Under the pieces are notes generated by a model. That model was given only the letters and a program-made list of their open reading frames with translations. It was not told the origin of the DNA and did no database searches. Positions 1 through 64,000 of a DNA stretch of 64,000 nucleotides are shown in pieces (positions within the stretch are counted from its first letter, which is position 1; each line of letters begins with the position of its first letter). The position numbers were made by a program, and so were the translations under genes. The stretch is taken from assembly GCF_000590925.1 (NCBI RefSeq), contig NZ_CP004372.1, positions 2,833,001 through 2,897,000 of the forward strand. Direction: 5' to 3'. Source of the DNA: Roseibacterium elongatum DSM 19469. GTDB lineage: Bacteria; Pseudomonadota; Alphaproteobacteria; Rhodobacterales; Rhodobacteraceae.

Positions 1-1766
1 TACTTTTCCTGTACCGCCATCAGGTTGTCACGCTCAAAGCGCTCCAGCCCTTTGGGATAACGCGACCAGTCGATCTCTTCCTTGGGGTCGTAGACCAGCG
101 CGATATGCTGCACCCCCATCGCCTGCACCTCGGCCGCGATGCGCGCGGGGTCCAGATCGCCCTCGTTATGCTGGCCGCCGGTCATGGCCACGGCATCGTT
201 GAAGAGGATCTTGTAGGTGATGTTGGTGCCCGCCGCCAAGGCGGCGCGAATGGCGAGAATGCCCGAGTGGTTATAGGTGCCCTCGCCCAGGTTCTGGAAC
301 ATGTGGGGCCGGGTCGAGAACGGCGCCTCGCCCACCCAGTTCACGCCCTCGCCGCCCATATGGGTATAGGCCTCGGTCTCGCGGTCCATCCATTTCGCCA
401 TGAAATGACAGCCGATCCCGGCCCCGGCCCGCGCGCCATCGGGCACCCGGGTCGAGGTGTTGTGGGGACAGCCCGAGCAGAACCACGGCACGCGGGCCGC
501 CAGATCGGGGGTGTTCGAGGCACGCTTGGCCTCGTCGACCTTGGCCATGCCGGCGCGGATGCGGTCGGTTTCCCGCCCTTCCTCGATCAGGATCCGGCCG
601 AGTTTCAGCGCGATATCGGCGGGGTCGAGCGCAAAGTGGGTGGGGAACAGGATCTCGCCGCCGCCGCCCTTGCGATAGCCATAGACGCGGCGACCGCGAC
701 GATCGTCAAAGATCGCTTCCTTGACCTGCACCTCGATCAGCTTGCGCTTTTCCTCGACCACCACGATCAGGTCCAGCCCCTCGGCCCAGTCGCGCAGCGA
801 GGTCATGTCCATCGGCCAGGTCTGCCCGACCTTGTAGGTGGTGATCCCCAGCCGCTCGGCCTCGGCCGCGTCAATGTTCAGCGCCGACAGGGCCGACATC
901 AGGTCGAGCCAGTTCTTGCCCGCCGCGACCAGACCGATCTTGGCGCCGGGCTTGCCCCAGACGCGCTTGTCGATACCGTTGGCCCGCGCGAACGCCTCGG
1001 CGGCATAGCGTTTATGAGCGACGAGGCGTTCTTCTTGCGGCACCCAGTGGTCGCCGAGGCGGATGTTCAGCCCGCCCTCGGGCATGTCGAACGGGGGCAG
1101 CACGAAAGACATGCGATCGGGGCGGCCATCGACCACCGCCGTGGCCTCGACCGTGTCCTTCATGGTCTTGAGCCCGACCCAGACGCCGGCGAAACGCGAC
1201 AGCGCAAAGCCGTAATGCCCGAAATCGAGGATTTCCTGCACGCCCGCAGGCGACAGGACCGGCATATGCGCATCGACCAGCGCCCAGTCGGACTGGTGGC
1301 AGGTGGTCGAGGATTCGCCGGTATGATCGTCGCCCATCGCCATCACGACGCCGCCATGGGGCGAGGTGCCGGCCATGTTCACATGCCGCATCACGTCGCC
1401 AGAGCGGTCGACGCCCGGCCCCTTGCCGTACCACAGGCCAAAGACACCATCGAACTTGCCTTCGCCGCGCAACTCGGCCGTCTGGCTACCCCAAAGGGCT
1501 GTGGCGGCCAGATCCTCGTTCAGACCGGGCTGGAAAACGATGTCGGAGGCCGACAACTGCTTGCCCGCGCGCGCCATCTGCAGATCGACCGCCCCCAGCG
1601 GCGACCCGCGATAGCCGGTAACCAGACCGGCGGTATTCAACCCCGCGGCCATATCCCGCGCCTTTTGCGCCAGCATCAGGCGCACCAGCGCCTGCGTGCC
1701 ATTCAGCAAAACCGGGGATTTCGTCAGATCGAACCGATCCGACAGCGAAACCTGTTGCAAACCCAT
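1..1766 (-). CDS. Indolepyruvate:ferredoxin oxidoreductase, N-terminal part (runs off the left edge)
   Basis: Single-chain 2-oxoacid:ferredoxin oxidoreductase that would decarboxylate aryl pyruvates such as indolepyruvate to aryl-acetyl-CoA, using thiamine diphosphate and Fe-S clusters. The frame is open from the ATG at 1766 (MGLQQVSLSDRFDLTKSP) to base 1, at least 588 codons of a family that is usually about 1,130 residues. The pyruvate-binding N domain (GYRGSPLG, MGDDHTGESS) is followed by the start of the TPP domain (PWFCSGCPHN, IGCHFMAKWMD, GEGVNWVGEAPF, NDAVAMTGGQ). A strong AGGGAGGTG ribosome site precedes the start. It is divergent from a LysR gene, with paired palindromes between them. 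The family call is secure; substrate preference is inferred. Confidence 0.93.
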   Translation of the reverse strand, partial: MGLQQVSLSDRFDLTKSPVLLNGTQALVRLMLAQKARDMAAGLNTAGLVTGYRGSPLGAVDLQMARAGKQLSASDIVFQPGLNEDLAATALWGSQTAELRGEGKFDGVFGLWYGKGPGVDRSGDVMRHVNMAGTSPHGGVVMAMGDDHTGESSTTCHQSDWALVDAHMPVLSPAGVQEILDFGHYGFALSRFAGVWVGLKTMKDTVEATAVVDGRPDRMSFVLPPFDMPEGGLNIRLGDHWVPQEERLVAHKRYAAEAFARANGIDKRVWGKPGAKIGLVAAGKNWLDLMSALSALNIDAAEAERLGITTYKVGQTWPMDMTSLRDWAEGLDLIVVVEEKRKLIEVQVKEAIFDDRRGRRVYGYRKGGGGEILFPTHFALDPADIALKLGRILIEEGRETDRIRAGMAKVDEAKRASNTPDLAARVPWFCSGCPHNTSTRVPDGARAGAGIGCHFMAKWMDRETEAYTHMGGEGVNWVGEAPFSTRPHMFQNLGEGTYNHSGILAIRAALAAGTNITYKILFNDAVAMTGGQHNEGDLDPARIAAEVQAMGVQHIALVYDPKEEIDWSRYPKGLERFERDNLMAVQEK

Positions 1767-1806
1767 CGTGCACCTCCCTGCAAGCTAGGGTAACACATTC
1801 CATTAT

Positions 1807-1835
1807 AGGTCAAAAAGGCTGACCTGAAAACAGGT
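1807..1835. promoter_or_regulatory. Overlapping palindromes in the ior/LysR intergenic region
   Basis: AGGTCA (1807-1812) is repeated in inverse as TGACCT (1820-1825). This overlaps a second palindrome, ACCTG-AAAA-CAGGT (1822-1835). The cluster lies about 40-70 bp upstream of the oxidoreductase start and about 130 bp upstream of the LysR start, where an operator or activator site would sit. Which protein binds is not known; the adjacent LysR product or an Lrp-type regulator are candidates. Confidence 0.45.
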
Positions 1836-1963
1836 TTTTCCGCAGGCGGCGGAATTCGGCATACCCGCGTCGACTGAATTTTGGGCAAAGCCGCATTAGG
1901 CTTTGAAAGCGCTGCCCCGGATGCATATCAGGTATTCCGAACACGTAGCTGGAGGTTCGCCCG

Positions 1964-2878
1964 GTGGATTGGGACAAATTGCGAATTTTTCACGCCGTGG
2001 CCGATGCCGGCAGCCTGACCCATGCCGGCGATACGCTGCACCTCAGCCAATCCGCGGTCAGCCGGCAGATTCGCGCCCTCGAGGAAGGGTTGAACACGAC
2101 GCTGTTTCACCGCCACGCGCGCGGTCTGATCCTGACCGAACAGGGTGAATTGCTGTTCGACGCCACCAAGCACATGACCAAACGCCTGGATGCCGCCGCG
2201 GCCCGCATTCGCGACAGCGAGGAAGAGGTCTTCGGCGAATTGCGCGTGACGACGACGATCGGCTTCGGATCGCTGTGGCTGGCCCCGCGCCTGCCGGCGC
2301 TCTATGCGAAATATCCCGACCTGCGGATCGACCTGATGCTGGAGGAACGTGTTCTCGACCTGCCGATGCGCGAGGCCGATGTCGCCATCCGCATGAAGGA
2401 ACCCAGCCAGGCCGACCTGATCCGCCGAAAGCTGATGGCGATCAACATGCGCCTCTACGCCTCGCCCAGCTATCTGGAAAAGAACGGCACGCCGCAAAGC
2501 CTCGAGGAGCTCAGCGAACATCGCCTGATCAGCCAGAACGCCAACAGCGCGCAGGTCTCGGCCGGTGCCGTGTTGGTGCGCGAACTGACGAGCTATGATG
2601 TCGGCAGCCATCTGACGGTGAACAATTACTTCGGCGTCCTGCAGGGCGTCATCCACGATCTGGGCATCGGGGTTCTGCCCGACTACCTGACGCAGGATTT
2701 TCCAGAGATGGTGCGCGTCCTGCCCAATGTTGAATCCAACGAGGTGCCTGTGTTCCTCGCCTATCCCGAGGAATTGCGTCAATCGAAGCGAATCGAGGCG
2801 TTTCGCGAGTTCGTCACCGAAGAGGTCATCGCCCATCGCAAGCGACTGAAAGAAAGCCTCGGCGCACAGGCGGGCTGA
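1964..2878 (+). CDS. LysR-family transcriptional regulator
   Basis: DNA-binding regulator of 304 residues, the normal LysR length. Residues 1-60 form the winged helix-turn-helix (MDWDKLRIFHAVADAGSLTH, LSQSAVSRQIRALEE). The rest is a periplasmic-binding-protein-like effector domain beginning near residue 90 (FGELRVTTTIGFGSLWLAPR). The start is GTG at 1964, chosen because GGAGG lies 8 nt upstream at 1951-1955 and the family conserves the M-D-W-D-x-L-R opening. It is divergent from the indolepyruvate oxidoreductase gene, so it may control that gene, but this is positional inference only. The effector is unknown. Confidence 0.93.
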   Translation: MDWDKLRIFHAVADAGSLTHAGDTLHLSQSAVSRQIRALEEGLNTTLFHRHARGLILTEQGELLFDATKHMTKRLDAAAARIRDSEEEVFGELRVTTTIGFGSLWLAPRLPALYAKYPDLRIDLMLEERVLDLPMREADVAIRMKEPSQADLIRRKLMAINMRLYASPSYLEKNGTPQSLEELSEHRLISQNANSAQVSAGAVLVRELTSYDVGSHLTVNNYFGVLQGVIHDLGIGVLPDYLTQDFPEMVRVLPNVESNEVPVFLAYPEELRQSKRIEAFREFVTEEVIAHRKRLKESLGAQAG

Positions 2879-3013
2879 GCGCGGAGCGGCACAGAACGGC
2901 CGATATCACCATTTCTGTGTGCTATGCGCCACAATCATACCGGGAATGCGGCAGTGCGGCGCGAAACGGCTTGATCGATTCTAATGTGCTGACTATTTCA
3001 GCATCAATGGAGC

Positions 3014-3083
3014 GGAACAGGCAACTGTCCCTTCATTACCTCCCTGTTGGACTTTGGCCGAGATTCGTCTCGGCCTTTTTTTT
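3014..3083 (+). ncRNA. Candidate small RNA or attenuated leader with anti-SD linker
   Basis: Noncoding stretch with three parts. First is a short hairpin with a GNRA loop (GG-A-ACAG, loop GCAA, CTGT-CC; 3014-3030). Next is a pyrimidine-rich linker containing CCTCCCTGTTGGAC (3039-3052). Last is a UUCG-capped terminator at 3056-3083. The linker is complementary to Shine-Dalgarno sequences, and over 13 nt to the ribosome site of the ABC binding-protein gene (18086-18098). A weak promoter (TTGATC at 2971-2976, 17-nt gap, TATTTC) could start it near 3005. Because the acetyltransferase gene starts only 28 nt past the terminator, it could equally be that gene's attenuated 5' leader. Confidence 0.45.
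3056..3083 (+). terminator. Intrinsic terminator with TTCG tetraloop
   Basis: Perfect 8-bp stem GGCCGAGA / TCTCGGCC closed by a TTCG loop (3064-3067) and followed by eight T (3076-3083). It lies between the LysR and acetyltransferase genes, so transcription of the latter needs read-through or a promoter very close to its start. Confidence 0.88.
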
Positions 3084-3110
3084 GACCGCAAGACGCGCAG
3101 AGGGGATGCG

Positions 3111-3599
3111 ATGACCGCGCCTGGAATTGGCCATTGGGTCGAAACAAACCCATCCGATTTCGACGATTGGGACGCGTTGTTGCAACTGTTGGGCGATTGC
3201 TTCGCAGGTATGGAGGGGCGGATCGACCCGCCATCGTCGCTCAACCACCTGACGGCTGCCGATCTTGCCCGCAAAAGCGAGACCGGGGACCTCTTTCTCA
3301 TGCGCATCACGGGCCGCCCGGTCGCCTGCGCTTTCGGGCTGGCGACGCCGGCATGTTACCATGTGGGGAAACTTGCGGTTGCTGCACCGCAGCGCGGCCA
3401 GGGCATGGCGCGCGAGATCCTCGATGCCGCGGCACGGGCGGCTGGCAGCCACGGGTTGACCTGTCTCGAGGTGCAGACCCGTGTCGAACTGCGCGAAAAC
3501 CACCGCCTGTTTCGGCGGCTCGGGTTTTCGCTGGTCGCAGGGACGTCACATGCCGGTCACAGCCGTGCAAGAAGCCTGACGTTCCGCCGCGCCCTGTGA
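3111..3599 (+). CDS. GNAT-family N-acetyltransferase
   Basis: Acetyl-CoA-dependent N-acetyltransferase of 162 residues, a standard single GNAT domain. The acetyl-CoA-binding motif is near residues 86-100 (GKLAVAAPQRGQGMAREIL, with Q-R-G-Q-G-M-A as the R/Q-x-x-G-x-G/A loop). The C-terminal beta strand motif is RELGF-like (HRLFRRLGFSLV). The ATG at 3111 is preferred over an upstream TTG because AGAGGGG lies just before it and the TTG falls inside the terminator. Substrate unknown. The convergent neighbour is an outer-membrane protein gene 22 bp away. Confidence 0.82.
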   Translation: MTAPGIGHWVETNPSDFDDWDALLQLLGDCFAGMEGRIDPPSSLNHLTAADLARKSETGDLFLMRITGRPVACAFGLATPACYHVGKLAVAAPQRGQGMAREILDAAARAAGSHGLTCLEVQTRVELRENHRLFRRLGFSLVAGTSHAGHSRARSLTFRRAL

Positions 3600-3611
3600 T
3601 CGGGCGCGGCG
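3585..3611. other. Perfect 10-bp hairpin between convergent genes
   Basis: CGCCGCGCCC / GGGCGCGGCG with a 7-nt loop spans the acetyltransferase stop codon. There is no T-tract on either strand, so it is not a canonical terminator. It may still help separate the convergent transcripts. Confidence 0.4.
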
Positions 3612-3621
3612 TTGCAGGCCG

Positions 3622-4383
3622 TCAGAAGCCGATGACGAAGCCCATCTCAACGCGCCCGAGCGTGATGTCGAGCTCTTCCTCGAACCCATTGGCATTGATG
3701 CCGAAATCCTGCTGCGGCACATCGTAGGACCCGAAATCCGTGTAGGTGTATTGCAGGGTCAGCGCTGCGTTGTCATTTAACTGGTACATCGTCCCGACAC
3801 CGAACGAATAGCCGTCCACGTCGAAATCCTGCGTTCTGCCATGGCCGGGGGCGGCGGGCTCGGCGAAACGGTCGATCCGACCGTCCATGCTTTCGCCCTG
3901 GCCGAACGCATACCCGGCCGTCCCGAACACCGAGAAGCCACCGCCGAGCGTCATGCCGACGAGCGCGCGCAACTCTACCAGATCGGTGATTTCGAACGCA
4001 TTGGGCGTGCTCAGTTCGAACCGGTCGTCATAGCCGGTGCCCGCCTGGCCGACCCGGATGCGCCGCGTGTCGTCGACGACCATACTGCCCATCATGCCCG
4101 ACAACTCGCCGCCGACGAGGAACCCGCCCAACTCGGTCATGTAGCCGACGCGCAGGTTCACGCCGCCGCCTTCGATATCGAAGGTTTCGGTCGGGTTGCC
4201 CTCGAACAGCGGCGCGGCGATGCCTTCGGGGACGACATAGTGGCTGGTGCTGCTCAACTCCCCGATGCCGATCACCCCGGACGCACCGAAATAAAGGCCA
4301 AGCGGGTCGGCCTGGGCCGTGTTGGCGGGTGCGATGGCCAGCACGGCAGCAACTGCGGTTCCGCCGAGAATTGCACGCATCAT
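3622..4383 (-). CDS. Outer-membrane beta-barrel protein
   Basis: Secreted protein of 253 residues with a Sec signal peptide (MMRAILGGTAVAAVLAIAPA, cleavage after A-Q-A). Glycine-rich alternating strands follow, ending in an aromatic residue (GFVIGF), as expected for small OmpA/OmpW/opacity-type barrels inserted by the BAM complex. Strand-like stretches include YGFGVG-type repeats (GYSFGVGTMYQLND, ALTLQYTYTDFGSYD). The start is the first of two ATG codons at 4383, with GAAGGAAGGA upstream. No specific porin family can be assigned; a role as pore or structural protein is inference. Confidence 0.75.
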   Translation of the reverse strand: MMRAILGGTAVAAVLAIAPANTAQADPLGLYFGASGVIGIGELSSTSHYVVPEGIAAPLFEGNPTETFDIEGGGVNLRVGYMTELGGFLVGGELSGMMGSMVVDDTRRIRVGQAGTGYDDRFELSTPNAFEITDLVELRALVGMTLGGGFSVFGTAGYAFGQGESMDGRIDRFAEPAAPGHGRTQDFDVDGYSFGVGTMYQLNDNAALTLQYTYTDFGSYDVPQQDFGINANGFEEELDITLGRVEMGFVIGF

Positions 4384-4667
4384 GGTCGGGTCCTTCCTTC
4401 TTCCTGTCACGGCCCCTTGGGGGCGCGTCTTTTATTGTGGCGGACGTTATGCCCGGGATGGGCAATGGGCCAGATCGCGGGCCGGTCTGTGGTAAACTCC
4501 GACGCCAACTGCGGTTTTTCGATCACGCCTTGGCGCGGAAGGTGACGCTGGCAGGCTCGCGATGCGCCATCATCGGTGCCGAATCGACCCGCCTGGCGGA
4601 TGGTTCGCAACTGGCCCTTTCCCCTGCCCCCGCCCTGCCCTAAAGACAGGTCAACCGGAGGGGACAG

Positions 4668-6827
<2,160 letters not shown>

Positions 6828-6925
6828 CGCGCAGGCTGAACCGCGCAAGTCGGGCGCGCGACTTGCGCGGGCCCGTCTGCGCACTTACATTTTTCGACGA
6901 CGACAGGTTCAGGGGAACGACAACC

Positions 6926-7162
6926 ATGGCGATAACCGCCCATGAAATCGAAACGATGATCCGCGAAAGCTTTCCAAATGCCAAGATCACCGTGGATGGT
7001 GACGACGGGCAGCATTTCGCGGCGCAGGTGATCGACGAGAGCTTTCGGGGCATGAACCGCGTGCAGCAGCAACGCGCCGTCTATGCCGCGCTCAAGGGCA
7101 AGATGGACGGGTCGAATGGCGAATTGCACGCCCTCGCCCTGACCACCAAAGCGCCGGAATAA
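6926..7162 (+). CDS. BolA-family protein
   Basis: Small 78-residue BolA/IbaG-type protein with the class II KH-like fold (ESFPNAKITVDGDDGQHFAA, SFRGMNRVQQQRAVYAAL). Members pair with CGFS monothiol glutaredoxins to bind or relay a [2Fe-2S] cluster. The histidine in GQHF and a missing long variable loop suit the BolA2/IbaG type. A grxD gene follows 330 bp downstream in the same direction, with one small membrane gene between, which supports the functional pairing. The start is the ATG at 6926 after an AGGGGA ribosome site. Confidence 0.88.
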   Translation: MAITAHEIETMIRESFPNAKITVDGDDGQHFAAQVIDESFRGMNRVQQQRAVYAALKGKMDGSNGELHALALTTKAPE

Positions 7163-7174
7163 GGTGACACCGGC

Positions 7175-7450
7175 ATGGATGCGCGATTGCTGGCGGGACT
7201 GATCCTTGTGCCTTTCATGGTCGTCTTCGTCCATGCGGTGGTTCATGAGTTGCGCCGCTACACGTCCGAGGGCCGCTCGCAATACGGGCTGACCTTCAAT
7301 GAGGAGACAGGCACAACCCATGTCGGCGCGCTTGCCGAGGATGAAAGCGGCTTCGATCCGGACAGCTACGACCCCAGCGATTACAACGACCCCGAAACCG
7401 AGGCGCGGGAAACCCGGCCAGATGACGGCGGGCCCGCGCGCCAGACCTGA
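7175..7450 (+). CDS. Small single-pass membrane protein between bolA and grxD
   Basis: A 91-residue protein of unknown function. One N-terminal hydrophobic segment (LLAGLILVPFMVVFVHAVVH, residues about 5-24) is followed by a hydrophilic acidic tail (SGFDPDSYDPSDYNDPETEA) that would face the cytoplasm or periplasm. It starts 13 bp after bolA and ends 43 bp before grxD, so it is probably co-transcribed with this iron-sulfur pair. No family is recognised. The coding call rests on operon position, codon usage and a clear TM segment. Confidence 0.6.
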   Translation: MDARLLAGLILVPFMVVFVHAVVHELRRYTSEGRSQYGLTFNEETGTTHVGALAEDESGFDPDSYDPSDYNDPETEARETRPDDGGPARQT

Positions 7451-7492
7451 ACAGACCACAGCCCATAACCCGACCAGGAACAGGAACCGACC

Positions 7493-7858
7493 ATGAGCGA
7501 AGATGCAAAGACCCGGATCAAGGACACCGTGACCGCCAATGACGTGGTCCTGTTCATGAAAGGCAGCAAGGACATGCCGCAATGCGGCTTTTCCAGCCGC
7601 GTGGCGGGCGTGCTCAACTACATGGGCGTGCCCTACCAGGACGTGAACGTGCTGGCCGACGAAGACATTCGCCAGGGCATCAAGGATTATTCCGACTGGC
7701 CGACGATCCCGCAGCTTTACGTAAAGGGCGAGTTCATCGGCGGCTGCGATATCGTCACCGAGATGACCCTGTCGGGCGAGTTGGATCAGCTGTTCGACGA
7801 AAAGGGCGTCACCTATTCCAAGGATGCCGCCGACAAGATCCGCGAAGCCAACGCCTGA
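7493..7858 (+). CDS. grxD: Monothiol CGFS glutaredoxin
   Basis: Grx4/GrxD-type glutaredoxin of 121 residues that carries a [2Fe-2S] cluster with glutathione and works with BolA in cluster transfer and iron sensing. The active site C-G-F-S is in KDMPQCGFSSRVAGVLN. The glutathione-binding TIPQLYVKGEFIGGCDIV segment follows. The length is typical. The third gene of the bolA cluster, it is followed 8 bp later by a membrane-protein gene. Confidence 0.94.
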   Translation: MSEDAKTRIKDTVTANDVVLFMKGSKDMPQCGFSSRVAGVLNYMGVPYQDVNVLADEDIRQGIKDYSDWPTIPQLYVKGEFIGGCDIVTEMTLSGELDQLFDEKGVTYSKDAADKIREANA

Positions 7859-7865
7859 GGGCGCG

Positions 7866-8366
7866 ATGCTGCTGTGGGCCCTTCTTGCGCTGCTGGTACC
7901 GGCGCTGGCCTACATGACCGTGACACGACCGGCCGCCCTCTATCTGGGGGCGGCCTTGTTCTGGGCGCTGTTCGCCCTGGGCGTCCGTCTGTTCGCTGGA
8001 CAGCTTTCGCAAGGGGCCATCGGCGAAGACGGAAGTTTCCGCGACATCTATTATGTGGTGACCGACCGTCGGCCAATGATCCTGGCGGGCATCATGGCGG
8101 CGATGGGCGTGTTGATCTGGGGCGCAAGCCGCCTGCTGCATCCCGGCGGCCCCGCCCTGGCCTGGATGTTCGGGGCCGTCTATGCGGGTGCCCTCGTCTA
8201 TCTTTACGGGGCGCCGGTCCTCTTGACCGACCTGGGGTTGCCACGCCTGACGCTCGATGCCGCGACGGCCGGTGTCGTCTCGGCGCTGATGGGGTATCTC
8301 GGCGCGGCGCTGTTTCTCACCGGCGTCGGTGGATCGCTCTTGATGCTGGTGCGGGCACGGCGCTAG
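7866..8366 (+). CDS. Predicted inner-membrane protein, four or five TM segments
   Basis: A 166-residue hydrophobic protein with segments near residues 2-18 ([16 protein letters not shown]), 25-45 ([18 protein letters not shown]), 75-95 ([17 protein letters not shown]), 105-125 and 140-162 ([18 protein letters not shown]). No family is recognised. It follows grxD by 8 bp and probably ends the bolA-grxD transcript. Its TAG stop overlaps the stop of the convergent der gene within one CTAG (8363-8366). Confidence 0.6.
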
Positions 8367-9825
8367 CCCTTTTTTCGCGTCGCCCCGGCGCGGACATGTT
8401 TCGATAGCCGCGAGGGTGTCGATTTCTTGCGGTCCTTGTAGGGGTTCTGATCCGCCTGGCTCCGCATCCAGAGGCGGATGGGCGTGCCCGGCATGTCGAA
8501 ATCCTCGCGCAGGCCATTGATCAGGTAGCGCGAATAACTTTCCGGCAGTTTGTCGGGATGCGAGCACATCACCACAAAGCCCGGCGGACGCGTCTTGGCC
8601 TGGGTCATATAGCGCAGCTTGATCCGCTTGCCGCCCGGCGCGGGGGCGGATGTGCCTCGGTCATGGCGGTCAGCCACCGGTTCAGGCGCGCGGTGGAAAC
8701 CCGGCGGTTCCACGTATCATAGGCTTTGAGGATCGCGGCATTCAGCCGGTCCAGCCCCCGGCCCGTCCTGGCCGACACGGTCACCAGCGGCGCGCCTTTC
8801 AGTTGCGGCAGCAGCCGTTCGAACCCCGTGCGCAGGTCGCGCAGCTTTTCCTGCTTGTCCTCTTCAAGATCCCACTTGTTCACCGCAACCACGACCGCCC
8901 GCCCCTCGCGTGCGGCGAGGTCGGCAATCCGTAGATCCTGCGTCTCGAAGGGGATCGCGGCATCCAGCAGGACGACGACGACCTCGGCGAATTTCACCGC
9001 CCGCAACCCGTCGGCGACCGACAGCTTTTCCAGCTTTTCCTGCACCTTGGCCTTCTTGCGCATGCCGGCCGTGTCGAAAATGCGCATATGCGTGCCCTCC
9101 CATTGGAAAGGCACGGCGATGGAATCGCGCGTGATCCCGGCCTCGGGGCCGGTCAGCAGGCGATCCTCGCCGATGATGCGGTTGATCAGCGTGGACTTGC
9201 CCGCATTGGGGCGGCCCACCACGGCAATCTGCAGCGGGCGCTTCGCGGTGATCGGGCGCGGTCCGTCGCCCTCGGCCTCGGCATCGTCGATGTCGATGTC
9301 GGTCTCGGCCTCTTCGCTGCGCGCCTCGGCCTCTTCGACCAGCGGGGCCAGCCGCGTGGCCAGTTCGGCCATGCCCTCGCCATGCTCGGCCGACAGGGCA
9401 AGGGGTTCGCCCAGACCCAACTCCCACGCCTCGATCAACCCGGCCTCGGCGGCCCGCCCCTCGGCCTTGTTGGCGGTCAGGATGACGGGCTTGCCCGAGC
9501 GGCGCAGGATATCGGCAAAGAGCGTGTCGTTCGGCGTGATGCCGGCCCGCGCGTCGATCAGGAACAGGCAGGCATCGGCCATCTCGACCGCACGCTCGGA
9601 CAGGCGCCGCATCCGGCCCTGAAGGCTGTCATCGGTCGCATCCTCGAGCCCGGCGGTGTCGATCACGGTAAAGCGAAGGTCGCCCAGGCGCGCGGCCCCC
9701 TCGCGCAGGTCACGCGTCACGCCGGGCTGGTCGTCGACCAGCGCCAGACGCTTGCCGACAAGACGGTTGAACAGGGTCGACTTGCCCACATTGGGGCGGC
9801 CGACAATGGCGAGGGTGAAGCTCAT
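8363..9825 (-). CDS. der: Ribosome-assembly GTPase Der (EngA), one frame break
   Basis: Essential GTPase for 50S subunit maturation, with two tandem G domains and a C-terminal KH-like domain. G1 motifs are GRPNVGKST (residues 8-16) and, in the second domain, [14 protein letters not shown] and NKWD are the NKxD elements, and DTAGL/DTAGM are the G3 elements. The KH part contains [19 protein letters not shown]. The frame breaks in the five-G run at 8642-8646, where one base appears missing (H-P-P-P-A-P-G-G-K is restored). The corrected length of about 487 residues is normal. An acidic linker ([18 protein letters not shown]) joins the G domains. Start ATG at 9825. Confidence 0.93.
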
Positions 9826-9898
9826 GACGCTCTCTCGAATGGCCAAGCCGCGCGTGTAGCGCAAAGCGCATGCATTGAAAATCCCCTACGCGCGGTCC

Positions 9899-10357
9899 CT
9901 ACCCGTTGCCAAGTCGGCGCAGTGTCGTCTCGATCGCATTGGCAAAGGCGCTGCGATCCGATTTCGAGAACGGTTTCGGCCCGCCCATGGTCATGCCCTC
10001 CAGCCCGCCTCGCAGATCGGCCATCAGGTCGCGCGTGGCCAGTTTCGAGCCGATATTGCGGGCATCCAATGTCTCGCCGCGCGGGGTCAGACCCAACGCG
10101 CCCGCCTCGACGACACGCGCGGCCAAGGGGATATCGGCGGTGATGACCAGCGATCCCGGCCCGGCGGCATCGGCGATCAGGTCGTCAGCGGCGTCAAAGG
10201 CCGCGCCGGCCATGGTCATGGAAATCAGCGGATGATCGGGATGGCGCAGGTATTGTGCCGCGAAAAGGCGCACCGGCAGCCTGTGCCGAAAAGCGGCGGC
10301 GTAGATTTCTTCCTTGACCGGGCAGGCGTCGGCATCGACGAGGATCTGGGTCGTCAT
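9899..10357 (-). CDS. YaiI/YqxD-family (UPF0178, DUF188) protein
   Basis: A 152-residue protein of the DUF188 family, whose fold is related to NYN/PIN-type nucleases. Conserved acidic motifs are seen at ILVDADACPVKEEIYAAA (N-terminus) and GSLVITADIPLAARVVEAGA, plus the C-terminal GGPKPFSKSDRSAFANAI. The biochemical role is not established. It overlaps the upstream gene by 4 nt (ATGA), so it is the last gene of the puuD operon. The upstream in-frame extension is noncoding shadow. Confidence 0.85.
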   Translation of the reverse strand: MTTQILVDADACPVKEEIYAAAFRHRLPVRLFAAQYLRHPDHPLISMTMAGAAFDAADDLIADAAGPGSLVITADIPLAARVVEAGALGLTPRGETLDARNIGSKLATRDLMADLRGGLEGMTMGGPKPFSKSDRSAFANAIETTLRRLGNG

Positions 10358-11394
10358 TGGGGAAAGAAGCCTTCCATGAAGGGCACGGCGATCTGCGCGC
10401 CCGACGCTTCGGTCAGGCTGAGCGTTCCGCGGGTGATCGACAGCGCCACAACCTCGACCCAGCCAGGCGGGCGCGGCAAAGAGATCATCGCATGCCGGAT
10501 GACATGCCGTGGCCCCAAAGACAGGGTGGTCGGGACGCCAAGCGCCGTCAGCCGGTTTTCCCCCGTCGCGGCGCCGAGGCCCGAGGGGCCGTTCGCAACA
10601 CCGTCCTCGATGCCGATCACCCCGGTATGCCGCCCGTTCCACGGCGGAAACTCGCGCCCGCCATTCGAGATCCACAACATGGTGATCGGCAGTACCCGCG
10701 CCTCCTTGACGATCACCAGCATGTCATCCTCGGCCTGCCGGATCACAACCGTCCAGCCCAGCCGTGCCCCCCGCGCCTCGACCAGGATCGCGAAATCCTC
10801 GACCCGGTGACGGGCCGGATACTGGCGCAGGTCCCATTGACGGCCATCTTCGCAATCGAGATGAAGATCGCCGCGCAACTGGTTGACGGACCAGAGATTG
10901 CGACCAGGGCACAGCGCCAGCGGATCGGTCAGGGCCGCCCGCTTGGGCGAAAAGGACAGTCGCCCGCCCTCGGCCATGTGGCTCATCGGGTGGTGGGCCA
11001 GCGTCACCTCGCCCAAGCCCCCTTCGATCACATGCGTCTGCAACAGGCCGGACTCGACCAGTTGCACGCGCTTGGTGATCTCGGCCCCGTAGGGGCGCGC
11101 CCCAAGGCGCAGGGTGGCATGGGCCACGTCATGCTCGAGGATCGTCCACGCGCTGTTGGCCGTCCAACCATGCAAAGGATCGTCGCCCGAGGCGGCGGCC
11201 CCAAAGGGCAGACAGAGAAAATCGCCGGCCAGGCGGCGCTCGACCAAGGGGAGCTCGGCATCCGCCTGCACCTGCGGGTCGTCGCGCCAGGCCGCGGCAT
11301 GGAGCGGCTTGCGGCCCGCCACCTGCCAACTGGGGATGTTGCCCACCGCCGGGTCGATCAACGCCACCGCATCGGCATGGGCCAGCCGGATCAT
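10354..11394 (-). CDS. Conserved protein of unknown function in the puuD operon
   Basis: A 346-residue soluble protein without signal peptide. Features include WQVAGRKPLHAAAWRDD near the N-terminus, a repeated histidine area (TLAHHPMSHMAEGG), GRNLWSVNQLRGDLHLDC and a C-terminal beta-rich part with PRHVIRHAMISLPRPPGW. The beta-rich pattern resembles sugar-binding or mutarotase-like folds, but this is only an impression. It overlaps its neighbours by 4 nt on both sides, which indicates translational coupling with the aldolase upstream and yaiI downstream. Function not assigned. Confidence 0.62.
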   Translation of the reverse strand: MIRLAHADAVALIDPAVGNIPSWQVAGRKPLHAAAWRDDPQVQADAELPLVERRLAGDFLCLPFGAAASGDDPLHGWTANSAWTILEHDVAHATLRLGARPYGAEITKRVQLVESGLLQTHVIEGGLGEVTLAHHPMSHMAEGGRLSFSPKRAALTDPLALCPGRNLWSVNQLRGDLHLDCEDGRQWDLRQYPARHRVEDFAILVEARGARLGWTVVIRQAEDDMLVIVKEARVLPITMLWISNGGREFPPWNGRHTGVIGIEDGVANGPSGLGAATGENRLTALGVPTTLSLGPRHVIRHAMISLPRPPGWVEVVALSITRGTLSLTEASGAQIAVPFMEGFFPQ

Positions 11395-12152
11395 GCGGGC
11401 GCGGCCACCTTTTTCAGGGCGGCCGCCAGCAGTGCGGCATCCGACCCGACGCCGAGGAACGTCACCCCGCAATCGATCATGCGCGCCTCGGCCTCTTCGC
11501 CGAACACGATGATCCCGGCGGCTTTGCCGGCATCGCGGATGATCGCGATCCCCCGTTCGACCTCGTCCCACAACTCGGGCGCATCGAGCGCGTCGCGATA
11601 GCCCATATCGGCGCCGAGGTCGGCCGGACCGATGAACACGCCATCGACCCCGTCGACAGCGGCGATCGCCGCCAGATCCGCCATCGCCGCCCGGCTTTCG
11701 GCCTGCACGAGAATGCAGATTTCCTCGTTCGCCGTGGCGGCATAGTCGGCCGTGTTGCCATAGGCGGCCGCGCGCGCGACGGCAGCCCCCATGCCACGCA
11801 CGCCTTCGGGCGGATAGCGGCAGGCCCTGACCACGGCCTCGGCCTCGGCCACGGAATCGACCATGGGCACGAGCACGGTCTGCACGCCAAGGTCGAGCGC
11901 CTGCTTGAGGATCCAGTCCTGCGCCACCGGCACGCGCAGCACGGCGGTCGTTCCGGTGCCCTCCAGCGCGATCAACTGGGCCCGGATGCCGGTCGGGTCC
12001 CACGGGCCATGTTCGCCGTCGATCAGGCACCAGTCGAAGCCCGCCCGCCCCGCGATCTCGGCCGTCACCGGGCTGTCGAGATTGAGCCAGAGGCCGCGTT
12101 GCAACTGGCCCGCCGCCAGGGCGGCTTTCACGTCGTTTCGGGGTGCCGGCAT
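11391..12152 (-). CDS. HpcH/HpaI-family class II aldolase
   Basis: A 253-residue TIM-barrel aldolase that cleaves or condenses 2-oxo-acid substrates using a divalent metal. Family motifs are LNLDSPVTAEIAGRAGFDW, DGEHGPWD, the metal-ligand stretch VQAESRAAMADL (glutamate) and FIGPADLGADMGY (aspartate). The start at 12152 has GGAGGG before it. It lies 22 bp after puuD and overlaps the next gene by 4 nt. Annotation as 4-hydroxy-2-oxoheptanedioate or 2-keto-3-deoxy-sugar-acid aldolase would be possible; the purine-catabolic setting does not decide the substrate. Confidence 0.86.
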   Translation of the reverse strand: MPAPRNDVKAALAAGQLQRGLWLNLDSPVTAEIAGRAGFDWCLIDGEHGPWDPTGIRAQLIALEGTGTTAVLRVPVAQDWILKQALDLGVQTVLVPMVDSVAEAEAVVRACRYPPEGVRGMGAAVARAAAYGNTADYAATANEEICILVQAESRAAMADLAAIAAVDGVDGVFIGPADLGADMGYRDALDAPELWDEVERGIAIIRDAGKAAGIIVFGEEAEARMIDCGVTFLGVGSDAALLAAALKKVAAPA

Positions 12153-12174
12153 TCTGCCCTCCGTGCTTTTTTCC

Positions 12175-13405
12175 TTAGGTCGCGCCGCCGGTGACCGCCC
12201 GATACCATGCCCGGATCGCGGCGCGCTCGTCCTCTTCGATGTAGGACAGGTTGCCGGGCGGCATGGCGTGGGTCCACCCCCGCCTGCAAGTAGATGTCGC
12301 GGGCATGGGACGCGATCCGCGCCTCGCTGTCCAGCATGACACCGCCCGGCGCCACGGCGAGGCCGGGCCAATAGACCTCTTCGGCGTGACACATCGAACA
12401 GCGCGCCATGATGATATCGGCCACTTGCAGAAAATCGTCATGTTCGACAAAGGGTTGAAAGGCGGGGTTCACCCGCACCTCCTGCTGCGGCGCGTCGGCA
12501 AGGGGCACCACCGACAGCCAGACGATGGCCCCGAAAATGGCCGCCGTCGCGCCCCAGGTCCACCAGCGATAGCCGCCGCGCGCATGCATGGTGTTGAAAA
12601 AATGCCGAATCGTCACCCCCATCAGAAACACCAGCGCCGCGATCAGCCAATTGAACTCGGACGCGAAGGCCAGCGGGTAGTGATTTGACAACATGAGGAA
12701 AATCACCGGCAGCGTCAGGTAATTGTTATGCGTGCTGCGCAGCTTGGCGATCTTGCCGTATTTCGGATCGGGGGTGCGCCCGGCCTTGAGATCGGCCACG
12801 ACGATCTTTTGGTTGGGGATGATGATGATCGCGACATTCGCTGTCATGATCGTGGCCGTGAACGCCCCGAGATGCAGCAGCGCGGCCCGCCCCGAAAAGA
12901 CCTGGGTATAGCCCCAGGCCATGACCACGAGCAGCGCGAAAAGCAGCAGCATCAACACCGTTGGGCTGTCGCCCAGCCGGGATTTGCACAAGAGATCGTA
13001 GATCACCCAACCGACGACCAGCGACAGCGCCGACAGGCCGATGGCCTGCCAGGGGGCAAGCTCCATCACCGTCCAGTCGATCAGGTAAAGCTCGGCCCCG
13101 ACCCAGTAGACCAGAACCAGCAGGGCAAAGCCCGACAGCCAGGTCCAGTAGCTTTCCCATTTGAACCAGGTCAGATGCTCGGGCATCTGCGACGGGGCGA
13201 CCATGTATTTCTGGATATGGTAGAACCCACCCCCGTGCACCTGCCATTCCTCGCCATCGGCGCCGCTGGCGGGCCTGGGGTCACGCACCAGCCCGAGATC
13301 GAGCGCGATGAAATAGAAACTCGACCCGATCCACGCAATCGCCGTGATGACATGGAGCCAACGCACCGCAAACTCGGCCCAGTGCAGCAGGATGGTGGTG
13401 TCCAT
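12175..13405 (-). CDS. puuD: PuuD-type membrane urate oxidase with cytochrome c domain (frame break)
   Basis: Integral-membrane urate hydroxylase: an N-terminal domain of about eight TM helices (WLHVITAIAWIGSSFYFIAL, LVVGWVIYDLLCKS, FLMGVTIRHFFNTMHARGG) oxidises urate. A C-terminal c-type cytochrome (CSMCH, with AMPPGN supplying the distal Met) passes the electrons on. One extra base in the C5 run at 12277-12281 breaks the frame; removing it restores the end ...GWTHAMPPGNLSYIEED and gives 409 residues. Start ATG at 13405 with GAGGGG upstream. It is divergent from allantoicase, another enzyme of the same pathway. Heads a four-gene operon. Confidence 0.9.
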
Positions 13406-13669
13406 AAGCGTCCCCTCGCGCGTGCGCGCCCCATGCATGACTGTCACGGGATCGTTCGTTTTGCAGGCATTTCGGCGAAAACACGGGGGATGCGCAAGGG
13501 GCGCGCCGCCGGGCCCGCCCAACGGGGCTTGCCCTTTGCGGAAAATGGGGCTTAATCCGCCGGCATCTGCTTCAATCACGGGCACATGGCGCATTGGCGC
13601 GGGGTCAAAGGGCCGTTCGCGCCACGCGGCCGTCGCGGCCCGTCCTGCCCTCGAACAACCGGACATGCC

Positions 13670-14689
13670 ATGCCCAGCATCGAAAGCCTGAACCCCGACA
13701 TCCCGCTCTTTGCCCGCACGGGGATCAACCTTGCCTCGCAGGGGCTTGGCGCGCGGGCGGTCTGGGCCAGCAACCAGTTCTTCGCCCCGCTGGAACGCAT
13801 GCTGCATGATTCCGACCCGGTCTTCATCGAGGGCAAGTTCGACGACCACGGTAAGTGGATGGATGGCTGGGAAACGCAGCGTCGCCGCGATGGCGGGCAT
13901 GACACCGCGATCATCCGGCTGGCCGGGGCGGGCCGGATCATCGGTTTCGACATCGACACCAGCCATTTCACCGGCAACTACGCCCCGGCCTGCAAGATCG
14001 AGGCCTGCTCGTTCCGGGGCGAACGTCCGCCCGAGGAGCAGAGCTGGGTCACCATCCTGCCGCACAAGCCCTTGGGGCCGTCGGCGCATCACTTCTTCAA
14101 ATGCGAAAGTTTCGAAAGCTGGACGCATCTGCGCGTGCATATCTACCCCGATGGCGGCATTGCACGGCTGCGGGTTTATGGCGTGCCGGAACTGGATGCC
14201 GCCAATGCAAAGGGCGAGATCGATCTGGTCGCCGCGCTGAATGGCGGGCGTATCCTGGGCTTTTCCGATGCACATTACGGCGATTACAACCGCCTTCTAG
14301 CCCCGGGTCGCGGCATCAACATGGGCGACGGCTGGGAGACGCGGCGCCGTCGCGAGCCGGGTTATGACTGGATGATCATCGCCTTGGGCGCGCGCGGCGA
14401 AATCGAGAAATGCGTGATCGACACGGCCCATTTCAAGGGCAACTTCCCCGACAGCGCGTCGATCCAGGCCGCCGACCTGCGCAATTTCGGTGACGGGTTG
14501 ACCGATGCGCTGATCACCGACTCGATGTTCTGGAAAGAGCTGTTGCCCCAGCAGAAACTGGGCGCCGATGCCGAGCATTCCTACCGGGACGAACTGACCA
14601 AGCTCGGGCCGGTGACCCATGTCCGGTTCAACATCTTCCCCGATGGCGGGATATCGCGCCTGCGGCTGTTTGGCACCACCGCGCCCTGA
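13670..14689 (+). CDS. alc: Allantoicase
   Basis: Hydrolyses allantoate to ureidoglycolate and urea in purine breakdown. The 339-residue product has the family's two homologous beta-sandwich halves: GARAVWASNQFFAPLERML ... WMDGWETQRRRDGGHDTAII in the first, and GRILGFSDAHYGDYNRLLAP ... GDGWETRRRREPGYDWMII in the second. Each ends with H-x-R-x-x-I-x-P-D-G-G-I-(S/A)-R-L-R. The start at 13670 fits the usual N-terminus, though no good ribosome site is visible; an in-frame ATG exists at 13586. The 264-bp gap to puuD must hold both promoters. Confidence 0.94.
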   Translation: MPSIESLNPDIPLFARTGINLASQGLGARAVWASNQFFAPLERMLHDSDPVFIEGKFDDHGKWMDGWETQRRRDGGHDTAIIRLAGAGRIIGFDIDTSHFTGNYAPACKIEACSFRGERPPEEQSWVTILPHKPLGPSAHHFFKCESFESWTHLRVHIYPDGGIARLRVYGVPELDAANAKGEIDLVAALNGGRILGFSDAHYGDYNRLLAPGRGINMGDGWETRRRREPGYDWMIIALGARGEIEKCVIDTAHFKGNFPDSASIQAADLRNFGDGLTDALITDSMFWKELLPQQKLGADAEHSYRDELTKLGPVTHVRFNIFPDGGISRLRLFGTTAP

Positions 14690-14720
14690 ACCCGCGCCGC
14701 GCGCCACAACCAGAGCGCGA

Positions 14721-14752
14721 GAATACAGGTATTCCGGTCAGATTTTCTGACC
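14721..14752. promoter_or_regulatory. Two adjacent palindromes upstream of the TRAP operon
   Basis: GAATA-CAGG-TATTC (14721-14734) is followed directly by GGTCAGA-TTT-TCTGACC (14736-14752). Both are perfect inverted repeats and lie 100-135 bp before dctP. The second resembles a GntR-type operator in size and symmetry. The regulator is unknown. Confidence 0.45.
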
Positions 14753-14855
14753 GCACGGGCCAATTCGCCCTTGGCATGGACAGATTGCCGCGTCTAACCT
14801 CGCGCCCAAGCGGCCCGCGTAAGGGACGGAGCCGCGTTCTGTGGGAGGAACATCC

Positions 14856-15870
14856 ATGAAGTACTTTGCGACCTCCGCCATCGGGGCGGTCCTTTCGGTG
14901 TCTTTCGTCAGCGAAGCCCTGGCGACCGAATGGAATGTTTCGGTCTGGGGCCAGCGCCGCGCCTTTACCGAGCATATCCACTACCTCGCCGATGCCGTAT
15001 CCGAGGCCACGAATGGCGCGTTCACGATGAACATCAGCTATGGCGGCCTGTCCAACAACCGCGAGAATCTGGACGGTATCTCGATCGGGGCGTTCGAGAT
15101 GGCGCAGTTCTGCGCCGGCTACCACCCCGACAAGAACCGCGCGATCACCGTGCTGGAACTGCCCTTCATGGACGTGCGCAACCTCGACGAAGAGGTGGCC
15201 GTCAGCCATGCCGTCTATGACCATCCCGCCGTGGCCGAGGAAATGGCCCAGTGGAATGCGCGCATGCTGATGACCAGCCCGATGCCGCAATACAACCTCG
15301 TCGGCACGGGCGAGCCGCGCGACGAAGTGGCCGAGATGGACGGCATGCGCGTGCGGGCGACCGGGGGCCTGGGCGAACTGTTCTCGTCGGTGGGCGGTGT
15401 GCCGACCTCGGTGACCTCGTCCGAGGCCTATAACGCCATGGAGTCGGGCGTCGTCGATACCGTCGCCTTTGCCCAGCATGCGCATCTGTCCTTCCGCACG
15501 ATCGACATCGCCGACTGGTGGACCGAGAACCTGAACCCCGGCACGGTCAACTGCCCCGTCGTGGTGAATATCGACGCCTACGAGGCCCTGACGGACGAGG
15601 AACGCGCCGTTCTGGATGCCGCCGTCGATGATGCCATCGACTACTACCTCGAGAATTACGGCGAGCTTCTGGCACGGTGGGACGAGGTGCGTGGACGAGC
15701 GCGAGGTCGAGCGCGTCACGATCGCCGAGGAGCAGCTGGCGCAGCTCGCCGAGGCCGCGGCCCCGATCCACGCCGCCTGGATCGAGGAAATGAACGCCGC
15801 CGGCCTGCCCGCGCAGGAGCTCTACGATCTTGTGGGCGCCACCCTGCAGGAGGTGCGTTCGGGCAACTGA
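14856..15870 (+). CDS. dctP: TRAP transporter substrate-binding protein (DctP type), frame break near the C-terminus
   Basis: Periplasmic solute receptor of a tripartite ATP-independent transporter. It has a Sec signal (MKYFATSAIGAVLSVSFVSE, cut after A-L-A) and DctP-fold motifs (AFEMAQFCAGYHPDK, LELPFMDVRNLDEE, GMRVRATGGLGELFSSVGGV, SSEAYNAMESGVVDTVAF). One extra base near 15690 breaks the frame; deleting it joins ...WDEV to VDEREVERVTIAEEQ and gives 337 residues. GGGAGGA precedes the ATG. Organic-acid substrates are usual. Closeness to urate/allantoate genes hints at ureide-related solutes, which is inference. Confidence 0.88.
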
Positions 15871-15951
15871 GCCCCGGCGCGTCCTGATCGACAAACCCGC
15901 GGTCCGGCCCCGTGACGCCGGACCGCGGACAACCCTAATCCGGCGGCCTTC

Positions 15952-16584
15952 ATGTCTTCTTCCAATGTCCAGAGCGACAACAGCCTTTTGTCGCGTCTCG
16001 ACCGCGCGGTCTTGCGCGTCGAGGCGGCGCTGAACCTCATCGGCGGCGCGACGATCCTGCTGCTGGTCCTGATGGCCGTCTGGAACGTCATCGGGCGCAA
16101 GCTGTTCAACGCGCCGGTGCCGGGCTATGTCGACTGGACCTCGCAATTCATGATCCTGTTCGCCTTTCTCGGGCTGAGCTATTGCCAACGCGAGGGCGGC
16201 CATATCCGCATGGATATCGTGGTGATGCGCCTCAGGGGCCGCACCTTGTGGTTTGCCGAACTGCTGTCGGTGCTGTTCATGCTCATCCTGACGACGGGCC
16301 TGATCTATGGCAGCTGGCATCATTTCCTGCGTAGCTTCGACTGGGACATGGCGCTGTTTTCGCGTGACAGCTCGATCGATATCGGCCTGCCGCTCTGGCC
16401 CGCGAAACTGATCGTGCCGCTGGCCCTGTCCCTCTTGTGGGTGCGGCTGGTGTTGCAGGTCTGGGGCTATGCACGCGGCCTGAGGCAGGGGGGCGATGCG
16501 CCCGTTGCGGTCCCCCTGCCCGAGGATCCCATGGAACAGGCCAGCCGCGAGGCCGAAACGGTCAGCGGACACGACAAGGGGTAG
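15952..16584 (+). CDS. dctQ: TRAP transporter small membrane subunit (DctQ)
   Basis: A 210-residue small permease with four TM helices (LIGGATILLLVLMAVWNVIG, WTSQFMILFAFLGLSYC, LLSVLFMLILTTGLIYGSWH, LIVPLALSLLWVRLVLQ) and the DctQ signature R-x-G-H-I-x-(M/V)-D (REGGHIRMDIVV). It forms the complex with DctM. It follows dctP by 81 bp and precedes dctM by 6 bp. The cytoplasmic N-terminus of about 25 residues and a 35-residue hydrophilic C-tail are unremarkable. Confidence 0.92.
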   Translation: MSSSNVQSDNSLLSRLDRAVLRVEAALNLIGGATILLLVLMAVWNVIGRKLFNAPVPGYVDWTSQFMILFAFLGLSYCQREGGHIRMDIVVMRLRGRTLWFAELLSVLFMLILTTGLIYGSWHHFLRSFDWDMALFSRDSSIDIGLPLWPAKLIVPLALSLLWVRLVLQVWGYARGLRQGGDAPVAVPLPEDPMEQASREAETVSGHDKG

Positions 16585-16590
16585 CGCGGC

Positions 16591-18027
16591 ATGGATCAAT
16601 TCATCGACATGCGCGCCCTGCTCGACGGGGTCGATATCTTCACCGTCTCGCTGTGGCTGTGCGGACTGCTGCTGATCATGGTGCTGATCGGCGTGCGCGT
16701 GGCCTTTGCCGCCGCCTTTGTCGGGATCGTCGGGCTATGCATCTTCTTCATGCAGCGGCAGGGCTTTGACCGGGGTCTCGTGACGGCGCTGAAACTGGCC
16801 GGTCAGGTGCCGCATTCCAAATCGTCGGGCTATGCGCTCAGCCTGATCCCGACCTTCATCGTGATCGGCTATCTGGCCTATTACGCGGGCCTGACGCGCA
16901 CGCTGTTCGAGGCCGCGAAACGCTGGGTCGGCTGGGTGCCGGGGGGCTTGGGCGTCGCGACCGTCTTCGCCACGGCCGGCTTTGCCGCCGTCTCGGGCGC
17001 GTCGGTCGCCACCTCGGCCGTTTTCGCGCGGATCGCGATCCCCGAGATGCTGCGCCTGAACTACAACAAGGCCTTCGCCGCCGGCGTCGTCGCAGCGGGC
17101 GGGACGCTGGCCAGCCTGATCCCGCCCTCGGCCATTCTCGTGATCTACGCCATCATTGTCGAGGAATCCGTCGGCAAGCTGCTGCTGGCCGGGTTCGTTC
17201 CGGGCTTTGTCTCGGCGCTGATCTATGCGGGCCTGGTCATCGGCCTGGCCAAGTGGAAAAAGGACCTCGGCCCGCCGGTCACCGGCTACACCTGGGGCGA
17301 GCGGTTCGCCGCCCTGCCCGGCGCGCTGCCGATCATGTTCGTGATCTTCATCATCATCTTCTCGATCTATTATCGCGGCGAAGACGGGGCCTGGGCCACG
17401 CCGACCGAGGCGGGCGCGCTCGGGGCCTTTGTCGTGTTGGTCATGGCGCTGTGGAAGGGCATGAAATGGGGCGAGTTGAAAGGCGCGCTGATGGAGGCCG
17501 CCAAGCTGACCGCCATGATCTTCGCCATGATCTGGGGCGTGCTGATCTTCGTGCGGTTCCTCGGCTATGCGCAACTGCCCGATGTCTTCGCCGGGTTCAT
17601 CGGCGGGCTGGAATACTCGCCCTATCTGGTGCTGCTGGCGATCCTGCTGGTCTATGTCATCCTCGGCATGTTCATGGATGCGATCGGGATGCTGATCCTG
17701 ACGCTTCCGGTGACCTTCCCGGCCATCATCGCCCTCAATGGGGGGCCGGATGTCACGCGCGAGGCTTCGGCCTTTGGCATGACCGCCGAGGAATGCGCGA
17801 TCTGGTTCGGGATCATCGTGGTCAAGATGGCCGAGCTGTGTCTGATCACGCCGCCCATAGGTCTGAACTGCTTCGTCGTCGCCGGTGTCGCCAAGGACAG
17901 CAAGCTGCCCATCACCGTGCAGGACGTGTTTCGCGGCGCGACGCCTTTCTTCGCGGCCGATGTGGCCACGGTGGCTGTGCTGATCGCCTTCCCCGGTATC
18001 GTGCTCTGGCTGCCCTCCCTGATCTAG
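16591..18027 (+). CDS. dctM: TRAP transporter large permease (DctM)
   Basis: A 478-residue DctM permease, which uses the sodium or proton gradient for uptake. About 12 TM helices are seen, with the family elements GASVATSAVFARIAIPEMLR, AAGGTLASLIPPSAILVIYA, MFMDAIGMLILTLPVTFP and ELCLITPPIGLNCFVVAGVA. It is the last gene of the TRAP operon; the ABC binding-protein gene follows 78 bp later with its own ribosome site. Confidence 0.95.
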   Translation: MDQFIDMRALLDGVDIFTVSLWLCGLLLIMVLIGVRVAFAAAFVGIVGLCIFFMQRQGFDRGLVTALKLAGQVPHSKSSGYALSLIPTFIVIGYLAYYAGLTRTLFEAAKRWVGWVPGGLGVATVFATAGFAAVSGASVATSAVFARIAIPEMLRLNYNKAFAAGVVAAGGTLASLIPPSAILVIYAIIVEESVGKLLLAGFVPGFVSALIYAGLVIGLAKWKKDLGPPVTGYTWGERFAALPGALPIMFVIFIIIFSIYYRGEDGAWATPTEAGALGAFVVLVMALWKGMKWGELKGALMEAAKLTAMIFAMIWGVLIFVRFLGYAQLPDVFAGFIGGLEYSPYLVLLAILLVYVILGMFMDAIGMLILTLPVTFPAIIALNGGPDVTREASAFGMTAEECAIWFGIIVVKMAELCLITPPIGLNCFVVAGVAKDSKLPITVQDVFRGATPFFAADVATVAVLIAFPGIVLWLPSLI

Positions 18028-18085
18028 CGAATGCCTCTTTTCACCGAAATTGCGCGTGGTACTGTCCGCGCGTAACGATCCGAAT

Positions 18086-18098
18086 GTCCAACAGGGAG
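18086..18098 (+). promoter_or_regulatory. Ribosome-binding region with 13-nt complement to the candidate small RNA
   Basis: GTCCAACAGGGAG, whose AGGGAG is the Shine-Dalgarno sequence of the ABC binding-protein gene (ATG at 18106, 7-nt spacing). It is the exact reverse complement of CTCCCTGTTGGAC at 3040-3052 in the candidate small RNA. Pairing would mask the ribosome site. Confidence 0.5.
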
Positions 18099-18105
18099 AC
18101 ATCAG

Positions 18106-19298
18106 ATGAAAAAGATCCTTCTCGCCTCGGCCGCAACGATGGCCATGACCGGCGGCACCTTCGCCCAGGACGGCGGCGAGGTGCCGCTGGGCATCCTGCT
18201 CAGCTTCACCGGTCCGATCGAAAGCCTGGTGCCGCCGATCGCGGGCGGCGCCGAACTGGCCATTGCCGAGGTCAACGCTTCGGGTGCCTTCATGGACGGC
18301 ATGACCGTCACCCCCGTGCGCGCCGACACGTTCTGTTCGGATGCCGCCGGCGCGACGGCCAACGCCGAGCGCGTGATCACGACCGATGGCGTGGTGGGCA
18401 TCATGGGCTCGGACTGCTCGGGCATGTCCACGGCCATTCTGGCGAACGTCGCCGTGCCCAACGGCGTGCCGATGATCCGCCCGCCTCGACCAGCCCCGCG
18501 CTGTCCTCGGCCGACGATAACGGCCTGTTCTACCGCACCGCCCCGTCGGATGCGCGGCAGGGCCAGGTTCTGGCCGGCATCCTGATGGAGCGAGGCATCG
18601 AATCGATCGCCATCACCTACACCAACAACGACTACGGCCAAGGCTTTGCCGACGCGCTGCAAGCGGCCTATGAGGAGGCCGGTGGCGAAGTGACGCTGGT
18701 CGCCGCCCACGAGGATGGCCGCGCGGATTATTCGGCCGAAGTCGGCGCGCTGGCCTCGGCCGGCGGCGACGTGCTGGTGGTGTTGGGCTATGTCGATCAG
18801 GGTGGCTCGGGCGTGGTTCAGGCCGCGCTGGACACCGGCGCGTTCGACATGTTCGCCTTTGGTGACGGCATGGTCGGCGACACGTTGGCCGAAATCTTCG
18901 GCGGCGATATCGACGGCAGCTTCGGCACCGCACCGGGCGCCGAAGGCGAAGGCGTCGAGATGTACGCCACCGTCGCGGAAGGCGCCGATTTCGACAACAC
19001 CTCGGTCTTTTCGGCCGAAGCCTATGACGCAGCCGCGCTGCTGATGCTGGCGATGCAGGCCGCGGGGTCGACCGTGGGCACCGAATACGCGCCCGCGATC
19101 ATGGATGTGGCCAACGCCCCTGGCGAGCCGATCATGCCCGGCGAGTTGGGCCGCGCGCTCGAAATCCTCGCCGAAGGCGGCGAGATCGACTATCAGGGGG
19201 CCACGGGCGTCGAGATGATCGGCTCGGGCGAGGCAGCCGGGTCCTACCGCGTCGTCGAGATGCAGGGCGGATCGCTGGAGACGATCGAATTCCGCTGA
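18106..19298 (+). CDS. Liv-type ABC transporter substrate-binding protein (frame break)
   Basis: Periplasmic receptor of a branched-chain-amino-acid-type (HAAT) ABC importer. Signal peptide MKKILLASAATMAMTGGTFA is followed by GGEVPLGILLSFTGPIESLV, GVVGIMGSDCSGMSTAILAN, DDNGLFYRTAPSDARQGQVL and TYTNNDYGQGFADALQ, all type I periplasmic-binding-fold landmarks. One base is missing near 18480, between GVPMI and ASTSPALSS; the corrected length is 397 residues. A terminator-like hairpin follows before the ATPase genes, which usually lets the binding protein be made in excess. Ligand unknown (amino acids, amides or urea-like compounds are typical). Confidence 0.9.
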
Positions 19299-19327
19299 TT
19301 TCGGTCCATTTGACTTGAGGTCCACGC

Positions 19328-19361
19328 GCAGCCCGGTTAATCGCCGGGCTGCTTCGTTTTT
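19328..19361 (+). terminator. Partial terminator between binding-protein and ATPase genes
   Basis: 9-bp stem GCAGCCCGG / CCGGGCTGC, 7-nt loop, then TTCGTTTTT. Placed 30 bp after the binding-protein stop and 16 bp before the next start, where such hairpins make the first gene the most abundant product of the operon. Confidence 0.75.
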
Positions 19362-19376
19362 GGGGAAAAGCCGCAC

Positions 19377-20165
19377 ATGATCACGGTCGAGAACCTGCAC
19401 AAGCATTTCAGCGGCTTTCACGCCGTGGACGGCGCCAGCCTGAAAATCGAGACCGGGTCGATCACCGGCCTGATCGGACCGAACGGCGCGGGCAAGACCA
19501 CGCTGTTCAACGTGGTTGCAGGCGTTCTGCCGCCGACCTCGGGGCGCGTCGTGATGGATGGCGAGGACATCACCGGCCTGCCCCCGCACGAGCTGTTCGC
19601 CAAGGGGTTGCTGCGCACCTTTCAGATCGCGCACGAGTTCTCGTCGATGAGCTGCCGCGAAAACCTGATGATGGTGCCCGCCGGCCAGTCGGGCGAAAAG
19701 CTGTGGAACACCTGGTTCGGGCGCAAGCGCATCGCCGAGGAGGAACGCGCCCTGCGCGCCAAGGCCGACGAGGTGCTGGAATTCCTGACCATCGAGCACC
19801 TGGCCGACCACCCCGCCGGCATGATCTCGGGCGGGCAAAAAAAGCTGCTGGAACTGGGCCGCACGATGATGGTGGACGCCAAGATCGTGTTCCTCGACGA
19901 GGTGGGCGCGGGCGTGAACCGCACGCTTCTGAACACCATCGGCGACGCGATCCTGCGCCTGAACCAGGATCGCGGCTACACCTTCTGCATGATCGAGCAT
20001 GACATGGATTTCATCGGCCGCCTTTGCGATCCCGTCATCGTCATGGCCGAGGGCCGCGTGCTGGCCGAAGGCTCCATCGGCGAGATCAAGGCCAATAACG
20101 AGGTGATCGAGGCCTATCTCGGGACTGGCCTCAAGAACAAGGACAAGCTGGAGGCGGGCGCATGA
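19377..20165 (+). CDS. livG: ABC transporter ATPase, LivG type
   Basis: A 262-residue ATP-binding subunit. Walker [10 protein letters not shown] (residues about 33-41), LivG-typical [16 protein letters not shown], signature [16 protein letters not shown], Walker [14 protein letters not shown] and switch IEHDMDF. The E of Walker B is kept, but the usual D-E-P-x-A-G-L reads D-E-V-G-A-G-V. It overlaps livF by 4 nt. Confidence 0.92.
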
Positions 20166-20992
20166 GCGGCGACAGCGGCTACGAGGATCGCGGCAACAAC
20201 GACCGCTCGGTCACCGGCGAGCCGGTCGATCACATGGGCGATCCGGTCCCCGCGGGGGGCCGCGCCGAACGGATCGAGGGCGCCAGCGCCTTTCTGATCG
20301 GCGAGGCGATGACCGGCGGCTATGGCGGCGGTGCGGACATCCTGCATGACTGCACCATCGCCGTGAACCCCGGCGAGATCGCGGTGATCGTGGGGCCAAA
20401 CGGCGCGGGCAAATCCACCGCGATGAAGGCCGTTTTCGGCATGCTGAACCTGCGCAAGGGGCGCGTTGTGCTGGATGGCGAGGATATCACCCACCTGACC
20501 CCGCAGGCCCGCGTGCAAAAGGGCATGGGCTTCGTGCCGCAGACCTCGAACATCTTCACCTCGATGACGGTCGAGGAAAACCTCGAGATGGGCGCCTACA
20601 CCCGCCGCGACGATTTCCGCCCGACGATGGAGCAGGTCTATGACCTGTTCCCGATCCTGCGCGAGAAACGCCACCAGGCGGCGGGCGAGCTTTCGGGCGG
20701 GCAGCGTCAGCAGGTCGCCGTGGGCCGTGCGCTGATGACCAAGCCCAAGGTGCTGATGCTGGACGAGCCCACCGCCGGTGTCTCGCCCATCGTCATGGAC
20801 GAGCTGTTCGACCGCATCATCGAGGTCAGCCGCACCGGCATCCCCATCCTGATGGTGGAACAGAACGCGCGTCAGGCGCTGGAAATCGCCGATCGCGGCT
20901 ATGTGCTGGTGCAGGGCGCGAACGCCCATACCGGCACCGGCAAGGACCTGCTGGCCGATGATGAGGTCCGCCGCAGCTTCCTCGGGGGCTGA
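20162..20992 (+). CDS. livF: ABC transporter ATPase, LivF type, with N-terminal extension
   Basis: A 276-residue second ATPase: Walker A GPNGAGKST, Q-loop FVPQTSNIFTSMTVEENLEM, signature LSGGQRQQVAVGRAL, Walker B VLMLDEPTAGVSP, H-switch replaced by MVEQNARQAL as in LivF. LivF is normally about 235-240 residues; here about 45 hydrophilic residues (GDSGYEDRGNNDRSVTGE) precede the core, so the true start could be internal, though the 4-nt overlap with livG supports 20162. Three small secreted-protein genes follow directly. Confidence 0.9.
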   Translation: MSGDSGYEDRGNNDRSVTGEPVDHMGDPVPAGGRAERIEGASAFLIGEAMTGGYGGGADILHDCTIAVNPGEIAVIVGPNGAGKSTAMKAVFGMLNLRKGRVVLDGEDITHLTPQARVQKGMGFVPQTSNIFTSMTVEENLEMGAYTRRDDFRPTMEQVYDLFPILREKRHQAAGELSGGQRQQVAVGRALMTKPKVLMLDEPTAGVSPIVMDELFDRIIEVSRTGIPILMVEQNARQALEIADRGYVLVQGANAHTGTGKDLLADDEVRRSFLGG

Positions 20993-20998
20993 GCCGTC

Positions 20999-21364
20999 AT
21001 GACCGCCCCTGCCCTCACCCTGTCGATCCTGTTGGCCGCGCCCCCCGCGCTGGCGCAGCCCGTGGCCTGCGCCTTCACGCTGGTCTGCGCGCCCGAGATC
21101 GATTGCGAGGCGCATGAGGGCATTCCCTTCGAGCTGGCCTTTGAGGACGGCCGCTACAGCCTCGAGGTCGACGATCAGCCCCTGACGGCCCGCCCTTTGG
21201 CGCGCTTTGCCGACGGGGGACTTGGCCTCGTCTTCGAGGCCGAGGGCGAAACGCTGCTGTTCACCCTGACCCCCGGCAATGAGGGCGTGCTGACCCGCCA
21301 CCGGATCGCACCGGGCGGCCGCCTTGGCGTCGCCAGTTTCATCGGCCCCTGTGTGCGAGGATGA
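20999..21364 (+). CDS. Small secreted cysteine protein 1 in the ABC operon
   Basis: A 121-residue protein with a signal peptide (LTLSILLAAPPALA, cut before QPVAC). The mature part starts with C-A-F-T-L-V-C-x6-C (CAFTLVCAPEIDC) and ends with FIGPCVRG, giving four cysteines that could form two disulfides. The middle is beta-rich. It begins 6 bp after livF and overlaps the next gene by 4 nt, so it is co-translated with the transporter. The same cysteine layout recurs in the next two genes. No known family; a periplasmic accessory to the transporter is inference. Confidence 0.72.
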   Translation: MTAPALTLSILLAAPPALAQPVACAFTLVCAPEIDCEAHEGIPFELAFEDGRYSLEVDDQPLTARPLARFADGGLGLVFEAEGETLLFTLTPGNEGVLTRHRIAPGGRLGVASFIGPCVRG

Positions 21365-21807
21365 CAATGACCGCCTTTGCCCGCCTGTCCCTTGCCGCGC
21401 TTTGCGCCCTGCCCCTGTCGCCGCTTGCGGCGCAGACGCCCGGCGCGACGCTGACATGCGACTTGACGGTGGTCTGCCTCGGGGTGGCCCCCTGCCGCGA
21501 CTGGGATCAATCCATCACGCTCGAGGTGCCGGCGCACGCGGACGCGGCCTGGGTCGTCACCTGGCCGGGGGCCCAGAGCGCGGCCTATGACCTCGTCGCC
21601 GATCTGCCCGCGCCCGAGGGGTCGCTGCGCCCCGCGCGCATTCGCACCCTGGTGCACGCCGCCGCAGATACGCAAGCGGTGCAGATCGTCACCCTGTCCG
21701 ATATCGGTCATGTCGCCGTGACCATGCACCAGCCGCATGTGACACCGCCGGTTGTCACCGCGGGCGGCACCTGCCCGGCGCTCATCCCCGAGGGAGGGGG
21801 CGAGTGA
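21361..21807 (+). CDS. Small secreted cysteine protein 2 in the ABC operon
   Basis: A 148-residue protein with a signal peptide (RLSLAALCALPLSPLAA, cut before QTPGA). The mature region opens C-D-L-T-V-V-C-x5-C (CDLTVVCLGVAPC) and has a late GGTC cysteine (VVTAGGTCPALIP), matching its neighbours. It overlaps the previous gene by 4 nt and shares one base (TGATG) with the following gene. It is the longest of the three paralogues. Function unknown. Confidence 0.72.
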   Translation: MTMTAFARLSLAALCALPLSPLAAQTPGATLTCDLTVVCLGVAPCRDWDQSITLEVPAHADAAWVVTWPGAQSAAYDLVADLPAPEGSLRPARIRTLVHAAADTQAVQIVTLSDIGHVAVTMHQPHVTPPVVTAGGTCPALIPEGGGE

Positions 21808-22175
21808 TGCGGCGAGCGGCTTTTATCCTTGTGCTGATCGGCTCTGCCGCGGCCGCATCGGCCGAGCCCTGGCGCTGCGACATGACCGTGGCCTGCCCCG
21901 CCGACGCGCCCTGTGACGCCAGCGACCTGACCCTCGATCTGCTGGCCGCCGACCACGCGGGCGAGTTGTTCCTGACCGGGCTGGGACAGGACATTCCCGT
22001 CGCCGCCCTGTCGCCTGACGGGGCCGCCCGCCACCACTATGCCGGGCACGGCGCGAATGCGGCCGCCCTGCTTTTGAGCATCGAGGCTGACTCGCGCGCG
22101 GTGTTGACCCTGCATTCGACAGGACCGACCGGGGCCGCGACCAGCTATTTCGGAACCTGCGAGGAGTTGACCTGA
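21807..22175 (+). CDS. Small secreted cysteine protein 3 in the ABC operon
   Basis: A 122-residue protein with a signal peptide (AAFILVLIGSAAAASA, cut before EPWRC). The mature part opens C-D-M-T-V-A-C-x5-C (CDMTVACPADAPC) and ends YFGTCEELT. The block TLHSTGPTGAATSYFGTC aligns with RHRIAPGGRLGVASFIGPC of protein 1. ATG at 21807 (after GAGGGAGGGGG) is preferred to the GTG 3 nt earlier. The stop is immediately followed by the livH ATG. Function unknown. Confidence 0.72.
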   Translation: MRRAAFILVLIGSAAAASAEPWRCDMTVACPADAPCDASDLTLDLLAADHAGELFLTGLGQDIPVAALSPDGAARHHYAGHGANAAALLLSIEADSRAVLTLHSTGPTGAATSYFGTCEELT

Positions 22176-23187
22176 ATGGATGTCCTCAACGCGATCGTGG
22201 CGCTTGCCAATTTCGTGCTGATCCCCGCCACTGCCTATGGCGCGCAACTGGCGCTTGGGGCGTTGGGGGTGACGCTGATCTACGGCATCTTGCGCTTTTC
22301 GAACTTCGCCCATGGCGACACGATGGCCTTTGGCACGATGGTCGTGATCCTCGTGACATGGTGGCTGCAATCACTGGGCGTGTCGCTCGGGCCGCTGCCC
22401 ACCGCGCTTTTGGCCCTGCCTGTGGGGATCGCCGTCACGGGGCTTTTGCTGATCGGGACGGACAAGGTCGTCTACCGCTTCTACCGCCAACAAAAGGCCA
22501 AGCCGATCATCTATGTGATCGCCTCGCTGGGGGTGATGTTCGTGATGAACGGGCTGGTGCGGTTCATCATCGGGGTCGATGACCAGCGCTTTGCCGATGG
22601 CGAACGCTTCATCATTTCGGCGCGCGAGTTCCGGACCATGACCGGCCTTGACGAAGGGCTGGCCCTGCGCACCAGCCAGGGGCTGACCATCGTCGTGGCG
22701 ATCATCGCGGTCGCGCTTCTGTTCTGGTTCCTCAACCGCACCCGGACCGGCAAATCCATGCGGGCCTTTTCCGATAACGAGGATCTGGCGCTGCTGTCGG
22801 GGATCAACCCCGAACGCGTGGTGCTGATCACATGGCTGATCGTCGCCGCATTGGCGACCACGGCCGGGGTGGCTCTACGGTCTCGACAAGAGCTTCAAGC
22901 CCTTCACCTATTTCCAACTGTTGCTGCCGATTTTCGCCTCGGCCATCGTGGGCGGCCTTGGCAACCCGTTGGGGGCGATCCTGGGCGGGTTCGTCATCGC
23001 CTATTCCGAGGTGGCCGTCACCTATGCCTTCCGCAAGGTCGTCTCGTACCTGGTACCCGAGGGCATGGAGCCCGAGGGGCTGCTGCAACTTCTGTCAACC
23101 GATTACAAATTCGCGGTCAGCTTCGGCATCCTGCTGATCGTTCTGTTGTTCAAACCCACCGGCATCATGAAGGGGAAAGCGGTATGA
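22176..23187 (+). CDS. livH: ABC transporter permease, LivH type (frame break)
   Basis: Membrane permease of the Liv-type importer; after removing one extra G near 22871 (GVLYGLDKSFKPF restored) it is 336 residues with about eight TM helices. Motifs: GALGVTLIYGILRFSNFAHGD at the N-terminus (typical LivH F-A-H-G-D/E), GKSMRAFSDNEDLALLSGINPERV (the EAA-like cytoplasmic loop) and ASAIVGGLGNPLGAILGGFV. It starts directly after the third cysteine-protein gene and overlaps livM by 4 nt. Confidence 0.9.
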
Positions 23188-24494
23188 GCGGAGCGGTGAA
23201 TCTCCGGGCCGTGGGCCTGTTCGCCCTGGTGGCGCTGCTGTTCATCGGCACCGGCATCGTGCAGTCGTGGAACACCTCGCTGACAATCCTGAACATGGGC
23301 CTGATCAGCGCGATCATGGCGCTTGGTGTGAACATGCAATGGGGCTATGCCGGCCTGTTCAACGTGGGTGTCATGGGCTTTCTGGCGCTTGGGGGGCTGG
23401 CCACCGTCCTTGTCTCGATGGACCCGGTGGGCGAGGCCTGGGCCGCGGGCGGCATGGGCGTGATCCTGGGCCTGATCCTGGGCGCGGCCACGATCATCGC
23501 CGCGATCCTGGCCCGTCAGAAACTGCCGGCCGGCCGGCTGCGTACCCTGGCGCTGCTGGCCATCTTGGTGGGCGGGTTCTTCCTGTTCCGCGGCGTGTTC
23601 GACCGCGGTGTCGAAGCGGTCGAATCCGTCAACCCTTCGGTCAGCGGCTATCTGGGGGGGCTGGGCCTGCCCGTGCTGCTGGCCTGGCCCGTGGGCGGGA
23701 TGCTGGCCGCCGGGGCGGCCTGGATCATCGGCAAGACCGCCCTTGGCCTGCGTTCGGATTACCTCGCCATCGCGACGCTCGGCATTGCCGAGATCATCAT
23801 CGCCATCCTCAAGAACGAGGACTGGCTGGCGCGGGGCGTGAAGAACGTCATCGGCATTCCCCGCCCTGTGCCCTACGAGGTCGATCTGCAGGCCTCCGAA
23901 GGCTTCCAGAGCTTCGCGGCGTCGATGGGCTCGGACCCGGTCACCGCCTCGACCATCACGGTCAAACTGCTTTATGCGGCATTGTTCGTCACCGTGCTGC
24001 TGATCCTGATCTGGCTGAGCCAGAAGGCGCTGAACTCGCCCTGGGGCCGGATGATGCGCGCGATCCGCGACAACGAAGTGGCGGCCGAGGCGATGGGCAA
24101 GGACGTCACACGCCGCCACTTGCAGATTTTCGTGCTCGGCTCGGCCGTGATCGGGCTGGCGGGGGCGATGATGACCACGCTCGACAGTCAGCTTGTGCCC
24201 TCGACCTATCAGCCGCTGCGCTTCACCTTCCTGATCTGGGTGATGGTGATCGTGGGCGGATCGGGCAACAACTGGGGCGCGGTTCTGGGCGGGTTCCTGA
24301 TCTGGTGGCTGTGGGTCATGGTCGAACCCATGGGCATGGCGCTGATGCAGGCGGTCACCGTGGGCCTCGACGAGGGCTCGGCCCTGCGCGATCACCTGTT
24401 GGGATCGGCCGCGCATATGCGCCTGCTGACGATGGGGATCATCCTGCTGCTCGTGCTGCGCTTCAGCCCCAAGGGGCTGCTGCCCGAACGCTGA
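23184..24494 (+). CDS. livM: ABC transporter permease, LivM type
   Basis: Second permease, 436 residues, about ten TM helices: ALGVNMQWGYAGLFNVGVMG (LivM G-x-x-G-x-x-S/N-x-G), GLRSDYLAIATLGIAEII, NSPWGRMMRAIRDNEVAAEA (EAA loop) and VGGSGNNWGAVLGGFLIWWL. It is longer than many LivM proteins because of an extra hydrophobic stretch near residues 95-190. Final gene of the operon; a terminator follows. Confidence 0.93.
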   Translation: MSGAVNLRAVGLFALVALLFIGTGIVQSWNTSLTILNMGLISAIMALGVNMQWGYAGLFNVGVMGFLALGGLATVLVSMDPVGEAWAAGGMGVILGLILGAATIIAAILARQKLPAGRLRTLALLAILVGGFFLFRGVFDRGVEAVESVNPSVSGYLGGLGLPVLLAWPVGGMLAAGAAWIIGKTALGLRSDYLAIATLGIAEIIIAILKNEDWLARGVKNVIGIPRPVPYEVDLQASEGFQSFAASMGSDPVTASTITVKLLYAALFVTVLLILIWLSQKALNSPWGRMMRAIRDNEVAAEAMGKDVTRRHLQIFVLGSAVIGLAGAMMTTLDSQLVPSTYQPLRFTFLIWVMVIVGGSGNNWGAVLGGFLIWWLWVMVEPMGMALMQAVTVGLDEGSALRDHLLGSAAHMRLLTMGIILLLVLRFSPKGLLPER

Positions 24495-24520
24495 CGGCCA
24501 CGCCCGTCGCCGATGAAAAA

Positions 24521-24546
24521 GGCCGCCCCAACGGGGGCGGCCTTTT
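24521..24546. terminator. Bidirectional terminator after livM
   Basis: GGCCGCCCC / GGGGCGGCC stem with AACG loop, flanked by AAAAA before and TTTT after, so it can end both livM and the convergent enoyl-CoA hydratase transcript. Confidence 0.88.
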
Positions 24547-24568
24547 GCGTTGCACGGGTGAACGGCCC

Positions 24569-25345
24569 TCAGCGTCCCTCGAAAACGGGGGGGCGTTTGT
24601 CCAGAAAGGCCAGCACCCCTTCCTTGAAGTCGCGTGTCTTGCCGCAATCGCCCTGCAAACGGCCCTCCAGCAACAGCTGTTCGTGAAGGAAGTTTCCGAA
24701 ACTGGCCTGCATCGCGGATTTCACCCGCTTGAAGGCTTCGGTCGGGCCACTGGCCAGATACGCCGCCCGCGCGCGCCAGTGATCCTCGAACGCCTCGTCG
24801 GCGACGGCCTCGTAGATCATGCCCCAGTCGCTGGCCTGTTGCGCGCTGATCTTGTCAGCGAACAGCGCCGCACCCATCGCCTTGGCCAACCCGATCTGAC
24901 GCGGCAACGCCCAGGTGCCGCCGGCATCGGGGATCAGGCCGATCCGCGTGAAGGCCTGGATGAAGCTGGCGGAGTCTGTCGCAATGACCACATCGCAGAC
25001 CAGCGCCAGATTGGCGCCCGCCCCGGCCGCCGTACCGTTGACGGCGGCAATCACCGGCACGGGGCAATCGACGATCGCCATCAGCATCGGGATGTATTCG
25101 TCGCGCAGCGTGCGCTCGATATTGAGGTTGGCGATATTGGCCCGGTCGCCCAGATCCTGCCCCGAACAGAAGGCCCGCCCCTCGCCTGTCAGGACCACGA
25201 CGCGCGCCTCGTGCCCGGCATGGCTGACGGCGTGGGTCAGTTCGGCGCGCATCTGGGTGTTCAGCGCGTTCATCACCTCGGGCCGCGAAAAGGTGATTAT
25301 GGCGACGCCGTCGGCATCCGTGCGGGTGATGGTCTCGTACTGCAT
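24569..25345 (-). CDS. Enoyl-CoA hydratase/isomerase family protein (PaaG-like)
   Basis: A 258-residue crotonase-fold enzyme acting on acyl-CoA thioesters. Seen: FSRPEVMNALNTQMRAEL, the CoA/oxyanion segment GRAFCSGQDLGDRA, AAVNGTAAGAGANLALVCD, and TRIGLIPDAGGTWALPR. An aspartate (IPDAGG) takes the place of the second hydratase glutamate, as in PaaG-type ring-epoxide isomerases of phenylacetate breakdown, so PaaG is a possible identity. No other paa genes are in the window. Start ATG at 25345. Confidence 0.87.
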   Translation of the reverse strand: MQYETITRTDADGVAIITFSRPEVMNALNTQMRAELTHAVSHAGHEARVVVLTGEGRAFCSGQDLGDRANIANLNIERTLRDEYIPMLMAIVDCPVPVIAAVNGTAAGAGANLALVCDVVIATDSASFIQAFTRIGLIPDAGGTWALPRQIGLAKAMGAALFADKISAQQASDWGMIYEAVADEAFEDHWRARAAYLASGPTEAFKRVKSAMQASFGNFLHEQLLLEGRLQGDCGKTRDFKEGVLAFLDKRPPVFEGR

Positions 25346-25421
25346 CGTCCGGTCGCTCCCAAATCCTTGACGGGCGCGACCCTAGCCGGGCGGTCGCGGA
25401 GCGAAAAGCCAAAACGCAGCG

Positions 25422-25952
25422 TCAGGCCGAGGGGCCGTCGCCCATGATTTCCTTCAGGCGCGCCTGTTCCTCAGCGCTCAGGGCGGCCTCGGTCGGGGCG
25501 GTGGCCTGGGCGCGGCGGCGCAGATAGGCGGCAGCAAGGCCGATGCCGATCAGCAGCATCAGCGGACCGGCCGCCCAGAGCAGGATATTGGCCCCGCCGA
25601 AGGTCGGGCGCATCAGGACATATTCGCCGTAGCGATCCACGATGTAGGAAATGACCTGCTCGTCGCTATCGCCTTCGACCAGACGTTCGCGCACCAATAG
25701 GCGCAGGTCGCGCGCCACGGTGGCATTGGATTCGTCGATCGACTCACCCCGGCAGACGACGCAGCGCAGATTGGCCGAGATGTCGCGCGCGCGCTCTTCC
25801 AACACCGGATCATCCAGCACCTCGTCGGCCTGAACGGCCAGGACGGGCGAGGCCGTGACGACCATCAGGACGGCCAGGATCGCCGCCCCGCGGGCAAACA
25901 GCCCGCGCAGGCCATGGACGATCCGCGCCAGAATGCGGGACAGGCACATCAT
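25422..25952 (-). CDS. ccmH: Cytochrome c maturation protein CcmH (CycL)
   Basis: Membrane-anchored thiol oxidoreductase of the haem lyase complex, 176 residues. An N-terminal signal anchor (FARGAAILAVLMVVTASPVL) precedes the periplasmic domain with redox motif LRCVVC, followed by GESIDESNATVARDLRLLVR and a GEYVLMRPTFGGANILLWA stretch leading to a second TM helix. It overlaps ccmF by 4 nt (ATGA at the start). Confidence 0.94.
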   Translation of the reverse strand: MMCLSRILARIVHGLRGLFARGAAILAVLMVVTASPVLAVQADEVLDDPVLEERARDISANLRCVVCRGESIDESNATVARDLRLLVRERLVEGDSDEQVISYIVDRYGEYVLMRPTFGGANILLWAAGPLMLLIGIGLAAAYLRRRAQATAPTEAALSAEEQARLKEIMGDGPSA

Positions 25953-27937
25953 TCGGCGGGTACCCCCTTGGGCTCGACGCGCTGCTTGGCGGCCCCAGCC
26001 GCGACGCGGTAGCGGCGATCCGACAGGCTGAACAGCCCGCCGATGGCCATGATGATCGTGCCGCCCCAGATCCAGTTGGCAAAGGGCTTGATCCAGGTGC
26101 GCAACGCCCAACCGCCATTGTCCTGCGGGTCGCCAAGCGTCACGTAGACATCGCGGGTAAAGCCGTTGTTGATGCCTGCCTCGGTGGTGGGCATGCCGGC
26201 GACCGGGTAGATCCGACGCTCGGGGTTCAGAACCGAGATCAAACGCCCGCTTTCGGCCTCGCGCACCGCGACGCTGGCCATCGTCGACAGATAATTCGGC
26301 CCGCGCACATTCTCGTCCACGCCCTGCAACTCGATCTCATAGGCCCCGACGATATAGGGCTCGCCGATCTGGGCCACGCGAATATCCTCGCGCTGATACC
26401 CGGTCAGGGTGGCGATGCCAAAGAGCGTGATGCCAACCCCCGCATGCGCCAGCGTCTTGCCCCAGTCGGCGCGCGGCAGGCGTGTCAGGCGCGCCATGCG
26501 GTTGCCGACGGAGCCGCGCCCGGTGCGCGACCACAGATCGACCAGCGCGCCCGCGACAAGCCAGACGGACAGCGCCACGCCGATCGGGGCCAGAACCGAA
26601 TGCCCGGTGAAGATGGTGAAGGCCAGCAGCCCGACCGAGATGGCCAGGATCATCGCTGGCACCAGCGCCTTGAGCGCGCGCCCGATCCGGGCGCGTTTCC
26701 AAGGCAGCATCGCCCCGATGGGCAGCACCGCCGCCAGCGCAAAGGCAAAGGGCGTGACCGCCGCATTGAAGAAGGGCGCGCCCACCGACAGCGTGCGGTC
26801 AAAGAACATCTCGGCCAGAAGCGGCCAGATGGTGCCGATGAACACGACGAAGGTCGACACCGCGAGCAGCAGGTTGTTCACCACCAGCCCGCTTTCCCGA
26901 CTGACGAGGCCGAAGACGCCCTTGGCCTCCATCGCGCTGGCCCGCAGCGCGAACAGCAGGAGCGAGCCGCCCATGAACACCCCGAGGATCAGCAGGATGA
27001 AGACCCCCCGCTCGGGATCGTTGGCGAAGGCGTGCACGCTGGTGATGATGCCCGAGCGCACGATGAACGTGCCGATCAGCGAAAAGCCGAAGGCGAGGAT
27101 GGCCAGCAGGATCGTCCAGCTTTTCAGCGCCTCGCGCTTTTCCACGACTATGGCGGAATGCAGCAGGGCCGCCGCGATCAACCATGGCATGAGCGAGGCG
27201 TTTTCAACCGGGTCCCAGAACCAGAAGCCGCCCCAGCCAAGTTCGTAATAGGCCCACCAACTGCCCAGGCCGATGCCGACGGTCAGAAACAGCCATGCCG
27301 CCAAGGTCCAGGGCCGCACCCAGCGGCCCCAGGCCGCGTCGACACGGCCCTCGATCAGGGCGGCGACCGCGAACGAGAACGCCATGCTCAAGCCCACATA
27401 GCCCAAATACAGGAATGGCGGATGGAAGGCGAGGCCGGGGTCCTGCAACAGCGGGTTCAGGTCGCGCCCGTCAAAGGGCGGAAATTCCAGCCGCAGGAAC
27501 GGGTTCGACGTGAACAGGATGAAGGCGAAAAAGGCCACCGACACGGCCGATTGCACGGCCAGAACCCGCGCCTTGAGCGTCGGCGGCAGGTTGCTGCCGA
27601 ACCAGGCCGCGCAGGCCCCGAACAGTGTCAGGATCAGCACCCACAACAGCAGCGATCCCTCGTGGTTCCCCCACACACCGCTGATCTTGTAGAGCATCGG
27701 TTTGAGCGTATGCGAATTGGCCACCACAAGGTTAAGCGAGAAATCCGAGGTCACGAAGGCATAGGTCAGCGCCCCGAAGGAAAAGGCGGTGAGCACGAAT
27801 TGAAGGGTCGCGGCCGGTTCGGCCACGGCCATCCACGCGGCCTGTCCGCGGGCGGCACCGATCATCGGCACGATCATCTGGAAGATCGCCACCATGAAGG
27901 CGAGGATCAGGGCGAAATGTCCGAGTTCTACGATCAT
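25949..27937 (-). CDS. ccmF: Cytochrome c haem lyase subunit CcmF
   Basis: A 662-residue polytopic membrane protein that attaches haem from CcmE to apocytochromes. Seen: the WWD signature (WGGFWFWDPVENASLMPWL), periplasmic histidines (FHPPFLYLGYVG; HSAIVV), GSLLLWVLILTLFG, and a large periplasmic C-terminal part before the last helix. The start ATG at 27937 (MIVELGHFALILAF) is chosen over an upstream in-frame codon because the family begins with this helix. Required by the c-type cytochrome domain of PuuD as well as respiratory cytochromes. Confidence 0.95.
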   Translation of the reverse strand: MIVELGHFALILAFMVAIFQMIVPMIGAARGQAAWMAVAEPAATLQFVLTAFSFGALTYAFVTSDFSLNLVVANSHTLKPMLYKISGVWGNHEGSLLLWVLILTLFGACAAWFGSNLPPTLKARVLAVQSAVSVAFFAFILFTSNPFLRLEFPPFDGRDLNPLLQDPGLAFHPPFLYLGYVGLSMAFSFAVAALIEGRVDAAWGRWVRPWTLAAWLFLTVGIGLGSWWAYYELGWGGFWFWDPVENASLMPWLIAAALLHSAIVVEKREALKSWTILLAILAFGFSLIGTFIVRSGIITSVHAFANDPERGVFILLILGVFMGGSLLLFALRASAMEAKGVFGLVSRESGLVVNNLLLAVSTFVVFIGTIWPLLAEMFFDRTLSVGAPFFNAAVTPFAFALAAVLPIGAMLPWKRARIGRALKALVPAMILAISVGLLAFTIFTGHSVLAPIGVALSVWLVAGALVDLWSRTGRGSVGNRMARLTRLPRADWGKTLAHAGVGITLFGIATLTGYQREDIRVAQIGEPYIVGAYEIELQGVDENVRGPNYLSTMASVAVREAESGRLISVLNPERRIYPVAGMPTTEAGINNGFTRDVYVTLGDPQDNGGWALRTWIKPFANWIWGGTIIMAIGGLFSLSDRRYRVAAGAAKQRVEPKGVPAE

Positions 27938-28063
27938 GGAAAGCCTTTCGTCTGTGCCGGACACAATAGGCAGATGGGCCGCCGCCGCCAAGTGGATGCG
28001 TCAGTGCAGCGCATCGGATTTTCCTAATGACCGCGCCGTGATCGCGCGGTCGTGATCGGCGCG

Positions 28064-29618
28064 TCACCGCCCGCGAAACAGCCCGCCGAGGATGCCGCGC
28101 ACCACCGCCCGTCCACTTTGCGTGCCCAGTTGGCGCGCGAAACTCTTGGCGAATGCGGTGCCCACGGAATCCGAACGCGAGGATCTGCGACGTGTCGGCG
28201 TCGCGCTGGAGCGGCTGACCCGACTGCCGGTATAGCGCCGCCCCGCGCGGTATTCGCGTTCGGCCATCTCGGCCTCGGCCTCGGCGCGTTCGGCCATCTC
28301 GGCCTCGCGCGCCGCCTGTTCGGCGCGGGCCTGCAGGATCTCGAAGGCGCTTTCACGGTCGATTGCGGTGTCATACTTGCCGGCCAGCGGCGAGCCCGCG
28401 ATCAGCGCCGCGCGCGTGCCCGCGTCGATCGGGCCTAGCTGGCTGGAGGGCGGGCGGATCAGCGTCCGCTCGGCCATGCCGGGAATGCCCTTGCGTTCCA
28501 GAAACGATGTGACCGCCTCGCCGACGCCGACCTCGCGGATCGCATCCTCGATATCCAGCCGCGGGTTGTCGCGGTAGTTCTCGGCGGCCTGACGCAGATC
28601 GCGCCGGTCCTTGGCGGTATAGGCGCGCAGCGCATGCTGCACCCTGTTGCCCAGCTGTCCCAGGATATCCTCGGGCACATCGGCCGGGTTCTGGGTCACG
28701 AAATAGACGCCCACGCCTTTCGACCGGATCAGGCGGGCGACCTGCTCGACCTTGTCCACCAGCGCGCGCGGCGCGCGATCGAACAGCAGATGCGCCTCGT
28801 ACGAAAAAAAAGACCAGCTTGGGTTTGTCGGGGTCGCCCACCTCGGGCAATTCCTCGAAAAGCTCCGACAGCAGCCACAACAGGAACGTCGCATAAAGAC
28901 GCGGCGACTGCATCAGCCTGTCGGCGGCCAGGATGTTGATCCGGCCCAGCCCCTGGGCATCGGTCAGGAACAGATCGTCCAGCGCCAGGGCAGGTTCGCC
29001 GAACAGCTTGTCGCCCCCCTGCCCCTCGAGCACCAGAAGGCGCCGCTGGATCGCCCCGATCGAGGCCGTGGACACGTTGCCGTAGCGCAGGCTCAGATCC
29101 TTGCGGTTTTCCCCCACCCAGACCAGCAGCGCCTGCAGATCCTTCAGGTCGAGCAACGCCATGCCCTGCTCATCGGCGACGCGAAAGGCGATGTTCAGGA
29201 TGCCCTCCTGCGCCTCGGTCAGGTCCAGCAGGCGCGCCAGCAGCAATGGCCCCATCTCGGACACGGTGGTGCGCACCGGATGCCCCTGTTGCCCGAAGAG
29301 GTCCCAGAAGGTGACCGGAAAGCCCCGATAGGCATAGTCGGAAAAGCCGATCTTGCCGGCCCGGTCCATGAAGGCATCATGGAGCTTGAAGCCGGGGCTG
29401 CCCGCCTGACCCAACCCGGACAGATCGCCCTTCACATCCGACAGGATCACGGGCACCCCGCGCGACGAAAAGCTTTCGGCCAGAATCTGCAGCGTGACCG
29501 TCTTGCCCGTGCCGGTCGCCCCCGCGATCAACCCGTGCCGGTTTGCGTAATTCAGCAGAACATGCTGCGCCTCGCCGAAATCCGGGCCGCCGCCGCCCAC
29601 GAAAATCCCGTTTTCCAT
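28064..29618 (-). CDS. HerA-like ATPase (DUF853) with frame break at the Walker B site
   Basis: A cytoplasmic P-loop ATPase of about 517 residues related to HerA/FtsK helicases. Walker A is AGATGTGKT near residues 32-40; [14 protein letters not shown] and [20 protein letters not shown] (sensor region) are family hallmarks. The frame breaks at a run of eight A on the + strand (28803-28810); with one base removed Walker B reads [10 protein letters not shown] instead of the expected FFFDEAHLLF, so more than one base may be wrong there. A charged coiled-coil-like stretch ([18 protein letters not shown]) and an arginine/serine-rich tail follow. Cellular role uncertain. Confidence 0.82.
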
Positions 29619-29720
29619 CAAACCCCTGCTCCGCGCCGTGTCTTTTGTCCGGCACACAATACTCCGTTAACCATTCCATGCCAGTGTGATGGCGTCCCGG
29701 CGCTGCGATTGCTGTGTGGG

Positions 29721-29769
29721 GCGACATCCTCCCTGTCGACTGGCCGCGCCCATGGCGCGGCCTTTTTTT
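29721..29769 (+). ncRNA. Candidate small RNA or leader with exposed anti-SD loop
   Basis: The hairpin CGACA / TGTCG (29722-29738) exposes TCCTCCC in its loop, and a terminator stem follows at once. The layout matches alphaproteobacterial anti-Shine-Dalgarno RNAs (CcsR or alpha-r14 type), and the linker CTCCCTGTCGACT resembles the one at 3040-3053. The 5' end is not determined; transcription could start anywhere in 29640-29710. It may instead be an attenuator for ialB, whose start is 328 bp further on. Confidence 0.42.
29742..29769 (+). terminator. Intrinsic terminator in the ialB upstream region
   Basis: GGCCGCGCC / GGCGCGGCC stem with a three-base CAT loop (or 8 bp with a wider loop) followed by seven T at 29763-29769. 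Confidence 0.85.
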
Positions 29770-29884
29770 CAGTCCGGCCATACCGCAAGGCCTGCGTTTC
29801 AAAGCGATTTGAAAAAACAGTGCGGCCGGTGTCGAAAACTCGAAATTGCCCTGTTGACGGCTTTCAAACGCTGGCATAGCGTTC

Positions 29885-29955
29885 GCCGCAGAAGTCGGCC
29901 AGTCCGACAGGGAGAGAAAAAAATCAAAGGGTCCGCTTGTCGGACCCTTTTCCTT
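29885..29955 (+). promoter_or_regulatory. Terminator with alternative pairing upstream of ialB
   Basis: AAAGGGTCCG / CGGACCCTTT (29926-29950, CTTGT loop) followed by TCCTTT is a terminator. Upstream, GTCGG / CCGAC (29894-29908) forms a small hairpin. GTCCGACA (29902-29909) could instead pair with TGTCGGAC (29938-29945) and open the terminator. Between them is an SD-like ACAGGGAGAG and a run of A with no start codon. TTGACG at about 29853-29858 with 17-nt spacing is a possible -35 element. The next 142 bp before ialB hold a further weak hairpin (CCGGCA / TGCCGG). Confidence 0.45.
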
Positions 29956-30097
29956 TCTGGTCGCTCGGGTGCGGGGAGCGCCGGCAAGGTTCTGCCGGTG
30001 CCGAAAACGGCCCTGACAGACGCGCCGCTTCGTGTTAGCGAACAGGCGATCGTCCGGACCCGAGACAGGCTCAGACCAACAGGAAGAGACCAAACGC

Positions 30098-30730
30098 ATG
30101 ACAGATTTCCGCACCACCTCTCGCATGATCGTGGCGGCCGGCCTTTTAGCGGTGGCATTGCCGCTGTCGGCCAACGCGCAGGACGCCGCCTCGGCCGAGC
30201 CCGGACAGCCCTACGTGGCCGAAACCTTCAGCGACTGGGATCTGCGCTGCATCCGCGCCCCCGAAGAGGGTACGCCCGAACGCTGCGAGATGTTCCAGCT
30301 GATGCGCGACGAGGACGACAACGCCGTTTCGGTGTTCCGCGTGAACGTTCCCTTCAACCCCGGCGAGGGCCAGGTGGCCACGGCCCTGATCATGACGCCC
30401 CTGGAAACCCTGCTTGCGCCGGGCATCCGCCTGCGCGTCGATGATGGCGAAGAGGGCGGCTTGCCCTTCACGATGTGCGATGCGTCCGGCTGCATGGCGC
30501 GCATCCCGATGAACCAGACCAATGTCGACATGTTCCAGGCCGGCGGCGATGCTTTCATCCAGATCTTCGCGCTGGTGCGCGGCGAGGCCGGCGAGATCGG
30601 GGGCGTTCCGGTGCCGCTGACCGCGTCGCTGCGCGGCTTCACCGCCGCCTACGAGGCGCTGCAGGCCCGGCACGAGGAACTGGTGGCCTTCATCCGCGAA
30701 CGTCAGGCCGAGGCCGCCGCCGAAGAGTAG
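30098..30730 (+). CDS. Invasion-associated locus B (IalB) family protein
   Basis: A 210-residue exported protein with a Sec signal (MIVAAGLLAVALPLSANAQD). The mature domain has the IalB pattern: ETFSDWDLRCIRAPEEGTPERCEMFQLM, RVNVPFNPGEGQVATALIMT, TMCDASGCMARIPM. Cysteine pairs are conserved. Family members are periplasmic or outer-membrane-associated; in Bartonella one is linked to invasion, but in free-living Rhodobacteraceae the role is unknown. Start ATG at 30098 has AGGAAGAG upstream, and a strong terminator follows. Confidence 0.86.
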   Translation: MTDFRTTSRMIVAAGLLAVALPLSANAQDAASAEPGQPYVAETFSDWDLRCIRAPEEGTPERCEMFQLMRDEDDNAVSVFRVNVPFNPGEGQVATALIMTPLETLLAPGIRLRVDDGEEGGLPFTMCDASGCMARIPMNQTNVDMFQAGGDAFIQIFALVRGEAGEIGGVPVPLTASLRGFTAAYEALQARHEELVAFIRERQAEAAAEE

Positions 30731-30753
30731 CCCGCGCGCGACACCCCAACGGA

Positions 30754-30782
30754 ACGGCCCGTCCCGGTGACGGGCCGTTTTT
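30754..30782. terminator. Terminator between ialB and the convergent ketosynthase gene
   Basis: 10-bp stem ACGGCCCGTC / GACGGGCCGT with a CCGGT loop and a T5 run. Confidence 0.9.
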
Positions 30783-30802
30783 CGTTGCGGGGCGGATGAT
30801 CG

Positions 30803-32014
30803 TCAGGGGGCGCTGCGCAGGGCCAGAACGGCGTTCAACCCGCCAAAGGCAAAGGCATTGGACAGGACGGCGCCGACCCTGGCCTCGCGGGCCTCGTTCG
30901 GCACCACGTCCAGTGCGCATTCCGGGTCGGGTTCCTCGTAGCCGATGGTGGGCGCGATCACCCCGTCCTTCAAAGCCATGATACAGGCCAGCAACTCGAC
31001 CGCGCCGGTGCCGCCGATCAGATGGCCGTGCATCGACTTGGTGGACGAGATCATCAGATCATCGGCATGCTGGCCGAACGCATCGGCGACGGCGGCGCAT
31101 TCCACCTTGTCGTTGGCGGCGGTGCCGGTGCCATGCGCGTTGATATACCCCACGTCCTCGGGGTTCAGACGTCCATCCGCCAGCGCCCCGGAGATGGCCC
31201 GCGCCGCGCCTTGCTTCGATGGCATGACGATATCGGCAGCATCCGAGGTCATGGCAAAGCCCACCACCTCGGCCAGGATCTCGGCCCCGCGTCTTTTCGC
31301 GTGCTCGTATTCCTCGAAGATGAAGACGGCCGCGCCTTCGCCCTGCACCATGCCGTTGCGGTTGGCCGAAAACGGGCGGCAGGCGTCCTTGGACATCACC
31401 CGCAGCCCTTCCCAGGCCTTGATGCCGCCAAAGGACAGCATCGCCTCGGACCCACCGGTCACCATCACGTCGCAGGCACCGACGCGGATGCACTGGAACG
31501 CCTGCCCCATGGCATGGTTCGACGAGGCGCAGGCGGTCGCCACCGTGTAGCTGGGCCCCTTGAGGTTCCATTCCATCGAGACGTGGCTGGCGGCGGCATT
31601 GTTCATCAGCTTCGGCACGACGAAGGGATGGACGCGGTTCTTGCCCTCTTCATAGACCGAGCGGTAATTCTCGTCCCAGGTGTTCACGCCGCCGCCGGCG
31701 GTGCCGAACACCACGCCCGAGCGCGTCGCAAGATCGCCGGCAAAGGTCAGCCCCGACCCATCCAGCGCCTCGCGGGCGGCGATCAGCGTGAATTGCGTGA
31801 ACCGGTCATAAAGCGCGATCTGTTGGCGGTTGAACAGGGTTTCGGCGTCGTAATCCGTGACCTGGCCACCGATCCTGACCGACAGCCTGTCGACATCGCG
31901 CAATTGCAGCGGGCCGATGCCGCACCGCCCCTCGCGCATGGCCTCCAGCGTCGCGGGCACGTCATGGCCCAACGCGTTGATCGTGCCCTGGCCGGTGATG
32001 ACGACACGGCGCAT
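30803..32014 (-). CDS. Beta-ketoacyl-ACP synthase (FabF type)
   Basis: A 403-residue condensing enzyme that extends acyl-ACP with malonyl-ACP. The thiolase-fold active site is complete: Cys in TVATACASSNHAMGQAF, His in INAHGTGTAANDKVE, and Lys/His in STKSMHGHLIGGTGAVE. It lies 6 bp downstream of an acyl-carrier-protein gene and then lpxD, not in the usual fabD-fabG-acpP cluster. A dedicated acyl chain for lipid A or a specialised lipid is therefore plausible, though unproven. Confidence 0.92.
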   Translation of the reverse strand: MRRVVITGQGTINALGHDVPATLEAMREGRCGIGPLQLRDVDRLSVRIGGQVTDYDAETLFNRQQIALYDRFTQFTLIAAREALDGSGLTFAGDLATRSGVVFGTAGGGVNTWDENYRSVYEEGKNRVHPFVVPKLMNNAAASHVSMEWNLKGPSYTVATACASSNHAMGQAFQCIRVGACDVMVTGGSEAMLSFGGIKAWEGLRVMSKDACRPFSANRNGMVQGEGAAVFIFEEYEHAKRRGAEILAEVVGFAMTSDAADIVMPSKQGAARAISGALADGRLNPEDVGYINAHGTGTAANDKVECAAVADAFGQHADDLMISSTKSMHGHLIGGTGAVELLACIMALKDGVIAPTIGYEEPDPECALDVVPNEAREARVGAVLSNAFAFGGLNAVLALRSAP

Positions 32015-32020
32015 CGCGGG

Positions 32021-32290
32021 TCAGCCGCCCTTTTGCTCCGTGACGAGGCCTTTCACCGCCGTCACGATGGCCGCCACCGAAGAGATGTCGAAATCGCTCT
32101 GCTCCGGCTCGTTCGCGTTGAACGGCACCTGGATATCGAACGCTTCCTCGATGGCGAAAATCGACTCGACCAATCCCAGGCTGTCGATCCCGAGATCCTC
32201 CAGCGTCGAGTCCATCTTGACGTCCTCGACGTCGAGCACGGCCTGTTCGGCGATGATCTCGACTACCTTGTCACGCACATTTTCGGTCAT
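32021..32290 (-). CDS. Acyl carrier protein
   Basis: An 89-residue acidic carrier protein with the phosphopantetheine serine in LEDLGIDSLGLVESIFAIEE. It differs from housekeeping AcpP (about 77 residues) by a longer loop after helix II (FNANEPEQSDFDISSV). Its place between a ketosynthase and lpxD suggests a specialised ACP. Start ATG at 32290; 33 bp from the lpxD stop. Confidence 0.9.
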   Translation of the reverse strand: MTENVRDKVVEIIAEQAVLDVEDVKMDSTLEDLGIDSLGLVESIFAIEEAFDIQVPFNANEPEQSDFDISSVAAIVTAVKGLVTEQKGG

Positions 32291-32323
32291 CGACCCTTCC
32301 TCGCACTCGCCCTCGCGCGTCGT

Positions 32324-33421
32324 TTAAGGCGTCCGGCCCGACTTGAAAACGGCTTTCTGCATTTCCGCGACCGTCTTGGCCAGGCGCGGCAATCTGCGCA
32401 GGGCCTTGTACATCTCGACATGGGTTTCCATGCGCACGGCGGGGCTGCCCATCAGCATCCGGCCCGCGGGCACGTTGGAATAGATCTTGGTGGCGCCGGC
32501 CGCGACCACGTCGTCGCCGATCACGATATTGTCCGACACCCCGCATTGCCCGCCCAGCACCACGCGGTCTCCCAACGTGGCCGAGCCGGCGAACCCCACC
32601 TGACCGCAGAGCAGGCAGTCGCGCCCGATCCGGCAGTTGTGGCCGATATGCACAAGGTTGTCGATCTTGGTGCCGGACCCGATTTCGGTCGCGGCGACGG
32701 TGCCCCGGTCGATGGCGGCATTGGCGCCGATCTCGACATCGTCGCCGATCACCAAACCACCCAGGGAATGGATGCGCGTCCAGCTTTGCGCGGCGGTGTC
32801 CGAGGCTTCGGCGCGGCCAAGGCTTTCGCGGGTGGCCTCGACACGGGATTTCTCGGGCGTGACGAAGGAAAACCCGTCCCCCCCCAGAACCGCGCCGGCC
32901 TGCACGATCACCCGATCCCCGATGCGCACGCGCGCGCCGATCCGCACCCCCGCATGGAGCAAGGCGTCCTGCCCGATCACCGTTTCCTCGGCGATGCTGA
33001 CATGGGGCGCGATCCGGGCGCGCGCACCGATCCGCACCCCGGCCCCGATCACGACAAGCGGACCGATCGCGGCGCCGGGACCGATCTGTGCGCTGGGGTC
33101 GATCACGGCGCTGGGATGGATGCCCGCCGCGATCTGCGGGCCCGGATCCATCGCGGCGGTGACATGCGCCATGGCATAGCGCGGGCGCGGCGCGACGATG
33201 GCCGCCTGCAGCCCAAAGGCCTGCCAATCCATATCCGGGCCGATCACGGCGGCGCGGGCCTGCCCCTCGGCCAGTCCGGCGGCATAGCGCGCGCTCATCG
33301 CCAGGGCCAGGTCATCGGGGCCCGCGGCCGAGGGCTCGGCCACGCCGGTCACCAACAGTTCGGCGGCGCCAAGGGCCTCTGCCCCAAGCGCCGCCGCGAT
33401 ATCCTTGATGCTATGGGCCAT
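32324..33421 (-). CDS. lpxD: UDP-3-O-acylglucosamine N-acyltransferase LpxD
   Basis: Third enzyme of lipid A synthesis; it transfers a 3-hydroxyacyl chain from ACP to UDP-3-O-acylglucosamine. The 365-residue product has an N-terminal uridine-binding domain and a left-handed beta-helix of hexapeptide repeats ([38 protein letters not shown]). The catalytic histidine is in [19 protein letters not shown], and a C-terminal helix follows. ATG at 33421 is preferred to an in-frame GTG three codons earlier. First gene of the lpxD-ACP-ketosynthase group. Confidence 0.95.
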
Positions 33422-33458
33422 TGCGGCCACCCCCGCCTGTCATCCTGCGGGGGCAGGC

Positions 33459-35093
33459 TTAGCTTGCCCGCTCGGGCATGACCACCCCGTTCGCACGCAC
33501 CGCCTGGCTGAGCCGCGCGTTGCGCCCGTAGACATCGTCACGGAAGTTCAATGTGCCGTCATCGTCGACCCAGGCCGTCCAGTAAACAAGGTGCACCGGG
33601 ATCTCGACATCGAGGTTCACCTGAGTTTCCTGCCCGGTGCGCAGAATGCGCTGGAACAGGCCCACCGGGTCGTCGGTCTGGCGCGCAAGGAGATGATAGG
33701 CGAACTCGTGCGGATCATCGAGGCGGATACAGCCCGACGAGAATGTGCGCACCTCGCGCTCCATCAGGTATTGCTCGGGCGTATCATGCAGGTAGATCGC
33801 ATGGCGGTTGGGGAACATGAACTTCACCGTCCCCAGCGCATTGCGCGGCCCCGGCGGCTGGCGCAGATCGAACGGGAAGCTCGACACCGAGTAGCGGCTC
33901 ATGTCGACCGCATTGCGGTTCACCACCCGCCCGTTGGCGATCAGCTGCATGTAGGTCGATCCACCGGCCAGGATGTTGGGAATGTAGCTGCGCATCGCGA
34001 TGGACCGCGGCACATACCAACTGGGGTTGATGACCATGTGCTCCATCACGTCCGAGAACTCGGGCGTCTGCCGATCACGCGCCCCCACGACCGAGCGCGT
34101 GATGAAAGTGGTCTCGCCATTGTCGATCACCCGCACGTGGAAATCGGTCAGGTTCACGAAGATCAGCCGATCCGGCACCTCGCCACCCTCGTTCAGCCAG
34201 CGATGCCGTTCCATCGCCAGAACCACCTCGTTCCAGTGATCCTCGACCGAGCGGTTCACCGCGCGAATGGTTTCGCCGCCGGCGACGCCATCGGCGTTGA
34301 TCCCGTTGTCCAGCTGGAACTCGACCACAGCCTGCTGCATGCGTGCGTCGTACGTGGCGGTCACCGACCGGTCGAGATAGCCCATCGCCATCAGACGGTC
34401 GCGTAGCGCAATCACGGCGCCGCCGCTGTCGCCCGGGCGCAGGGCCCCCGCCTGGACGCGCGGGCCGTACCCGCCGGTTTGCGCCAGGCGCTCAAGATGC
34501 AACTTGGTCCGCATCAACCGGGTATAGCCCGGATCCTGCGGCGGCAGGCTGGCCATGAAGGCATGCGGGTTCGAGTCGAGCAAGTCGGCCAGCAGCTCGC
34601 GCGCGTCGGGCCGCGGCAGTTCCTGGTAGAAGTCCGAGATGATGTCGCCGGGTTCGAGGAACCCGGAATGCACATCGCTTGCATATTGCAGGAATAGGCG
34701 CGACGCCATCACGTCGGCTTGCCCGCGCGCATAGGGGTTCGTCGCGTTGCGGAATGTCTCGATCAGACCGTCGATATCGTAGCGGCTGGTGGGCAGGCCG
34801 TGATTGCCCGCCTCCTGCAAGGCCGAGATCAGGGCATTGCGGCGATCGGCGGCCTCGGCGCTGGTCCAGACCGGCTGAAAATCGCGCTCTCGGTAAAAGG
34901 CCGCCAGCGACTCGTTTTCCGAGGACGCCTCGGCAATCGCCTGCCTGAGCGCCGAAAATGCCTGCGCCTGAACCGGGGCCGGGGCCAGCGTCAGGCCGAT
35001 CCCCACGCCCACCCCCGTGGCCACCGGGGCGGCAAATGGCAACGCCGCCAACGCCAGGGCGAAAAGCGGTGTCTTTGTGAATTTCAATGTCAT
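33459..35093 (-). CDS. L,D-transpeptidase with peptidoglycan-binding domain (YcbB type)
   Basis: A 544-residue exported enzyme that makes 3-3 peptidoglycan cross-links or attaches proteins to the wall. An N-terminal signal segment (LFALALAALPFAAPVATG, then VQAQA) precedes an N-terminal scaffold domain (YRERDFQPVWTSAEAADRR), a peptidoglycan-binding domain (GDSGGAVIALRDRLMAMGYL) and the YkuD catalytic domain with H and C in YLHDTPEQYLMEREVRTFSS followed by GCIRL. The start at 35093 is supported by AGAGG and the signal peptide. It is divergent from a DUF882 gene, another wall-related exported protein. Confidence 0.92.
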   Translation of the reverse strand: MTLKFTKTPLFALALAALPFAAPVATGVGVGIGLTLAPAPVQAQAFSALRQAIAEASSENESLAAFYRERDFQPVWTSAEAADRRNALISALQEAGNHGLPTSRYDIDGLIETFRNATNPYARGQADVMASRLFLQYASDVHSGFLEPGDIISDFYQELPRPDARELLADLLDSNPHAFMASLPPQDPGYTRLMRTKLHLERLAQTGGYGPRVQAGALRPGDSGGAVIALRDRLMAMGYLDRSVTATYDARMQQAVVEFQLDNGINADGVAGGETIRAVNRSVEDHWNEVVLAMERHRWLNEGGEVPDRLIFVNLTDFHVRVIDNGETTFITRSVVGARDRQTPEFSDVMEHMVINPSWYVPRSIAMRSYIPNILAGGSTYMQLIANGRVVNRNAVDMSRYSVSSFPFDLRQPPGPRNALGTVKFMFPNRHAIYLHDTPEQYLMEREVRTFSSGCIRLDDPHEFAYHLLARQTDDPVGLFQRILRTGQETQVNLDVEIPVHLVYWTAWVDDDGTLNFRDDVYGRNARLSQAVRANGVVMPERAS

Positions 35094-35526
35094 GTCTTCA
35101 AACCTCTGTCCTGTCCGATGTGCGCGCGCCGTCATATCGCAGTCCAATGACACCACTACAGACACAAATCCCCTGCGAGTCGATTCACGATTTGGCAAGT
35201 GTTTCAGGATATAACCGAGAAACACAACGGCGGGTTCCCTCCGTTTCGGAGCGGCCCGTGATACCCGCGCGGCACACGATCTGCGGCATCGCGGCCCTTT
35301 CGTGAGGGGCGAGACGCAAATTTTGGCCGGCGAGACTCCGCCAAATGGGCGAAATCCCGCCCAAAATGTCGGCTACAACCATGGGGGACCGATCTGTGCT
35401 TTCAGAAAGATTTCGATTGTGTCATTCATCCCACACTGCCTGAGGGGACAGGCTCAAAATGACGTGAAGGCCGCGGCAACAGCGGCCGTGATGACGAGAA
35501 CGAGCAACCAAGGGGCAAACGAACCA
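35094..35526. other. 433-bp divergent promoter region
   Basis: No convincing gene. It holds TGGGCG-AAATCC-CGCCCA (35346-35363), a GCCTG / CAGGC hairpin exposing AGGGGA (about 35437-35452), and GGCCGC / GCGGCC about 35470-35487 in the DUF882 leader. It must contain promoters for both divergent exported proteins; I cannot place them with confidence. Confidence 0.4.
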
Positions 35527-36087
35527 ATGACAAATTCGACGTTTTCGCGACGCGCAATTCTGCGCGCCTTCGCCGCGACGACCATTGCGGCGGCGCCGGT
35601 GATGGCGAATGCGACCGGGTTCCTGCGCGGCGCAGGCGATGTACGCCGCCTGCGCATGTATAACGGTCGGGCGGGCGAGAGCCTGAACATGATCTACTGG
35701 ATCGAGGGCGAATACATCGCCCCCGCGCTGGAGGAGATCAACTATTTCATGCGCGACTGGCGCACCGATGGCGTCCACGAAATCAGCGTGCGCACGATCG
35801 ACATCATGTCGGCGGCGCACAACCTGATGGACACGTCCGAACCCTACACCCTGCTATCGGGCTATCGCAGCCCGGAAACCAACGCCATGCTGCGCCGCCG
35901 CTCGTCGGGGGTGGCACGCCGTTCGCGCCACATGGTGGGCGAGGCGGCTGATCTGCAAATGCAGTCGCGCACCGTCAGCCAGATGTTCCAGGCCGCGCGT
36001 GCCTGCAATGCCGGCGGTGTCGGGCGCTACTCGCGCTCGAATTTCGTGCATATGGATTGCGGCCCGGTGCGCAGCTGGGGGTCCTGA
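35527..36087 (+). CDS. DUF882 / YcbK-like peptidase M15-type protein, Tat-exported
   Basis: A 186-residue protein starting with a twin-arginine signal (TFSRRAILRAFAATTIAAAP). The mature domain has the M15/D,D-carboxypeptidase-like zinc motif: SGYRSPETNAMLRR, SRHMVGEAADLQM (H and D ligands) and NFVHMDCGPVRSW (second His). Relatives such as MepK/YcbK cleave 3-3 cross-links made by L,D-transpeptidases, which fits its position beside one. ATG at 35527 is chosen for the AAGGGGC ribosome site and the signal; the longer in-frame reading upstream is leader. Confidence 0.9.
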   Translation: MTNSTFSRRAILRAFAATTIAAAPVMANATGFLRGAGDVRRLRMYNGRAGESLNMIYWIEGEYIAPALEEINYFMRDWRTDGVHEISVRTIDIMSAAHNLMDTSEPYTLLSGYRSPETNAMLRRRSSGVARRSRHMVGEAADLQMQSRTVSQMFQAARACNAGGVGRYSRSNFVHMDCGPVRSWGS

Positions 36088-36174
36088 GACACCGCGGCCC
36101 AAAGCCGCCAATCCCGAGACGGGTCGCTGCCAAGGCCTGTCCGCAAGACCCAAGACACCTTTCGTGACGCCTCG

Positions 36175-36195
36175 GCCCCAGGCCGGGGCTTTTTT
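36175..36195 (+). terminator. Terminator after the DUF882 gene
   Basis: GCCCC-AGGCC-GGGGC followed by six T (36190-36195); the stem is short but GC only. Confidence 0.7.
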
Positions 36196-36311
36196 CTTGC
36201 GCGCGCTGGCGTGACCCGCCGCCGTGAGAACGTGACCGCCGCGGCTTGGACAAGGGCGCATCGCGCCCCCATATGGTGATGCACCACCCAGAACCAAGGA
36301 CGACCCCGCGC

Positions 36312-36761
36312 ATGTCACGCTACACCAAGGATCCCGACGCCATTGCGGCGCTCGACCCCGAACAATACCGCGTCACCCAGCAAAGCGGCACCGAGCGCCC
36401 CGGCACGGGCGCCTATCTGCACAACAAGGAACCGGGCATCTATGTCGATATCGTGTCGGGAGAGCCGCTCTTTGCCTCGTCCGACAAGTACGAGTCGGGC
36501 TGCGGATGGCCCAGTTTCACCAAGCCGATCGAGCCCGCGCATGTCACCGAATTGCGCGACCTCAGCCACGGGATGATCCGGACCGAGGTGCGCTCGACCC
36601 ATGGCGACAGCCACCTCGGCCATGTCTTTCCCGACGGCCCGCGCGACCGTGGCGGGCTGCGCTACTGCATCAACTCCGCATCCTTGCGCTTCGTCCACCG
36701 CGACGACATGGAGGCCGAAGGATACGGGGCCTATCTCGACCAAGTGGAGGATATCGCATGA
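36312..36761 (+). CDS. msrB: Peptide methionine-R-sulfoxide reductase
   Basis: Repairs the R-epimer of methionine sulfoxide. 149 residues; the catalytic cysteine is in [14 protein letters not shown] and the substrate region in [15 protein letters not shown] and [16 protein letters not shown]. The two CxxC zinc pairs of zinc-type MsrB are absent, so this is the zinc-free form. ATG at 36312 ([11 protein letters not shown]) follows AAGGA. It overlaps msrA by 4 nt. Confidence 0.95.
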
Positions 36762-37273
36762 GCGACCAACGCGAACGCGCCGTTCTGGCGGGCGGCTGTT
36801 TCTGGGGCATGCAGGACCTGATCCGCAAATTGCCCGGCGTCGAAAAGACCCGCGTCGGCTACACCGGCGGCGACGTGCCCAACGCGACCTATCGCAACCA
36901 CGGCAGCCATGCCGAAGGGATCGAGATCTGGTTCGATCCCACGCGCATCAGCTATCGGCAGTTGCTCGAGTTCTTCTTCCAGATCCACGATCCCACCACG
37001 CCGAACCGGCAGGGCAACGACCGTGGCCCCAGCTATCGCTCGGCCATCTACTTCGTCGATGATGCACAGCGCCAATGCGCGTTGGACACCATCGCCGATG
37101 TCAACGCCTCGGGCCTGTGGCCGGACAAGGTGGTGACCGAGGTCGAACCCGTCGGCGATTTCTGGGAGGCCGAGCCCGAGCATCAGGATTACCTCGAGCG
37201 CATTCCCAACGGCTATACCTGCCATTTCCCGCGCCCGAACTGGGTTTTGCCCAAACGCGACGCGGCCGAGTGA
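36758..37273 (+). CDS. msrA: Peptide methionine-S-sulfoxide reductase
   Basis: Repairs the S-epimer of methionine sulfoxide. 171 residues, active site in [20 protein letters not shown], with [20 protein letters not shown] and [20 protein letters not shown]. Translationally coupled to msrB, so both epimers are handled by one transcript. No resolving C-terminal cysteine cluster is present. Confidence 0.96.
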
Positions 37274-37277
37274 CGGC

Positions 37278-38219
37278 TCAGACCGGCCGCGCGGCACAGA
37301 GCGGCAAGAGACGCTCGTAGGTCGCGCGGTCGCACAGCTCGGTCGCCGCGGTGGTCACCGCCGAACTTGCCGCGGCCACGCCGCATTGCAGCACCTCGGG
37401 CAAGGGCTGCCCGCGCGACAGGGCCAGCACGGCCCCGGCCACGAAACTGTCGCCCGCCCCGGTGACCGAGGCCACCGGCACATCCGCCGCCGGGGCGAAC
37501 CACCGCCCCTCGGACGACACCAGAACCGACCCCTCCGCACCACGTGCAAGAATGACGATCTCGGCCGCGCCGGCGCGCACCAACCCCTCGGCCGTACGGG
37601 CGCTGTCGCTGTGATGGGACAGTTCGCGCGACAGCAGGTCCTCGGCCTCGGCGCTGTCCATCCGCAACATCGCCAGGTTCAGACCCGCCCCCGCCAGCGC
37701 CGCAAGGGCCGGGCCGGAGGTGTCCGCGATCACCCGCACCCCCCGGTCGGTCAGTACACGCGCCAGATCGACAAGAACCTGCGCGTCGACACCGGGCGGC
37801 AACGACCCCGACAGGACGACGAAATCCCCCGCCAAGGCCAGCCCAGGCAAGGCCACCAGCAGGCGGGTGACATCCTCGGGGCCCCAATCCGGCCCCGGAA
37901 AGATGAAGCGGAACTGCTGCCCCGTCTCGGTTTCGATCACCGACAGGTTCTGCCGGGTCTCGCCGGGGGCGGGCAGATGATGCACGCGAATCCCCTGCCC
38001 CTCCAGCTGTTGCACCAGCCCCGCCCCGATTGGCCCGGCCACCGCAATGGCCGCATCGGCCCGACCGCCCAGAATGGCGATCGCGCGCGAGACATTGATG
38101 CCGCCGCCACCCGGATCGCGGCGCGGCGCGGCACAGCGCAGCTTCTGTCCCGGCACCAGCCGGGGCGTTTCCGTTTCCAGATCCAGCGCGGGGTTCAGCG
38201 TGACGGTCAAAATACCCAT
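37278..38219 (-). CDS. 1-phosphofructokinase-family sugar kinase (PfkB)
   Basis: A 313-residue ribokinase-fold kinase. Start MGILTVTLNPALDLE, then the PfkB signature 1 region PGGGGINVSRAIAILGG and signature 2 VASVTGAGDSFVAGAVLALS containing the catalytic aspartate. It belongs to the FruK/PfkB/LacC group acting on fructose-1-phosphate, fructose-6-phosphate or tagatose-6-phosphate. It is alone, convergent with msrA 4 bp away, so the substrate cannot be settled. If fructose-specific it could serve the fructan genes 7 kb downstream. Confidence 0.88.
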   Translation of the reverse strand: MGILTVTLNPALDLETETPRLVPGQKLRCAAPRRDPGGGGINVSRAIAILGGRADAAIAVAGPIGAGLVQQLEGQGIRVHHLPAPGETRQNLSVIETETGQQFRFIFPGPDWGPEDVTRLLVALPGLALAGDFVVLSGSLPPGVDAQVLVDLARVLTDRGVRVIADTSGPALAALAGAGLNLAMLRMDSAEAEDLLSRELSHHSDSARTAEGLVRAGAAEIVILARGAEGSVLVSSEGRWFAPAADVPVASVTGAGDSFVAGAVLALSRGQPLPEVLQCGVAAASSAVTTAATELCDRATYERLLPLCAARPV

Positions 38220-38379
38220 GGCCGACCTTCTAGGGGCAAATCCGGCGGCGCAAAACAGGCTTTTTCGATCCAGCGGCCGCTTGCCTCCCGTCGCGCAATC
38301 GGGGACCAAGGATGGACGGGCGCGCGCCGGATTCGGCCCACCGCCCCTGCAAGTCACAGCAAGAAGGACCGTGCGCGCC

Positions 38380-39213
38380 GTGTCGAAACCCTGCATCATC
38401 TGCGTCGCCATCACCGGATCGGTGCCCCGCAAGGAGGACAACCCCGCCGTTCCCATCACCATCGCGGAACAGGTGGAGTCGACCCAGGCCGCCTTCGAGG
38501 CCGGCGCCACGATCTGCCACGCCCATGTCCGCCAGGAGGATGGCACCCCGACCTCGGACCCCGAGCGCTTTGCCCGGCTGCAGGAAGAGCTGACGAAACA
38601 CTGCCCCGGCATGATCGTGCAGTTTTCGACCGGGGGCCGGTCGGGGGCCGGTGCGGAACGCGGCGGCATGCTGCCGCTCGGGCCGGACATGGCCTCGCTG
38701 ACCGTGGGCTCGAACAATTTTCCGACCCGCGTGTACGAGAACCCGCCCGATCTGGTCGATTGGCTGGCCGCCGAGATGCTCAAGTATGACATCAAGCCCG
38801 AGATCGAAGCCTTTGATCTCAGTCATATTTTCCAAGCCGCCAAGATGCAGGCCGACGGACGCCTTGCGCCCCGGACCTATGTGCAGTTCGTCATGGGCGT
38901 GAAAAATGCCATGCCGGCCGACAAACGCGTGTTCGATTTCTATGTCGACACCATGCAGCGCCTTCTGCCTGACAGCGAATGGTGCGCCGCCGGGATCGGC
39001 CGTCACCAGATCGAGGTCAACGACTGGTCGATTGCCGCAGGCGGACATGCGCGCACGGGGCTGGAAGACAATGTCCGTCTGGACAAAGACACCCTCGCCC
39101 CATCGAACGCGGTGCTGGTGGCCCGCGCGGTCGAGCTGTGCGAGCGCTACGCGCGGCCCGTCGCCACCGTCGCGCAGGCGCGGGCGCTTCTGGGCCTGCG
39201 TCCCGCCGCCTGA
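38380..39213 (+). CDS. BKACE-type 3-keto-acid cleavage enzyme (DUF849)
   Basis: A 277-residue TIM-barrel zinc enzyme of the beta-keto acid cleavage family, which condenses a beta-keto acid with acetyl-CoA to give acetoacetate plus a new CoA ester. Features are CVAITGSVPRKEDNPAVPIT, the zinc ligands in ATICHAHVRQEDG, VQFSTGGRSGAG and SLTVGSNNFPTRVYENPP. GTG at 38380 lies 11 nt after AAGAAGGA; another GTG three codons earlier is possible but too close. The keto-acid substrate (carnitine-derived, 3-ketoadipate and so on) is unknown. Confidence 0.88.
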   Translation: MSKPCIICVAITGSVPRKEDNPAVPITIAEQVESTQAAFEAGATICHAHVRQEDGTPTSDPERFARLQEELTKHCPGMIVQFSTGGRSGAGAERGGMLPLGPDMASLTVGSNNFPTRVYENPPDLVDWLAAEMLKYDIKPEIEAFDLSHIFQAAKMQADGRLAPRTYVQFVMGVKNAMPADKRVFDFYVDTMQRLLPDSEWCAAGIGRHQIEVNDWSIAAGGHARTGLEDNVRLDKDTLAPSNAVLVARAVELCERYARPVATVAQARALLGLRPAA

Positions 39214-39611
39214 CCGGCGGGCGATCGACCCGCCCCCAGTCTTGCGCCTGTCCGCGTGTCTTGGCGCATGAGGCTTCGGCGCGGCCGGCCCCACCCGAAA
39301 ACCATCGCGATCCGGCGCGCGGCGCAGCGGCTGGCGCGTGCCGGCTTTCGCCATGCCGGGGCGCCGGCCCTACCCCATGACCTGCCCCTGACCGTCATCG
39401 GTGTTGACGCCGGGGCAGGCGGTCATGCGGGCCATATTCTTTTTCCGGCTTGATCCAAATCAAGGAATCAAGGGGGCTTTCTGCGATTTAGCAATTCTTG
39501 ACGGAATAACTCGGACTTTCGGGTCGTCACCACGCCACAGCCTGTGCTGAAGCCACCTTTCGATTGGGCAGAACCGTATCTGCCCGGACATCACATGCGG
39601 AGTACTGTCCA
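39214..39611. other. 398-bp upstream region of the ferrous-iron operon
   Basis: The first 200 bp are GC-rich and hold an open frame of about 60 codons (ATG near 39268, arginine-rich) that I do not trust as a gene. The last 170 bp are AT-richer and carry the FNR-type box at 39450-39463 and the promoter for the DUF4198-feo operon. Confidence 0.5.
39450..39463 (+). promoter_or_regulatory. FNR-type anaerobic regulator box
   Basis: TTGAT-CCAA-ATCAA is a perfect match to the FNR/FnrL consensus TTGAT-N4-ATCAA. Its centre is 155 bp upstream of the first gene of the feo operon. If it acts at -41.5, the start of transcription would be near 39498, with the AT-rich GATTTAG at 39485-39491 as -10 region. 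Confidence 0.8.
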
Positions 39612-40397
39612 ATGAAACGTCTGCTGAGCGCCACGCTGGCGGCCCTTGCCCTGGCCAATCCGGCCGCGGCGCATTTCCAACTGATCTACAACCCCGAGGC
39701 CAACCCGACATCGCCCGGCGAGATGCCCTTGCTGCTGACCTTCTGGCACCCGCACGAGAACGGGCACGCCATGGACATGGGCACGCCGCAGGAGGTGTTC
39801 TACGTCTTTCGTGGCGAGCGGGTCGACATCTCGGACAGTCTGACCCCCGTCACCTTTACTGGGGCGCATAACTCGGCCGCCGCCTTTCAGGCGACCCTGC
39901 CCGTGCGGCGCAATGGCGACTACACGGTGGCCCTGGTGCCCGAGCCCTATTTCGAAGAGGCCGAGGGCATCTACATCCAGCAATTGACCACGGTCTATCT
40001 CAACAAGGGCGGCATCCCCACGGATTGGAGCGAACCGGTGGGCCTGCCGACGGAATTCGTGCCGCTGAACCGCCCCTACAACGTGATCGCGGGCTCGACC
40101 TTTTCGGCGCAGCTTCTGTCGGATGGCGAGCCGGTGCCGGGCGCCGAAATTGAGATCGAGTACCTCGCCGCAGAACCCGACATGGAGACCTTCAGCGCCG
40201 GCGAAGCCACCGCCCAGCCGATGCCGGGCGGGGCCATCGTGGCCCTGACCGACGCGAACGGCGTGTTCACCTTCGGCGTGCCGCGCGCCGGGTTCTGGGG
40301 CTTCGCCGCGCTCGGCGCCGGCCCCGAGACCGAGCACGAGGGCGCTGAGCTTAGCCAGGACGCGGTGATCTGGATCCGGGCCTACGACATGGAGTGA
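39612..40397 (+). CDS. DUF4198-family periplasmic protein
   Basis: A 261-residue exported protein, signal peptide MKRLLSATLAALALANPAAA, then histidine-rich AHFQLIYNPEANP and LLLTFWHPHENGHAMDMG, suited to metal binding. Family members accompany nickel, cobalt or iron importers and are thought to be periplasmic accessory components. It is the first gene after the FNR box and lies 75 bp before feoA in the same direction, so a role in ferrous-iron delivery to FeoB is a reasonable inference. GGAG ribosome site at 39600. Confidence 0.82.
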   Translation: MKRLLSATLAALALANPAAAHFQLIYNPEANPTSPGEMPLLLTFWHPHENGHAMDMGTPQEVFYVFRGERVDISDSLTPVTFTGAHNSAAAFQATLPVRRNGDYTVALVPEPYFEEAEGIYIQQLTTVYLNKGGIPTDWSEPVGLPTEFVPLNRPYNVIAGSTFSAQLLSDGEPVPGAEIEIEYLAAEPDMETFSAGEATAQPMPGGAIVALTDANGVFTFGVPRAGFWGFAALGAGPETEHEGAELSQDAVIWIRAYDME

Positions 40398-40472
40398 GCC
40401 GTCAGCGGCCGCATGCGTCCGGGGCGCGCGGGGGCCGACCCCGTGCCCCGGACAGACAAAAGGACAAGCGCG

Positions 40473-40796
40473 ATGATCAAGGGATATGGCTGGCGGCACA
40501 GACGCAGGCACCGGCATCGTCAGGGGGGCCATGGCCCCTGCGGCTCGGGCGGGGTGTGTGCGGGTGGCGCGCGAAGCCTCGATCAGATGGCCCCGCCCGC
40601 CATCTGCACCGTGCGCCGGCTGCATGGTTGCGGCCCCGCACGGCAGCGTCTGCTCGACCTCGGCTTTCAGCCGGGGCGCGAGATCAAGGTCTTGCGCAAT
40701 GCGCCCCTTTACGACCCAGTCGAGGTTCAGGTCGGCGACACCTTCATCGCCCTGCGCCGCACCGAGGCGCGCCATGTCGAGGTGAGCGATGACTGA
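40473..40796 (+). CDS. feoA: FeoA with a histidine/arginine-rich N-terminal tail
   Basis: A 107-residue SH3-like protein that supports FeoB-mediated Fe(II) uptake. The FeoA domain is residues about 40-105 (CTVRRLHGCGPARQRLLDLG, IKVLRNAPLYDPVEVQVGDT, IALRR). Normal FeoA is about 75-85 residues; here about 35 extra residues (YGWRHRRRHRHRQGGHGPCG, then GVCAGG) carry five histidines and two cysteines, possibly a metal-handling tail. The start at 40473 has AAAAGGA upstream. The end overlaps feoB by 8 nt. Confidence 0.88.
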   Translation: MIKGYGWRHRRRHRHRQGGHGPCGSGGVCAGGARSLDQMAPPAICTVRRLHGCGPARQRLLDLGFQPGREIKVLRNAPLYDPVEVQVGDTFIALRRTEARHVEVSDD

Positions 40797-43299
40797 CACC
40801 CGCCCATACGGCGTTGCCCTGGCCGGGCAGCAGAATTGCGGGAAGTCGACGATTTTCAACATCCTGACAGGTCTGCAGCAGCACATCGCCAACTATCCGG
40901 GCGTAACGGTCGACAAGAAATCGGGCGCCTACATGTTCGAGGAGCGCCGCTATCAGGTGACCGACCTGCCCGGCGCCTACAGCCTGTCGGCCTTCTCCCC
41001 CGAAGAGCGCGTCTCGCGTCAGGTCCTGCTCGAGGATCCGCCCGATGTCGTCGTCAACGTGATCGACGCCACGAACCTGCGCCGCTCGCTGCCGCTGACC
41101 TTTCAGCTGATGGAGATGGGGTTTCGGGTCGTCGTGGCGCTGAACATGATGGATGCCGCCGCGCGCCGCGGGCTCGAAATCGACCTGCCCGCCCTGTCGC
41201 GGCGGCTGAACGCGCCGGTGGTGCCGATGGTGGGACGCGCGGGCAAGGGCGGGCAGGATTTGCGCGACGCCATCGCCGAGGCCGCGCAAGGCCCGCAGGC
41301 CGTGCCCGCGACCCTGAATTACGGCCCGCTGGAAGACGATGTCGCGGCGCTGCACGCGCGGCTTGCCGCGATCCCCGGCCTCGATGGCCGCATGGCGCGC
41401 TGGCATGCCGTGAAACTGCTCGAGGATGACGCCGAGGCCATCGGCCGCGCCGGCCGCCTGGGTCAGACCGACCTGCTGCAGGACGCCGAAGGGATGCGCG
41501 CCCGGTTCGAGCGGGTCGAGGGCCTGAGCGCCGGGGACCATATCAGCGCCACTCGCGACCGCCATGCCGCCGAAATCCTGCGCGATTGCGTGACCGACAC
41601 GCGACACGGCATGATCTCGGTTTCCGAGCGGATCGACCGGGTGCTGCTCAACCGCGTCTTCGCGCCGCTCTTCCTGATGGCGACGATCTGGGTGATCTAC
41701 CAGCTGTCGATCGTGCAGGGCTATGAGCTGACCAAGGTGACGTGGCCCGTGCTGGCAGGTTTGCGCAACATGGCCGCCAGTGTCCTGCCCGATGCCGGGT
41801 TCCTCGTCGATCCGCAGATCCGCTCGCTGGGGCTGTGGATCGTCGATTCGATCAATACTCTGCTCAACTATGTGCCGATCTTCCTGATCCTCTTCGCGCT
41901 GATCGCGATATTGGAGGATTCGGGCTACATGGCGCGCATCGCCTTCATCCTCGACCGGATCCTGCATCGCTTTGGCCTGCATGGGCAATCGACGCTGCCT
42001 TTCATCCTGGGCGGCGTCTTTGCCGGGGGGTGCGCGGTCCCCGGCGTGATGGCGACCAAGGGCATTCCCGATGCCCGCGCCCGGCTGGCCACGATCCTGA
42101 CCGTGCCCTTCATGAACTGCATGGCCAAGATCCCGCTCTATACGCTGTTGATCAACATCTACTTTCCCGACGCCAAGGGGCTGATGCTGTTCTACCTGTC
42201 GACCATCACGGTGCTGGCCGCGCTGTTGGTGGCCAAGCTTCTGACCTCCTCGGTGCTGGCGGCGCAGCCCACGGCGCCTTTCGTGATGGAACTGCCCAGC
42301 TATCACATGCCGACCGTCACCGGCGTGGCGCGCCGCGCGGTGGACCGGACCTGGATGTATATCAAGAAGGTCGGCACCGTGGTGGTGGCCATCGCGGTGG
42401 TGATCTTCGTGCTGCTGCAATTTCCGGGCGTTCCGTCCGAGCGCATGGCCGAGTACCAGAGCCGCGGCGAGGCGGCCATCGCCGAGTTCTACGCCACGCT
42501 CGAGGGCTCCCCCCATCTGGCCGCGGTCGATACGCCGGATGAGTTGATCGCCCTCATCAACGTCCACAGCACCTACAAGGCGCGCCGCCTGAACGCCGCC
42601 AGCCGCGCGGCGGCCGAGGCGCTGGACCAGGGGGTGCGCGACGATCACCCGAATGTCGCGCCCTTCGTGCTGCGGTCCCGCGCGGATGCGGACCGCACCG
42701 CCTTTGCCGCCATGCGCGACCTGGCCAATGCGCGCAACACGCTGCGCCGCGAGATGCAATCCGAGCGCATCGAAAGCAGTTTCCTCGGCCATGTCGGGCG
42801 CGGACTGGAACCGGTGACGCAATTCGCCGATTTCGACTGGCGCATCAATATCGCGCTTCTGGCCTCGTTTGCCGCGCGCGAAAGCTCAGTCGCGACCCTG
42901 GGCGTGCTGTTCGACCAGGAAGAGGGCGAGAACCGCGCGCTCGAGGATCGCATGGGCGACCAACAGCGCGCCGAGGGGCGCACGGCCCTGTCGGCGGTGG
43001 CACTGATGCTGTTCTTCGCGCTCTATCCGCCCTGTCTGGCCACGGTGATCATGGTGCGGGTGCAGACGCAGTCGACGGGTTGGATGACCTTCTCGATCAT
43101 CTTTCCCACCATTCTCGGCCTTGTCGTGGCCTCTGCCGTCTTCCAGGGTGCCAGCGCGCTTGACCTGTCAGGGCTCGAGGCGATGACGGCGGTCTGGCTG
43201 GGCACCTTCGCGCTGCTGCTGCTGGTGGCGCTGCCAAAGCCATGGCTGCCCGATCTCAGACGCCGAGGCACCCCCGACATCGAGGACGTGGCCCCATGA
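40789..43299 (+). CDS. feoB: Ferrous iron transporter FeoB
   Basis: An 836-residue inner-membrane Fe(II) transporter. The N-terminal G domain has G1 GQQNCGKST, G2 YPGVTVDKKSG, G3 DLPGAYSL and G4 NMMD. A helical regulatory domain follows, then the core with two Gate regions (HGQSTLPFILGGVFAGGCAV, containing the conserved cysteine, then PGVMATKGIPDARARLATIL) and FPTILGLVVASAVFQGASAL near the end. The reading frame is intact. Overlaps feoA (8 nt) and the next gene (4 nt), so the whole unit is translationally coupled under the FNR-box promoter. Confidence 0.96.
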   Translation: MTDTRPYGVALAGQQNCGKSTIFNILTGLQQHIANYPGVTVDKKSGAYMFEERRYQVTDLPGAYSLSAFSPEERVSRQVLLEDPPDVVVNVIDATNLRRSLPLTFQLMEMGFRVVVALNMMDAAARRGLEIDLPALSRRLNAPVVPMVGRAGKGGQDLRDAIAEAAQGPQAVPATLNYGPLEDDVAALHARLAAIPGLDGRMARWHAVKLLEDDAEAIGRAGRLGQTDLLQDAEGMRARFERVEGLSAGDHISATRDRHAAEILRDCVTDTRHGMISVSERIDRVLLNRVFAPLFLMATIWVIYQLSIVQGYELTKVTWPVLAGLRNMAASVLPDAGFLVDPQIRSLGLWIVDSINTLLNYVPIFLILFALIAILEDSGYMARIAFILDRILHRFGLHGQSTLPFILGGVFAGGCAVPGVMATKGIPDARARLATILTVPFMNCMAKIPLYTLLINIYFPDAKGLMLFYLSTITVLAALLVAKLLTSSVLAAQPTAPFVMELPSYHMPTVTGVARRAVDRTWMYIKKVGTVVVAIAVVIFVLLQFPGVPSERMAEYQSRGEAAIAEFYATLEGSPHLAAVDTPDELIALINVHSTYKARRLNAASRAAAEALDQGVRDDHPNVAPFVLRSRADADRTAFAAMRDLANARNTLRREMQSERIESSFLGHVGRGLEPVTQFADFDWRINIALLASFAARESSVATLGVLFDQEEGENRALEDRMGDQQRAEGRTALSAVALMLFFALYPPCLATVIMVRVQTQSTGWMTFSIIFPTILGLVVASAVFQGASALDLSGLEAMTAVWLGTFALLLLVALPKPWLPDLRRRGTPDIEDVAP

Positions 43300-43541
43300 C
43301 CAACCCGACTATCGACCTCGCCGCCGAGACCAGCGGGCACCTGCCGGACACAGCGCTGATCCTGTTTCTCTCGGCCCTGGCCCTGGCCTATCTGGTCCGC
43401 GGCGTCGTGAAAAAGCGCAAACGCTTCAAATCGGGCGGTGGCTGCGGCGATTGCACAGGCTGCGCCACGACGCAGACCGGCCCCTGTCCGGTGGCCACAT
43501 CCTTCACCCAACCCAAAACCGATACCGACACCCACAAGTAG
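43296..43541 (+). CDS. FeoB-associated small cysteine-rich membrane protein
   Basis: An 81-residue protein with one TM helix (PDTALILFLSALALAYLVRG) and a cytoplasmic cysteine cluster (GGGCGDCTGCATTQTGPC). Small proteins of this layout follow feoB in many bacteria and are treated as FeoC-like or FeoB-associated; a Fe-S or iron-binding role is suspected, not shown. Start ATG at 43296 overlaps the feoB stop. Confidence 0.82.
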   Translation: MTNPTIDLAAETSGHLPDTALILFLSALALAYLVRGVVKKRKRFKSGGGCGDCTGCATTQTGPCPVATSFTQPKTDTDTHK

Positions 43542-43550
43542 GAGTTCACA

Positions 43551-43862
43551 ATGTCTTTGCGTCCCCTCTTCGCCCTTCCCTTCCTCGTCCTCTCGGCCGG
43601 GTCGGTCGCCGCCCACACGCCGATCTGCGCCTGCTACGACAATGGCGACGGCACCGTGCTGTGCGAAGGCGGCTTCTCGGATGGCTCCTCGACCTCGGGT
43701 GTGCGGATGGTTGTCTATGACGCCGGCGGCAATGTCGCGATCGACGCCGCGCTGGACGAAAACAGCGAGTTCGTCTTTGACAAGCCCGGCGACACGTTCC
43801 GCGTGCTCTTCGACGCCGGCGAGGGCCACCAGATCGAAATCCTCAGCGACGATGTCTACTGA
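43551..43862 (+). CDS. Small exported protein at the end of the feo operon
   Basis: A 103-residue protein with signal peptide (LFALPFLVLSAGSVAA) and a mature part starting AHTPICACYDNGDGTVLCEG with three cysteines and an N-terminal histidine, then a transthyretin-like beta pattern (VVYDAGGNVAIDAALDENSE). It starts 9 bp after the previous gene and is probably the last gene of the feo transcript. The N-terminal H-x-P-x-C-x-C is a plausible metal site. No named family. Confidence 0.75.
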   Translation: MSLRPLFALPFLVLSAGSVAAHTPICACYDNGDGTVLCEGGFSDGSSTSGVRMVVYDAGGNVAIDAALDENSEFVFDKPGDTFRVLFDAGEGHQIEILSDDVY

Positions 43863-43957
43863 GGCATGCCGCGCCCCTTGACGGGCAAGGCCGGATCGGT
43901 GCCGGGCCCATCCCGGCGCCTTTCGTCGCGCCCTCAATGCCCACATGACCCCACGCT

Positions 43958-44299
43958 CTACCCCAGCCGCGAAGAGATTGCCCACAACAGCACCATGCCG
44001 AAGGTGAGACGGATCGCGACCGGACGCGCGAACCGGCGGCAATCCTCAACAGGTGTACGCAGGGCAATGCCCATGACCGACACCGCCAAAGTCAGCCAAG
44101 CGGCCTGTGTGAGGATGGCGTCGGGATGACTTCACGCCGAAGGTTCCATCCGCCCGACGGCGACAGGGCCAAAAGCCACCCCCGCCCCGAGCGCGATGAA
44201 CGGTGACGACAGCGGCCCACGGTCGATCTTGGTCGAGATCAGCCCGATCAGGACGACGGGGGCCCCCGCGATGGCTAGGACGATTTTCAATCGGCTCAT
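43958..44299 (-). pseudogene. Membrane-protein gene interrupted by an in-frame TGA
   Basis: From ATG 44299 the frame reads MSRLKIVLAIAGAPVVLIGL and a second hydrophobic segment (SSPFIALGAGVAFGPVAVG), then TGA at 44132-44134. The same frame continues after the stop with two more helices (ILTQAAWLTLAVSVMGIAL; AIRLTFGMVLLWAISSRLG) to TAG at 43958. Together this is a plausible 113-codon four-helix protein. Either a nonsense mutation or a sequencing error broke it; two separate small genes is less likely because the second half lacks a good start. The gap 44300-44527 shows nothing else. Confidence 0.5.
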
Positions 44300-44527
44300 G
44301 GCGTTCGAAAAAAGCTTGGACCCTGTTTGTTTGGTGACTTTGGCCGGTCTCAGCGCGTTCCGCAGCACGCGGACTGGGCGCGGCGATGCGACTTCGAAAG
44401 GGGCGGTGTTTTCCTAGCTTGGCGGGCCGATTTCGAGGGTTGCGCCGGGCATCTGGCAGACCCTTAGCCGGAACCAGTCGGCATATACGGCGTTGGACTA
44501 GCAATCTATTACACGAGGATTGCTGTC

Positions 44528-45937
44528 ATGCTGCCCAAGACATTTGTCGCCCCTGTTCTTCTCAGCCTCATTGCCGCGCCCGCGCTCGCGTCGCCCGGCG
44601 CGGACGAGCAACCGGCCGAAGCCGCACCTGCGGCCGCCACCTCCGGCAGTGTCGGCTCGGCGGCCAGCGGCGAAGTCGACTTTTCCAACAGCGACATCCC
44701 CGACGCCCTGCAAACGCCCGAGGCATTCACCTTCAACGGCACCTATGTCTCGGAATGGTCCGCAGCGGCCGCGTCCGGGATCGCGCTGAATGCCGGCAAC
44801 ACGTTTCCTTACCTGATCCCCGACACCGCCCCGTTCGAGGAAGGCGTCTACGTTTGGGACGCATGGCCCGTTCGCACCCCCGACGGCGCAGTCGCCATGA
44901 TAGACGATTGGGTCGTCATGGTGGGCTTGTCCAGCGAAACGGATGCGGGGTCAGACTACCCTTTCTACACGCGGTCGACCTGGCGTTACTGGTACACGCG
45001 CGACGGTGAATGGACGCCCGGCGGCGTGATTTTCGAGCGCACAGAGGCGTTGGGATCACGTCAATGGGCCGGATCGACGATCTATGACCCTGACAGCAAC
45101 CAGATCACCTTCTACTACACCGCCGTCGGCGCGCTTGATGCCGAAAGCCTCGAAGCCGACGAACCGCCCCGTGCGTTGGGCACCAGCCACCCCGGCGCGG
45201 GTCGCCCCAACACGGAACAGCGCATGGCACTGGTGACCGCTTCCCTCTCAGCCGGCGATACCGGGGTTTCTTTTTCCGATTTCGGCGAGCACCAGATGAT
45301 CCTGGAGGCCGATGGTGAGATCTACGTCACCGAGGCCGCCTACGTTCCCGGCAGCGTCATCTACGGCATGCGCGACCCGCACTATTGGCTGGATGAAGAG
45401 ACAGGACGCGAATACATCCTGTTCACCGCCAATGGCGCCGGCATGCCGGATCCGTTCAACGGCGTTGTCGGTCTGGCCGAAAAGATCGACGGCACCTGGA
45501 CGCTGCAACGCCCGATCATCGCAGCCCCCGGCGTCTCCTCGCAACTGGAGCGCCCGCATGTGGTCGTGCGTGATGACGGGCTCTACGTCTTTTTCTCGAC
45601 CCACAGCTTCACCTTCGCCGATGGTCTGAGCGGACCCGAAGGGCTCTACGGGTTCTACAACGCCGATGGCGACATCCGCGGCACCTTCACCGCGATGAAT
45701 GGCTCGGGACTGGTCATGGGCAATCCAACCGCCGCGCCGAACCAGACCTATTCCTACCTCGTGCTGCCGGACGGGCAGGTGATGAGCTACGTGAACACGC
45801 CCTACGGGTTTGCCAGCGACCCCGACAGCGAACGGGAATTCATCGGTGCGCCCGCCCCGCTGGTGCGGATCGGGCTGAACGACGCACGGTCGACGCTGCT
45901 TGCAGCGCCCGACACCGCGCTGTCCGGGTCGGAATGA
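44528..45937 (+). CDS. Levansucrase-type fructosyltransferase (GH68)
   Basis: Exported enzyme of 469 residues that splits sucrose and transfers fructose to growing fructan or to water. Signal peptide LLSLIAAPALA is followed by a low-complexity linker (EAAPAAATSGSVGSAASG). All three GH68 catalytic motifs are present: nucleophile D111 in VYVWDAWPVR, transition-state stabiliser D283 in MRDPHYW, and acid/base E341 in LERPHVV. It overlaps the GH32 gene by 4 nt. Levan versus inulin linkage cannot be told. Part of the accessory stretch next to tRNA-Arg. Confidence 0.92.
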   Translation: MLPKTFVAPVLLSLIAAPALASPGADEQPAEAAPAAATSGSVGSAASGEVDFSNSDIPDALQTPEAFTFNGTYVSEWSAAAASGIALNAGNTFPYLIPDTAPFEEGVYVWDAWPVRTPDGAVAMIDDWVVMVGLSSETDAGSDYPFYTRSTWRYWYTRDGEWTPGGVIFERTEALGSRQWAGSTIYDPDSNQITFYYTAVGALDAESLEADEPPRALGTSHPGAGRPNTEQRMALVTASLSAGDTGVSFSDFGEHQMILEADGEIYVTEAAYVPGSVIYGMRDPHYWLDEETGREYILFTANGAGMPDPFNGVVGLAEKIDGTWTLQRPIIAAPGVSSQLERPHVVVRDDGLYVFFSTHSFTFADGLSGPEGLYGFYNADGDIRGTFTAMNGSGLVMGNPTAAPNQTYSYLVLPDGQVMSYVNTPYGFASDPDSEREFIGAPAPLVRIGLNDARSTLLAAPDTALSGSE

Positions 45938-48000
45938 TGCGCACCCTCGTCCTGTCCGCCGGCCTGCTGCTGGGCACCCTGCCCGCGCAGGCCGATGACT
46001 TGGTGATCGATTTCGACGGTGATACGGGCCTGAGTGAACGTCGCGTGATCTCGCCCTATCACCCGGTCGAATTCAAACCCGGCGTGACGGGGCAAGCCTT
46101 CGACTTCGATGGTTATTCGACGCAAGTCACGGGCCGGACGGATCCGCCCGCCCTGCCCTTTACCGTATCGGCCGTCATTGCGCCGCGATCCCATTCGCCC
46201 AATACCGCCGGTCTGGTGCATCTAGTCGGCGACACCACGTTGCGTCTGGACATGAACCGCTGGGGCTACCCGATGGTGCGTTTCCACAACCCCGACGATG
46301 AGCCGCTTCAACTTGTATCCGACACCCCGGTACGTCTTTTCGAATGGAACACGGTCGCCGTTACCGTCGATGCCGAGACCATCCGCCTGACCCTCAACGG
46401 CGAGACGGTCGCGCAGCAGGGTCACGCGTTGGGCGATGGAGTGTCGCCGGGCCCGGAGGTCGTTATCGGCCGCAATCCCGATGCACCCTTGATGGACGGC
46501 ACGTTCCCCACCGGACATTTCAACGGTTTGATGGACGATATCCGCATCGGCGCGTCACGGCAGGTAGCCGAACCGCCCGCCGCTGCGCCCGATCTGTCCA
46601 TCGCCCGCACCCGCCTCGACGACGATCCGAACCGGCCGCTCTTTCACCCTGTTCCACCCGCTGGCTGGACGAATGAGCCGCACGCTTTTTTCCGCAGCGA
46701 TGGGGAATGGCACCTCTTCTACCAGGCAAATCCGAACGGGCCTTGGTGGGACCTCATGCAATGGGGGCATCTGGTTAGCGACGACCTGCTGACATGGGAA
46801 CCGCGCCCCCAAGCGCTGTGGCCGACACCGGGCGCTGACAGCCAGGGCGTCTGGGTCGGCGACACCTTCGAAGGGCCCAATGGGGTCATCACGGCACTTT
46901 ATACCGGTGTGAATGGCCAATGGGCCTCGGTCGGGCTGGCGCAGGACGAGGGGGAGGGTCTGAACAAAAGCCCGCAGAACCCCGTGATCACGTCGACGCC
47001 GGCCGGATACCAAGACATGCGCGATCCGTTCATCCTGCGGCAGGAAGACGGCTGGCTGATGCTGATCGGGTCGGGCACGGCCGATCGGCAACGCCCCGAG
47101 ATCCTGTCTTTCCGGTCGGAGGATCTGATCGATTGGCGTTTCGACGGCCCCCTCGACATCGGCGAGGTGGAGCGTTTCGGTGAATACTGGGAACTGCCCA
47201 AGCTTTTCCCGATCGGCGATCAATGGGCCCTTTTCGTGACGACCGTGCAACCGGGAGCGCCGGCGCGTACACAATACTGGCTGGGCGACTGGGACGGCAC
47301 ACGCTTCACCCCTCAAGACCCGCAACCGCAATTGCTGGACCTGTTTCGCACCCAACTGGCGCATACCTTTGCACGCTACAACGAAAGCTCGCACGTTGCC
47401 GTTGGCGTAGTGCCCGAGGAGAACCGCACTGGCGAGGAACGGCTGGAAGCAGGCTGGATTCACGGCTTCGGCCTGCCCCGGATCGTGTCGCTCTGCGAGG
47501 GCGACGACCGATTGTGCCAAGATCCGATGCCCGATATCGGGACGCTTTTCGATGCGCCGGCGCAATCGGCGGCCACCGTGGGCCCGGAGTGGCAAAGCGT
47601 CGCCAGCGACCTCGACCATGGCCGTGTGCGGTTGGATCTCGATCTGGACAATCTCTCACCGATCCGCATCGCCCTGCGGGCCACCGCGGACCTGGAGGAG
47701 GCCACGATCCTGACCTGGTATCCAGAAGACCAGCGCCTGTCGCTCGACTTTTCCAGATCTTCGCTCACGCCGCACAGTCGGTCCGATACGCTCTGGGCAA
47801 CGCTGCCCGCCGAAACACAGATGTTCGACATCTTCATCGACGGGTCTTTCGTGACCCTGTTCACCGACACCGGGGGCAGCGCGGCGTTTCGGGTCTTTCC
47901 ATCCCGCGAGCAGGCCAATCACGTCCACTTGGCGCTGACCGAGCCCGACAGCAGGACTGAACGAGACGTAGACGTCACTGTCTGGTCAATTTCGGAATGA
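45934..48000 (+). CDS. Exported GH32 fructan hydrolase with N-terminal lectin-like domain
   Basis: A 688-residue enzyme with signal peptide (MRTLVLSAGLLLGTLPAQA). Residues about 25-210 form a concanavalin/LamG-like sandwich. Residues about 235-540 are the five-bladed GH32 propeller with RDPF (363-366) and acid/base E420 in YWELPKLF, and a C-terminal beta-sandwich follows. The nucleophile motif, normally W-M-N-D-P-N-G, reads WTNEPHA (residues 245-251), so the nucleophile position holds Glu248. Coupled to the levansucrase, it probably trims the fructan or sucrose outside the cell. The specificity and the effect of the Asp-to-Glu change are unknown. Confidence 0.88.
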   Translation: MMRTLVLSAGLLLGTLPAQADDLVIDFDGDTGLSERRVISPYHPVEFKPGVTGQAFDFDGYSTQVTGRTDPPALPFTVSAVIAPRSHSPNTAGLVHLVGDTTLRLDMNRWGYPMVRFHNPDDEPLQLVSDTPVRLFEWNTVAVTVDAETIRLTLNGETVAQQGHALGDGVSPGPEVVIGRNPDAPLMDGTFPTGHFNGLMDDIRIGASRQVAEPPAAAPDLSIARTRLDDDPNRPLFHPVPPAGWTNEPHAFFRSDGEWHLFYQANPNGPWWDLMQWGHLVSDDLLTWEPRPQALWPTPGADSQGVWVGDTFEGPNGVITALYTGVNGQWASVGLAQDEGEGLNKSPQNPVITSTPAGYQDMRDPFILRQEDGWLMLIGSGTADRQRPEILSFRSEDLIDWRFDGPLDIGEVERFGEYWELPKLFPIGDQWALFVTTVQPGAPARTQYWLGDWDGTRFTPQDPQPQLLDLFRTQLAHTFARYNESSHVAVGVVPEENRTGEERLEAGWIHGFGLPRIVSLCEGDDRLCQDPMPDIGTLFDAPAQSAATVGPEWQSVASDLDHGRVRLDLDLDNLSPIRIALRATADLEEATILTWYPEDQRLSLDFSRSSLTPHSRSDTLWATLPAETQMFDIFIDGSFVTLFTDTGGSAAFRVFPSREQANHVHLALTEPDSRTERDVDVTVWSISE

Positions 48001-48089
48001 CGATTTCGGGTCTTTCCCAAACGGAATTTGTTTTGGAAAGTGACCGTCAAATTGAAATTCAAGGACGCCGCCAATAGTTGGCGCTGATG

Positions 48090-48400
48090 ACTGCAGGCTG
48101 AGGACCCATTGATTTCCGCATTAGGACGTGATTCACGGTTCGAAACCAAGCGGTGAACATGTCTGGTCTTTTCTGGCTCACGGACACGCAGATGGCGCGC
48201 CTCTAACCCTTTTTCCCGAAGTCCCACGGCAAACCACGTGTCGATGACCGGCGCGTGTTGAGCGGCATTATCTTCATCAATCGCAATGGCTTACGATGGT
48301 GGGGATGCGCCGCTAGCCTATGGCCCTCACAAGACGCTCTATAGCCGCCTGCTTGTCTGAGAGGCTTCCGCGCATCATACGCCCACGCCCTGCTGTCAGT
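48090..48400 (+). mobile_element. IS5-family insertion sequence remnant
   Basis: Left-end fragment of an IS5-group element: about 70 bp of left flank (from roughly 48090) and the first part of a transposase gene. The boundaries are approximate because no terminal repeat pair could be confirmed. It lies between the fructan genes and the 3' end of tRNA-Arg. The remaining 48400-48528 shows no gene. Confidence 0.7.
48159..48361 (+). pseudogene. IS5-family transposase, N-terminal fragment, degraded
   Basis: Reads MSGLFWLTDTQMARL, then a TAA stop (48204-48206) where the family has glutamate. It continues PFFPKSHGKPRVDDRRVLSG and IIFINRNGLRWW, then needs a one-base shift (GGGG near 48300) for DAPLAYGPHKTLYSRL. 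The C-terminal DDE domain is missing. It is a dead remnant, recognised by the P-K-S-H-G-K-P-R-V-D-D-R-R block typical of IS5 transposases. Confidence 0.85.
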
Positions 48401-48528
48401 GACGCTGCCTCGCGAATTGGCGAGGGAGCCTTCGGATTGAACCGTTTTCAGGATGGCCCGCCGGATGGCACGTAGAAAATCGGCAGTCTGCCAAGGTTCC
48501 TTATTTTGTTGGCCGTAAAGGGGTAAGA

Positions 48529-48605
<77 letters not shown>

Positions 48606-48738
48606 CACGCTTTGCCGTATAGGCGATTGCGGAAATCGCTGCAATGGCCCATGCCGCGGAAATCGCCCGGTACGCTGGCGCTTGCCTTGGCCCGTCGCCT
48701 GGTCTTGGATGCACAGGCGAACGGGAGGAGGACAGGTC

Positions 48739-50237
48739 ATGACGCGCGCAACGCCGCTCTGGCTGCTGGTGATCTTGCAAGGGGGCATTTCGGCGGCCTC
48801 TCTGGTGGTGGAAATCGTGGCCGGACGCATGCTGGCGCCGCATGTCGGCATGTCACTTTACACCTGGACCTCGGTGATCGCCGTCGTGCTGGCGGGGTTT
48901 TCGGCGGGTCACTGGTGGGGCGGGCGCCTGGCGGAAAAGCCCGCCAATGCGGCGCTGGCCTGGACGGGGGGCGCGTTGTTGGCCGCCGCGGGCACCACCG
49001 CCGGGGCCATCCTGATCCTGCCCGCCGTGGCCGGGCCGGTGCTCGGCGCGCTGCAAGACCCCGTGAGCGGCATCACCGCCCTGACCATGATCGCCTTTTT
49101 TCCTGCCGTCCTTTTTTCGCCGGGGTGCCGGCCCCGGTCCTGGCCCAGATCGCCGTCACCACCGCCGAACGCTCGGGCCCGGCGCTGGGGGCGATGTTCG
49201 CCTCGGGGGCCGTGGGGGCCATCGCGGGGACCCTGCTGGCGGGGTTCGTCTTCATCTCGTGGCTGGGCTCGGCGCTGACGCTGGTGGTGGTTACCTTTGT
49301 CTACGTGCTGTCGGGGCTGCTGTTTTTCTGGCTGGCGCGGTCCCGCAGGCTGCCGCTGGCTGTTGTCGCGGGACTGGGCGCGGTGGGGGTGAGCGGCCTT
49401 GCCCTGGCCGCGCCCGCGCCCTGCGACGTGGAAAGCCGGTATTTCTGCCTGCGGGTCGAGGACCTGTCGGCCAATCCCGACCGGCCCGTGCATCTCATGG
49501 TGATCGACCACCTCGCCCACGGGATCAGCGCGCGCGACCTGCCCGAGGTGCAATTCACCGAGCACACGGCCATGCTGGACGAATTGTCGATGCGGCGCGC
49601 CGGGCGGGCCGACTTCACCAGCTTTCACATCGGCGGCGGCAATTATGCCGTGCCCCGCGCCTTTGCCGCGGCGGGCACCGGCGACATTACGGTGGCCGAG
49701 ATCGACCCGGCCGTCACCGACTTGGCGCGGCAGGCGTTCTGGTTCGATCCCGACACCGCCACAATCCTGCACGAGGATGGCCGCCGCGCCCTGCTGACCC
49801 GGCCCGACGACCGCTACGACATCATCATCGGCGATGCTTTTACCGATGTCGTCGTCCCCGTGCATCTCGTCACGCAGGAGTTCTTTCAATTGGCCGCCGA
49901 CCGGTTGCGCGCGGGCGGCAGTTTTCTGATGAACGTGATCGATTACGAGGATCGGCTTTATGCCCTGTCCTCGATCGTGGCCACGATGCGGACGGTCTTT
50001 CCCGTGGTCGAGGTCTGGACCCACCAGGTGCAGCCCGTGCCGGGCAGCCGCATGGTCTTCGTGGTCGTGGGCGGTGCGGCCCCGACCGAGGTCGCCAGCT
50101 TCACGGTGCCGGCCCCCGACCGCATGCGCTTTGGCGCTTTGGCTGACGGTCTGGTCGCGCAACTGGCCAGTGTCCGCGGGCAGATCCTGACCGATGACTA
50201 TGCGCCCATCGACCGGTTGATCGGACGATCCGACTAG
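48739..50237 (+). CDS. Membrane-fused spermidine-synthase-like protein (frame break)
   Basis: About 499 residues after correction. The N-terminal half has six or seven TM helices (LEASLV-type start [20 protein letters not shown]). The C-terminal half is a Rossmann-fold aminopropyltransferase-like domain ([59 protein letters not shown]). One T is missing from the T6 run at 49112-49117 ([13 protein letters not shown] restored). True polyamine synthase activity is doubtful for membrane-fused members. Ribosome site GGGAGGAGG. Its stop overlaps the convergent methyltransferase stop in a CTAG. Confidence 0.86.
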
Positions 50238-51250
50238 GCAGGTTTGCGGGCCTCGGCCAGCATCGTCATCTCGGGGATCATCTCGGATACGGTCACATCT
50301 TCGAACCCGCCGCGATCCAGCGCCGAGACGAGCCACCCCTCGTCCAACGAGCGGGCGCGCGGGGTAAAGGCGGTGTGCTGCAATTGCCAGAGCGCGGCCA
50401 GTTTCGGCCCCGTCCGGTCGGCATGCACGACGAAGTCATGGATCAGCAACAGGCCGCCGGGATTGAGCCGCTCCATCGCGGCGCGGATCAACCCGTCATG
50501 GGTGACGCCCGGAACGCCGGAAAACAGATAGGACATCAGGATCACGTCCTGCCCGCCCGGCCAATCGGTTTCCAGCGCGTTGCCCTCGATATAGCTGATG
50601 CGATCCGACAGGCCGGCCTTTTGGACGTAGCTCCGACCCAGCGCCGCGACAGTCGGGAAATCGACGATGGTGGCGCTCAGACCGGGATTGGCCTCGCACA
50701 GGGTGATGGCGAACGCTCCGGTGCCGCCACCCACATCCAGCAGGCGCGTCGCCTGCGACAGGTCCAGCCGCTTGATCAACTGCCGTGCCGGCCCCAGCGA
50801 CCCTGAATGCTGACTTTCGGAATAGAGGCGTGCCTCGTCCGGGTCGGCGAACCATTCGGCATACGAGGCCGTGGCCTCTTCGGGCAGGGCCCCTGTCAGG
50901 GCATCGTCGATCTGATCCAGCAGGCCATACATCTGCCGCCCGACCTGAAGGCGCAGGTAATCGCCGAAATCGTATTTCGCGCCTTTCACCAGAAACGCCT
51001 CGGCCGCCGGGGAATTGACGAACTGCCCCTGCCCTTGCGGCACGACAAGGCCCAGCCCCGCCAGCGCGGTCAATAGGGTTTCCGCCCGATCCGTATCAAG
51101 ATCGCTGGCCTTGGCTACCGAGGCTGCATCCGACGCGCCGCCCGCGAGACTGGTGAAGACCCCGTGCTCCAACGCCGCGAAAAGCGCCTTGGACCCCATG
51201 AAGCCAAAGGCGATCTCGGAAATTTCGTCGGCATTGGTCAGCGCATTCAT
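50234..51250 (-). CDS. SAM-dependent O-methyltransferase (CrtF/ASMT family)
   Basis: A 338-residue methyltransferase with an N-terminal dimerisation winged helix ([20 protein letters not shown]) and a C-terminal SAM domain: motif [18 protein letters not shown], post-[14 protein letters not shown], and motif region [14 protein letters not shown]. The family includes hydroxyneurosporene O-methyltransferase and antibiotic O-methyltransferases. No carotenoid genes are nearby, so the substrate is open. ATG at 51250 is chosen because AGGGG is 6 nt upstream; ATG 51256 is too close to it. Confidence 0.85.
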
Positions 51251-51359
51251 GGCCATCCCCTATGGTTGCTACGGTTGCAGCAGGGATAGCAGGCGGATCG
51301 CGATTGTTCCACAAGCGACGTTACGATGTCGCTTTCAGACCGTGCCGAATGCTGAAAAT

Positions 51360-52584
51360 TCAGGCGAACAGCTCGTGACACAGCTCCAGCGCGTCAACCA
51401 GCGCATCCACCTCGGCCGTGGTGTTGTACATGCCGAAACTCGCGCGACAGGTGGCGTTCACGCCCATATGCTCCATCAGCGGGCCGGCGCAATGCTGCCC
51501 CGCCCGTACCGCGATGCCGCGCTTGTCCAGCACGGTCGAGATGTCATGCGGGTGCCCAGCCCCGTCGATGGTGAACGAGAAAATCGCCCCCTTGGACGCG
51601 GATTTCCCCTGCACTTGCAGCCAGTTCAGCCCATCCAGACGTTGGCGCGCGTACTGTGTCAGGTGGCGTTCATGGGCGGCGATGTTCTCCATCCCCACGC
51701 CCATCATGTACTCCAGCGCGACGCCCAGACCGATCTGTTGCACGATGCCCGGTGTGCCGGCCTCGAACTTCATCGGGGGGTCGTTATAGACGACCGCGTC
51801 CTTGCTGACCTCGCGGATCATGTCGCCGCCGCCGATGAAGGGGCGCATCTCATCCATCACCTCGGCCCGGATGTGGATGGCGCCCGATCCCGACGGCCCG
51901 TAAAGCTTGTGGCCGGTGATCGCGTAGAAATCCGCACCAAGCGCATCAAGGTCCACCGGCATGTGGACCGCGGCCTGAGAGCCGTCGATCAGCACGCGGA
52001 TGCCACGGGCAGTGGGCCGCGTCGATCACCGGTTTCACGTCGAACACCGTGCCCAGCACATTCGACATATGCGACAGGGCCACCAACCGCGTGCGCGGGC
52101 CCATGGCGTCGATCACCGCCTGCGGGTCGAGATCGCCATTGGCGTCCACATCCACCCATTTCAGGATTACGCCCTGCCGCTCGCGCAGGAAGTGCCACGG
52201 CACGATATTGGCGTGATGTTCGGCCACGCTCAGGATGATCTCGTCACCCGCCTGCAGATGCGGCATGGCCCATCCATAGGCGACCAGGTTGATCCCCTCG
52301 GTCGTGCCCGAGGTGAAAACGATCTCGTCCTCGTCCCCGACGCCCAGAAAGCGCGCGATGGTGCCGCGCACGCCCTCGTATTTCTCGGTGGCGAGATTCG
52401 ACAGATAATGCAGCCCGCGATGCACATTGGCATATTCCATCGCATAGGCCTGCGTGATGGCGTCGATGACGACCTGCGGCTTCTGCGCCGAGGCGCCGTT
52501 GTCGAGATAGACCAATGGCTTGCCGTTCACCTCGCGCGCGAGGATCGGGAAATCGGCCCGGATGGCGTCGATGTCGTAAGTCAT
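51360..52584 (-). CDS. sufS: Cysteine desulfurase SufS (frame break)
   Basis: PLP enzyme that takes sulfur from cysteine for Fe-S assembly. After removing one extra base near 52005-52015 (AAHARGIRVLIDG restored) it is 407 residues. Group II motifs: N-terminal RADFPILAREVNGKPLVYLD, PLP lysine in YAITGHKLYGPSG, and the sulfur-carrying cysteine in RAGQHCAGPLMEHMG. It is the last gene of the suf operon and overlaps the Yip1 gene by 4 nt. The second desulfurase of the operon. Confidence 0.92.
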
Positions 52585-53192
52585 GTCGGTGCTCCGGTCG
52601 GAACGGTCGCAAGGCCCAGCATGGTCAGGATCAGGCTGAGCGCGAAGAGGATGGCAAAGCCCGAAAAGACGGTCACGGCAAAGACCATCCCGAGCGAGGT
52701 GAAGCCGTGCAGAACGCTCACGAAATTCACCAGCAGCCAGAAGAACAGCATGATCGCCAGGATCGTGATCAGCCCCGCGATCGGCGGAATGACCAGCAGG
52801 GCGCCGATTTGCACCAGCTGCAGCAGATTGAAGATGAATTGCAGCCAGACGACCAGCAAGAGGGCCTCCTGAAACTGGCCGGTGCCGCCAAAGGCCCGCC
52901 CGATCTTGTGCATCGCATGGGCCATGAGAAACAGGAACCCCGCCTGCACCAGACCCAGCGAGATGGCCGAGTTCTGCAGCGGGCCCGTCAACGGCCCGTC
53001 GCCCGGCAGACCGGCCAGCAGCGCCACGACCTCGCCCAGCATCAACGAGATCACCACGACGATGGCGAACATCAGCCACAGCGCCTGTGCCGGCGGGGCA
53101 AAGGACAGCAGGGTGACGGCCCCCTCGCGCGGGTTGGCCACCGTATCACGTGCCAGCCGCACAAGGCGGCCCAGCCGTTGCAGATCCGTCAT
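52581..53192 (-). CDS. Yip1-family membrane protein (second copy)
   Basis: A 203-residue protein with five TM helices (ALWLMFAIVVVISLMLGEVV, LGLVQAGFLFLMAHAMHKIG, VVWLQFIFNLLQLVQIGALL and others) and the amphipathic start MTDLQRLGRLVRLARDTVANP followed by REGA, typical of bacterial Yip1 proteins. It is coupled by 4-nt overlaps to the first Yip1 gene and to sufS. Function in bacteria unknown; the suf position recurs in related genomes to my recollection. Confidence 0.75.
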   Translation of the reverse strand: MTDLQRLGRLVRLARDTVANPREGAVTLLSFAPPAQALWLMFAIVVVISLMLGEVVALLAGLPGDGPLTGPLQNSAISLGLVQAGFLFLMAHAMHKIGRAFGGTGQFQEALLLVVWLQFIFNLLQLVQIGALLVIPPIAGLITILAIMLFFWLLVNFVSVLHGFTSLGMVFAVTVFSGFAILFALSLILTMLGLATVPTGAPT

Positions 53193-53693
53193 GTGGGCGT
53201 CTCCGACGCAGGGGCTGTTTCCGCTTCGCGCAGGGTCACACCCCCAGAAGGTAAGGAAAACCACGACCAGAATGCCACCCGTCACCGTTTCGGCCGGCCC
53301 CGGCCCGACAAAGCCCGCCACCAGCCCGTAAAGCAGCCAGGCCGGTGTCGCGCAAAGCAGGCTCCAGAAAAGGGCGAGACGCGCGGCGTACCAACTGCCC
53401 CGACCGCCGAGCGGGATGGCGATCAGGTGGCTGAGCGCGGCCAGCAGATAGGCAAAGATCGGCATCCAGAGAATCCAAGCAAACAGCGCCCCGCCGATCC
53501 GCGCATCCAGCGGCACGGACGGGTCCAGATAGGCCTGCCGCGAGAGGAGCGGCCATTGCGAGACAAAGATCAGCCCGCAGGCCAGCATCAGGAAGAACAG
53601 CGCCCTATCCTCCCGCTGGCCCATATCCAGCAGCTTGCGCATGACCTGCCGTGGACGGCGCCATGTGGCCACGATATCGCCCGTCAGGCTCAT
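53189..53693 (-). CDS. Yip1-family membrane protein (first copy, frame break)
   Basis: About 167 residues with four TM helices (LFFLMLACGLIFVSQWPLLS, FAWILWMPIFAYLLAALSHL, LALFWSLLCATPAWLLYGLV, TVTGGILVVVFLTFWG) and the family's start VATWRRPRQVMRKLL. One extra base in the C5 run 53241-53245 would fuse it to the next gene. Without that base it ends TLREAETAPASETPT and stops with ATGA overlap, so two genes rather than one fusion is the better reading. Lies 4 bp after sufD. Confidence 0.72.
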
Positions 53694-53697
53694 GCGA

Positions 53698-55002
53698 TCA
53701 CCCCTGCCGCCGCCGCTCCAGCCAGCTGTCCAGCCGCCCACGAATGTCGTCCTGCAGGCGCTCGTCGTCGATCTCGTCGATCGCCTCGGCCAGAAAGGCC
53801 AGCACCAGCAGATCGGCCGCTTGCGCCGCGGGCACGCCGCGCGACCGCAGATAGTAGAGCGCCGTTTCATCCAGCGCCCCGGTGGTCGATCCGTGCGAAC
53901 ACTGCACATCGTCGGCGTAGATTTCAAGCTCGGGCTTGCCCTGGAACGAGCTGTCCTCGTCCAGCAGCAGCGCCTGGCTGATCTGGTAGCCGTCGGTCTT
54001 CTGCGCGCCTTCCTTTACCAGGATCTTGCCCTGGAACACCCCTTCGGCACCGTTGCGAAGCACCTTCTTGAAAACCTGCCGGCTTTCGCAGCGCTCGGCG
54101 TCGTGGGTGATGAAGACCGTGTCGTCATGGTGAAACGCGCCCGAGGCGCCATCGCCCATCGCCGCGCCCGCGACATGGGCCAGCGAGTCGTCGCCGACCA
54201 TCTCGACGACATGCTCGTTGCGGGTCATCACGCCATTGGCGGTCAGGGTGAAGGATTTGTAGACCGCCTCGCGCCCGACGCGGGCGAACATATGCGTGGC
54301 CGCGCGGCGTTCATGGTCGCGCCCCTGGGCCCGCACATGGTGAAAGGCCGCGCCATCGGCCACCTCGATCTCCATGCATTTGTTGAAACGCGCCGCCGCC
54401 GGGCCGGTCTCCAGCACGGTCACATCCGCGCCCTCGTCCACCTTGACGAGGTGATGCAGGATCGCGTCGGAGGTCTCGGCGGCATGCAGATAGACCAGAT
54501 GGATCGGCCGCGCGACCTTGCCCGTCGCGCGGATCACGACCCCATCCGTGGCAAAGGCGGTGTTGAGTGCCGCAAGGGGGCGCGCCACCGGATCCTGCCC
54601 GCGGGTTTCCAGAACGCCGTATTGATCGCGGCTCCAATGGATATCCTTGGCCATCACCTCGGACAGGCGGGCAATCTCGACGCCCTCGAGATCGAGATCA
54701 TCCGATTGCGCAGCGTCAAAGACGCCATCCACGAACACGATCTTCAGCGCCGCGACCCCGTCGAACAGCGGCGCCTCGTCGCCCGCATCGAACACGGCGG
54801 CGCGGTCGGGCTCGGCCTGCGTCAGGCTGTCGGGCCGGGTGAACCGCCAGTATTCGTCCCGCCGGGTCGGCAGGCCCGTGGTACGCACGCGCGCAACGGC
54901 CGCCGCACGCGCGTCGCGCGCCCAGTTCGCCTCGCCCTCTGGCATCGACAGGGTGGCCAGCCGCGCCTCGGTCAGATCCTGTTTGACTTGGGCCAGCGCC
55001 AT
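53698..55002 (-). CDS. sufD: Fe-S assembly scaffold protein SufD
   Basis: A 434-residue partner of SufB in the SufBC2D scaffold. The N-terminal helical part (GLPTRRDEYWRFTRPDSL) precedes the beta-helix core, with the C-terminal conserved DVQCSHGSTTGALDETALYY (Cys and His used in cluster handling) and LRSRGVPAAQAADLLVLAFL. It shares one base (TAATG) with sufC upstream. Confidence 0.95.
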   Translation of the reverse strand: MALAQVKQDLTEARLATLSMPEGEANWARDARAAAVARVRTTGLPTRRDEYWRFTRPDSLTQAEPDRAAVFDAGDEAPLFDGVAALKIVFVDGVFDAAQSDDLDLEGVEIARLSEVMAKDIHWSRDQYGVLETRGQDPVARPLAALNTAFATDGVVIRATGKVARPIHLVYLHAAETSDAILHHLVKVDEGADVTVLETGPAAARFNKCMEIEVADGAAFHHVRAQGRDHERRAATHMFARVGREAVYKSFTLTANGVMTRNEHVVEMVGDDSLAHVAGAAMGDGASGAFHHDDTVFITHDAERCESRQVFKKVLRNGAEGVFQGKILVKEGAQKTDGYQISQALLLDEDSSFQGKPELEIYADDVQCSHGSTTGALDETALYYLRSRGVPAAQAADLLVLAFLAEAIDEIDDERLQDDIRGRLDSWLERRRQG

Positions 55003-55756
55003 TACGCCACCTCCCCAAGGATGTCGGCATAGCCGTTATGCTCGACCTCGAGCGCCAGTTCCGGGCCGCCGGTCTTCACGATGCGGCCGTCTGCCATGAT
55101 GTGCACGACATCGGGTTTGATATGATCCAGCAGCCGCTGGTAATGCGTGATGACAAGAAACGCGCGGCCCTCGTCGCGCAGCGCGTTCACGCCATCGGCC
55201 ACCAGTTTCATCGCATCCACGTCAAGGCCCGAGTCGGTCTCGTCCAGGATGCACATGGTCGGCTCGAGGATGGCCATCTGCAGGATTTCATTGCGCTTTT
55301 TCTCGCCCCCCGAGAACCCGACATTGACCGGACGCTTGAGCATGTCGGCATCGATCTTGAGGGTCTTGGCCTTTTCGCGCACCAGCTTGAGGAAATCGCC
55401 GGCGCTGATCTCGTCTTCGCCGCGTGCCTTGCGCTGCGCGTTAGCGCCGTGCGCAGAAAGGTCATGTTGCCCACGCCGGGGATCTCGACCGGGTACTGGA
55501 ACGCCAGGAACAGTCCGGCGGCGGCGCGTTCCTCGGGCTCCATCTCGAGGATGTCCTCGCCGTCCAGCGTCGCCGATCCGTCTGTCACCTCGTAGCCGTC
55601 GCGGCCCGACATCACGTAGCTGAGCGTCGACTTGCCCGAGCCGTTCGGCCCCATGATGGCGTGCACCTTGCCGGCCTCGACCGTCAGATCGACACCCTTG
55701 AGGATCTGCTTGTCCTCTTCTTCGAGTTTAACGTGCAGGTTCTTGATATCGAGCAT
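55002..55756 (-). CDS. sufC: Fe-S assembly ATPase SufC (frame break)
   Basis: ABC-type ATPase of the SufBCD complex; corrected length 251 residues. Walker A is [10 protein letters not shown], the Q-loop region [15 protein letters not shown], the SufC-type signature [17 protein letters not shown], Walker [18 protein letters not shown], and H-switch [12 protein letters not shown]. One base is missing near 55441-55443, between MTFLRTAL and NAQRKARG. Start ATG at 55756 with GAGGAG upstream. Confidence 0.94.
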
Positions 55757-55834
55757 TTTTTTCTCCTCGCCTGCCGCGGCGTCCTGCGCGGTTGCGGTGT
55801 CTGAATATTCGGAGGTCGGCCCTGAGCCTCGGGC

Positions 55835-56041
55835 CTAGCGTAGTCGGCGTGCGGCCCGGTCGCGGGCAAGCGCCTCGGGGCTGGCGTCACGCTGGCGCGC
55901 CGGGTCACCTTGCGGCACGCGCACGACAGCGTGCACGCGTCCCGCGTCAAGGCTCATGTCCATGCTGCGGATCAGGGATTTGACGTGATCGGTGATGGCG
56001 CGCTGCGACACGTTAATCCTGCGGAATGCATTTTTCTTCAT
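55835..56041 (-). CDS. Small hypothetical protein inside the suf operon
   Basis: A 68-residue basic protein (MKKNAFRRINVSQRAITDHV start; C-terminal half rich in Arg, Ala, Pro). The ATG at 56041 has GGAG 8-9 nt upstream, and it fits between ybjQ (18 bp away) and sufC (78 bp) in the operon direction. No domain recognised. Codon use and placement favour a real gene, but the low-complexity C-terminus leaves doubt. Confidence 0.5.
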   Translation of the reverse strand: MKKNAFRRINVSQRAITDHVKSLIRSMDMSLDAGRVHAVVRVPQGDPARQRDASPEALARDRAARRLR

Positions 56042-56059
56042 CGGTGTATCTCCATCGCC

Positions 56060-56371
56060 TCAAGCCAAAACCACGGCCGTACCGCTGGCCGACACCATCA
56101 GCATGTTGTTGATCACTTCGTAATCCAGATCGACGCCGACAACGGCGGTGCCGCCGATGTCGCGGGCGCGATCCTGCATTTCCTGCAAGGCCGTCTCGCG
56201 GGCGCGTCCCAGTTCCTGCTCGTAGGCGCCGGACCGGCCGCCGATGATGTCGGTGATCCCGGCAAAGAGATCGCGGAAGACATTGGCGCCGAGAATGGCC
56301 TCGCCCACGACGATGCCCTTGTACTCGACGATCTGGCGCCCATCGATGCCGGGCGTGGTGGTGGTGATCAT
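56060..56371 (-). CDS. YbjQ-family (UPF0145) protein
   Basis: A 103-residue protein of the YbjQ/heavy-metal-binding fold, which forms pentameric rings. Seen are [60 protein letters not shown] and the C-terminal [20 protein letters not shown]. Function unknown. Here it sits between sufB and sufC, so it may act in iron or cluster handling; that is context only. Confidence 0.88.
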
Positions 56372-56403
56372 GGTCTCACTCCGTTGACCGCGGGCGGCGG
56401 GCG

Positions 56404-57924
56404 TCAGCCCACCGATCCTTCCAGCGAAATCGCGACAAGCTGCTGCGCTTCCATGGCGAATTCCATCGGCAGCGCCTGCAACACCTCGCGGCAGAACCCG
56501 TTTACGACCAGGGCGACGGCCTCTTCCTCGTCCATGCCGCGCTGGCGGCAATAGAACATCTGGTCGTCATCGACCTTGGATGTCGTCGCCTCGTGCTCGA
56601 CCCGGCTGGTGTTGTTCTTGACCTCGATATAGGGCACCGTGTGGGCCCCGCATTTGTCGCCGATCAGCAGGCTGTCACACTGGGTGTAGTTGCGGCTGTT
56701 GCTGGCCTTGGGGTGCATCGACACAAGCCCGCGATAGGTGTTCTGCGCCTTGCCCGCGCTGATCCCCTTGGACACGATGCGCGATTTGGTGTTCTTGCCC
56801 AGATGCACCATCTTGGTGCCGGTATCGGCCTGCTGCATGTTGTTGGCGATGGCGATCGAGTAAAACTCGCCCTGGCTGTCATCGCCGCGCAGGATGCAGG
56901 ACGGGTATTTCCACGTCACCGCCGAGCCGGTTTCAACCTGCGTCCACATCACCTTGGACCGATCGCCGCGGCAATCGGCGCGCTTGGTGACAAAGTTGTA
57001 GATGCCGCCCTTGCCGTTCTCGTCGCCCGGATACCAGTTCTGGACGGTCGAATACTTGATCTCGGCATCTTCAAGCGCGACCAGCTCGACCACAGCCGCG
57101 TGCAGCTGATGCGTGTCGCGCATCGGCGCGGTGCACCCTTCGAGGTACGAGACATAGCTGCCCTTGTCGGCGATGATCAGCGTGCGCTCGAACTGGCCGG
57201 TGTTTTCGGCGTTGATGCGGAAATAGGTGGACAGCTCCATCGGGCAGCGCACGCCCGGCGGCACGTAGACGAACGAGCCATCCGAGAAGACGGCGCTGTT
57301 GAGCGTGGCAAAGAAATTGTCCGAGATCGGCACGACCGAGCCGAGGTATTTCTTGACCAGTTCGGGGTGGTCCTTGATCGCCTCGGAGATCGAGCAGAAG
57401 ATCACGCCTGCCTCGGCCAGTTCCTTCTTGAAGGTGGTCCCCACCGAGACGCTGTCGAACACCGCGTCCACGGCCACCTTGCGGCCCTCGGACGGGGTTT
57501 CCTCGGCACCCTCGACACCGGCCAGGATCATCTGTTCCTTCAGCGGGATGCCCAGCTTTTCATAGGTGCGCAGCAGTTCGGGGTCGACCTCGTCCAGCGA
57601 CTTGGGCTTTTCCGCGAACGACTTGGGCGAGGCGTAATAATACTGGTCCTGGTAGTCGATGGGCGGGTAGTTCACCATCGCCCAGTCGGGCTCGTCCATC
57701 TTTTTCCAGCGCTTGAACGCCTGCAGCCGCCAGTCGGTCATCCATTCCGGCTCGCCGTTTTTTTCCGAGATCAGACGCACGATGTCCTCGTTCACGCCCT
57801 TGGGAGCGTAATCCATCTCGATCTCGGTTTCCCAACCGTATTTGTACTTGCCACCAAGGGCCTGGACGGCCTCGACCGTTTCCCGCTCGACGCCTTCTTT
57901 GACTTCGGTCTCAAGTGCGGTCAT
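56404..57924 (-). CDS. sufB: Fe-S assembly scaffold protein SufB
   Basis: A 506-residue scaffold subunit on which clusters are built with SufC and SufD. Conserved parts: [60 protein letters not shown] (essential cysteine), [20 protein letters not shown] and the C-terminal [20 protein letters not shown]. Length and frame are normal. It follows the NifS-like desulfurase gene by 143 bp and precedes ybjQ. Confidence 0.96.
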
Positions 57925-58067
57925 GGATACCTCCGATGGGCCGGCGGCACCGGCCGGCCAGCGTTGTTCTTCGTCTCTCGTCGTTGCGGCCCGGACCGCC
58001 TCGTTTCCTCAGGGCCGCAGCGGCGACCCTGCCCTGTTCGGCGGCCCGACCGTCATGGCGCCCGGGG

Positions 58068-59111
58068 CTATCCCGCACGCCGGCGAAAGCGCGCATGCGC
58101 CCCCAGCCAGGCCTCGGCAAAGGCCAGAACCTCTGCCTCGGTCGTATCGGGCCCGAGCGAGACGCGGATCGCGCAATCCGCCTCTGCGTCGGTCAGCCCC
58201 ATCGCGCGCAGAACCGCGCTCGATCTGACTTTGCCCGAGGAACAGGCCGACCCCGCTGAAATCGCGAAACCGGCCAGATCCATCTGCATCACCTGCGTCT
58301 CGCCCTTCCATCCCGGCGTGACGATGCACGAGGTGTTGGGCAGACGCGGGCTCTCTTGTCCGACAAAAATAGTCTCTCTTGTCGGAAGGTCCAGAGCACT
58401 TTCTAGAATATTTCTAAGTTTGTCCAGCCGCTCGCACAGGCCGTTCTCAAGATCTTGTATGGCGGCCTCGGCCGCACCGCCAAATCCTGCAATGCCGATC
58501 AGGTTCTCGGTCCCGCTGCGGCGCCCCATCTCCTGTCCGCCGCCCTTGATCCGGGCCGCGACGTCCAGGCCCCGCCGCAGGATCAGCGCACCGATTCCCT
58601 TGGGGCCGCCGATCTTGTGGGCCGAGATCAGGGCCATATCGATGCCCGACCAGTCAAAGGCGAGGGGGATCTTGCCAAAGGCTTGCGTCCAATCGCTGAC
58701 CGCCAGGCCCGCGGGCAGATCCTGCAGGATGCCGGTTTCGGAATTGGCGGCCTGCAAGGTGCTGCGCGCCGGATCGTCCACCGTGACCCGCCCATTGGCG
58801 GCCACCGGCAAATCCTCGGCGATCCAGGCGCGAACGGCGTCATGCTCGATCCCCGCGCCATGCACCCCCCGCCCCGCCAAGGCCAGGGCGGCGGCCTCGG
58901 TCGCGCCCGAGACAAAGACGATATCGGCGGACTGCGCCCCGATGGCCTGGGCAATCCGGCTGCGCGCGCGTTCCATCATCGCCTTGGCGGCGCGCCCTTC
59001 GGCATGGACCGAACTGGGATTTCCCACGAGGTCCATCGCTTCGAGCATGGCCGCGCGCGCCTGTGGGCGCAGCGGCATGGTCGCGTTATGATCCAGGTAG
59101 ATGCGGCCCAT
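58068..59111 (-). CDS. Group I cysteine desulfurase (IscS/NifS type)
   Basis: A 347-residue PLP desulfurase. Start MGRIYLDHNATMPLRPQARA, PLP lysine in MALISAHKIGGPKGIGAL, and the sulfur-accepting cysteine on the long loop SAGSACSSGKVRSSAVLR, which defines group I. It is shorter than E. coli IscS (404) and lacks its C-terminal extension. Second gene of the iscR-suf operon; a group II SufS closes the same operon, so two desulfurases serve one scaffold. Confidence 0.92.
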   Translation of the reverse strand: MGRIYLDHNATMPLRPQARAAMLEAMDLVGNPSSVHAEGRAAKAMMERARSRIAQAIGAQSADIVFVSGATEAAALALAGRGVHGAGIEHDAVRAWIAEDLPVAANGRVTVDDPARSTLQAANSETGILQDLPAGLAVSDWTQAFGKIPLAFDWSGIDMALISAHKIGGPKGIGALILRRGLDVAARIKGGGQEMGRRSGTENLIGIAGFGGAAEAAIQDLENGLCERLDKLRNILESALDLPTRETIFVGQESPRLPNTSCIVTPGWKGETQVMQMDLAGFAISAGSACSSGKVRSSAVLRAMGLTDAEADCAIRVSLGPDTTEAEVLAFAEAWLGAHARFRRRAG

Positions 59112-59195
59112 CTGCGCCGTCCTTCACGACGGCTTGCTGCCGCCCTGCCCCTCATTTAGGAAGCGACGGCCGCCGGTGCCAGACCGGATATGGGC

Positions 59196-59657
59196 CTAAA
59201 CGTCGTCCACGACTTCGAAAAGATGCGGCACGGCCGGACATGGGGTCAGGTCGTTGCGCACCACATCCGACAGACGCGTCTGGTGCAGGAACACGTAGAC
59301 ATGGGCGCTCAGCCCCTCCCACAGGCGGTTGGTCATGCTTTGCGCCCGGCTGCCCGACACCCCGCCCGAGGCCCCGGCCCCCTTGTGCATCGCGCTGACC
59401 GTTTCATCGACGGCGGCGAAAATGTCGACCGCGCGGATCTCGGCCGGGGGCAACGCCAGGCGATACCCCCCGCCCGGCCCGCGCACCGAGGCCACCAGCC
59501 CCGCGCGCCGCAGCTTGACGAACAACTGCTCGAGATACGGCAGGGAAATGTCCTGTCGCCGCGAAATCTCGGACAGCGGGCTGAGGCTGTCGGGGTCCTG
59601 CAGGGCAAGGTCGACCATCGCCACCATCGCGTACCGCCCCTTGGTGGACAGCTTCAT
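59196..59657 (-). CDS. iscR: Rrf2-family regulator IscR, single-cysteine type
   Basis: A 153-residue winged-helix regulator that senses Fe-S status and controls the operon it heads. DNA-binding region MKLSTKGRYAMVAMVDLALQ and the recognition helix ISLPYLEQLFVKLRRAGLVA, wing RGPGGGYRLALP. The usual C-x5-C-x7-C ligand set is absent; the only cysteine is C140 near the end (DLTPCPAVPHLF). The Rhodobacter sphaeroides IscR is known to bind a cluster with only one cysteine, so this is a lineage trait rather than damage. Confidence 0.92.
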   Translation of the reverse strand: MKLSTKGRYAMVAMVDLALQDPDSLSPLSEISRRQDISLPYLEQLFVKLRRAGLVASVRGPGGGYRLALPPAEIRAVDIFAAVDETVSAMHKGAGASGGVSGSRAQSMTNRLWEGLSAHVYVFLHQTRLSDVVRNDLTPCPAVPHLFEVVDDV

Positions 59658-59713
59658 CGCCCTACCCTCCGTGATGGCCGGCGCGTTTGGCGCGCGAACC
59701 TCCCGCGATCATT

Positions 59714-59725
59714 GACCTTTTGGTC
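59714..59725. promoter_or_regulatory. Palindromic operator candidate for IscR
   Basis: GACC-TTTT-GGTC, preceded by ATT, 57 bp upstream of the iscR start in the promoter of the iscR-suf operon. A TTGACC...GGTC layout fits Rrf2-family operators, so autoregulation by IscR is the obvious reading. Confidence 0.6.
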
Positions 59726-59859
59726 CGTCACGCTTAACTGCGACATGCAAAGGCCCGCGGCATCGCGACAGGGCCTGCATATGCTGTGGTTTAAGGGAGC
59801 GGCGGCCGCCTCGTCAAGGTGACAGGGTCCGGGCCACGCCCCGCACGAGGGAGAACTTG

Positions 59860-60513
59860 ATGCCCGAGGTGATTTTTCCCGGCCCCGAGGGTCGGCTCGA
59901 AGGCCGTTATCACCCGCAAAAGGTCAAGGACGCCCCGATCGCCATCATCCTGCACCCGCACCCGCAATTCGGCGGCACGATGAACAACCGGGTCGTCTAC
60001 AACCTGCATTACGCCTTTCACGAGATCGGCTTTACCGTGTTGCGCTTCAACTTTCGCGGCGTGGGGCGCAGCCAGGGCGAATATGACCAGGGCGTCGGCG
60101 AATTGTCCGATGCCGCCTCGGCGCTGGATTACCTGCAATCAATGAACCCCAATGCCAAGCATTGCTGGGTCGCAGGGTTCTCTTTCGGGGCATGGATCGG
60201 GATGCAGCTGCTCATGCGGCGGCCCGAGATCACGGGCTTCATCAGCGTCTCGCCGCCCGCGAACATGTACGATTTCTCGTTTCTCGCGCCCTGCCCGTCC
60301 TCGGGGCTGATCATCAACGGCTCGGCCGACCGCTTCGCCAAGCCGCAGGATACCCGCATCCTCGTGGACAAGCTGCACGAACAGAAGGGCATCACCATCA
60401 CCCACGAAGAGATGGAAGGTGCCGGCCACTTCTTCGAGGATCCCTACATGGACCCGATGATCGAGACCGTGCAAACCTATGTGAAGCGTCGTCTGACCGA
60501 GTCGACACGCTGA
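59860..60513 (+). CDS. Alpha/beta hydrolase, dienelactone-hydrolase-like
   Basis: A 217-residue serine hydrolase with HPHPQFGGTMNNRVV (oxyanion/HPHPxxGG family signature), FRGVGRSQGEYDQGVGE, nucleophile Ser in VAGFSFGAWIGMQL (G-F-S-F-G), Asp in INGSADRFAKPQDT and His in EGAGHFFEDP. Relatives are often annotated as KefC-associated or YpfH-like hydrolases. Natural substrate unknown. ATG 59860 follows GAGGGA. A short conserved-length gene follows 13 bp later. Confidence 0.85.
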   Translation: MPEVIFPGPEGRLEGRYHPQKVKDAPIAIILHPHPQFGGTMNNRVVYNLHYAFHEIGFTVLRFNFRGVGRSQGEYDQGVGELSDAASALDYLQSMNPNAKHCWVAGFSFGAWIGMQLLMRRPEITGFISVSPPANMYDFSFLAPCPSSGLIINGSADRFAKPQDTRILVDKLHEQKGITITHEEMEGAGHFFEDPYMDPMIETVQTYVKRRLTESTR

Positions 60514-60526
60514 GGGATCACTGCCC

Positions 60527-60760
60527 ATGAGTGCCATCACCGAAGCCCTTGCCGACAAGCTGGCGCAGGACGTCATCAAGGCCAGCGAGGAAACTGGGGA
60601 TGAGCAACTGATCGACGAGATCGCCCGCGCGCTCGGCACCTCGTCGCCCACGACCGAGGAAATGTTCCGCACCTTCGTGCGCGTGCGCCTGGCCGAACAG
60701 CGCGCACGCCGCCTGCTGGCCCGCAAGATGGCCAGCCATACGGCCAAGCCGCAGGACTGA
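60527..60760 (+). CDS. Small conserved-looking hypothetical protein
   Basis: A 77-residue, largely helical, hydrophilic protein (SAITEALADKLAQDVIKASE, TTEEMFRTFVRVRLAEQRAR). No signal, no TM segment, no recognised domain. Co-directional with the upstream hydrolase (13 bp gap), so probably one transcript. The gap of 129 bp to icd carries a palindrome and the icd promoter. Confidence 0.7.
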   Translation: MSAITEALADKLAQDVIKASEETGDEQLIDEIARALGTSSPTTEEMFRTFVRVRLAEQRARRLLARKMASHTAKPQD

Positions 60761-60806
60761 CCCCCAGCCGGTCAAACCGGCCCTAAGCCATGCGGAAATA
60801 TTTTAG

Positions 60807-60822
60807 GTATGCGACGGCATAC
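60807..60822. promoter_or_regulatory. Perfect palindrome upstream of icd
   Basis: GTATGC-GACG-GCATAC, 68 bp before the icd start and close to an AT-rich stretch (ATATTTTAGG) that could be a promoter element. Size and symmetry fit a dimeric repressor or activator such as a GntR-type protein; the regulator is not known. Confidence 0.5.
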
Positions 60823-60889
60823 AGTACTTTCCTCCACCCCGATCATCCGCTAAAGACGGCGCGAACCCCAGCACCGGACGAGGCACAAG

Positions 60890-62104
60890 ATGACCAAGAT
60901 CAAGGTCGAAAACCCCATTGTCGAGATGGATGGCGACGAGATGACCCGCATCATCTGGGCCTTCATCAAGGACAAGCTGATCCTGCCCTATTTGGATGTC
61001 GATCTGCTCTACTACGATCTCGGGATCGAGGCGCGGGACGACACGAACGACCAGATCACCATCGACGCCGCCGAAAAGACGAAGGAGGTCGGCGTCGCCG
61101 TCAAATGCGCCACGATCACCCCCGACGAGGCCCGCGTCGAGGAATTCGGCCTCAAGAAGATGTGGCGCAGCCCCAACGGCACGATTCGCAACATCCTGGG
61201 CGGCGTCGTGTTCCGCGCGCCGATCATCTGCCGCAATGTGCCGCGCCTCGTGCCCGGCTGGACCAAACCCATCGTGATCGGCCGCCACGCGTTCGGCGAC
61301 CAGTATCGCGCCACCGACATGAAATTTCCCGGCCCCGGCAAACTGTCGATGAAATTCGTCGGCGAAGACGGCACCGTGATCGAGCACGAGGTCTATGACG
61401 CCCCCGCCTCGGGCGTGTTCATGGGGATGTACAACCTCGACGACTCGATCCGCGATTTCGCCCGCGCCTCGATGAACTACGCACTGAACATGGGCTGGCC
61501 GCTCTATCTCTCGACCAAGAACACCATCCTCAAGCAATATGACGGGCAGTTCCTGCAGCTTTTCCAGCAGGTCTTCGAGCAGGAGTTCGAAGACCGGTTC
61601 AAGGCGGCGGGCATCTGGTACGAACATCGCCTGATCGACGACATGGTCGCCTGCGCGATGAAATGGAACGGCGGTTTCGTCTGGGCCTGCAAGAATTACG
61701 ATGGCGACGTGCAGTCCGACACCGTGGCCCAGGGCTTCGGCTCGCTCGGGTTGATGACCAGCCAGCTGATGACCCCCGATGGCAAGATCGTCGAGGCCGA
61801 GGCCGCGCATGGCACCGTCACCCGCCACTACCGCCAGCACCAGGAGGGCAAGGCGACCTCGACCAATTCCATCGCGTCGATCTACGCCTGGACCGGCGGG
61901 CTGAAGCGTCGCGCGAAACTGGACGGGAATGCCCAGCTGCAGAGCTTCGCCGAAACGCTGGAACGCGTGGTGGTCGAAACCGTCGAGGCGGGCGACATGA
62001 CCAAGGACCTCGCCCTGCTGGTCGGCCCCGACCAGAAATGGCTGACGACGACCGGCTTTCTGGAAAAGATCGACGAGAACCTGACCAACGCTCTCGCGGG
62101 CTGA
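60890..62104 (+). CDS. icd: NADP-dependent isocitrate dehydrogenase
   Basis: TCA-cycle enzyme making 2-oxoglutarate and NADPH. 404 residues, of the homodimeric type II (eukaryote-like) IDH: start [20 protein letters not shown], substrate loop [29 protein letters not shown] metal site ([20 protein letters not shown]), and the NADP region [18 protein letters not shown]. Frame intact; 2-residue differences from the usual 404-405 are normal. Confidence 0.96.
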
Positions 62105-62255
62105 GGCCACGGCGGTGCGGGGGGCGGCGGCATGCGCCCCGCACCCCGATCGCGATCACGCCCGGCAAGGGACGCCCGAGCGGCCCCGTCCGCCGCGCCG
62201 GCGTCACGCCATTTGCCCCTTGCGCTTTCGCCGCCGCGCGGAAACAAGGCAGCCC

Positions 62256-62867
62256 ATGGCCGAACCGCAGCACTTCCTGACCCATTCCCCGCTCGAGGAT
62301 GCCCAGGCGTTCCTGCTTGGCACGGCCATGTGCGCGCTTGGGCTGCAATTCCTCACCCATCTGGGCCTTGTCACCGGGCAGACGGCGGGCCTTGCGGTGC
62401 TGCTCAGCTATCTGACCGACTGGTCCTTCGGCACGGTGTTCTTCGTGGTGAACCTGCCCTTCTACATCCTCGCGGTGCTGCGCATGGGCTGGCGTTTCAC
62501 GCTCAGGACGGGGATCGCGGTGGCGCTCGTCTCGATCCTGTCCGACGTCTTCCCGGCGCTTTTGTCCTTCGACCGGCTCGACCCGGCGCTCGGCGCGCTG
62601 CTTGCCGGCGGCTGCATCGGCCTGGGCCTGATCGTCCTCTTCCGGCACGGCGCGTCGCTCGGCGGGATCGGCATCCTCGCCCTCTTTTTGCAGGACCGCG
62701 CGGGCCTTCAGGCGGGCTGGGTCCAGCTGGGCTTCGACGCCGCGCTTTTCGCCGCTGCCGCCTTCGTGCTCGATCCGGTGCTGGTCGGCTGGTCGCTCCT
62801 CGGCGCTGTGGTGACCAATCTGATCGTCGCCACCAACCACCGCAAGGATCGCTATATCGGGCGCTGA
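62256..62867 (+). CDS. YitT-family membrane protein
   Basis: A 203-residue protein with five or six TM helices of the YitT/DUF161 family (LLGTAMCALGLQFLTHLGLV, GQTAGLAVLLSYLTDWSFGT, FFVVNLPFYILAVLRMGWRF, GGCIGLGLIVLFRHGASLGG). No C-terminal DUF2179 domain. Transport function suspected, substrate unknown. The ATG at 62256 (MAEPQHF) is used; the long in-frame arginine/proline-rich upstream stretch is not coding. Confidence 0.85.
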   Translation: MAEPQHFLTHSPLEDAQAFLLGTAMCALGLQFLTHLGLVTGQTAGLAVLLSYLTDWSFGTVFFVVNLPFYILAVLRMGWRFTLRTGIAVALVSILSDVFPALLSFDRLDPALGALLAGGCIGLGLIVLFRHGASLGGIGILALFLQDRAGLQAGWVQLGFDAALFAAAAFVLDPVLVGWSLLGAVVTNLIVATNHRKDRYIGR

Positions 62868-62911
62868 CTGGGCCCTTTCATCTTGGTCGAAAAACTCCCG
62901 CCGGAGGCACC

Positions 62912-62946
62912 AGCGCCGAGGGGGGCTCAAGGCCCCCCGAGGCGCT
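62912..62946. repeat. Extragenic palindromic element
   Basis: Two-step inverted repeat AGCGCC / GGCGCT and GGGGGG / CCCCCC with a CTCAAGG loop, preceded by CTCCCGCCGGAGGCACC (62895-62911). The layout resembles repetitive extragenic palindromes common between genes in Rhodobacteraceae. It lies between convergent yitT and DUF1330 genes and may help stop transcription. Confidence 0.55.
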
Positions 62947-62978
62947 TGCCCGGGCGACGTCGCAGACGGCGCAATCCC

Positions 62979-63269
62979 TCAGTCGATGCCTTCCACCAGC
63001 ACCAGGTCACGCTCCGACGCGCCCTTGGCATGGCTCAGCGCCTCCTGGTAGGTCGCGCTCTCGTAGCAGGCATTGGCCGCCTCGAGGCTCGGGAACCGCG
63101 CCACCACGTTGCGCGGATGGGCGCGGCCTTCCTTCTGGATGGCCGCGCCGCCCCGGGCGAGGAACTCCCCCCCATGCGCGGTGATGGCCTGCGTTGCCAG
63201 CGCGGCGTAGCGGCCATAGGCCTCCTCGTCGCTGACGGTCACATGGGCGATCCAATAGGCAACGGGCAT
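62979..63269 (-). CDS. DUF1330 domain protein
   Basis: A 96-residue dimeric alpha+beta-barrel-like protein: MPVAYWIAHVTVSDEEAYGR, ITAHGGEFLARGG, VVARFPSLEAANACYES and LVLVEGID at the end, all DUF1330 features. No enzymatic role established. It begins 1 bp after the alaS stop and so is likely co-transcribed with alaS. Confidence 0.92.
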   Translation of the reverse strand: MPVAYWIAHVTVSDEEAYGRYAALATQAITAHGGEFLARGGAAIQKEGRAHPRNVVARFPSLEAANACYESATYQEALSHAKGASERDLVLVEGID

Positions 63270-63270
63270 C

Positions 63271-64000
63271 TCAGGCCTCCTTCAACACGGTTTCCGCGGC
63301 CGCGATGGCCGCGTCCGAGGCGCCGGCATCCTTGCCGCCGCCCTGCGCGAAATCGGGCCGGCCACCGCCGCCCTTGCCGCCCAGTTTCTCGACGGCGGCG
63401 CGCACCAGGTCCACGGCCGAAACCCGCGCGACCAGATCGCCGGTCACGCCCGCGGCCACGGCGGCCTTGCCGCCCGTATCCGCGATCAGCAGCACCGCGC
63501 CGGATCCCATCTGCGCCTTGTGCTCGTCGATGATCCCGGCCAGGTCCTTGCCCGTCACACCCGACAGCAGCTGCGCGTGAAAGGCGATGCCGTTCACCTC
63601 GCGGGCTTTCGGCGCCTCCGCGGCGCCACCGCCGGCCATGGCCAGTTGCCGCCGCAACTGCGCGACCTCGTTTTCCAGCTTGCGCCGCTCGTCCTTGAGG
63701 GCCTGCACCCGGTCCAGTACCTCGCCCGGCTGGGTGTTCAGCTCGGCCGCCAGCGCCCCCATGCGCCGGTCCTGCTCGCTGAGATAGGCAAAGGCCGCCT
63801 CGCCGGTCAGCGCCTCGATCCGGCGCACCCCCGCGCTCGAGGCGCTGTCGCCAAGCGCCACGAAGACGCCGATATCGCCCGTCTGGCGCACATGGGTACC
63901 ACCGCAGAGCTCAAGCGAGTAGGTCCTGCCATCCGTCCCCTTGCCCGAACCGAACAGCGTGCCCATCGACACGACGCGCACCTCGTCGCCGTATTTTTCG
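63271..64000 (-). CDS. alaS: Alanyl-tRNA synthetase, C-terminal part (runs off the right edge)
   Basis: The last 242 residues or so of AlaRS. Visible are the end of the editing domain with its zinc site ([17 protein letters not shown]) and [16 protein letters not shown], a coiled-coil linker ([20 protein letters not shown]) and the C-terminal DHHA1/C-Ala domain ending [20 protein letters not shown]. The catalytic N-terminal domain lies outside the window. Stop at 63271, followed at once by DUF1330. Confidence 0.95.

Follow-up and report, generated by a model that had tools for sequence, protein, structure and literature searches.

Small, probably exported cysteine proteins encoded between livF and livH of a Liv-type ABC importer in Roseibacterium elongatum and its relatives

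Three genes between livF and livH

The window analysed here is a stretch of 64,000 nt from the genome of Roseibacterium elongatum DSM 19469, which consists of one contig of 3,555,109 bases. It carries a Liv-type ABC importer operon in which three small genes, X1, X2 and X3, lie between livF and livH (Table 1). The order on the plus strand is dctP-dctQ-dctM, livJ, livG, livF, X1, X2, X3, livH and livM, followed by an enoyl-CoA hydratase gene on the opposite strand. The genes are closely packed: the livF stop at 20992 is followed by the X1 ATG at 20999, X1 and X2 share four nucleotides (21361–21364), X2 and X3 share another four, and the X3 stop at 22175 directly precedes the livH ATG at 22176. 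X2 starts with the ATG at 21361, with a second ATG at 21367, and X3 starts with either the GTG at 21804 or the ATG at 21807. These overlaps support the translational coupling of X1–X3 to each other and to livH that had been proposed in the preliminary description of this DNA.

Table 1. The liv operon of the window and its upstream neighbour (positions counted from the first letter of the window).
Feature	Position	Strand	Remarks
dctP-dctQ-dctM (TRAP transporter)	14841-18027	+	directly upstream of livJ
livJ, periplasmic binding protein	18106..19298	+	PF13458 in first part (1.8e-12); 1-nt frame break inside
livG, ATPase	19377..20165	+	PF00005, PF12399
livF, ATPase	20162..20992	+	PF00005; long N-terminal extension
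X1	20999..21364	+	121 aa; signal peptide; C24/C30/C36/C118; H101
X2	21361..21807	+	148 aa; signal peptide; C33/C39/C45/C138; H123; predicted eight-stranded barrel
X3	21804..22175	+	123 aa; signal peptide; C25/C31/C37/C119; H104; predicted eight-stranded barrel; adjoins livH
livH, permease	22176..23187	+	PF02653; 1-nt frame break inside
livM, permease	23184..24494	+	PF02653; ATGA overlap with livH

Each of the three products begins with a signal peptide of the Ala-x-Ala type, recognised by inspection and a hydropathy rule. The opening cysteine motif reads CAFTLVC-x5-C in X1, CDLTVVC-x5-C in X2 and CDMTVAC-x5-C in X3, and the proteins end with a G-x-C motif (GPC, GTC and GTC, respectively). The preliminary description thus had the three genes, the signal peptides, the opening motif and the final G-x-C right, and only its second spacer of five or six residues has to be amended to five in all three. 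X1–X3 are confirmed as genuine genes in the frames first given. X1 is present in all five genomes searched of the same genus (its own included), the operon holding two or three copies. The X genes of its close relatives thus share the position in the liv operon, as the earlier proposal requires.

The host operon contains the complete Liv/HAAT set (LivJ/K-LivH-LivM-LivG-LivF), namely a binding protein, two PF02653 permeases and two PF00005 ATPases. To our knowledge, such extra genes are not part of the Liv/HAAT importers described so far. The intact livJ of the same-genus genome G003 matches Leu/Ile/Val-binding proteins (best match 4n0q, 1.7e-21), and by this resemblance of LivJ the importer may transport branched-chain amino acids. 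The accessible part of PMC10130141 names no livF, livK or HAAT gene that could give a clue to the substrate. Compared with G003, livJ of the window has one base missing and livH has one base extra, and both frames are broken, so that the window genome does not have five intact liv genes. Therefore, the importer of this strain is either mis-sequenced or decaying, while X1–X3 are intact. In the list of open reading frames, dctP (14841–15887) also seems to leave its frame near the end. The TRAP transporter neighbour is found in G003 and at locus L137 too, and in genome G104 it stands without liv genes.

The X genes change fast in sequence. The amino-acid identity of the window's proteins to those of G003 is 0.76 for X1, 0.68 for X2 and 0.60 for X3; the same comparison gives 0.94–0.97 for livG, livF and livH (N-terminal part). 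The dN/dS ratios of the same pair (Nei-Gojobori) are 0.31, 0.27 and 0.47 for X1, X2 and X3, and 0.083 for livG, 0.080 for livF and 0.047 for the N-terminal part of livH; no ratio above 1 was found in this single pairwise comparison.

The X family and its occurrence among relatives

Full-length profile comparisons related X1 to X3 (3.8e-11), X2 to X3 (2.5e-11) and X1 to X2 (3.6e-6), with the signal peptides included; in family searches that kept the signal peptides, 27 to 52 of 120 decoys passed 1e-3. Because the full-length comparisons included signal peptides, the junction proteins were trimmed and decoy-tested. Proteins were cut five residues before the first scaffold cysteine, and the decoys were either shuffled with the cysteines fixed or fully shuffled. 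The junction pool of 127 proteins (120 unique) was reduced to 113 by leaving out L088_1, L088_2 and L100_1 by hand and L100_2, L107_1, L193_1 and L203_1 by script. The seed profile, which includes X1, X2 and X3 themselves, matched 60 of the 102 non-seed proteins at 1e-5 in the first pass. In the last round, 85 of the 113 proteins matched at E≤1e-5, together with none of 339 cysteine-fixed and none of 339 fully shuffled decoys; at the looser 1e-3, 95 of the 113 matched, and so did seven of the 339 cysteine-fixed decoys. At least one family member was found in 62 of the 76 filled junctions of the pool. Among the 14 others are two-Cys "SLKD" proteins, a type with the motif S-L-K/R-D...P-G-x-Y/F-R-V that was seen in the livF-livH slot of L053, L061, L082, L086, L088 and L112; it keeps the outer cysteine pair only and is at best a weak family member.

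These profile comparisons, the decoy-controlled search of mature domains and the common strand order of the X2 and X3 models (see below) bear out the earlier proposal that X1–X3 are diverged paralogues. In a tree of the window clade, drawn without the second gene of L138 (removed by a motif filter), X1 (five rows, 97/98) and X2 (six rows, 98/98) form supported clades that cross genome boundaries, and X3 is not resolved as one supported clade. The crossing of genome boundaries by the X1 and X2 clades suggests that the paralogues arose before the genera parted and have been kept as orthologues. Orthologues of the X genes are present in other genera.

A profile of 21 proteins gave 88 matches in 70 of the 295 genomes of the bacterial family. 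(Another profile of this family was built in part from loci on which it was then used.) Of the 88 matches, 82 belong to a liv operon (62 lie at most 5 kb upstream of livH on the same strand, plus 5 and 15 further ones), and none of the other PF02653 permease loci of the window's own genome (22 matches) has a family member. The link of the X family to the liv operon is therefore strong. Two of the matches outside liv operons are in G104, directly behind the TRAP gene dctM and before the enoyl-CoA hydratase gene, which is the place of the liv operon in the window; the liv operon of G104 is on another contig and its junction is empty. The other four are one in G124, near an integrase gene, one in a tandem of G143, and one each in G153 and G288. 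In G143 (L226, 3512–4814), three tandem genes for exported cysteine proteins, at least one of them an X family member, are placed away from liv genes and precede an 820-aa gene that resembles penicillin amidase. In G260, a family member is encoded between livG and livF. The livG-livF junctions of L150, L151, L163, L164 and L197 encode other exported-looking proteins of about 120–210 aa, and the one at L164 looks similar to the X scaffold on visual inspection. In an order-level draw, matches occurred in 31 of 121 genomes, and a class-level draw of 240 genomes gave no match beyond that of the window itself.

A match to LivH (233 aa) at E≤1e-90 was present in 261 of the 295 family genomes. Seventy genomes were taken from the best listed LivH matches regardless of X, so that they are not a random draw, and 69 of their livF-livH junctions could be judged: 35 were empty (4–164 nt) and 34 were filled (346–2000 nt). 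All 34 filled junctions of this set have at least one exported-looking open reading frame with two or more cysteines, and only G104 and G124 among the 35 empty-junction genomes have a family match elsewhere. A second, named set consisted of the best 80 matches listed, with 79 junctions judged, and overlaps the first in its organisms; here, 30 junctions were empty and 49 filled. Nioella nitratireducens and Litoreibacter ascidiaceicola are examples of relatives whose junction is filled. The rule for exported cysteine reading frames is a loose one: it was passed on the coding strand of 47 of these 49 junctions, on the reverse strand of 10 and, when the sequences were shuffled in blocks of two bases, by 5.1 on average. 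The corresponding numbers for the four-Cys motif are 35, none and an average of 0.1.

On a quick tree of LivG/F/H/M, 21 changes between the filled and the empty state were counted, gains and losses not being told apart, and at least 13 of them are forced by well-supported branches. Shuffled labels gave a mean of 24.4 changes, and 41 of 500 shuffles were as low as the observed value. Because the changes are so close to random placement, the filled or empty state shows hardly any clustering, and the X genes come and go. Their number ranges from zero to five copies per operon, the five being found in G206, where one is between livG and livF. In the window clade, livH is immediately preceded by a gene of the X3 type. 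Roughly half of the operons sampled have an empty junction; thus, the X genes are dispensable for keeping the transporter, and transport does not need them.

Cysteine scaffold, predicted fold and known systems

AlphaFold predicted an eight-stranded barrel for both X2 (pLDDT 84.3, pTM 0.74) and X3 (pLDDT 85.1, pTM 0.75), with the strands in identical order. The two predicted models are thus alike rather than unrelated, in keeping with a shared fold, which the preliminary description had put forward for testing. In Foldseek searches against solved structures, the best E-value was 0.004 for X3 and 0.082, to a lectin, for X2, and neither was deemed significant. Calycin-like barrels (lipocalins, avidins) and the Cap15 barrel, which have eight strands as the X models do, were among the highest-ranked solved structures; the X proteins differ from them in their own conserved cysteine scaffold, and no sequence relation was found.

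The cysteine patterns of the 113 junction proteins are 84 with the plain four cysteines, 18 with the first and the last only, eight with exactly one inner cysteine (in two of these, the script had chosen a short start) and three others. With independent loss, about 35 proteins with one inner cysteine would be expected among the 110 of the first three patterns. The deficit favours disulfides between C1 and C4 and between C2 and C3. Beyond the cysteines and the glycine before the last of them, the best-kept positions over 85 members are a phenylalanine two residues after the first cysteine (0.66) and a histidine in strand 7 (0.62). X2 has many invariant residues across 26 sequences. As little is conserved beyond the cysteines, this glycine and the partly kept histidine, a ligand common to all X proteins seems unlikely.

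No family in Pfam or NCBIfam matched X1–X3 at E≤1, and no PDB sequence matched them below 0.13. For the 21 rows of one alignment (A1), the best match was 0.035 in Pfam and 0.017 in PHROGs, and PADLOC gave no family at E≤0.1 for the 21 members. The 11 rows of another alignment (A6) had no Pfam family at 0.1; against NCBIfam, two of them matched "His-rich protein BRANT" (best 1.5e-4) and one BufA2 (0.014), presumably by signal peptide and composition, and these identities were set aside. Among the 120 relatives listed out of 155 in a third alignment, none has a precomputed Pfam domain. Searches of journal literature that is open without subscription, preprints aside, showed no such accessory of a Liv importer. 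Hence, as the preliminary description had surmised, no accessory of this form was found in the family libraries and papers searched.

MliC (PF09864) is likewise a small exported protein with conserved cysteines, and it is also an eight-stranded barrel. The PF09864 profile misses all X genes, and true members were found elsewhere in the genomes of relatives. A profile comparison gave a probability of 0.1, a weak comparison, as the PF09864 alignment was crude and had long multi-domain rows. The identity was rejected on grounds of sequence. One relative of the X proteins, P0057, bears a database name that starts with "Membrane-bound ly" and is cut off there.

Extra periplasmic proteins that accompany an ABC importer of small ligands are known. 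According to the accessible part of one article, AztD, a beta-propeller, is encoded in the operon of its importer and passes zinc to the binding protein, and ZinT binds ZnuA (PMC6689063). AztD of the AztABCD system of Paracoccus denitrificans and ZinT, as far as that part of the article goes, resemble the X proteins in this respect. However, they serve zinc importers, whereas the X genes accompany an importer of the Leu/Ile/Val type, occur in tandem and are missing from many operons; no ZinT or AztD family of Pfam or NCBIfam matched X1–X3. X1–X3 look like a new protein family of an already known kind, the periplasmic helper encoded with an ABC importer.

Possible role at the importer

We consider it most plausible, at a rough probability of 0.45, that X1–X3 represent a new family of periplasmic barrels that is accessory to one particular Liv-type ABC importer and acts on the import path. 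The X proteins would be translated together with the permease, exported and folded in the periplasm, where the predicted barrel would be closed by the C1–C4 disulfide between the first and last strands and braced by C2–C3. Most likely, an X protein would either bind a ligand, or a partner that carries one, for delivery to LivJ, or make contact with LivJ or with the periplasmic side of LivHM and so shift specificity or affinity. The site of action would probably be where LivJ meets LivHM. With different X copies, the importer would be adjusted to different ligands or conditions. A varied barrel interior would suit ligand capture, and variety without a common pocket would point to several ligands or partners. 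Since many genomes keep the importer without X, the X proteins probably modulate or extend it instead of driving it.

Several findings count against the accessory reading, namely the absence of X from about half of the sampled operons, the six of 88 matches outside the operon, the lack of a significant solved match for the X2 and X3 models in Foldseek and the scant conservation beyond the cysteine scaffold, which speaks against a common ligand. The X proteins might instead have a periplasmic job that has nothing to do with amino-acid import, the liv operon being no more than a dependable and well-expressed place to land. Their patchy presence, with changes hardly fewer than in shuffled labels, the matches behind the TRAP genes of G104 and near the integrase of G124, the tandem of G143 and the non-family exported proteins at livG-livF in a few genomes would all fit such passengers. 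However, the concentration of 82 of the 88 matches in one operon, and the lack of members at all further permease loci in the window's own genome, is beyond what a passenger needs, and we regard this explanation as rather doubtful. That the X genes are chance open frames in spacer DNA can be practically dismissed: the loose rule for exported reading frames is also satisfied by the reverse strand in 10 of 49 junctions, but the four-Cys motif is confined to the coding strand and nearly absent from shuffled sequence, orthologues exist in other genera, and dN/dS is well below 1.

The higher dN/dS of X1–X3 than of livG, livF and livH (N-terminal part) in one pair of genomes, the varying copy number and the truncated name of P0057 could also indicate that the barrels shield the periplasmic face of the importer or inhibit a hostile protein (of a phage, a contact toxin or a lysozyme-like enzyme), and owe their diversity to an arms race. 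Such a guard function is improbable, as no dN/dS exceeds 1, X2 keeps many invariant residues, PADLOC gave no match at E≤0.1, and both the PF09864 profile and the profile comparison were negative. Even less probable is that the barrels help LivH and LivM to insert or to remain stable, with no handling of ligands. The translational coupling to livH and the position of the X3 type before livH in the window clade agree with assembly factors of this kind, but the same permease stands beside an empty junction in 35 of 69 and 30 of 79 cases, and the X proteins are varied whereas the permease is uniform.

The livF-livH junction could even be a specificity slot of a widespread importer, in which lineages load, swap, multiply and lose barrels and thereby give a conserved importer new ligands or partners while its own parts stay unchanged. 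This proposal is speculative and on balance unlikely; if true, it would amount to a modular retuning of an ABC importer by gene cassettes, of which we found no description in the literature searched. In the sea, Rhodobacteraceae account for a large share of the uptake of dissolved small molecules, amino acids among them. An exported family that is tied to one importer, and present or absent among close relatives, would explain differences in uptake between them. Alternatively, the X family would show that ABC importers are controlled or defended at a further level, in the periplasm. Because lineages with and without the genes occur naturally, comparisons are ready to hand, and genes of this small size can be deleted and their products purified.
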